Below are positions 1-34,114 of a stretch of DNA of 34,114 nt, one piece after another. Position 1 is the stretch's first letter. Every line of letters starts with the position of its first letter. The DNA lies in the NCBI GenBank assembly GCA_025350245.1, contig JANXYG010000017.1, positions 1-34,114 of the forward strand, in the 5' to 3' direction. The notes under the pieces were generated by a model, which saw only the letters and a program-made list of their open reading frames with translations, was not told where the DNA came from and did no database searches. This DNA comes from Betaproteobacteria bacterium (lineage in GTDB: Bacteria; Pseudomonadota; Gammaproteobacteria; Burkholderiales; Ga0077523). The translations under genes and the position numbers were made by a program.

Positions 1-792
1 TGGCTTGGGCAGTGGTCAACGCCACCACTTGATTGGTGGTCAGCGCGGCCACCTGGCTCGTCGTCAATGCAGCCACTTGCGCAGTGGTCAGTGCGGCAAC
101 CTGCCCGGTGGTCAAGCCGCTGGCCACCTGCGTGGTGGTCAACGCCGCGATCGCTGCGGTCTTCAAGGCCGCTACGTCGGCGGTCTGCAGTGCGGCAACC
201 TGCGTCGTGGTCAAGGCCGCGGCTTGCGTGCTGGTCAACGAATTGATCTGCGTCGTGGTCAACGCCACCACCTGATCGGTGGTCAGCGCCGCAACTTGTG
301 AAGTCGTCAGCGCGCTGATCTGGGCGGTCTTGAGTGCGGCAACATCGCCGGTTTCGAGGGCGGCAACCTGAGTCGTGGTCAGTGCGGCGGTCTGCGCCGT
401 GGTGAGCGACCCGACCTGCGTCGTGGTCAGCGCCACGATCTGGTCGGTGGTCAGGGCTGCCACCTGCGTGGTGGTCAGCGCGGCGATCTGCGCCGTTCGC
501 AGCGCGGCCAGATCGCCAGTCTCGAGCGCCGTGAGCTGGGACGTGCTCAAAGCCGCGGTCTGTGCCGTGGTGAGCGCGCTCGCCTGAGAGGTGGTGAGGG
601 CGACGACCTGGTCGGTGGTCAGCGCGCCCAGTTGGGTGGTGGTCAGCACCACCAGGTCACGCGTCTCGATCGCGGGAATCTGCGCCGTGGTCAGCGCCGC
701 TATCTGGGAGGTGGACAGCGCGACGAAGTCAGCCGTGGTCAGCGAAACAATCTGGGAGGTCGTCAGTGCAGCGATCTGCGACGTGGTCATTC
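1..792 (-). repeat. 24-bp tandem repeat array coding for octads
   Basis: About 33 imperfect copies of a 24-bp unit occur in a single frame, with a higher-order 168-bp period over the array's later part. The third codon positions vary while the encoded octad stays similar, so the array looks old and selected at protein level rather than freshly amplified. The repetition also opens spurious frames on the plus strand. Confidence 0.85.
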
Positions 793-811
793 CAATGACG
801 GGGGAAGGCAT
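1..811 (-). CDS. Octapeptide-repeat protein, 5' part (runs off window)
   Basis: This open frame has no stop from its ATG at 811 to the window edge, giving about 270 residues. After a short leader (MPSPVIG) the whole visible protein is roughly 33 tandem 8-residue units of consensus A-L-T-T-x-Q-[VI]-A. Variant units recur at fixed spacing: E-T-x-D units are repeats 6, 12 and 19, and a Q-T-x-D unit is repeat 26. TDQ[IV]V units are repeats 8, 15 and 22. The later part therefore has a superperiod of 7 octads, 56 residues or 168 bp. One residue is inserted near repeat 29. AGGAGAG at 818-824, six bases before the ATG, fixes the start. No signal peptide or membrane segment is visible. I know of similar LTTxQ repeats in large, poorly characterised proteobacterial proteins, some thought to be surface or secreted, but the C-terminal domain that would settle this lies outside the window. 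Function unknown. Confidence 0.85.
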   Translation of the reverse strand, partial: MPSPVIGMTTSQIAALTTSQIVSLTTADFVALSTSQIAALTTAQIPAIETRDLVVLTTTQLGALTTDQVVALTTSQASALTTAQTAALSTSQLTALETGDLAALRTAQIAALTTTQVAALTTDQIVALTTTQVGSLTTAQTAALTTTQVAALETGDVAALKTAQISALTTSQVAALTTDQVVALTTTQINSLTSTQAAALTTTQVAALQTADVAALKTAAIAALTTTQVASGLTTGQVAALTTAQVAALTTSQVAALTTNQVVALTTAQA

Positions 812-1245
812 ATCGAACTCTCCTGGATTTCACTTGCACGCCAACGAAAGAAACGGGACTTGCTGCGCATTCATGCCAAAGGCGGCGGGGCCGTCGGTGG
901 CGGTATCCGAGCAGTCGAACAGCCCAATGCGGAACCTGCGATCGAACGTGATCCAGGCTGTCCCCTGCACTTAACGTCGGCTTGCTTTCGAACTTGAGAA
1001 ACGAAGTCCGGTCAGGGCCGATCGATCACCAATGACCAGGCGTCACCGACGACGCGACGTATCGCGGACAACGCGATCGTCGCTCGCACGGGTTCTCCGG
1101 ATCACGCGGCAGATTGTGGTTTCGGCGGGAGAAGCGTCATGGCCGAAAAAGACGGGGGAAAGGTGCCCAGATCGGTGCGCGCGACGCTTCCGACGCCCCA
1201 CCGCGACCTAATCGTTTCAGGGAATGACCCCGGCGCGCAAACCAC
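812..1245. other. Gene-free stretch between repeat protein and paaR
   Basis: No credible ORF is present. The part next to 811 must hold the leader of the repeat protein; I could not single out a convincing promoter. An imperfect 12-bp inverted repeat lies at 1054-1083, with arms GCGACG(T)ATCGCG and CGCGATCGTCGC and a 5-base loop. It is not followed by a T-run in either direction, so it is not a standard intrinsic terminator. Confidence 0.5.
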
Positions 1246-1851
1246 TCATGAGGTACCGGAAGCGCTCCCCAGAACGCCCCGCAGGAACACCTCGGACACG
1301 ACGTCGGCCATGTCTTCGTAGTTCACCGGTCCGTCGGCATCGAGCCAGGTGAACATCCAGTTGATCATGCCGAACAGCACCATCGCGAGCGGCACCCGCA
1401 ATGCCTGCCGTGACAGCCGCGGCTTCAGCGCCGAGATCGCCGCCACGAATGCATCGACCACCTGCCGCTGATCGGCCACGACGCGTGCGCGCGCCTGAGC
1501 ACCGAGAAACTTCACGTCCTGCACCAGGATCGTGTGCCGGGCCTGCGAATGCCGGTACTCGTGCATGAAGCATCCGACCAACGCGCGGAAATGCGCCTCC
1601 GGGTCGAGACGCTGCTGCTGCACCTCGTCGACGATCGCGAGCAACCGGCGGATATAGCCATCGGCGATGTCGAACAGCAACTGGTCCTTGTCGCGATAGT
1701 AGTGATAGACGAGCGGCTTCGACACGCCGCAGGCCCTGGCAACCTGAGCCATCGACGCCGCCGCGAAACCCTGATCGGCGAACACCCGCGTCGCGGCATC
1801 GCGGATCGCGGCCTGCTGAACCTCGAACGTCGCCGCTCTAGGCCGCGCCAT
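1246..1851 (-). CDS. paaR: TetR-family regulator, probable PaaR
   Basis: This 201-residue protein has an N-terminal TetR helix-turn-helix at about residues 15-60, with the recognition-helix region ACGVSKPLVYHYYRDKDQLL. The C-terminal helical ligand-binding domain has the usual length. In betaproteobacteria the phenylacetate genes are repressed by a TetR-type PaaR that releases DNA on binding phenylacetyl-CoA. Its position directly downstream of paaE on the same strand supports that role. It is separated from paaE by about 143 bases filled by a dispersed repeat (1878-1985), so it may be transcribed separately. The likely operator is the palindrome at 7896-7919. The ATG at 1851 begins MARPRAATFEV, a normal TetR N-terminus. 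Another TetR subfamily cannot be excluded from sequence alone. Confidence 0.8.
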   Translation of the reverse strand: MARPRAATFEVQQAAIRDAATRVFADQGFAAASMAQVARACGVSKPLVYHYYRDKDQLLFDIADGYIRRLLAIVDEVQQQRLDPEAHFRALVGCFMHEYRHSQARHTILVQDVKFLGAQARARVVADQRQVVDAFVAAISALKPRLSRQALRVPLAMVLFGMINWMFTWLDADGPVNYEDMADVVSEVFLRGVLGSASGTS

Positions 1852-1877
1852 GAGAGTCTGCCGCCCCCCCAGAGAAT

Positions 1878-1985
1878 CCTGAACGAAGGGCCACTCGCAA
1901 GCGAAGGGGCAACATCCGCAGGGTTCCCCGAGGAATGTTGCGCCCCCTGGAGGGGGAAGGCGTAGCGCAGCGCAGCCTGGGGGTG
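1878..1985 (-). repeat. Dispersed intergenic repeat, copy A
   Basis: Read on the minus strand, this segment matches the repeats at 28233-28500. Shared blocks in order are CCCCCAGGCTGCGCTGCGCT, GCCTTCCCCCT, AGGGGGCG, TTCCTCGGGG, CCCCTTCGCTT and CCTTCGTTCAG. It fills the gap between the paaE stop and the paaR start. The CCCCCT/AGGGGG arms can form a hairpin, so it may affect transcription past paaE, but there is no T-run. Confidence 0.8.
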
Positions 1986-1994
1986 AGCCTCATC

Positions 1995-3068
1995 CTATCG
2001 GTCGTCGAAGCTGACGGTCACGTGGTCGGTGAGCGGATGCGACTGGCAGGTGAGCACGAAACCGGCGGCGAGATCGCGCGCGTCGAGGCTGAAGTTGCGA
2101 TCCATGCGCACGTCGCCGGCCAGCTTGCGGGCACGGCAGGTGCAGCACATGCCGCCCTTGCAAGAAAAAGGCAGGTCGAGGCCGGCGCGCAGGGCGGCAT
2201 CGAGGATCGACCGGTCGGCGTCGCGAAAGTCGATGTCGCGGCGCAGGCCATCGAGCACCACGGTGATGGTGGCGCGCGGCGCATCGCCGGGTTGCGCGTG
2301 CACCGGAGCCGTCACCCGTGCCCCGGCAACGCCGAAACGCTCGGCATGGATGCGGTCGGATGGCATGCCGGCGCCAGTCAGCGCCGCCTCCACCTGGTCG
2401 ATCATCGCCCCCGGCCCGCAGACGAACGCGTGATCGATGGTGTCCGGCGGGATCAGCGCATCGAGCAGCGCACGGGTACGGCTGGCATCGATGCGACCAT
2501 TGAACAGGCCGACATCGGTGGCCTCGCGACTGAACAGGTGATAGAGCCGGAACCGGGTGAGATAGCGGTCCTTCAGGTCTTCGAGCGCCTCGTGAAACAT
2601 CACGTCGGCCTGCTGCCGGTTGCCGTAGACCAGCGTGAAGCGGCTGCGCGGCTCCTGCTGCAAGGTGGCGCGAATGATCGACAGCACCGGGGTGATGCCG
2701 CTGCCGGCGACGAAGGCGACGTAGTGCCGCGCCTGCAACGGATCGAGGGCGACGTGAAAGTGCCCGTCGGGGGTCATCACCGAAAGATCATCACCGACCT
2801 TGATCCCGCCATGCGCGAACGCGGAGAACACGCCGCCCGGAACGCGCTTGATCGCCACCCGCAGTTCGTCATCCTGCGGCCCGGTGCAGATGGAATAGCT
2901 GCGACGCACGTCGACGCCATCGATACTGGCCTTCAGGGTGAGGTGCTGGCCCTGCACGAACGCATACGCGGCACGCAGGTGTGCCGGCACGTCGAACCGC
3001 AGGCTGATCGCCGCCGCCGTCTCGGGCCTGATTTCCGCCACCCGCAGCAGGTGAAACTGCGGCGTCAT
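1995..3068 (-). CDS. paaE: Phenylacetyl-CoA epoxidase reductase subunit PaaE
   Basis: This 357-residue protein is a full-length PaaE, the NADPH-dependent reductase that feeds electrons to the PaaABC epoxidase. Order of domains: an N-terminal FAD-binding barrel with the RSYSICTG motif, an NAD(P)-binding domain with VAFVAGSGITPVLSIIRA, and a C-terminal plant-type 2Fe-2S ferredoxin domain with the cysteine pattern CKGGMCCTC and a distal LTCQSHP. All four cluster cysteines appear present. The ATG at 3068 overlaps the stop of the paaD relic (ATGA), so PaaE translation is probably coupled to it. It is the last structural gene of the operon here. Confidence 0.95.
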   Translation of the reverse strand: MTPQFHLLRVAEIRPETAAAISLRFDVPAHLRAAYAFVQGQHLTLKASIDGVDVRRSYSICTGPQDDELRVAIKRVPGGVFSAFAHGGIKVGDDLSVMTPDGHFHVALDPLQARHYVAFVAGSGITPVLSIIRATLQQEPRSRFTLVYGNRQQADVMFHEALEDLKDRYLTRFRLYHLFSREATDVGLFNGRIDASRTRALLDALIPPDTIDHAFVCGPGAMIDQVEAALTGAGMPSDRIHAERFGVAGARVTAPVHAQPGDAPRATITVVLDGLRRDIDFRDADRSILDAALRAGLDLPFSCKGGMCCTCRARKLAGDVRMDRNFSLDARDLAAGFVLTCQSHPLTDHVTVSFDDR

Positions 3069-3148
3069 ATCGGCTGGGAGTCCTCGAACGGCTCACCGCA
3101 CCCGAGGCAGCGAAACCGCGGCTTGCGGACCGCCTCGGCAGTGATCAT
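3065..3148 (-). pseudogene. paaD: paaD relic: 27-residue zinc-ribbon tail
   Basis: A 27-codon frame sits exactly where paaD normally lies, four bases after the paaC stop and overlapping the paaE start (ATGA). Its C-terminal 17 residues, RFRCLGCGEPFEDSQPI, line up with the end of PaaD as I recall it from E. coli (…YRCNSCREPFDYFKCI), including the last CxxC pair. Its first residues (MITAEAVRK) could be the original PaaD N-terminus. Normal PaaD is about 160 residues with a DUF59 domain and a four-cysteine zinc site; all of DUF59 and the first cysteine pair are missing. The deletion is in frame, so coupling to paaE is kept. It could be a scar kept for translation or a retained mini-protein. Confidence 0.75.
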
Positions 3149-3152
3149 GGCT

Positions 3153-3929
3153 TCACCACGTTGCCCCCGGATAGGTGCGCTGCAAAACCTGCATCTCGCT
3201 CAACAGCGGACCCAGATGCTCGCCATGCACGCCCAGGCGTCCGGTGGAACGGAACGCGGTACCCGCGGGAATGACGAGCGTTGCCGCCTCCAGCACCGGC
3301 GTGACCGCGTCGGTCCAGGCACCTCGGGTGTTGCTCCAGCACAGCGCGATGCCGGCACCGGCAAGCGCCTCGTCGCCGGCATCGGGCGCGAACCACTCTT
3401 CGGTGTAGGGCCACAGTTCATCGACGGCGCGCTGAATGCGGGCATGCGACTCATCGGTGCCGTCGCCCAGGCGCACGACCCAGCCGGCCGCATGCTCGAG
3501 GTTGTAGCGCGTCTCCTTCAGGCTCTTGACGGTGATCGCTGCCAGCGCGGCATCGGCCGACCCTTGCAGCCCGGTCATCACTTCGCGCTGGAACGCCGTG
3601 AACAGGAAATTGCGCAACACGGTGCGGGCGAAATCGCCATTGGGCAACTCGACCATGGTGACGTTGCGGAACTCACGCTCGGCGCGCAGGAAGGCAAGCT
3701 GGTCTTCGTCGCGTCCGTGCCCTTCGAGCACGCCGGCGTGCGACAGCAGCAGGCGCGCCTGTCCGATCAGGTCGAGCGCGACGTTGGCGAGTGCGAGATC
3801 CTCCTCCAGCACCGGCGCGTGCCCGCACCATTCGGACAGGCGCTGGCCGAGGATGAGCGCGCTGTCGCCCAGACGCAGCAGGTAGTCGACGTGCGCGGCG
3901 CGCAGGTCATCGGCAATGGCAACGGACAT
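3153..3929 (-). CDS. paaC: Phenylacetyl-CoA epoxidase structural subunit PaaC
   Basis: This 258-residue protein is the ferritin-like, catalytically inactive partner of PaaA in the 1,2-phenylacetyl-CoA epoxidase. Recognisable stretches are YLLRLGDSALILGQRLSEW near the N-terminus, LANVALDLIGQAR, and LRNFLFTAFQREVM, all typical of PaaC. I chose the ATG at 3929 (MSVAIADDLRAAH), eight codons inside the PaaB end region. The same frame is open further upstream only because it overlaps paaB and paaA in another phase. The stop lies four bases before the paaD relic. Confidence 0.95.
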   Translation of the reverse strand: MSVAIADDLRAAHVDYLLRLGDSALILGQRLSEWCGHAPVLEEDLALANVALDLIGQARLLLSHAGVLEGHGRDEDQLAFLRAEREFRNVTMVELPNGDFARTVLRNFLFTAFQREVMTGLQGSADAALAAITVKSLKETRYNLEHAAGWVVRLGDGTDESHARIQRAVDELWPYTEEWFAPDAGDEALAGAGIALCWSNTRGAWTDAVTPVLEAATLVIPAGTAFRSTGRLGVHGEHLGPLLSEMQVLQRTYPGATW

Positions 3930-3937
3930 GGCGGCGA

Positions 3938-4225
3938 TCACATGTGGTTCACGTCGTCGGGCAGCACATAGAACGTGGGGTGCCGGTAGATCTTGTCGGC
4001 GGCCGGATCGAACAACTCGGCCTTCGCGTCCGGGTCGGACGCGACGATATGCTCGGCGCGCACCACCCAGATGCTGGTGCCTTCCTGCCGGCGGGTGTAG
4101 ACATCGCGCGCGCTCTGCAACGCGAGTCGCGCATCCGGCGCATGCAGGCTGCCGCAGTGCTTGTGATCGAGCCCGTTGCGGCTGCGAATGAATACCTCCC
4201 ACAACGGCCATTCGCGACGGTCCAT
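3938..4225 (-). CDS. paaB: Phenylacetyl-CoA epoxidase subunit PaaB
   Basis: This 95-residue protein is the small bridging subunit of the epoxidase. It begins [20 protein letters not shown] and continues with HKHCGSLHAPD and ARDVYTRRQEGTSIWVV, the characteristic PaaB pattern, and matches the family length. Its ATG overlaps the paaA stop (TGATG), indicating translational coupling. The end of the gene reaches about nine bases past the chosen start of paaC. Confidence 0.95.
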   Translation of the reverse strand: MDRREWPLWEVFIRSRNGLDHKHCGSLHAPDARLALQSARDVYTRRQEGTSIWVVRAEHIVASDPDAKAELFDPAADKIYRHPTFYVLPDDVNHM

Positions 4226-5229
4226 CACCGCCCTCCCGCAGCGCGCGCTTCGCTCTTGGCGGCGTGCGCCATCGCGGCCTCGCGCACCCAGGCGCCCTCT
4301 TCCCAGGCACGGATGCGAGCGGCCAGCCGTTCCTGGTTGCAGGGGCCGTTGCCGTTCACCACCGACCAGAATTCGTCCCAGTCGATGGCGCCGACGTCGT
4401 GGGCACCCCGGGCCTCGTTCCAGCGCAGATCGGGGTCGGGCACCGTGACGCCGAGCAGCTTCGCCTGCGGAATGGTCGCATCCACGAACTTCTGCCGCAG
4501 TTCGTCGTTGGTGATGCGCTTGATGCCCCAGCGCGTGCTGTCGCCACTGTTGAGCGACTGCGCGTCGTGCGGCCCGAACATCATCAGCGCCGGCCACCAC
4601 CACCGGTTCACGGCGTCCTGGACCATATCGCGCTGCGCCGCCGTGCCGCTCATCATGGCGAGCAGCAGGTCGTAGCCCTGGCGCTGGTGGAAGCTTTCTT
4701 CACGACACACGCGGATCATGGCGCGGGCATACGGGCCATAGGAACAGCGGCACAGCGGAATCTGGTTCATGATCGCGGCGCCATCGACCAGCCAGCCGAT
4801 GACGCCGACGTCGGCCCAGGTGAGCGTCGGATAGTTGAAGATCGACGAATACTTGGCCCGGCCGGCATGCAGCGCTTCCACCAGCGTGTCGCGCGACACC
4901 CCGAGCGTTTCAGCGGCGGCATACAGATAGAGTCCGTGGCCGCCTTCGTCCTGCACCTTGGCAAGCAGGATGGCCTTGCGCTCGAGCGTCGGCGCGCGTC
5001 CGATCCAGTTGCCCTCCGGCAGCATGCCCACGATCTCGGAGTGCGCGTGCTGCGAGATCTGGCGCACCAGCGTGCGGCGATAGGCTTCCGGCATCCAATC
5101 CTTGGGCTCGATGAAGTCGCCGCGATCGATCTTGGCGTCGAATTCCGCCTGGTAGCCCGCATCCGTCACCTGACCGGGCGCCGGGTCTTCCCCGCGTGCA
5201 GCGGCGATATCCATTGCCTGCGTATACAT
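4225..5229 (-). CDS. paaA: Phenylacetyl-CoA epoxidase catalytic subunit PaaA
   Basis: This 334-residue protein is the di-iron oxygenase subunit that converts phenylacetyl-CoA to the 1,2-epoxide. Two carboxylate-bridged iron motifs are visible: [11 protein letters not shown] and [11 protein letters not shown] (ExxH type). The substrate-facing region [20 protein letters not shown] is also typical. The start at 5229 is set by a strong Shine-Dalgarno (AAGGAGGG) just upstream. Length is normal and I see no lesion. It is followed without gaps by paaB and paaC. Confidence 0.97.
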
Positions 5230-5255
5230 CCCTGCCCTCCTTCCTTGGTTGGCCG

Positions 5256-6572
5256 CTACACCGCCGGGCGGCGGTCCAGCACCCGTTTTGCCTTGCCCAC
5301 GCTCACCCGTTCGAGCGCGAAGGGCGGCATGACTTCCACGCTCGCCGACACCCCGACCAGACTCTTGATCAGGCCCCGGAGCTCTTCGCCCAGCCGCCGG
5401 TGCGCCTCGTTGCCGCCATCGGCGGTTGCCGCGATTTCGACTTTCACGGTGAGCGAATCGAGGTGGGCATCCTTGTCGACCACCAGCAGGTAGTGCGGCG
5501 CGAGCGCGGGCATGCCGCAGATCAGTTCCTCGATCTGCGACGGAAACACGTTGACCCCGCGGATGATGAGCATGTCGTCGGACCGGCCGGTGATCTTGCC
5601 GATGCGGCGCATAGCCCGGGCCGTGGGCGGCAACAGCCGGGTGAGATCGCGCGTGCGGTAGCGGACGATCGGCAGCGCTTCCTTGGTGAGCGACGTGAAC
5701 ACGAGCTCGCCCTGCTGTCCGTCTTCGAGCACCGCGCCGGTGACCGGGTCGACGATCTCGGGATAGAAATGGTCTTCCCACACCACCGGGCCATCCTTGG
5801 TCTCGACGCATTCACTGGCCACGCCGGGCCCCATCACTTCTGACAGGCCGTAGATGTCGACCGCGTCCAGCCCCGCGCGCTGCTCGATGCTCGCGCGCAT
5901 CGCCTCGGTCCAGGGTTCGGCGCCGAAGATGCCGATCGCCAGCGACGTGGCGGTCGGGTCCATCCCCTGGCGCGCCATCTCGTCGATCAGGGTCAGCATG
6001 TAGGACGGCGTGACCATGATGATGTCGGGCGCGAAGTCGCGGATGAGCTGGACCTGCTTCTCGGTCTGCCCGCCAGACATGGGGATCACCGTGCAACCGA
6101 GCCGTTCGGCGCCGTAGTGCGCCCCGAGACCGCCGGTGAACAGGCCGTAGCCGTAGGCCACGTGGACGATGTCACCCGAGCGCCCACCCGCCGCGCGGAT
6201 CGAGCGCGCGACGAGATCGGCCCACACATCGAGATCGCGGCGCGTGTAACCGACGACGGTGGGCCTGCCGGTGGTGCCGCTCGACGCGTGCACCCGCACC
6301 ACCTGCGTGCGCGGCACCGCGAACATGCCGAACGGATAGGTGTCGCGCAGGTCGCTCTTGGTGGTGAACGGAAAACGGGCGAGATCGGCGAGCGAGTGCA
6401 GGTCATCCGGGTGCACATCGGCGGCATCGAACTTCTGCCGCAAGGGGGCGACGTTGTCGTACGCGTGCCGCAGGCTCCAGCGCAGGCGCTGCAACTGCAA
6501 GGCCTGGAGCTCATCGCGGGATGCGCGCTCGATCGGATCCAGATCGACCGCGGCCACCGGTCTCACCGGCAT
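5256..6572 (-). CDS. paaK: Phenylacetate-CoA ligase PaaK
   Basis: This 438-residue adenylate-forming enzyme activates phenylacetate to phenylacetyl-CoA, the first pathway step. Motifs in order: the ATP-binding loop [29 protein letters not shown], the hinge-region YRTRDLTR, and a C-terminal KAKRVLDRR. It matches PaaK rather than general acyl-CoA synthetases by length and by the N-terminal pattern [19 protein letters not shown]. The ATG at 6572 lies 16 bases after the paaI stop; the ribosome site there is weak, so translation may rely on read-in from paaI. The frame is open further upstream but that part overlaps paaI. Confidence 0.95.
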
Positions 6573-6588
6573 CGACGTGGCGCCACGG

Positions 6589-7044
6589 TCATGACGCGCC
6601 CGGCACCGGCACGGTGTTGCGGCCGCGTATCCGGTGCGAGCGGCCGCGCAGCACCGCCACCGGTTCGCCGCGCGCATTGCGCACCGTCACGTCGTACACA
6701 CCGGTGTTGCCTGCCCGCGAGATTTCGAGCGCCTCGGCAACCAGCTCCTCGCCGACATAGGCCGGCGCCAGGAAATCGACCACGATGCCGGCCGCCACGG
6801 TGAGCTGGTTGTAGCTGTTGCAGGCGAAGGCGAAGGTCGAGTCGGCCAGCGTGGTGATGAACCCGCCGTGGCAGATGGCAAAGCCGTTGAGCATGTCGGC
6901 ACGCACCGTCATCGCCATCACCGCCCGGCCCGGCGCAATCGATCGCAGCACGATGCCCAGCCCGCGCGTGGCCGGGTCGTTGGCGATCATGCCGGCGCCC
7001 ACGTGGTCGGCGATCTGTTGCGGCGTATGGCCGGCGGTATCCAT
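6589..7044 (-). CDS. paaI: Hotdog-fold phenylacetyl-CoA thioesterase PaaI
   Basis: This 151-residue protein has the PaaI hotdog pattern HGGFITTLADSTFAFACNSY, including the catalytic-type Asp in LAD. PaaI hydrolyses stalled ring-hydroxylated acyl-CoA thioesters and so protects the CoA pool when the pathway backs up. The ATG at 7044 (MDTAGHTPQQIADHVGAGM) gives the family length; longer upstream extension would overlap paaG. It sits 32 bases after the paaG stop and before paaK, a common betaproteobacterial order. Confidence 0.93.
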   Translation of the reverse strand: MDTAGHTPQQIADHVGAGMIANDPATRGLGIVLRSIAPGRAVMAMTVRADMLNGFAICHGGFITTLADSTFAFACNSYNQLTVAAGIVVDFLAPAYVGEELVAEALEISRAGNTGVYDVTVRNARGEPVAVLRGRSHRIRGRNTVPVPGAS

Positions 7045-7076
7045 GGGTCGATGTCGGCACGCGCACCGGGCGCGGT

Positions 7077-7874
7077 TCAGTGCCCGCCGAAGCGCGGCGC
7101 TCGTTTCTGCAGGAACGCGGTCACGCCCTCGAGATAGTCGGCGCCGGCGCCGAGTTCGCGCTGGAAGTCGCGCTCGACATCGAGTTGCTGCTCGATCGTG
7201 TTGTGCTCCGCCATCCGCATGGCCTGCCGGGTCCGCAGGAACCCTTGCGTCGATCCGCTGGCCAGCCGCCCCGCGAGTTCGAGCGCCAGCGGCATCAGCT
7301 CTTCGTCGGCCACGCATTTCCAGATCAGGCCCCAGTGTTCGGCCTGATCCGCACTGATCCGGTCGCCGAACCACGCGAGCCCGAGCGCTCGCGCCGGCCC
7401 CAGCAGCTTGGGCAGCCAGTACGTGCCGCCGGCATCGGGCACCAGCCCGAGCTTGCTGAACGACTGGATGAACGAGGCGGAACGCGCGGCGAGGACCACG
7501 TCGCAAGCCAACGCGATGTTGGCGCCAGCGCCGGCGGCCACACCATTGACCGCCGCGATCACCGGCTTTTCGAGATTGCGCAGCGCCAGCACCAGCGGTT
7601 TGTAGTAGCGCTCGATGGAATCGCCGAGGTCCGGCCGCACGCCGTTCGGCGTCACCGCACGGTCATTGAGGTCTTGTCCGGCGCAGAAACCGCGACCGGC
7701 ACCGGTGAGCACGAGGGCGCGCGCGCTGGCATCTGCGGCCACTCGCGCCAGAGCGTCGCGGACTTCCAGGTGCATGGCCACGGTGAAGCTGTTGAGGCGT
7801 TCCGGGCGATGCAACGTCAGGACAGCGACGCCGCCGCTCACCGTGAACCGGATGCTCTGGTAGTTGTTATTCAT
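7077..7874 (-). CDS. paaG: 1,2-epoxyphenylacetyl-CoA isomerase PaaG
   Basis: This 265-residue crotonase-fold protein isomerises the ring 1,2-epoxide to the oxepin-CoA. It closely follows PaaG as recalled from E. coli: LTLHRPERLNSF at the N-terminus, the oxyanion-hole region TGAGRGFCAGQDLNDR, NGVAAGAGANIALACD, and SKLGLVPDAGGT carrying the catalytic Asp. It is the first gene of the leftward paa operon. The ATG at 7874 has a GAGG ribosome site, and the leader upstream holds the 24-bp palindrome and a probable promoter. Confidence 0.95.
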   Translation of the reverse strand: MNNNYQSIRFTVSGGVAVLTLHRPERLNSFTVAMHLEVRDALARVAADASARALVLTGAGRGFCAGQDLNDRAVTPNGVRPDLGDSIERYYKPLVLALRNLEKPVIAAVNGVAAGAGANIALACDVVLAARSASFIQSFSKLGLVPDAGGTYWLPKLLGPARALGLAWFGDRISADQAEHWGLIWKCVADEELMPLALELAGRLASGSTQGFLRTRQAMRMAEHNTIEQQLDVERDFQRELGAGADYLEGVTAFLQKRAPRFGGH

Positions 7875-7895
7875 GGAACCTCGTCATGTTCGCCA

Positions 7896-7919
7896 TTCGT
7901 CGACCGATCGGTCGACGAA
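7896..7919. promoter_or_regulatory. Perfect 24-bp palindrome, likely PaaR operator
   Basis: The half-site TTCGTCGACCGA at 7896-7907 is followed directly by its exact reverse complement at 7908-7919. It lies 22 bases before the paaG start and 58 bases before the plus-strand paaN relic. The CGACCGATCGGTCG core resembles the CCGACCG/CGGTCGG dyads described for TetR-type PaaR in betaproteobacteria. It abuts the -10 of the predicted paaG promoter on the downstream side, where a bound repressor would block initiation or clearance. Confidence 0.8.
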
Positions 7920-7948
7920 CTGTAATCTCGATTCGATCGGCGCCGCAA
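7920..7948 (-). promoter_or_regulatory. Probable sigma-70 promoter of the paa operon
   Basis: On the minus strand TTGCGG (7943-7948), a 17-base spacer and TTACAG (7920-7925) form a moderate -35/-10 pair. The predicted start of transcription falls within the palindrome 7896-7919. Match quality is fair rather than strong; position and spacing are the main support. Confidence 0.5.
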
Positions 7949-7976
7949 GTACCCCGTTTTCATGGCGGAGACCAGC

Positions 7977-8189
7977 ATGACCCAGGCCCAGTTCGACCAG
8001 CATCGCCCCACTCTCGACCGCGCCGTCACGGCCATCCGCGATCGCGGCTTCTGGAGTCCCTGCCCCGAGCAGCCGAGCCCGAAAGACTATGGCGACACCG
8101 CCGCCAATCCGGCCGCGAATGCTAGCTACACCGATGCGGCGTTCGTGGCCAGCCGGTTTCGGGTGGTGCAGCGGCGGTATCACGTCTGA
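7977..8189 (+). pseudogene. paaN: Collapsed paaN: N- and C-terminal ends joined in frame
   Basis: This 70-residue frame is divergent from paaG. Its first 42 residues (HRPTLDRAVTAIRDRGFWSP and SPKDYGD) match the start of PaaN, the betaproteobacterial phenylacetate aldehyde dehydrogenase-like protein. Its last ~28 residues, including ANPAANASYTDAAFVASRF and RVVQ, match my recollection of the extreme PaaN C-terminus. About 480 residues of dehydrogenase domain are absent, yet the frame is unbroken. GGAG eight bases before the ATG at 7977 makes it the better start; an in-frame ATG lies at 7962. It cannot be an active dehydrogenase. The assignment of the C-terminal half rests on memory, not a search. 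Confidence 0.65.
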
Positions 8190-8408
8190 ACGCCTGGATT
8201 ACTCGCACAACCGCGATGTGCCGCTCTGAAAACGGGGCGAAGCGAGCGCGAGCACACAGTGCCATCGGACGAGATCCGCTCGTGGGTCACGTCACTGACG
8301 ATTCATGCCATGAATGAATATCATCCACCGCATGAATACCTTACCCCGCCTCATGGGCTTCCCCGCTCGCGAAGCGGCTGCGCATGATGCCAGCGGTCGT
8401 GATCACCG
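8190..8408. other. Non-coding debris between two gene relics
   Basis: No gene is visible in these 219 bases. A 15-bp palindrome, ATTCATGCCATGAAT, lies at 8301-8315, with another ATGAAT shortly after. This patch is more AT-rich than its surroundings and could be a leftover operator. The stretch reads as scar between the paaN relic and the DUF4143 tail. Confidence 0.4.
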
Positions 8409-8606
8409 ATGCACGCCAGCGGCAAGCTGTTACCGGTCGAGGTGAAATCGACGACCAAGCCGCGGCTGGCCGATTGCGTGTATCTGCGCACCTTCCGCAC
8501 CGAGTACGGCGCGAAGGCTCGCGCCGGGCTGCTGCTGCACACCGGAAGCACGCTGGAGTGGCTGGCGCCGGACGTGCTTGCCGCGCCGTGGTGGCGAGTG
8601 CTTTGA
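8409..8606 (+). pseudogene. 3' fragment of a DUF4143-type ATPase
   Basis: This 65-residue frame resembles the C-terminal end of AAA+ ATPases with a DUF4143 domain: GKLLPVEVKSTTKPR, then LRTFRTEYGAKARAGLLLH and LEWLAPDVLAAPWWRVL. In that family the PVEVK stretch belongs to a PD-(D/E)xK-like fold. Normal members have about 370-420 residues; the ATPase half and most of DUF4143 are absent, and an in-frame stop lies just upstream at 8400-8402. Such genes are often strain-specific and mobile, so this may be what is left of an insertion that disturbed the paaN side of the locus. Confidence 0.65.
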
Positions 8607-8623
8607 AGTAAAGCTTCGCAACT

Positions 8624-10180
8624 TCATTGTGTCGAGGTAGCGCGGTAGCCATCCCGCAGTTCACGCTTGAGAATCTTGCCGATGCCGCTGCGCGGCAGCA
8701 CGTCGATCGGCTCGACCGCGGAGATACGCTGCATCTTTCCGAGCCGTGAATTGGCCCAGTCGAGCAGCGCCTCGGCATCGATCGCCTGGCCCTCGCGCGG
8801 CACCACGAAGGCCACCGGCGTCTCGCCCCAGCGCTCCGACGGCACCCCGACCACGGCGACTTCGAGCACTTGGGGATGCTCGCGCACGACGCCTTCGAGG
8901 TCGCTCGGATACACGTTGAAGCCGCCGGAGATGATCATGTCCTTGCGGCGGTCCATCAGCGTGAGAAAGCCGTCGGCGTCGAAGCGACCGACATCGCCGG
9001 TGCGGATGAAGCGCCGGCCGGTGGCATCGAACCATTCTGCATCGGCGGTCTTGGCCAGCTGGTTGTGATAGCCGTTCATCATGCCCGCCGAATGCCCCAC
9101 GATCTCGCCGATGCTCCCGGGCGGCAGCTCGACGCCGTCCTCGTCGATCACGCGCATGTCGTGCCCCGGCGCCGGACAACCGACGGTGCCGAGGCGGTCG
9201 GTGTGCAGGTGCGCTTCGAGGATGCAGGTGCCGCCGCCTTCGGTCATGCCGTAGTACTCGATCAGTGCACCGGGCCAGCGCCGCACGATGTCGGCCTTGA
9301 GCGCCGCTGCGAACGGCGCGCTGGTGCAGAACTTGAAGCGGAACGCCGACAGGTCGAAGCGATCGAAGTCCGGCAGCGCCATGATCCGCTGGTACTGCAC
9401 CGGCACCAGCATGGCGTGGCTGGCGCGATGCCGCTGAGCAAGTTCGAGCAACCCGCGCGCCTCGAACCGTGGCATCAGCACGCACGTGCCGCCCATCGCC
9501 AAGGTCGGCAGCACGCTCACCAGGGTGGTGTTCGAGTAGAGCGGGGTCGACACCAGGGTGATGCAGCCGGGCACATAACCGAAGGTGCCGGCGCGCTGCA
9601 TCTGCACCCAGCGCATGCCGTGGGATTGCACGATGCCCTTGGGCGACCCGGTGGTGCCGGACGAATAGATGATGTTGAACGGCTGCTGCGGTTCGACCAC
9701 GGTCGGCGGCGGCGCCGATGGCGAAGACGCCAGCCAGGCGTCGAGGCCGGGCGCCACCGTGGCATCGCCGAAACCGATCCAGCGTGCCGCGATCTGGTCG
9801 CGCAGAGGTTCGAGTGTACCGGCCACCGCAGCATCGACGAACAGCACCGTCGCACCGGCATCGTTGGCCATCGTCACCAGGCTGGCCGGCGTGGAGCCGG
9901 GCGCGAGCGGCGCCACCGGCACACCCGCCCGCAACGCTCCGAGAAAGATCGCCAGGTAGTCGATGCACATGACGCCGCAGATCGCGATGGCATCGCCCTT
10001 GCCGATGCCCGCCCCCGCGATGGCACCGGCGACCCGGTCCACGCGCGCATCCAGCTGCGCGTAGTCGAGCATGTCGTCGCCGAGGATCAACGCCGGATGC
10101 GCCGGGCGTTCGGCGGCGTGATGCCGGATCAGGTCGGCGATGTTGCAGAAGTCGAGAGCGAGGAAGTCGTCGAGAGTCAC
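8624..10180 (-). CDS. Class I acyl/aryl-CoA synthetase (AMP-forming)
   Basis: This 518-residue adenylate-forming ligase has every core motif: YSSGTTGSPKGIVQSH (ATP loop), YYGMTEGGGT, RTGDVGRFDADGFLTLMDRR (hinge), and a C-terminal SGIGKILKRELRD whose Lys is the adenylation lysine. It makes a carboxylate CoA thioester with ATP. Substrate cannot be read from sequence; lying between paa and homogentisate genes it may act on an aromatic or medium-chain acid. The start is GTG at 10180 (MTLDDFLALDFCN) with a weak ribosome site. It is clearly different from paaK. Confidence 0.85.
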   Translation of the reverse strand: MTLDDFLALDFCNIADLIRHHAAERPAHPALILGDDMLDYAQLDARVDRVAGAIAGAGIGKGDAIAICGVMCIDYLAIFLGALRAGVPVAPLAPGSTPASLVTMANDAGATVLFVDAAVAGTLEPLRDQIAARWIGFGDATVAPGLDAWLASSPSAPPPTVVEPQQPFNIIYSSGTTGSPKGIVQSHGMRWVQMQRAGTFGYVPGCITLVSTPLYSNTTLVSVLPTLAMGGTCVLMPRFEARGLLELAQRHRASHAMLVPVQYQRIMALPDFDRFDLSAFRFKFCTSAPFAAALKADIVRRWPGALIEYYGMTEGGGTCILEAHLHTDRLGTVGCPAPGHDMRVIDEDGVELPPGSIGEIVGHSAGMMNGYHNQLAKTADAEWFDATGRRFIRTGDVGRFDADGFLTLMDRRKDMIISGGFNVYPSDLEGVVREHPQVLEVAVVGVPSERWGETPVAFVVPREGQAIDAEALLDWANSRLGKMQRISAVEPIDVLPRSGIGKILKRELRDGYRATSTQ

Positions 10181-10237
10181 GGCCGGAAACCAGCGAATGG
10201 GCGATGGCCGCGAGTTTACCGGGCACGGCGCCGTGTC

Positions 10238-10654
10238 TCAGTGCGAGTTATCCCGGGCGTTCGGAGAAACGATGGCTCTGACTATGCCGAGAATCGAGAC
10301 GCCAACCAGAGCGCAGGGGATGCTCCAGTGGGCACCCAGGTACGCGGTGTAAACGGCGGCGCAAATTGCGATCACCGATATGGCGGCGCCCAGATACTGC
10401 CCGCGCTTTATGTCGCGGATCGAGGCATGCAAACCAGCGTTTTCGCTTTCGATTCTTGCTGTCTGCTCCAACTCGACCATCTTGAAAATGCGTTCTGCGC
10501 CATTCGGAACGATTTGGTCGAAACGGGCCAATGCATCGGGAGGCGGCAGTGAGCCTTTCCATTCCTGCGATTGGAGCTGAATCGTGGTTTTTGGTGGGGG
10601 CGCCGACTGCCCCGTCACAGAGGGAGAATTGCTATTTCTCGGCGGTTTTGCCAT
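10238..10654 (-). CDS. DUF2335 family membrane protein
   Basis: This 138-residue protein has a polar, Pro/Ser-rich N-terminus and then the DUF2335 signature: PPPDALARFDQIVPNGAERI followed by FKMVELEQTARI. Two hydrophobic segments follow at about residues 90-125 (AAISVIAICAAVYTAYLG and IPCALVGVSILGIVRAI). DUF2335 has no established function; members are scattered and often strain-specific. The base composition is less GC-rich than the neighbours, hinting at acquisition. Its start overlaps the end of the small exported protein upstream by 23 bases. Confidence 0.75.
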   Translation of the reverse strand: MAKPPRNSNSPSVTGQSAPPPKTTIQLQSQEWKGSLPPPDALARFDQIVPNGAERIFKMVELEQTARIESENAGLHASIRDIKRGQYLGAAISVIAICAAVYTAYLGAHWSIPCALVGVSILGIVRAIVSPNARDNSH

Positions 10655-10835
10655 GTTCTCGGTTGATTACAGCGCGCATGGCGTTGCCGACACGAGTCCA
10701 ATCAGATCGCATCGACTCGGTGTCTGTCCGCGCGCGGACATACGGTTCTGGCGAAGCGTAAATGCTGCCAGGAGCCGCCATACCCGCCAAAATACCGGCC
10801 CAGAGGGCTGATCGGTGTCGTCGATACAGGTTCAT
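10632..10835 (-). CDS. Small exported protein upstream of DUF2335
   Basis: This 67-residue frame begins with a plausible signal peptide, MNLYRRHRSALWAGILAGMA with a possible cleavage after IYA-S, followed by a short charged tail. It ends 23 bases inside the DUF2335 gene, consistent with coupled translation. No clear Shine-Dalgarno precedes the ATG at 10835. I do not recognise a family with certainty. The alternative is a chance frame, but the export-like N-terminus and overlap argue for a gene. Confidence 0.5.
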   Translation of the reverse strand: MNLYRRHRSALWAGILAGMAAPGSIYASPEPYVRARTDTESMRSDWTRVGNAMRAVINREHGKTAEK

Positions 10836-11054
10836 GGCGTTTAGTGTAGCGCAGCCCCATCGGGCTTGCTATGAGCCTGCTATTCCGCAAACCGCGCGGT
10901 TTCTTCAGGGGCCCGGACGTGATCCGAAACGCCCGCCGCCATCGGGCGCATCGGCGGTCACATCGAAACCGGGACATTCCTGGCGCCGGGGACGAAGCGG
11001 CATCGGGCAGCGCCTGCGCTACGCTACGGCATTCTTGTCACCCAGGACTTCACC
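10836..11054. other. Divergent intergenic region before paaY
   Basis: No ORF is credible here. A perfect 14-bp palindrome, AAACCGCGCGGTTT, lies at 10889-10902 and could be an operator. The region must carry the leftward promoter of the DUF2335 pair and the rightward promoter of paaY; neither is distinct to the eye. Confidence 0.4.
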
Positions 11055-11666
11055 ATGCCCTGCTACAGCATCGACGGCATCACCCCCGTCGTCCATCCCA
11101 GTGCCTACGTGCATCCCACCGCCATCCTCATCGGCGACGTGCTGATCGGCGCCGATTGCTATGTCGGTCCGGCGGCGAGCCTGCGTGGCGACTTCGGACG
11201 CCTCGTGCTCGAGCCCGGTTCGAATCTCCAGGACACGTGCGTGATGCACGGCTTTCCGGGTACCGACACGGTGGTCGAGGTCGACGGTCACATCGGCCAC
11301 GGCGCCGTACTGCACGGCTGCCGCATCGGCCGCAACGCGCTGGTCGGGATGAACGCCGTGGTGATGGACAACGCCGTGATCGGCGAGTCGGCGATCATCG
11401 CCGCCTGCGCCTTCGTCAAGGCAGGGCTGCATATTCCGCCGCGAATGCTGGCTGCCGGCGTGCCGGCGCGCATCGTTCGGCCGGTGACCGACGAAGAGTT
11501 GGCGTGGAAAGCCGAGGGCACCCGCACCTATCAGACATTGGCGCGACGATCGGCAGAGACGATGCGCGAGGTGACGCCATTGCGGGAGATCGAACCCGAT
11601 CGAAAACGACTCACGATCGAGAGCGTGCCGCCACTGATGACGCTGAAGCAGCGGCGGGCCGACTGA
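11055..11666 (+). CDS. paaY: Hexapeptide-repeat thioesterase PaaY
   Basis: This 203-residue left-handed beta-helix protein closely follows E. coli PaaY as recalled: [31 protein letters not shown], and [20 protein letters not shown] with metal-ligand histidines, then [15 protein letters not shown] and [12 protein letters not shown]. PaaY is a gamma-carbonic-anhydrase-like thioesterase that clears a dead-end product of oxepin-CoA hydrolysis. It stands apart from the main paa operon here. It converges with the small exported protein to the right, with only seven bases between the stops. Confidence 0.93.
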
Positions 11667-11673
11667 TCCCGGA

Positions 11674-11889
11674 CTATCGCGCCACCATCCAAGGAGTTGA
11701 CGCGGGCGGCGCAAGCGGGGCTTTCGAATCAGCGGCCCTGCTCGCCTGCGCCAGGGGAATGGCGCCGGGCTTCGAGTGCCAGTGCTGATGTTTGGGTGCG
11801 GAGGCGCCGTCCGGCGCGTGATGCTGGGCGATCGCCAGCGATCCCGTCGCGAGCAGAACACACAGCACAAACAGCCGGACGATCCCCAT
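11674..11889 (-). CDS. Small His-rich exported protein
   Basis: This 71-residue protein has a clear signal peptide, MGIVRLFVLCVLLATGSLAI ending AIAQ, followed by a His-rich patch (QHHAPDG, PKHQHWHSKPG) and a Pro/Ala tail. The ATG at 11889 is preferred over the longer frame because GGAGG lies seven bases before it; a GTG immediately precedes that ATG. It follows hmgA by 32 bases on the same strand and may be co-transcribed. No known family; metal binding is a guess from the histidines. Confidence 0.65.
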   Translation of the reverse strand: MGIVRLFVLCVLLATGSLAIAQHHAPDGASAPKHQHWHSKPGAIPLAQASRAADSKAPLAPPASTPWMVAR

Positions 11890-11921
11890 CACCAGACCTC
11901 CACCTCTCGCTGCACCCGCCG

Positions 11922-13070
11922 TCATCGGCCTTGTCCCGGGCTCGCGCTGCCGACACGCCAGGAATCCACATACGCCGGCTGCTCCACCCCCGCCGGCAGC
12001 GCCGCCACCTCCACCGGATAGCGGGTGTCGATCATGACGGCAACTTCATCCGTTTCGGTTCGCGTCGCTTTCGCACCGGCCGCGAACGCCTTCGGATGCG
12101 GGCCGTGAGTGAAGCCGCAGGGGTGCAGGGTCACCATGCCCGGATGGATGTTGTCGCGCGAAAAGAACTGGCCGCGGTGATAGAAGATGATCTCGTCGTA
12201 GTCGTCGTTATTGTGGAAGAACGGCACCTTGAGCGCACCAGGATCGGTCTCGATCGGGCGCGGGCAGAAGGTGCAGACCACGAAGTTCTTCGCCACGAAC
12301 GTGGTGTGGGCCGACGGCGGCAGGTGATAGCGATGGCTGGAGAGCGGGCGGATGTCGCGCCAGTTCAGGCGCACCGGCGTCAGGTCGCCGTGCCAGCCGA
12401 TCGCGTCGAGCGGATTGAACGGATAGGTCAGGGTCGCGAGCTTGCCGCGCCGCTTGACCAGCACCTTGGTCTGCGATTCGCCCTGCTGTCGCAGAAAATG
12501 GTCGTCGATGCGCGGCACGTCCAGCACCGCGGGATCGAAGATGGCATGCGGGCCGACCAGCCCGCGGTCGGGCAACTGATAGGAGCCCTCGGTGCATTCG
12601 ATCAGCAGCATCGTGGTCGGCGCTGCAGGCTCCAGGCGCCACATCGCGCCGCGCGGCAGCACGATGTAGTCGCCGTCGCGGTAGCTCAGGTGGCCCCAGT
12701 CGCAATACAGTTCACCGCTGCCCTCGTGGACGAACAGCAGTTCATCGCCGTCGGCGTTGCGCACCAGATGATCCATGGCCCGCTCGCAGCGCCACCAGCG
12801 AAACTGCATGTCGCCGTTGCCCAATAGCGAGAGTGCATCCCATGGGCTGGCGGTGAAACCGTCGGCGCGCACCAGGTCGTAGGCGTGCGGCTGGAGCGCG
12901 CCGTCGAAGCTCTGCCACCCGGTCGGCGCATGCCGATGATGGAAGTGCGTGCTCGGGCCGAAGAAGCCCTCCTTGCCCATCTCGCGCTCGAAGGTGCCCG
13001 CGGGCAGATCGGCGTGGGCCTGGCGGGAATGCTCGCCTTCCCGGTGTGGCAACGAGATCCAGCGTTTCAT
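11922..13070 (-). CDS. hmgA: Homogentisate 1,2-dioxygenase
   Basis: This 382-residue cupin-type protein matches the shorter betaproteobacterial homogentisate dioxygenases. Visible landmarks are QAHADLPAGTFEREMGKEGF, DHLVRNADGDELLFVHEG, KRRGKLATLTYPFNPLDAIG, HTTFVAKNFVVCTFCPRP, VPFFHNNDDYDEIIFYHRG, and GFTHGPHPKAF, the last two carrying the His/Glu iron ligands. It opens the homogentisate ring to maleylacetoacetate. The partner genes for maleylacetoacetate isomerase and fumarylacetoacetase are not in this window. Its ATG overlaps the DUF2783 stop (ATGA). Confidence 0.92.
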   Translation of the reverse strand: MKRWISLPHREGEHSRQAHADLPAGTFEREMGKEGFFGPSTHFHHRHAPTGWQSFDGALQPHAYDLVRADGFTASPWDALSLLGNGDMQFRWWRCERAMDHLVRNADGDELLFVHEGSGELYCDWGHLSYRDGDYIVLPRGAMWRLEPAAPTTMLLIECTEGSYQLPDRGLVGPHAIFDPAVLDVPRIDDHFLRQQGESQTKVLVKRRGKLATLTYPFNPLDAIGWHGDLTPVRLNWRDIRPLSSHRYHLPPSAHTTFVAKNFVVCTFCPRPIETDPGALKVPFFHNNDDYDEIIFYHRGQFFSRDNIHPGMVTLHPCGFTHGPHPKAFAAGAKATRTETDEVAVMIDTRYPVEVAALPAGVEQPAYVDSWRVGSASPGQGR

Positions 13071-13276
13071 GTTTCGCTCCCGGAATCGAAACTGCTACGC
13101 GCCGCTTGCAGCGCCTGGACCAGCACCTCGGCATCGCCGACGTGGTTGGCTAGCAGCAGCACGAGGCGCGCGTTCAAGGCTTCGCTCTGCGCCCGATCGA
13201 GACCCGCATGGACCTCGATCAGGGCCTGATAGAACTCGTCAGGCCGCGCGAGATTGGGCGTGGTGGTCAGCGGCAA
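13067..13276 (-). CDS. DUF2783 small protein
   Basis: This 69-residue protein carries the DUF2783 pattern: DEFYQALIEVHAGLDRAQ, NARLVLLLANHVGDAEVL, QALQAA. Such proteins sit beside aromatic hydroxylases, but no biochemical role is known to me. I place the start at TTG 13276 because GGAG lies seven bases upstream. It overlaps the end of the monooxygenase gene by about 38 bases in another frame and is coupled to hmgA by an ATGA overlap, so the three genes form one translational unit. Confidence 0.8.
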   Translation of the reverse strand: MPLTTTPNLARPDEFYQALIEVHAGLDRAQSEALNARLVLLLANHVGDAEVLVQALQAARSSFDSGSET

Positions 13277-14924
13277 TGCTGTTCTCCGAAGAAGCACCGC
13301 AGGCACGCGCCAGCGCCACCGCCACGTCGGCCGGCGTACCGCGCTTCCAGCGCGCGGCAACATGCTGATCCGGGCGGATGAGGTAGGCGCTGCCGGGCTC
13401 GGCGCCGTATCGCCGAACGAGCAAGCCGTGGGTGTCCACGATCACCCGCTCGCCTTCTGCACCGTCGCCGACGGCGCCGGGCTCGATCACCCGGACACAG
13501 CGCAAGCCGTTGATGGCGCGATAGGCCAACATGTCGATCCGATCGCCGAAGACGAGCAGATCGAAACCGTGACCGACCTCGGCGCTCAGCCATCTTGCGG
13601 CACCACCGATGGTGACCGGCGCATCCAGCAGCGGTGTGCCGGGTGTCAGCGGCGAATCCCACGCATCACGATCCTGGGTGTCGAGTGCGCTGCCGCGGTA
13701 TCGCGCGGGCAGCGACAACCGCCCGCTGTTGACCAGCCGCCGCGCGAACTCGTGCTGCGCGGCCAGCGCCAGAACCGAGTCGCGAAACACGCGGCTCATG
13801 TCGGACTTGGGCGTGATGAAATCGGTGGATCGCGTGGACTCGAGGATGTTCTCGTCGGCCGCCTGGCCGCGCTCGTGGTCATAGCTCGCGAGCAGCGACA
13901 CGGGCGATTCAGCCTTGATGACGCGCGCCAGCTTCCAGCACAGGTTGTCGGCATCCTGGATGCCGCCGTTGCAGCCACGCGCGCCGAACGGCGAGACCTG
14001 ATGCGCGGCGTCACCGGCGAAGATCACGCGCTCGTGCACGAAACGTTCGAGACGCCGACACTGGAAGGTATAGACGCTCACCCATTCGAGCGTGAACGGC
14101 CGCTCGCTGCCGAGCATGGCACGCAGCCGGGGCAGCACACGCTCGGGCCGCCTCTCGTCTTCCGCGTTGGCGTCGGGGCCGAGCTGGAAGTCGATCCGCC
14201 ACACGTCGTCGGCCTGGCGATGCAGCAGCACCGACTGGTGGCGATGGAACGGCGGATCGAACCAGAACCAGCGTTCGGTGGGAAAGTCGCCGGTCATGCG
14301 CACGTCGGCGATGAGGAAGCGGTCGTTGAACACCTGCCCGGGAAAGGCGAGCCCCATAGCCTCGCGCACCGTGCTGCGCGCGCCATCGGCGGCGATGACC
14401 CGGTCGGCGCGCAGGCGATACGTGCCCCCGGGCGATTCGACCTCGAGCGTGACGCCGTCGTCGTCCTGCATCACGCCGGCGCAGCGGTTCTTCCACCGGA
14501 CCTCGCCGCCGAGCGCCGACAGCCGCGCGAGCAAAGCTTCTTCCAGGTGGTACTGCTGGAGATTGACGAACGCCGGGCGGCGGTGCCCGTCTTCGGGCAA
14601 CAGGTCGAACTGGTAGGCGAGCCGATCGCCGACGAACACCTTGCCGACACGCCAACCGACACCGCGATCGACCACGGCGTCGCCGCAACCGAGGCGATCG
14701 AGGATTTCGAGGGTGCGCTTGGCGTAGCAGATCGCGCGCGATCCGGCACTCACGGTGTTGTTGTCATCGATCACGATCGCCTGCACGCCGTGCAGCGCGA
14801 GATCGATGGCACAGCACAGGCCTACCGGCCCCGCACCGACGATCACGACCAGCGCAGGCGTCGCCGCCGAGTCAGACGACGGGACATATCCCTCGAACGA
14901 CGGCGGCTGGTAACTGGCGTGCAT
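13239..14924 (-). CDS. FAD-dependent aromatic monooxygenase
   Basis: This 561-residue flavoprotein is a PheA/TfdB/MhpA-type hydroxylase. It shows the dinucleotide motif VVIVGAGPVGLCCAIDLALH, the DG motif IAADGARSTVREAMG, the GD motif VIFAGDAAHQVSPFGARGCN, and a thioredoxin-like C-terminal domain with SAYLIRPDQHVAARW. Sitting just before hmgA, it probably makes homogentisate or a near precursor; 3-hydroxyphenylacetate 6-hydroxylation is one candidate, by context only. The ATG at 14924 (MHASYQPPSFEGYVPS) lacks a strong ribosome site. The stop region overlaps the DUF2783 gene. Confidence 0.85.
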   Translation of the reverse strand: MHASYQPPSFEGYVPSSDSAATPALVVIVGAGPVGLCCAIDLALHGVQAIVIDDNNTVSAGSRAICYAKRTLEILDRLGCGDAVVDRGVGWRVGKVFVGDRLAYQFDLLPEDGHRRPAFVNLQQYHLEEALLARLSALGGEVRWKNRCAGVMQDDDGVTLEVESPGGTYRLRADRVIAADGARSTVREAMGLAFPGQVFNDRFLIADVRMTGDFPTERWFWFDPPFHRHQSVLLHRQADDVWRIDFQLGPDANAEDERRPERVLPRLRAMLGSERPFTLEWVSVYTFQCRRLERFVHERVIFAGDAAHQVSPFGARGCNGGIQDADNLCWKLARVIKAESPVSLLASYDHERGQAADENILESTRSTDFITPKSDMSRVFRDSVLALAAQHEFARRLVNSGRLSLPARYRGSALDTQDRDAWDSPLTPGTPLLDAPVTIGGAARWLSAEVGHGFDLLVFGDRIDMLAYRAINGLRCVRVIEPGAVGDGAEGERVIVDTHGLLVRRYGAEPGSAYLIRPDQHVAARWKRGTPADVAVALARACGASSENSIAADHHAQSRAA

Positions 14925-14980
14925 CGTTGCGTCGACCTGGGACGGGCGGTGGCTTGCGGGGAGCCGGCGGCAGAGACCGG

Positions 14981-15934
14981 TCAATCGCCTTCGAGCTGCA
15001 CCCACATCTCGCGGTCGCGCTGCGCGGTCCAGATGCGCGGGTCGCGGATGCCGTTGGCTTCGTCGTAGGCTCGGGTCACGTCGAAGGGCAGGCAATGATC
15101 GAAGATCACCCAGTGCCCGAACTTCGGCTTCAGCGCGGCATAGGTGTCGCGGTAGATCTCGCGCAGCGGCTTGCGGGCCGCAGCGCCCTGCCTGACGGCG
15201 GCGAACATCTCGGAGACGAAGGCGCGCGTGTCGGCCAGCCCCTTGGCTACTTGCGCGGGCGTCTGCAAGGCGTCGCCGCGACCGGGCACCAGGGCCGCCG
15301 GATCGAGCGCTGCGATACGGTCGAGCGTGGCGGGCCAGTCTTCGAGGTAGGCATCGCCGGTGTAGGGCGTCGCGGCGAACTCGACCAGGTCACCGCTGAA
15401 CAGCACCCGGTCCTGCGGCAGCCACACCACAGTGTCGCCTTTGGTATGACCCCGGCCAAGATGCATGATCTTGACCTCCAGTTTGCCCAGCCACAGCGTC
15501 AGTTCGCCCTCGAACACCATGGTGGGCCAGGTGAGCCCGGGGATCGATTCGACCGCCTGGAACAGGCGCGGAAAGCGCTCGATCTCGGACTTCATGTCGG
15601 CCTCGCCACGCTCGCGGATGAGTTCGAGCGTGCCCTTGCTGGCGATGATGTGCTCGGCGCCGTAGGCGCTGGCACCGAGCACGCGGACGGCGTGGTAGTG
15701 CGACATGGTCACATAGCGGATCGGCTTGTCGGTCACCTCGCGGATGCGGCGGATCACGTCCTGCGCCATCACCGGCGTGGCCTGGGTGTCGATCACCATC
15801 ACCGCGTCGTCGCCGATCACGATGCCAGTGTTAGGATCGCCCTCGGCCGTGTAGGCATAGGCGTGATCGGAGAGCCGGGTGAAGCTGACGGTCTTCTCGA
15901 CCAGATCGGCGTGCGATGCGAATTTCTTTTCCAT
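14981..15934 (-). CDS. MBL-fold hydrolase with altered metal motif
   Basis: This 317-residue protein has metallo-beta-lactamase fold landmarks: VMVIDTQATPVMAQDVIRRI, MSHYHAVRVLGASAY, MHLGRGHTKGDTVVWLP, and VLFSGDLVEF. The normal HxHxDH metal site reads HYHAVR here, so the Asp and third His are missing. The later His (GRGH) and Asp (SGD) ligands remain, so it may bind a single metal. It is the first gene of the leftward hmgA unit and is 56 bases from the monooxygenase start. Its substrate is unknown; a role in aromatic or quinol detoxification would fit the place but is not shown by sequence. Confidence 0.8.
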   Translation of the reverse strand: MEKKFASHADLVEKTVSFTRLSDHAYAYTAEGDPNTGIVIGDDAVMVIDTQATPVMAQDVIRRIREVTDKPIRYVTMSHYHAVRVLGASAYGAEHIIASKGTLELIRERGEADMKSEIERFPRLFQAVESIPGLTWPTMVFEGELTLWLGKLEVKIMHLGRGHTKGDTVVWLPQDRVLFSGDLVEFAATPYTGDAYLEDWPATLDRIAALDPAALVPGRGDALQTPAQVAKGLADTRAFVSEMFAAVRQGAAARKPLREIYRDTYAALKPKFGHWVIFDHCLPFDVTRAYDEANGIRDPRIWTAQRDREMWVQLEGD

Positions 15935-16066
15935 GGCTCGAGAGTCTCCACCCTTCGGATTGCGGCGACGAACTCATCGATTGTACCTAGCAGCCTGTCG
16001 GGATCGGGCTTCGGATCGCCACTGCGCCAAATACCCGTTCACATCGCACCTCTGGACACTTCGAAC

Positions 16067-16273
16067 ATGGAAACAACAATTCTGAACATTCGCGGCATGA
16101 CCTGCAACGGCTGCGTGGCCAGTGTCACGCGGGTGCTGACGGCGCTGGGCGGCGTCGATGGCGTGGAGGTCGCGCTGGCCGCCGGACATGCCACGGTGCG
16201 CTTCGATCCGTCGCTGATCGATGTCGGCCGGCTCGAAAGCGCGGTGCGTGCGGTCGGCTTCGAAACGCCCTGA
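16067..16273 (+). CDS. Heavy-metal-associated (CopZ-like) domain protein
   Basis: This 68-residue single-domain protein has the GMTCNGCV metal-binding loop (MxCxxC) at residues 10-17 and the ferredoxin-like pattern of copper chaperones, ending AVRAVGFETP. The start is the ATG at 16067; the frame is open further upstream but that part is antisense to the MBL gene. It probably binds Cu(I) in the cytoplasm and hands it to a P-type ATPase or repressor, neither of which is next to it. Confidence 0.9.
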   Translation: METTILNIRGMTCNGCVASVTRVLTALGGVDGVEVALAAGHATVRFDPSLIDVGRLESAVRAVGFETP

Positions 16274-16551
16274 TTGTCGCCAGTCCGACCACTGGTCGGC
16301 CCGGCATAGCCTACTTCGTCAAACCGGTCGATGTACCGGCGCTGGTCAACAAGCTCGACCGGCTGGTCACCTGGGAACTACCCGAGTCCTATCGGGTGCT
16401 GGTGGTGGATGGCGATGGCACGATCGCCACCGCCCGCGATCTGGTGCTGGCTGCCGACCTCGCGCGGTATCGAGCCAGGGACATAGGCCGCAACCGGGTC
16501 GAACCATGGGACGGGCCGCTCGCGATGGCCACTGCCGGGAGCGACCGTTAA
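16274..16551 (+). pseudogene. Response-regulator/GGDEF relic
   Basis: An unbroken frame without any usable start codon runs from the stop of the metal-binding gene to TAA at 16549-16551. It strings together pieces of known domains: AYFVKPVDVPALVNKLDRLV looks like the end of a receiver domain, SYRVLVVDGDGTI like the start of a second receiver, and ADLARYRARDIGRNRVEPW like the end of a GGDEF domain. The intervening several hundred residues are gone. The pieces are still in frame, as in the paaD and paaN relics. The 3' end overlaps the bamD stop. A palindrome, CCGACCACTGGTCGG, lies at 16285-16299. Confidence 0.7.
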
Positions 16552-17327
16552 AAAAAGTCCCACCAGGCCTTGCCGGCGCGGGCATCGAGCAGCTTGCTCG
16601 ATGGAAAATTGAGCTTCAACATCCGCTCGGAATCCTTCTGCAGGTCGGTCATGCCCATGGCCGCGTACGATTTCGACAACACGGCGAAGGCCCGTTCGAG
16701 CGCCGGGGCCTGGGGAAAATTCTGCAAGGCGTACTGCGCGCGGTTCACCGCCGCCACGTACGCTCGCCGCCGGTAGTAATACTCGGCCACCTTCACTTCC
16801 GAATTCGCCAGCGAGTCGACCAGGTATTGCATGCGCTTGACCGCGTCGGCCGAATAGCGGCTGTCGGGAAAGCGTGTGACCAGGTCGCGCAGGGCATCGA
16901 ACGACTCGCGCATCGCCTGCGGATCGCGGTCGGTCATGTCCTGGTCCGAGATCTTCGCGAGCAACCCGAGATCTTCGTTGAATGAGACCAGCCCCTTCAG
17001 GTAATAGGCGTAGTCGACATTCGGATTGTTCGGGTACAGCTTGATGAAGCGGTCGCACGCGGCGATGGCCGAGGCCGGCTCGCGCTCCTTGTAGTAGGCG
17101 TAGGCCACCTCGAGCTGCGACTGCTGGGCGAACCGGCCATAGGGAAAACGGGCCTCCAGCTTCTCGTACAGGCCGATCGATTTCTTGTAGTTGCCGCCGT
17201 CGAGCTCCGATTTGGCTTCGTTGTACAGCCGGTCCGGGCCCCAGGTCTTGGTCACGTCCTTGGTCGGACCCGACGCGCAGGCGCCCAGAAGCAACATCAT
17301 CAGGATTACCGCTACACTTGTTCTCAT
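16548..17327 (-). CDS. bamD: Outer-membrane assembly lipoprotein BamD
   Basis: This 259-residue lipoprotein has a signal peptide with lipobox LLLGAC (Cys17), then the tetratricopeptide-type repeats of BamD: LYNEAKSELDGGNYKKSIGL, YGRFAQQSQLEVAYAYYKER, FIKLYPNNPNVDYAYYLKGL, and VAEYYYRRRAYVAAVNRAQY. It is an essential part of the BAM complex that inserts beta-barrel proteins in the outer membrane. The start codon at 17327 overlaps the divergent rluD start by two bases, so each leader lies inside the other gene. Confidence 0.96.
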   Translation of the reverse strand: MRTSVAVILMMLLLGACASGPTKDVTKTWGPDRLYNEAKSELDGGNYKKSIGLYEKLEARFPYGRFAQQSQLEVAYAYYKEREPASAIAACDRFIKLYPNNPNVDYAYYLKGLVSFNEDLGLLAKISDQDMTDRDPQAMRESFDALRDLVTRFPDSRYSADAVKRMQYLVDSLANSEVKVAEYYYRRRAYVAAVNRAQYALQNFPQAPALERAFAVLSKSYAAMGMTDLQKDSERMLKLNFPSSKLLDARAGKAWWDFF

Positions 17328-18306
17328 GTCTTCCGCCGAAAAAACGCGAGCGGATTATAGCGTGGCACCTGCCGGCGCCGCGGTACGCATTGCGGTTCCC
17401 GATGCCTGCGTCGGCATGCGCCTCGATCAGGTACTGTCGCGGTTGCTGCCACAGCACTCGCGCAGCCGCCTCCAGGCCTGGATCGGCGACGGGCGCATCA
17501 CCGTCGACGGCGCCAAGGTACTGCCGAAGCAAAAGGTGTGGGGTGGCGAGCGCATCGATGTCGACGCCCCACCAGACACTGCCGACGGCACCGATCTGCC
17601 CGAGGACATCGCGCTGACCGTGGTGCACGAAGACCCGGACCTGCTGGTGATCAACAAGCCGACGGGCCTGGTGGTGCATCCCGGCAATGGCAACCGCACC
17701 GGCACCCTGCTCAACGCCTTGCTGTCGCGACATCCCGAACTGGCGTTGCTGCCGCGCGCCGGCATCGTGCACCGGCTCGACAAGGACACCAGCGGCCTGA
17801 TGGTGGTGGCCAGGACGCTGGAGGCGCAGACCGCGCTGGTGCGGCAACTGCAGGCACACAGCGTGTCGCGCACCTACCTGGCCATCGCCGCCGGCGACCT
17901 GACGCAGCACCGCAAGGTCGACGCGCCGGTCGGACGCCATCCGACCCAGCGCACGCGCATGGCAGTCGTCGCGTCCGGAAAACCAGCCGTCACCCACATC
18001 CACATCCGCCAGCGCGGCGGCAACTGGACCCTGATCGAATGCAGCCTCGAGACCGGGCGCACGCACCAGATTCGGGTGCACCTCGACGCGATCGGCCATC
18101 CGCTGCTTGGCGACCCGGTGTACGGAACCGGGCGGCACGCGCGGGTGCCCGTCGACGTCGTGGCCCGGTTCCATCGCCAGGCACTACACGCCTGGCGCCT
18201 GGCACTCGATCATCCGTCGCGCCCGGAACGCCTCAGCTGGCAGGCCGAGCCGCCCGCGGACTTCGCGGCACTGCTGGCCAACTTGATGGCCAACTCGATT
18301 CGATGA
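17326..18306 (+). CDS. rluD: 23S rRNA pseudouridine synthase RluD
   Basis: This 326-residue protein has an N-terminal S4 RNA-binding domain (about residues 27-85, LDQVLSRLLPQHSRSRLQAW) and the RluA-family catalytic domain with GIVHRLDKDTSGLMVVA, where the Asp is the nucleophile, plus ETGRTHQIRVHL and HPLLGDPVYG. It makes pseudouridines in helix 69 of 23S rRNA. Start is the ATG at 17326, divergent from and overlapping the bamD start codon. The stop overlaps the pgeF ATG (ATGA). Confidence 0.94.
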   Translation: MSSAEKTRADYSVAPAGAAVRIAVPDACVGMRLDQVLSRLLPQHSRSRLQAWIGDGRITVDGAKVLPKQKVWGGERIDVDAPPDTADGTDLPEDIALTVVHEDPDLLVINKPTGLVVHPGNGNRTGTLLNALLSRHPELALLPRAGIVHRLDKDTSGLMVVARTLEAQTALVRQLQAHSVSRTYLAIAAGDLTQHRKVDAPVGRHPTQRTRMAVVASGKPAVTHIHIRQRGGNWTLIECSLETGRTHQIRVHLDAIGHPLLGDPVYGTGRHARVPVDVVARFHRQALHAWRLALDHPSRPERLSWQAEPPADFAALLANLMANSIR

Positions 18307-19058
18307 CCAGCCTGCTCGCCGATTCGATGCTGCAACCAGACTGGCCGGTGGCGTCGCGGGTGCGCGCCCTGGTCACCACCCGGTATGGCGGGGTCAGCAT
18401 CGGTCCGTATGCGAGCCTGAACCTCGGCGTCGCGGTGGCCGACGAGCCCGCCGCCGTCGCCGAAAACCGGGCCCGCTTGCGAACGCTGCTGCCTGCCGGG
18501 CCACGCTGGCTACGCCAGGTGCATGGCACCGAAGTCGTGGACGCCGCTGCGGTCGCGGGCCCGGTCGCCGCTGACGCGAGCATATCCACGGTAGCGGATG
18601 TGGTGTGCACGATCCAGATGGCTGATTGCCTGCCGGTGCTGCTGGCGTCGGGCGACGCCGTGGTGGCCGCCGCGCACGCGGGCTGGCGCGGTCTGGCCGC
18701 AGGTGTGATCGAAAGCACCATCGCCCGCATGGACGTGCGCCCGGACAGCGTTGTCGCCTGGCTCGGCCCCGCCATCGGTCCTGACGCCTTCGAGGTCGGC
18801 GAGGATGTCCGGCGTGCATTCGTCGACCACGATGCCGGTGCGGCAACGGCGTTTCGTCCGTACCCTGGTCGCGACGGCAAGTGGTTCGCTGACATCTTCG
18901 AACTGGCCCGACGGCGCCTGCGCGCCCAGGGTCTCACCGCGATACACGGCGGCGGTATCTGCACCCATGGCGACCGCACGCGCTTTTTTTCGCATCGTCG
19001 CGATGGCGTCACGGGGCGGATGGCGGCATTGATCTGGATCGTCGGCGAGCAGGGCTGA
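18303..19058 (+). CDS. pgeF: PgeF/YfiH-family peptidoglycan editing factor
   Basis: This 251-residue protein has the multicopper-oxidase-like DUF152 fold with its conserved zinc/active-site set: WLRQVHGTEVV, QMADCLPVLLAS and AAHAGWRGLAAGVIE. Family members remove wrongly incorporated residues from peptidoglycan precursors and also show purine nucleoside phosphorylase activity. The ATG at 18303 overlaps the rluD stop, and the rluD-pgeF pair is a conserved proteobacterial couple. The length is normal. Confidence 0.92.
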   Translation: MTSLLADSMLQPDWPVASRVRALVTTRYGGVSIGPYASLNLGVAVADEPAAVAENRARLRTLLPAGPRWLRQVHGTEVVDAAAVAGPVAADASISTVADVVCTIQMADCLPVLLASGDAVVAAAHAGWRGLAAGVIESTIARMDVRPDSVVAWLGPAIGPDAFEVGEDVRRAFVDHDAGAATAFRPYPGRDGKWFADIFELARRRLRAQGLTAIHGGGICTHGDRTRFFSHRRDGVTGRMAALIWIVGEQG

Positions 19059-19113
19059 CCGGGCGGGACGCTTCACCCCCTATACTCACCGGCTTTTCGG
19101 TCAAGCTCCGACG

Positions 19114-19896
19114 ATGTCGAGTTTCTTCTGGATTCTCATCGCCTGCACGGCGGGCGGGTTGCTGTCGGTGCTCCTGGCGGCCCTGCTATCGCTGGGGGCC
19201 AGCGCGCGCCACGTGACGCTGCTGGTGAGCTTCGCGGTGGGCGCGCTGCTCGGCGCCGTGTTCCTCGAGATTCTGCCGTATGCATTCGCCCGGACCGCGG
19301 AAGCATCGACCGTCACCGCCCAGCTCCTGGGCGGCATCCTGCTGTTCTTCATGCTGGAAAAACTGGTGCTGTGGCGTCACAGTCACCGCCACAACCACGA
19401 TCCGAACGCGATCATGGTGGCCGCCGAGCACGACCACGGCCGCAGCGGGTCGCTCATCCTCATCGGCGACACCTTCCACAATTTCGTCGATGGTGTCCTC
19501 ATCGCAGCCGCGTTCGCGGCCGATTTCCAGGTCGGCCTGATCACGGCCCTGGCGATCGTGGCGCACGAGATCCCGCAGGAGCTTTCGAGTTTTCTCATCC
19601 TGCTGCACTCTGGGTTCACGCGGCGCCGCGCCCTGCTCTACAACCTGCTGTCCGGGCTGGCGATGCTGCTCGGCGGCGTGCTGGCATGGACCGCGCACGA
19701 ATCGTTGCAGGCCTGGGTGCCGTCGATGGTCGCGATCGCGGCCGCGAGCATGCTCTACGTTGCGGTCGCGGACCTCATCCCCGGCCTTCAGAGGCGCCTG
19801 CAGCTCGCGGAAACCCTGCAGCAGATGACGCTGATCGGACTCGGCGTGGGGTCGATCTGGCTGGTGGGATCGCTTCTCGGGCACACGGTGCAGTAA
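19114..19896 (+). CDS. ZIP-family metal transporter
   Basis: This 260-residue integral membrane protein has about eight hydrophobic segments and the ZIP metal motifs in the fourth and fifth helices: GDTFHNFVDGVLIAAAF and IVAHEIPQELSSF. A His-rich cytoplasmic loop (RHSHRHNHDPN) lies between segments three and four. It should import zinc or another divalent metal across the inner membrane. The ATG at 19114 gives a normal first membrane helix. It stands 55 bases after pgeF. Confidence 0.93.
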   Translation: MSSFFWILIACTAGGLLSVLLAALLSLGASARHVTLLVSFAVGALLGAVFLEILPYAFARTAEASTVTAQLLGGILLFFMLEKLVLWRHSHRHNHDPNAIMVAAEHDHGRSGSLILIGDTFHNFVDGVLIAAAFAADFQVGLITALAIVAHEIPQELSSFLILLHSGFTRRRALLYNLLSGLAMLLGGVLAWTAHESLQAWVPSMVAIAAASMLYVAVADLIPGLQRRLQLAETLQQMTLIGLGVGSIWLVGSLLGHTVQ

Positions 19897-19924
19897 CCAT
19901 GGACTCACCAAGCCTGCCGAACAA

Positions 19925-20185
19925 CTATTTTTCTGCTTGGCTCGCGGTCGGTTGTTCATCGCCCGTGCTCTCGAGCGGCGCATGGTCAGCGGCATCCGCA
20001 TCGGTGCTCATGGCCGCGGCGCGCGCCGCATCGCGGCGTCGGCGCGGACCGCCGAACAACCACAGCAGCAGCGCCAGTGGCGCCAGGCCGTAGGCGAGAA
20101 ACGTGAGCACGCCGGCCGTGATGCTGCGCTCGGTTGCCGCCATGAGCACGGTCACGTACAGCCAGGCGATGGCGACAATGTACAA
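19925..20185 (-). CDS. Small two-helix membrane protein
   Basis: This 86-residue protein begins with two hydrophobic segments (YIVAIAWLYVTVLMAA and GVLTFLAYGLAPLALLLWLF), then GGPRRRR and an acidic, low-complexity tail. The form is a familiar but unnamed small membrane protein in betaproteobacteria. I place the start at TTG 20185, with GGAG seven bases upstream; the next ATG (20128 region) would cut the first helix. It is divergent from phaC and converges with the ZIP gene. Confidence 0.7.
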   Translation of the reverse strand: MYIVAIAWLYVTVLMAATERSITAGVLTFLAYGLAPLALLLWLFGGPRRRRDAARAAAMSTDADAADHAPLESTGDEQPTASQAEK

Positions 20186-20234
20186 GGAGATACTCCGATG
20201 ATGTCGATGCGGGAACGATGATCGCCGAGCAGCG

Positions 20235-21962
20235 ATGACCGATGCAACGACAGATTCGGACGCCGACCCGGGTGCGCCGATGGAGCGTCTGCTGGCGCTG
20301 CTGCTGCCGCCCGCAGACGCCGCATCGGTGCCATTCGCGACGTTGATGGGTGCAATCGTCGCCGCGATGCGCGATTCGCCGGCACCGTTCGAGGCGATCC
20401 TGCGCGAGCTGTATCGCGAGCAGTACGCCTTCTGGCAGCGATGGCTGCTGCCGTCGCCCGGTGACGAACCCGGCGCCTCGGCGGACGAACCGACGGCGCG
20501 CCCCGACCCGCCGCCATTCTTCGCCATGGTGGCGGAGCAGCACGGGATCTGGAACCGGTGGGCAGCAGGCATGGCCAAGGCCATGGACGGCAACGATCCA
20601 CAGCGGCAGCGCGTGCGATTCATGCTCCGCCAGTGGAGCGCGGCGACCGCGCCGGCCAACTTTCTCGCCACCAACGCCGAGGCGATCGCGGCAGCCTCGG
20701 CAACCCACGGCGCGACGCTGGCACGAGGCCTGGAACGGGCGCGGGCGGATACGCAGGTGGGGCGCGTCACCCTGAGCAATGGTCCGGATTTCGCCGTCGG
20801 ACGCAGTCTCGCGTCCACCGGCGGCGCCGTCGTGCTCGAAACCGACGTGATGCAGCTCATTCAGTATCGGCCGCGACAGCCGCGGGTGGCGTCGCGCCCG
20901 CTGGTCATGGTGCCGCCATTCATCAACAAGTATTACATCCTCGACCTGCGTCCCGGGCGCTCGCTGGTCGAGTGGGCGCTGGACCAGGGTCAGCAGGTGT
21001 TCATGATCTCGTGGCGCAACGCCAGTGCCGCGATGGCTACGTCGACCTGGGAAGATTTCGTTCGCAAGGGCGTACTGGCCGCGGTCGACGCCGCCACGGC
21101 CATCACCGGTAGCGACCGCGCCAACGTGCTCGGATACTGCGTCGGCGGCACGCTCTCGGTCTGTGCTGCCGGCGTGGACGCCGCCGCCCCCAGCCCCGCA
21201 ATCAACAGCCTGACCCTGCTCGCGACGCTGCTGGACTACACCGACCCCGGTGAAATCGGGGTGTACATCGACGAGCGCTCGGTGCGTGACATCGAAAATC
21301 GCTTCGGCGACGGCGGCGTCGTGCCCGCGGCGACCGTTGCCAATGCGTTCGCCAGCCTGCGTCCGGGCGAACTGGTCTGGGACCCGATCGTGCACCACTA
21401 CCTGCTCGGACAAACGCCGCCCGCATCCGACCTGTTGTACTGGAACGACGACGGAACCGACCTGCCCGGCCCCGTGTATGCCTGGTACCTGCGCCACCTT
21501 TATCTGATGAACCGGCTGTGCGTGCCGGGCGGCGTGCACATCGGCGCCGTGCCCATCCACCTGTCGAAGATCGCGGTGCCGGCCTATGTGCTGGCGGCGC
21601 GTGACGACCACATCGTGCCGTGGGCCTCCGCGTTCCGCTCGTTGGCGTACCTCGGCGGGCCGTGCCGGTTCGTCCTGGGCGAGAACGGCCACGTCGGTGG
21701 CATCGTGAATCCCGCCGCGCGCGAGCGCCATGGCTACTGGACCCAGGGTGAACCCGCTCGGGATGCGCCGGCATGGCTGGCGTTGGCACAACACAACCGT
21801 GGCAGTTGGTGGCACGATTGGAACAAGTGGCTCGCGCCCCGGTCGGGGCGTTTGAGAGCGGCGCCGAAGCGACCCGGAAACCAGGCGCACCCGCCGCTGG
21901 AGGATGCGCCCGGGCGGTTCGTGCTCGAACGCGCGGCCGCGATGCCAGGAAACACGGCCTGA
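20235..21962 (+). CDS. phaC: Class I polyhydroxyalkanoate synthase PhaC
   Basis: This 575-residue enzyme polymerises (R)-3-hydroxybutyryl-CoA at the granule surface. The catalytic triad is visible: Cys302 in GYCVGGTLS, Asp457/458 in AARDDHIVPW, and His486 in GENGHVGGIVNP. Other landmarks are PPFINKYYILDLRPGRSLVE and WRNASAAMATSTWEDF. The N-terminal domain (about 190 residues) is longer and more acidic at its start than some relatives. It leads the phaC-phaB unit; phaB begins 49 bases after its stop. Confidence 0.96.
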   Translation: MTDATTDSDADPGAPMERLLALLLPPADAASVPFATLMGAIVAAMRDSPAPFEAILRELYREQYAFWQRWLLPSPGDEPGASADEPTARPDPPPFFAMVAEQHGIWNRWAAGMAKAMDGNDPQRQRVRFMLRQWSAATAPANFLATNAEAIAAASATHGATLARGLERARADTQVGRVTLSNGPDFAVGRSLASTGGAVVLETDVMQLIQYRPRQPRVASRPLVMVPPFINKYYILDLRPGRSLVEWALDQGQQVFMISWRNASAAMATSTWEDFVRKGVLAAVDAATAITGSDRANVLGYCVGGTLSVCAAGVDAAAPSPAINSLTLLATLLDYTDPGEIGVYIDERSVRDIENRFGDGGVVPAATVANAFASLRPGELVWDPIVHHYLLGQTPPASDLLYWNDDGTDLPGPVYAWYLRHLYLMNRLCVPGGVHIGAVPIHLSKIAVPAYVLAARDDHIVPWASAFRSLAYLGGPCRFVLGENGHVGGIVNPAARERHGYWTQGEPARDAPAWLALAQHNRGSWWHDWNKWLAPRSGRLRAAPKRPGNQAHPPLEDAPGRFVLERAAAMPGNTA

Positions 21963-22011
21963 CCGCACCCGGTCCGGACGCAACGACAAGAACATCGAGG
22001 AGAACGCAAAA

Positions 22012-22755
22012 ATGCAAAAGCGAAACGTGCTGGTCACTGGTGGCATGGGCGGATTGGGCGAATCGATCTGCACCAAGATGGCCGACGCCGGCTACCGGGT
22101 GGTGGTGACCTTCTCGCCATCGAACAAGACCTCGACCGAATGGCTCGCGGCGATGAAGCAGCGCGGCTACGACTTCGCCGGCGTGCCGTGCGATGTCGGC
22201 GACTTCGATTCGTGCGCGCGCGCCGTGCAGCAGATCGAGAAAGAGGTGGGGCCGGTCGACATCCTGGTCAACAATGCCGGCATCACCCGCGACATGACCT
22301 TCAAGAAGATGACCAAGGCCGACTGGGACGTCGTGATGCGCACCAACCTCGACAGTTGCTTCAACATGTCGAAGCAGGTGGTCGACGGCATGGTCGAACG
22401 CAATTGGGGGCGCGTCATCAATGTTTCGTCGGTCAACGGCCAGAAGGGCGCATTCGGCCAGACCAACTACTCGGCGGCCAAGGCCGGCATGCACGGCTTC
22501 ACCAAGGCGCTGGCGCTCGAGGTCGCGAAAAAAGGCGTGACCGTGAACACCATCTCACCGGGCTACATCGGCACCAAGATGGTGACGGCGATTCCGCAGG
22601 AGATCCTCGACGCCAAGATCCTGCCGCAGATCCCGCTCGGCCGGCTCGGCAAGCCCGAGGAGGTGGCCGGCTTGATCATCTACCTGGCATCGGACGAAGC
22701 CGCTTTCGTGTCCGGCGCCAACATCTCGATCAACGGCGGGCAGCACATGCAATAG
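22012..22755 (+). CDS. phaB: NADPH-dependent acetoacetyl-CoA reductase PhaB
   Basis: This 247-residue short-chain dehydrogenase reduces acetoacetyl-CoA to (R)-3-hydroxybutyryl-CoA. It shows the cofactor motif VTGGMGGLGESIC, the NNAG motif VNNAGITRDMTFKKM, the catalytic Ser/Tyr/Lys in NVSSVNGQ and YSAAKAG, and the tail SGANISINGGQHMQ typical of PhaB. GAGGAGAA seven bases before the ATG at 22012 is a strong ribosome site. It supplies monomer to the adjacent phaC; no phaA thiolase is in the window. Confidence 0.96.
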   Translation: MQKRNVLVTGGMGGLGESICTKMADAGYRVVVTFSPSNKTSTEWLAAMKQRGYDFAGVPCDVGDFDSCARAVQQIEKEVGPVDILVNNAGITRDMTFKKMTKADWDVVMRTNLDSCFNMSKQVVDGMVERNWGRVINVSSVNGQKGAFGQTNYSAAKAGMHGFTKALALEVAKKGVTVNTISPGYIGTKMVTAIPQEILDAKILPQIPLGRLGKPEEVAGLIIYLASDEAAFVSGANISINGGQHMQ

Positions 22756-22767
22756 GGTAGACGGCAC

Positions 22768-23146
22768 CAAAAAAAACCCCGGTAGTTGCCTACCGGGGTT
22801 GAACCCTTATCTTTCGATAAAGGGGGAGGAGCCATTCGGAGCGGGGCCATGGCCGCCGCTCCGTGCACATTCGCCGGGTCCGGAACCTTCACGGATGGCC
22901 AGCGCAAGGCGAAATCGGGTACTGCTCTTACTGCCTCTGTGGCGTGGTCACGAACCCTTTGCGCCAGCAAATCGCTCCACTACTGTTTTGGGACTGCTCG
23001 GGCAGAAATTCAAGCCCGTCTTGTCATGCTTCGGTGCCGCAATCCTTAAACTGACAGCCTACTCCTGTTCCGCGTTGATTCGATTACGAACCCTGTCGGA
23101 AAATATCGCTCTCGTTGCGATCGATCGATGAATTGATGCAATGCAC
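22768..23146 (-). ncRNA. Candidate small RNA between phaB and phaR
   Basis: This 558-base gap has no good ORF on either strand. On the minus strand a consensus-like promoter (23153-23181) and an intrinsic terminator (22769-22800) bracket about 380 bases. Predicted elements within it, read leftward, include hairpins with arms at 23014-23018/22999-23003 and 22856-22862/22838-22844, and a stem at 22804-22824 capped by a GAAA tetraloop. The terminator stem is capped by GCAA. I see no tmRNA, RNase P, 6S or SRP RNA signatures. The longest leftward frame without a stop is about 35 codons and lacks a start. Lying divergent from phaR, it could act on storage-polymer genes, but that is only position. 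Confidence 0.5.
22769..22800 (-). terminator. Intrinsic terminator, leftward
   Basis: A perfect 11-bp stem (arms AACCCCGGTAG at 22775-22785 and CTACCGGGGTT at 22790-22800) with a four-base loop is followed on the minus strand by a run of T (plus-strand A-run 22769-22776). The T-run is only on the leftward side, so it terminates transcripts coming from the right, not phaB. In the phaB direction the stem may still work weakly. Confidence 0.85.
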
Positions 23147-23152
23147 AATCTC

Positions 23153-23181
23153 ATAATATTGCCCTCTCGAAGACCTGTCAA
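23153..23181 (-). promoter_or_regulatory. Consensus-like sigma-70 promoter, leftward
   Basis: On the minus strand the -35 is an exact TTGACA (23176-23181), the spacer is exactly 17 bases and the -10 is TATTAT (23153-23158). In a genome this GC-rich, a pair this close to consensus is unlikely by chance. Initiation would fall near 23146, pointing away from phaR into the gene-free gap. Confidence 0.75.
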
Positions 23182-23189
23182 CGATTTCT

Positions 23190-23218
23190 TTGCGCGGCGC
23201 ACCATGCTTCGGTTACAG
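23190..23218 (+). promoter_or_regulatory. Possible phaR promoter
   Basis: TTGCGC (23190-23195), a 17-base spacer and TTACAG (23213-23218) form a modest -35/-10 pair about 95 bases before the phaR ATG. It is nearly back to back with the leftward promoter at 23153-23181, so the two could interfere or share a regulator. Confidence 0.35.
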
Positions 23219-23313
23219 TGAATTAGCAACGGCTTGTCGAGCCTTGAAGACGAAGGGGATTTGAGCAGCCGCTCAAGACCGTCGCATTCATCAACACGAC
23301 GCGAGGGCTGCAA

Positions 23314-23886
23314 ATGGCAGACAACATTCGCCTCATCAAGAAATATCCGAATCGCCGACTTTACGACACCGCGACCAGCAGCTATATCACGCTCACCGAT
23401 GTCAAGGCGCTGGTGCTCGAAGGTGTAGCGTTCAGGGTGGTGGACGCAAAATCCAGCGAAGACCTGACCCGTAGCATTCTGCTGCAGATCATTCTCGAGG
23501 AAGAGAGCGCCGGTACACCGATGTTCTCCTCGGACATGCTGACGCAGGTCATCCGGTTCTACGGTCATGCGATGCAAGGCATGATGGGCAACTACCTGGA
23601 AAAGAACGTCCAGACCTTCATGGAGATGCAGCGTCGCCTCCAGGAACAGTCGCTGGCGAAGTTCGGCGACAACCCGATGATCGGTTCCGAAGCCTGGACC
23701 CAGTTCGTGAAGATGCAGGGCCCGGCGATCCAGGGCCTCATGGGCACCTACCTCGAGCAGAGCGCCGCCACTTTTGTCGACGTTCAGCAGCAACTGCAGA
23801 AGCAGGCTCGCACCATGTTATCGGCGTTTCCGTTTCCCGCATTCGGCGCACCGGCGGGTACCGACGGCAGCTCCGACAAAGGGTGA
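23314..23886 (+). CDS. phaR: Polyhydroxyalkanoate synthesis repressor PhaR
   Basis: This 190-residue protein has the PHB accumulation regulator DNA-binding domain at the N-terminus ([32 protein letters not shown]) followed by two copies of the PHB-binding helical repeat ([20 protein letters not shown] and a second centred on [18 protein letters not shown]). PhaR represses phasin genes and its own gene, and is released by binding to the polymer. GAGGG lies six bases before the ATG. Its stop overlaps the rimO GTG start (GTGA). Confidence 0.95.
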
Positions 23887-25253
23887 GCCATCCCGCGTTC
23901 GGCCCGCGGGATGGCCGCGAGCGCAATGCGCGGTCGCCGAGGGCACCCACCGTCGGCTTCGTTTCCCTCGGGTGCCCCAAGGCGCTGGTCGATTCGGAAC
24001 AGATCGTCACGCGCCTGCGAGCTGAAGGCTACGACATCGCACCGAGCTACGAAGGTGCGGATCTGGTCGTGGTCAATACGTGCGGCTTCATCGATTCGGC
24101 GGTCGCCGAGTCGCTCGACGCCATCGGCGAGGCGCTGGCGGCGAACGGCAAAGTGATTGTCACCGGGTGTCTCGGCGCGCAAGGCAACGTGGTGCGCGAA
24201 ACACATCCTGCTGTGCTTGCCGTCACCGGACCGCACGCGACCGAGGCGGTGATGGATGCCGTGCATGCGCACCTGCCGAAACCACACGATCCGTTTCTCG
24301 ATCTGGTGCCACCCCAGGGCATCAAGCTGACGCCGAAGCACTATGCCTACCTGAAAATCTCCGAAGGCTGCAATCACCGCTGCACCTTCTGCATCATCCC
24401 GTCCATGCGCGGCGATCTCGTCAGTCGCCCGGTTGGAGATGTCCTCCAGGACGCCGAGAATCTGGTCAAGGCGGGGGTCAGGGAATTGCTGGTGGTGTCC
24501 CAGGACACCAGCGCCTACGGCGTCGACCTGAAGTACCGCACCGGATTCTGGAAGGGCCGTCCGGTGAAGACGCGCATGACAGAAATGGTGCGGCACATGG
24601 GCGAGCTCGGTGCTTGGGTGAGACTGCACTACGTCTATCCGTATCCGCATGTGGACGAGGTGATCCCGCTGATGGCGGAAGGGCGGGTCGTGCCCTACCT
24701 GGATGTTCCGTTCCAGCATGCCAGCGCCCGCATCCTGCGCCTGATGAAGCGCCCCGCCGCCGCCGAAAACAACCTCGCGCGGGTTCGTGCCTGGCGCGAG
24801 GTCTGCCCCGACCTCACCGTGCGCTCCACCTTCATCGTCGGCTTTCCTGGCGAGACCGAAGCGGAATTTGAAGAACTCCTCACCTTCCTGGAAGAGGCGC
24901 AGCTCGATCGCGTCGGCTGCTTCCCTTACTCGCCGGTGACCGGTGCCGCGGCGAACAGCCTGCCCGATCCGGTTCCGGATGACGTCAAGCAAGACCGCCT
25001 TGCCCGCCTGATGCAGGTGCAGGAGCGCATCTCTGCCGCACGCCTGTCGCGGTGGGTAGGACGCGAGATCGACGTGCTGGTCGACAAGGTGGATGGCAAT
25101 ACCGCGCAGGCGCGTAGCACCGCCGATGCTCCGGAGATCGACGGGCGCGTGTACGTGTCGCAGGCGCGGTGGCTGCGCGCCGGTGAGTTCGCGCGCGTGC
25201 GCGTGACCGGTGCCGACGAACACGACCTGTTCGCGGATTCGCTCACGGTGTGA
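23883..25253 (+). CDS. rimO: Ribosomal protein S12 methylthiotransferase RimO
   Basis: This 456-residue radical-SAM enzyme adds a methylthio group to Asp of ribosomal protein S12. The N-terminal UPF0004 domain has its cysteines in [24 protein letters not shown] and VTGCLGAQG. The radical-SAM cluster motif CNHRCTFC gives Cys163, 167 and 170. A C-terminal TRAM domain begins near [12 protein letters not shown]. The start is GTG at 23883, overlapping the phaR stop. Confidence 0.95.
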
Positions 25254-25642
25254 CAACGGTGTGGCGCCGCCTGAAGCAATGGGCGGCGCGGCTGCGGCGG
25301 GATGTGCTGACGCTCTGGTATGCCGGGCGTGATGGCGCCACCCCGCTGGCGGCGAAACTGCTGGCACTGGCAACCGCGGCCTACGCGTTCAGTCCGATCG
25401 ACCTGATACCGGATTTCATCCCGGTCCTCGGGATGCTCGACGAACTGATCCTGCTGCCACTGGCGATCGCGCTGTGTCTGGCGCTGATCCCGCCGGCCAT
25501 CGTGGTTGACTGTCGGGCTCGGGCGGACGCCTGGCTGGCGGCGCGCGGCAGGCATCCGCGAAGCCTGATCGCGGCGCTGGCCATCGGTATGGTCTGGATC
25601 GCCGCGGCCGGCGGCACCCTTTATTGGTGGTGGAAATCCTGA
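25250..25642 (+). CDS. YkvA-like DUF1232 membrane protein
   Basis: This 130-residue protein has the DUF1232 core [20 protein letters not shown] with [12 protein letters not shown], plus a C-terminal hydrophobic helix ([20 protein letters not shown]). The role of the family is unknown. The start is GTG at 25250, overlapping the rimO stop (GTGA), so it is translated with rimO. It is the last gene of the pha-rimO run. Confidence 0.88.
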
Positions 25643-25787
25643 GCCCGCCGTGATCGCGGAAGCCGCTTTTCATACCCGGTTCATGCGGCCGCGCCCACCG
25701 GTCGGAGAGACCCACAGGACGCGTCGACCGATCGCGTGTCGCCACTTCAACCGCGGTCGGTCGAAGGCAACGTCCGACCCCACGCAT

Positions 25788-25804
25788 CGCCCAGGCTCTG
25801 GGCG
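25788..25804 (-). terminator. Hairpin after the MFS transporter gene
   Basis: CGCCCAG and CTGGGCG form a 7-bp GC stem with a 3-base loop, 20 bases beyond the transporter stop. No T-run follows, so it is a weak or factor-dependent terminator at best. The remainder of 25643-25824 holds nothing I can recognise. Confidence 0.35.
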
Positions 25805-25824
25805 AGGTTCATGCCGAAGATTTC

Positions 25825-27459
25825 CTAATGGAACAGCACCACCGCCTTCTGGAAGGTCATCCAGATGCCCCACGAGAGAGGGATCCCGACCAGGACCCAG
25901 AAGCCGCCCACCAGCGCCGGACTGCTCGGGGTATCGCCACCACCGGTTGCCGCGGTCCCGACGGCAGACTGCCGCGCCTTGTCGTGCGCCAGTTGCCGTT
26001 CGGCCGCAAGTTCGTCGTCGGTCATGAACCATTTTGCCGCCACCGGACGCACCAGAAGATTGCAGACGAACCCGCCGACCAGCAGGCCCGCCAGCACGTG
26101 CATGGTGGTGTCATAGGCAGCGCTCTTGGGCACACCGGCGTGAATCTGGGCGTCGTTGATGTAGTTGACCAGCACCGGACCGAGGATGCCGGCGACCGAC
26201 CACGCCGTGAGCAACCGACCGTGAATGGCACCGACCATCTGGGTGCCGAACATGTCGGCCAGATAGGCCGGAATGGTCGCGAACCCGCCGCCGTACATGG
26301 TGAGGATGATGCAGAACAGGCCCACGAACAGTGCCACGCTCCCGCTATGCCCGGCGGAGGGTGCATAGGCGTAGAGCACGAAGCCGAGCGCGAAGAACAC
26401 GAAGTAGGTCACCTTGCGGCCGATGAAGTCGGACAGCGATGCCCACACGAAACGCCCGCCGATGTTGAACAGGCTGAGCAGCCCGGTGAAGCCGGCGGCG
26501 ATTGCCGCGACCTGCCCGAGCTGTTCCTTGGAAAGCTGATCGAACCGCAGATCGAGCCCGATCAGGTGGCCGGCGAAGATCTCCTGGAGCATGGGCGACG
26601 CCATGCCGATGACGCCGATGCCGGCGGACACGTTGAGGCACAGCACGCCCCACAGGCACCAGAACTGCGGCGTGCGCCACGCCTTGTTCAGATGCACGTG
26701 ACGGGTCGTGATCATCGCGTTCGAGGCCTGACCAGCGGGTGGCGTCCAGCCTGCCGGCTTCCAGCCCGTGGGCGGCACACGATACGAGAGCGCGCCGATC
26801 ATCATGAACACGAAGTAGATCGCCGCCATGGTGAGAAAGGTCTGCCACACGCCTACCGATCCGACGCTGGCGTAGGCCTTCATCAGCTTGTCGGCGAGCG
26901 GCGAGCCGATCATCGCGCCACCGCCGAACCCCATGATCGCCATGCCCGTGGCCATGCCGCGGCGATCGGGGAACCACTTGATGAGCGTGGACACGGGCGA
27001 GATGTAGCCGAGACCCAGGCCGATGCCGCCGATCACGCCGGACCCCAGCCACATGAGCCAGAGTTGATGGTTGTAGACCCCGATGGCCGACAGCACCAGG
27101 CCACCGCACCAGCACACGGCAGACACCACCCCGGCCTTGCGCGGACCGGCGTGTTCCAGCCAGCCACCCAGCAGCGCAGCACTCGAGCCCAGGACAACAA
27201 AGAAAAGTGTGAACATCCAGCCCAGGATCGGCTTGTCCCAGTCGCAGGTCGTGGTGAACAGCTTGTCGATCCAGGACACGTCGGCGCCGCAAGGCACCGA
27301 TGCGGTGATGCCGATCGCCTTGGTCAGCGGCAGCCAGAACACCGAGAAGCCATAGGCCATGCCGATGCACAGGTGGATGCAGAGCGCCGCGGGCGGTACC
27401 AGCCAGCGGTTGAACCCCGGCCCCGCAATCGTGTTTTCCTTGTTCAGAAATCCCGCCAT
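25825..27459 (-). CDS. OFA-family MFS transporter
   Basis: This 544-residue protein has about twelve membrane helices and belongs to the oxalate/formate antiporter (OFA) branch of the major facilitator superfamily: RWLVPPAALCIHLCIGMAYG and FSVFWLPLTKAIGI at the start, GLGLGYISPVSTLIKWFPDR and GMATGMAIMGFGGGAMIG in the first half, FNIGGRFVWASLSDFIGRK in the second. The cysteine-bearing loop after helix 1 (CGADVSWIDKLFTTTCDWDK) is a variant typical of long members. The ATG at 27459 follows GGGAGGA. Substrate unknown; a small mono- or dicarboxylate is likely. Confidence 0.88.
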   Translation of the reverse strand: MAGFLNKENTIAGPGFNRWLVPPAALCIHLCIGMAYGFSVFWLPLTKAIGITASVPCGADVSWIDKLFTTTCDWDKPILGWMFTLFFVVLGSSAALLGGWLEHAGPRKAGVVSAVCWCGGLVLSAIGVYNHQLWLMWLGSGVIGGIGLGLGYISPVSTLIKWFPDRRGMATGMAIMGFGGGAMIGSPLADKLMKAYASVGSVGVWQTFLTMAAIYFVFMMIGALSYRVPPTGWKPAGWTPPAGQASNAMITTRHVHLNKAWRTPQFWCLWGVLCLNVSAGIGVIGMASPMLQEIFAGHLIGLDLRFDQLSKEQLGQVAAIAAGFTGLLSLFNIGGRFVWASLSDFIGRKVTYFVFFALGFVLYAYAPSAGHSGSVALFVGLFCIILTMYGGGFATIPAYLADMFGTQMVGAIHGRLLTAWSVAGILGPVLVNYINDAQIHAGVPKSAAYDTTMHVLAGLLVGGFVCNLLVRPVAAKWFMTDDELAAERQLAHDKARQSAVGTAATGGGDTPSSPALVGGFWVLVGIPLSWGIWMTFQKAVVLFH

Positions 27460-27628
27460 GCTTGATCCTCCCGCGCTGATTCTTTTTCGTTGGCCGACCT
27501 TCATATGTATTCTGTTGCCGAAGCCGTGTCCACGGCCGACCATGGATGCGCTCATCGTCGGGGCGGGTTCGATGATACCGGTGCAGGGCATGATGGAACA
27601 AGGCGCTGACACGGGCTGAAAACGGCAT

Positions 27629-28228
27629 ATGTCGCGATCGGAAAACAGGAACAATCCAGGGTTCGCCGTCACCGGCATCGTGCTCGCGGGTGGTCGCGGC
27701 CAGCGCATGGGTGGCGCCGACAAGGGTCTGGCGTTGCTCGGAACCCGGCCGATGGTGGAACTCGTGATCGTCCGGTTCGCGCCGCAGGTCGACGAATTAC
27801 TGATCGTCGCCAACCGCAACCAGGAGCGGTATGGCAGCTTCGGCCATACCGTGGTGTCCGACGCCATCGGCGATTTCGCCGGCCCGCTCGCGGGGTTGCA
27901 TCGTGGCATGCGCGAGGCCGCGAACGAACTGGTGTGCACGGTGCCGTGCGACTCGCCTTTCCTGCCGGCGGATCTGGTGACGCGATTGCGAATGCCGGTG
28001 GAGGCAGGTGCCGACCTGGCGGTGGTGACGACAGGTGGACGACAGCAGCCGGTGTTCTGCCTGACCCGCCGCAGCCTGCTGCCACAACTGGAGAGCTATC
28101 TCGCAAGCGGACAGCGACGTTTCGACGGGTGGTACGCCGCGTTACGAACCGTCGCCGTATCGTTCGACGACGATACGGCGTTCGCCAACATCAATACCGC
28201 CGCCGAGTTGCGCGCCTTCGACCAGTAA
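27629..28228 (+). CDS. mobA: Molybdenum cofactor guanylyltransferase MobA
   Basis: This 199-residue nucleotidyltransferase joins GMP to molybdopterin to form the bis-MGD cofactor. The GTP-binding loop LAGGRGQRMGGADKGLALLG is intact, as are GPLAGLHRGM, VPCDSPFLPADL, QQPVFCLTRRSLLPQL and the terminal DTAFANINTAAEL. It is divergent from the MFS gene with a 169-base gap. Downstream is the repeat cluster at 28233-28500. Confidence 0.93.
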   Translation: MSRSENRNNPGFAVTGIVLAGGRGQRMGGADKGLALLGTRPMVELVIVRFAPQVDELLIVANRNQERYGSFGHTVVSDAIGDFAGPLAGLHRGMREAANELVCTVPCDSPFLPADLVTRLRMPVEAGADLAVVTTGGRQQPVFCLTRRSLLPQLESYLASGQRRFDGWYAALRTVAVSFDDDTAFANINTAAELRAFDQ

Positions 28229-28232
28229 CGTC

Positions 28233-28500
28233 CACCCCCAGGCTGCGCTGCGCTCCGCCTTCCCCCTCAAGGGGGCGCCTCGTTCCTCGGGGGGCTCTGT
28301 GGACGGGGCCCCTTCGCTTCAGATGTTTCCTTCGTTCAGCGCTCCAGCTGCGCTGCGCTGCGCCTTCCCCCAAGGGGGCGCCCCGTTCCTCGGGGAACCC
28401 TGTGGGCGGGGCCCCTTCGCTTCTGAAGTCCCTTCGTTCGGCACCCTCAGGCTTGCGCTATGCGTTCCCCCAGGGAACCTGCGCCCTGGGAGCGGGTGCC
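28233..28500 (+). repeat. Dispersed intergenic repeat, copies B, C and partial D
   Basis: Three tandem units fill the gap between the convergent mobA and scoB genes: B 28233-28342, C 28345-28442 and a shorter, decayed D 28443-28500. B and C share CTGCGCTGCGCT, GCCTTCCCCC, AAGGGGGCG, CGTTCCTCGGGG, GGGGCCCCTTCGCTT and CCTTCGTTC. The same unit occurs inverted at 1878-1985. CCCCC/GGGGG arms allow strong hairpins, so it may limit read-through between the convergent genes. Confidence 0.85.
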
Positions 28501-28505
28501 CGGAA

Positions 28506-29135
28506 TCAGCCGAGCAACGGCACCCCGGTGTGCGCTTCAATCTGCGCACGGGTGACACCGCTGGCCAGCTCGACCAGCCGCAACCCCGCCGGCGTGACAT
28601 CCATGACGCCCAGATCGGTGATGATGCGATCGACCACCGCGCGGCCGGTGAGCGGCAGGGTGCAGGCGGGCAGGATCTTGTGCACATCCCCCTTGGCCAC
28701 GTGCTCCATCAGCACCACGACACGTTTCACGCCCGCCACCAGATCCATCGCGCCGCCCATGCCCTTGACCATCTTGCCCGGGATCATCCAGTTGGCCAGA
28801 TCGCCGTTGCCGGCCACCTGCATCGCCCCGAGGATCGCGAGGTCGATGTGACCACCGCGAATCATGCCGAACGAATCGGCCGACGAAAAGAACGACGAGC
28901 CCGGCACCGTGGTGACAGTCTGCTTGCCGGCGTTGATCAGGTCGGCGTCGACTTCCGCTTCGGTCGGGAACGGACCGATGCCGAGCAGGCCGTTCTCGGA
29001 CTGGAGCCAGACGTCGATCCCCGGCGGGATGTGATTCGCCACCAGCGTCGGCAAGCCGATGCCCAGGTTGACGTAGAAACCGTCCTGCAGCTCGTGCGCG
29101 GCGCGCGCTGCCATCTCATCACGTGTCCATGCCAT
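28506..29135 (-). CDS. scoB: 3-oxoacid CoA-transferase subunit B
   Basis: This 209-residue protein is the catalytic beta subunit of a succinyl-CoA:3-ketoacid CoA-transferase. The nucleophilic Glu lies in [15 protein letters not shown], and [14 protein letters not shown] and [18 protein letters not shown] are further family marks. It activates acetoacetate to acetoacetyl-CoA, which links homogentisate breakdown (whose product is acetoacetate) and PHB turnover. It follows scoA by 12 bases. Confidence 0.93.
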
Positions 29136-29147
29136 GTTCGGATTCCT

Positions 29148-29849
29148 TCAGCCTGCCGCACGCACGGTGCGTTGCTCGATGCGTTTTTCCGGCGTCGCGT
29201 TGACGACGATGCGATGCACGAAGATGCCCGGGGTGTGGATCTGGTCGGGATCGAGTTGCCCGGTCTCGACCACCTGCTCGACCTCGGCCACCGTGATGCG
29301 ACCGGCGGTGGCGATGACCGGGTTGAAGTTGCGTGCGGTCTTGCGGTAGATCAGATTGCCGGACTTGTCGGCTTTCCAGGCCTTGACCAGCGCAACATCG
29401 GCCCTGAGACCGCGCTCCATGACGTAGGTGTCGCCATCGAACTCACGCTGCTCCTTGCCGTCGGCGACCACGGTGCCGACACCGGTGCGGGTGAAGAACG
29501 CGGGGATGCCGGCACCGCCCGCGCGAAGCCTTTCCGCGAGCGTGCCCTGGGGCGTGAACTCGAGTTCGAGCTCGCCGGCAAGATATTGGCGCTCGAACTC
29601 CTTGTTCTCGCCCACATACGACGAGATCATCTTGCGGATCTGGCGCGTCGCCAGCAGCAGGCCGAGACCGAAGCCGTCCACCCCGGCATTGTTCGAGACG
29701 CACGTCAGCCCCGAGGCACCCGAATCCCGGAGGGCGGCGATGAGCGCTTCCGGAATGCCGCAAAGGCCGAAACCCCCGACCGCGATCGTCTGCCCGTCCT
29801 TCACGATGTCCGTCAACGCCGCAGCAGCGTCCGGATAGATCCTGTTCAT
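29148..29849 (-). CDS. scoA: 3-oxoacid CoA-transferase subunit A
   Basis: This 233-residue alpha subunit shows [20 protein letters not shown] near the N-terminus, [20 protein letters not shown], and [20 protein letters not shown], the standard family pattern. With scoB it forms the heteromeric enzyme. The ATG at 29849 gives the family start [20 protein letters not shown] 154-base gap separates it from ftsB to its right; nothing distinctive is seen there. Confidence 0.93.
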
Positions 29850-30003
29850 GCCACCCCCAGTTGCGGGAAACCCCGTCGATCGAATGCCGGCCCGGATGAG
29901 CCGCGCGCATGCACTGCCACTGCCACTGCCGATAATCGTCGGCGCGACGCCATCCTGCCCGCGCCATCGTCAAGGGCGTCGTGGTACCACCCATCGAATC
30001 GCC

Positions 30004-30306
30004 TCATGGTCGCGAAGGCGTGCCACGACCCTCGGCCGGGTCGAGCATCTGGAAGAATGTTTCGTCCTGGCGGACCATGCCCAACTCCGCCCTGGCGCGT
30101 TCCTCGATCGCATCGAATCCGGTCTTGAGGTCGCGAACCTCCGCACCCAGCGCCGCGTTCCGGACCCGCAGCCGTTCATTGCCGGTTCGCTGCGCGGCCA
30201 GTTGGGTATCGAGTTCACGCACCTTGAGCCACCCGCCCTTGCCGAACCAGAGCGGGTGCTGCAGCAGCAGCAATACCGCAACGATGCCGACGGTTACCAG
30301 GCGCAT
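30004..30306 (-). CDS. ftsB: Cell-division protein FtsB
   Basis: This 100-residue bitopic protein has one N-terminal membrane helix ([19 protein letters not shown]) and a periplasmic coiled coil ([20 protein letters not shown] through [13 protein letters not shown]), ending [10 protein letters not shown] as in FtsB. It joins FtsL and FtsQ in the divisome. It follows eno by six bases, a conserved arrangement. Confidence 0.92.
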
Positions 30307-30312
30307 GCACGG

Positions 30313-31602
<1,290 letters not shown>

Positions 31603-31631
31603 TCAGGTCCTGGTGGATGAATGACGGCGCG

Positions 31632-32488
31632 TCAGGCGACGGCCGGGGTTGGTGCGAGAAGATCTTCGGCGAAGCCGTTGCGTTTTACCAGCACGTCGAG
31701 GTCCTTCAGCGTGGACAGCAGTGCAGCCATGTGCGCCAGTGGCCAGGCATTGGGGCCGTCGGACAGGGCCTTGGCCGGATCCGGGTGCGTCTCCATGAAC
31801 ACGCCCGCCACGCCGGCGGCGATCGCCGCGCGCGCCAGCACCGGGACGAACTCGCGCTGCCCGCCGCTGGCGTCGCCCTGTCCGCCCGGCAACTGTACCG
31901 AATGCGTGGCATCGAACACGACCGGACAACCGGTTGCGCGCATGACCATCAGCGAGCGCATGTCGGAGACCAGGTTGTTGTAGCCGAAACTGAAGCCGCG
32001 TTCGCACACGAGGATATTGTCGGTACCGCTGGCCTGCCTTGCCTTCGCCACGACGTTGGACATTTCCCAGGGCGACAGGAACTGGCCCTTCTTGATGTTG
32101 ACCGGTCTCCCCGCACTCGCCGCGGCGGCAATGAAATCGGTCTGGCGACACAGGAATGCCGGGGTCTGCAGCACATCCACGGCCGCCGCGGCCGCCGCGA
32201 TGTCGCCGATGTCATGAACATCGGTGAGCACCGGCACGCCGAGCGTGCGGCGGACATCGGCCAGGATTTCGAGGCCCTTGTCCATGCCCAGGCCGCGAAA
32301 CGATTTCGACGAACTGCGGTTGGCCTTGTCGTACGACGCCTTGAAGATGAACGGGATCCCGAGCGTCGCGCACATCTCCTTGAGCGTCCCGGCGGTGTCC
32401 ATCACCAGTTGCCGCGACTCGATCACGCAGGGGCCGGCAATCAGGAAGAACGGGTGAGCGAGGCCCGCATCGAATCCGCACAGCTTCA

Positions 32489-32489
<1 letters not shown>
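31632..32489 (-). CDS. kdsA: 3-deoxy-D-manno-octulosonate-8-phosphate synthase
   Basis: This 285-residue enzyme condenses arabinose-5-phosphate with phosphoenolpyruvate to make KDO-8-phosphate for lipopolysaccharide. Motifs: [53 protein letters not shown] and [16 protein letters not shown]. The Cys in AGPC, where E. coli KdsA has Asn, marks it as the metal-dependent class, with His, Glu and Asp ligands available in the later motifs. The ATG overlaps the pyrG stop (TGATG), so it is coupled to pyrG. Confidence 0.95.

Positions 32490-34114
<1,625 letters not shown>

Follow-up and report, generated by a model that had tools for sequence, protein, structure and literature searches.

A leftward transcription unit is predicted between phaB and phaR in a Betaproteobacteria bacterium (order Burkholderiales; GCA_025350245.1, contig JANXYG010000017.1), and it ends in a conserved double-hairpin RNA element of 66 nt (22769..22834, minus strand), recognized by conservation, covariance model and fold. 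The unit is probably a phasin-mRNA-derived, PhaR-controlled double-hairpin small RNA. In half of its genus the element is the predicted 3' end of a phasin gene; in the window, by which we mean the whole analyzed stretch of 34,114 nucleotides, promoter and element stand without such a gene. We infer that the unit is likely a trans-acting RNA.

The leftward unit and its conserved 3' end

The unit lies divergent from phaR (23314..23886, plus strand; NCBIfam TIGR01848 PhaR, 177 bits at a cut-off of 109.45), its predicted regulator, and convergent with phaB (22012..22755, plus strand; NCBIfam TIGR01829 acetoacetyl-CoA reductase, 364.3 bits at a cut-off of 302.1). Also among the neighbors is rimO, which scores above its NCBIfam cut-off, and the ORF at 20235-21962 exceeds the Pfam cut-off for PhaC_N. 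This PHA synthase ORF leads directly to phaB (20235-22755), with a gap of only ~50 bases and no phaA there.

An earlier note on this DNA had pointed to an exact TTGACA, a 17-nt spacer and TATTAT on the minus strand, and further downstream to a GAAA-capped stem and an 11-bp stem with a GCAA loop and a T-run. All of these were recovered. The sigma-70-type promoter (23153..23181, minus strand, read from 23181 to 23153) has 11 of 12 matches and is the sole promoter-like site in 21500-24500, where shuffles average 0.7. The perfect 11-bp stem with its loop and T-run, at 22800-22775, is one of three terminator-like sites in the same interval, with 2.3 expected, and the GAAA loop caps a stem of 8 bp (22823-22804). 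Taken singly, the promoter and terminator matches are near chance level; they rise above it because they are conserved within the genus and beyond. The predicted unit spans ~380 nt from promoter to terminator, and the conservation of its ends supports the proposal of a leftward unit with its own promoter and terminator, divergent from phaR.

The family is represented by 12 genomes, which belong to a single genus. All 11 besides the window's own match the final 65-80 nt of the unit at 83-100% identity, and a search of the same sensitivity matched the promoter block in 6 of the 11. In the genus alignment, the promoter is present in all 11 genomes, the window's own included, in which a contig covers the site (the contig of G010 ends short). 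A lack of conservation in near relatives had been named beforehand as grounds for giving up the unit; promoter and stems both proved to be conserved in the genus.

Hairpin 1 (22804..22823, minus strand) has 8 bp and a GAAA loop, which takes the form GNAA across the genus elements; 99.6% of its cells are paired, and both sides have changed in five of its eight pairs. Hairpin 2 (22769..22800, minus strand) is the predicted intrinsic terminator, with both-side changes in 8 of 11 pairs. Compensatory changes, which the earlier note had advised looking for in an alignment of relatives, are present in both stems. In front of hairpin 1 lies CUCCUCC (22825..22831, minus strand), identical in 12/12 genus rows and unpaired in the predicted fold, which would be the seed for ribosome-binding sites. 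Over 36 aligned element rows, 97.8% of cells pair and 13 of 19 pairs show both-side changes. The covariation score of 0.428 (0.146 in shuffles, 0/500; at most 0.092 with partners slid by 1-3 columns) comes from these 36 rows, of which 34 are distinct and one is a partial antisense match, in a model-fitted alignment that is biased in the model's favor. The fold of the last 66 nt also beats that of shuffled sequences (z -4.51, 0/200 as good).

Genomic context of the element and predicted PhaR control

When 300 order genomes were searched for an exact 28-base pattern, the 9 with a match all belonged to the own genus; the idea of a genus-only RNA was dropped when a covariance model showed a wider family. 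Model R1, built from the 12 genus elements, gave matches at E 0.01 or better in 96 of 250 order genomes. Taking one locus per genome outside the genus, the best 23 R1 loci include 22 with an opposite-strand phaR within 1.5 kb and 14 with a phasin ORF directly upstream of the element. The phasin HMM behind these locus counts was built partly from the same loci, and Pfam served as a separate check: Phasin_2 was found in 9 of 10 upstream ORFs tested (L070 being the exception) and in 3/3 more from later loci.

With model R2, built from 35 rows, 148 of 399 order genomes gave a match at a cut-off of E 0.001, the weaker matches including RF02278-type loci. At 48.5 bits or more, there were 56 matches in 53 of the 399 genomes among the matches listed. 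Twenty-one of these fall outside the training rows; phaR adjoins 17 of them, a phasin ORF lies upstream in 14, and one or the other is found in 19. PhaR-linked loci come from nine other Burkholderiales families (f12, f17, f19, f23, f24, f36, f39, f42, and f48). The element is nevertheless far from general, with PhaR in 265/399 order genomes versus the element (at least 48.5 bits) in 53/399. Two strong R2 matches, L112 (55.5 bits) and one on contig C35 of the own genome (54.7 bits), have no pha gene nearby, so the double-hairpin layout also occurs away from pha loci; three others without a pha gene (L120, L122, and L123) score 47-48 bits.

Several single loci were also recorded. The strong own-genome match just named (L088, 1739-1802 on contig 35) is a further element with this double-hairpin layout and stands just before an ORF matching mandelate racemase/enolase-like families. 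A similar element in G006 (L091, 1546-1613; R2 score 37.1 bits) likewise has no pha gene beside it and lies just before an ORF. Two phasin genes located away from phaR, L115 (G034) and L119 (G194), have an element copy of their own, and both ORFs exceed the Phasin_2 cut-off.

A context-blind scan with one pattern over 84,980 species genomes, which overlap with the covariance-model sets, returned 53 stretches. Of these, 37 adjoin phaR, 29 lie behind a phasin ORF, and 41 show either context. Under a strict test, which asked for a T-run and a GC-rich stem immediately after the pattern, 39/53 stretches remained, all within the 41 pha-linked ones and none among the 12 others (0/12). Ten of those 12 are titled as coming from outside Betaproteobacteria, and the remaining two are from Azonexus and Hydrogenophaga. 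In three unrelated records (L136, L149, and L170), the pattern was found inside long inverted repeats around CTCCTCC[CT]CCTTTAT, with no terminator.

The element follows the phasin ORF at a distance of 3-30 nt in one set of 29 loci and of 0-127 nt in another of 28, the latter from other or the same genomes. As in small RNAs from mRNA 3' ends, the terminator is shared with an upstream coding gene in the relatives; in the window that gene is absent. Computation thus places the element as an RNA of pha loci that in many relatives would form the 3' end of the phasin mRNA.

The promoter itself is flanked by two predicted PhaR operators. BS1 (23189..23205) lies upstream of the -35 box with two mismatches to YTKNTGCRNYGCANMAR, and BS2 (23133..23149) lies over the expected transcription start with one mismatch. 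Ralstonia PhaR is reported to bind the phaP1 promoter directly upstream of the -35 box and around the start, with the motif YTKNTGCRNYGCANMAR (PMC12849132), and a PhaR homolog of Herbaspirillum is reported to protect a region containing TG[N]TGC[N]3GCAA (PMC3206438). By sequence, the window has the phaP1-type arrangement of palindromes upstream of the -35 box and around the start. Outside the genus, 14 of the 23 loci have a phasin gene behind such a promoter; the window has none there.

We surveyed the operators at 49 loci with phaR in front, leaving out L070, L112, L115, L119, L120, L122, and L123, which have no phaR in front, and G010. A match with at most two mismatches occurs between phaR and the element at 48 of the 49 loci, where base shuffles predict 2.87, and at 47 it starts within 14 nt after the -10 box. 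The two-operator layout, with an additional match of at most three mismatches 22-27 nt upstream of the -35 box, is seen at 46. L068 has the operator and no clear promoter, and L077 has the promoter and no operator at two mismatches. Over the whole window, operator matches are not enriched (6 versus 4.78 by chance); because this frequency is at chance, the case for the operators rests on position and conservation. The tie to storage-polymer control that the earlier note had suspected gains support from these conserved predicted operators.

Probable loss of the protein and alternative readings

Within the genus, a long ORF fills the gap in G001, G005, G006, G007, and G009, and a fragment is found in G010. 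Three of four genus ORFs submitted to Pfam match Phasin_2 over the cut-off; the exception is the G010 fragment, which scores E 5.8e-16 against an HMM made from relatives. Searching all frames with the phasin HMM, we found no phasin ORF in the gaps of the window, G002, G003, G004, G008, and G011. Two Phasin_2 genes are found at other places in the own genome. In phasin-bearing genomes, the phasin ORF begins within a stretch like GCAGTGAACAA that looks like a third PhaR operator; this stretch is still visible in the intergenic regions of the phasin-less G002, G003, G004, G008, and G011.

Nineteen of 48 phaR-linked loci, among them the window, lack the phasin ORF but retain promoter and RNA. On a tree of the 48 PhaR proteins, the phasin state changes at least eight times, six of these changes being forced by well-supported branches. 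The changes could be losses or gains, and we favor loss. At seven phasin-less loci (L083, L084, L085, L101, L105, L107, and L111), the predicted start lies only 32-71 nt before the element, and the predicted free-standing RNA would measure 110-149 nt, with weak -10 boxes in four. Together, phasin-bearing and phasin-less loci make up a natural series leading from mRNA tail to independent RNA gene, and they allow a direct test of whether selection preserves the protein half or the RNA half.

The proposed mechanism runs as follows. Free PhaR would repress the sigma-70 promoter through the two flanking predicted operators. Once polymer is made, PhaR would move to the granules and the promoter would open, as reported for Ralstonia phaP1. 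Comparison shows that the unit in many relatives encodes a phasin ahead of the element, and that in the window and 18 of 47 other phaR-linked loci of the tree it lacks this ORF and comprises the element only; the locus in the window's genome would now be a pure RNA gene. The 3' end may be released as a stable RNA of ~66 nt, probably by RNase E as is reported for Bordetella S17, and Hfq may take part. Cleavage is favored because the short distance between phasin ORF and element leaves little room for a promoter of its own in most loci. The unpaired CUCCUCC would then pair with Shine-Dalgarno sequences and repress uptake and catabolic mRNAs, and carbon-storing cells may thereby lower their carbon use.

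The alternative that fares best sees in the element a mere terminator and 3' stabilizer of the phasin mRNA, which at phasin-less loci would be a relic or a stop for stray transcription. The strong intrinsic terminator at its end and its position close behind the phasin ORF (at the 3-30 or 0-127 nt given above) fit this explanation, and the trans function is a conjecture on our part. However, a terminator needs neither an invariant unpaired CUCCUCC nor a covarying hairpin 1, and the element persists in the 19 of 48 loci without the ORF. Between the phasin-less G003 and G008, furthermore, the element is 93% identical (62/67 columns), compared with 66% for the gap and 78% for the promoter block. 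We therefore regard the terminator-only explanation as unlikely.

Much less probable still is the proposal of the earlier note that the full ~380-nt RNA is a structured trans-acting sRNA. The span from promoter to terminator has the proposed length, and the whole 381 nt fold better than shuffled sequences (z -3.19, 0/100 as good), but this good fold is due to the last 66 nt. The 310-nt middle is unremarkable (z -1.27, 9/100 shuffles as good) and unalignable across the genus, and a structured 380-nt RNA was rejected because this middle is neither conserved nor unusually stable. Moreover, the predicted leader is reduced to 32-71 nt at the seven phasin-less loci. What stands of the proposal is the span; the conserved RNA is confined to the last 66 nt, and the rest is an unconserved leader (22835..23146, minus strand, taking transcription to begin 7 nt past the -10 box), whose place the phasin ORF occupies in relatives. 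That the unit still codes for protein, as a diverged phasin or a small leader peptide, is suggested by the phasin in five genus genomes and the fragment in a sixth, but it is very hard to credit given the lack of coding room at the seven loci and the phasin HMM results: a best match of E 0.17 for any frame in the window gap, which leaves no detectable phasin remnant and agrees with the earlier view that the gap holds no credible ORF, and nothing better than E 1.5 in a joint search of the six phasin-less genus genomes.

The phasin-mRNA-derived small RNA may be part of something larger, a polymer-sensing RNA regulon, to which we give an even chance. Here PhaR, drawn to the granules, would switch on both a coat protein and an RNA brake on the ribosome-binding sites of carbon uptake and catabolic genes; the RNA would be the durable half, and repeated loss of the ORF would have left free-standing PhaR-controlled sRNA genes. 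If true, mRNA tails would have turned into RNA genes more than once along the same path. The state of the carbon store would also be linked to post-transcriptional control by way of a repressor that senses the polymer directly, and one double-hairpin sRNA would gain a clear input signal.

Comparison with known RNAs

At curated thresholds, Rfam found nothing in the window. Relaxed thresholds yielded 13 weak matches in 22700-23330, the best four of which all cover the unit's final 64-105 nt. These four score below their cut-offs: RF02278 (31.9 bits at a cut-off of 50; 34.3 and 33.6 bits for the genus rows G007 and G005), anti-hemB RF02837 (27.5 at 49.5), Spot 42 (27.3 at 80), and ncS54 RF02871 (23.4 at 43). 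The covariance-model search suggested earlier thus returned no family at threshold, and the RNA can be called undescribed to that extent; it is not wholly unlike known RNAs, since it has the RF02278 layout in common. In the literature searched, mostly open access with subscription papers largely outside its scope, we found no phasin-linked double-hairpin RNA, which is no proof that none is described. No start region of phaB, phaC, phaR, or rimO stood out as a target; GGAGGA or GAGGAG occurs in 22 of 37 listed phaB start regions, as for common ribosome-binding sites.

The closest likeness is to RF02278 (ncS03, ncS05, ncS27, and ncS62 of Burkholderia cenocepacia), whose members are described as short RNAs with two hairpins, the second a terminator, and an unpaired CU-rich 5' end able to cover ribosome-binding sites (PMC5688073, PMC4603805). 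The window element has all of these parts and matches the full model below threshold. Over-expression of the family is reported to inhibit growth (PMC4603805, PMC5688073), and over-expressed ncS27 reportedly slows growth and acts on carbon and amino acid use (PMC5688073, PMC10987360). However, in most of the listed RF02278 loci the first loop contains another CU-rich stretch, where the genus element has GNAA, and the genomic place differs: none of the best 30 RF02278 loci lies beside phasin, phaR, phaB, or phaC. By analogy, the element may work like a double-hairpin sRNA, yet it is not an RF02278 member by that threshold.

Anti-hemB RF02837 shares a CUCCUCC stretch, a hairpin and a terminator with the element, at a sub-threshold score. 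It is a separate RNA, over its cut-off in 133 of 200 order genomes; in G006 and G160, for example, it has another place than the element, and none of 10 anti-hemB loci examined lies beside pha genes.

S17 of Bordetella pertussis has the same layout as the element, a likeness drawn from its published description (PMC11722255). It is reported to arise from a sigma-A promoter as a 190-nt precursor that RNase E cuts to a stable 67-nt form, enhanced by Hfq, and to pair with ribosome-binding sites through a CU-rich 5' site (PMC11722255). As described there, S17 differs in lying between a glycosyltransferase gene and coq7 instead of at pha genes and in being lower in bvg and hfq mutants (PMC11722255). 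MmgR of Sinorhizobium meliloti resembles the element as an sRNA of polymer control that is reportedly repressed by PhaR/AniA (PMC8401924, PMC9049629). Compared by description, it is an alphaproteobacterial, trans-encoded RNA that represses phasins, whereas the element appears to be part of a phasin mRNA (PMC8401924, PMC9049629).
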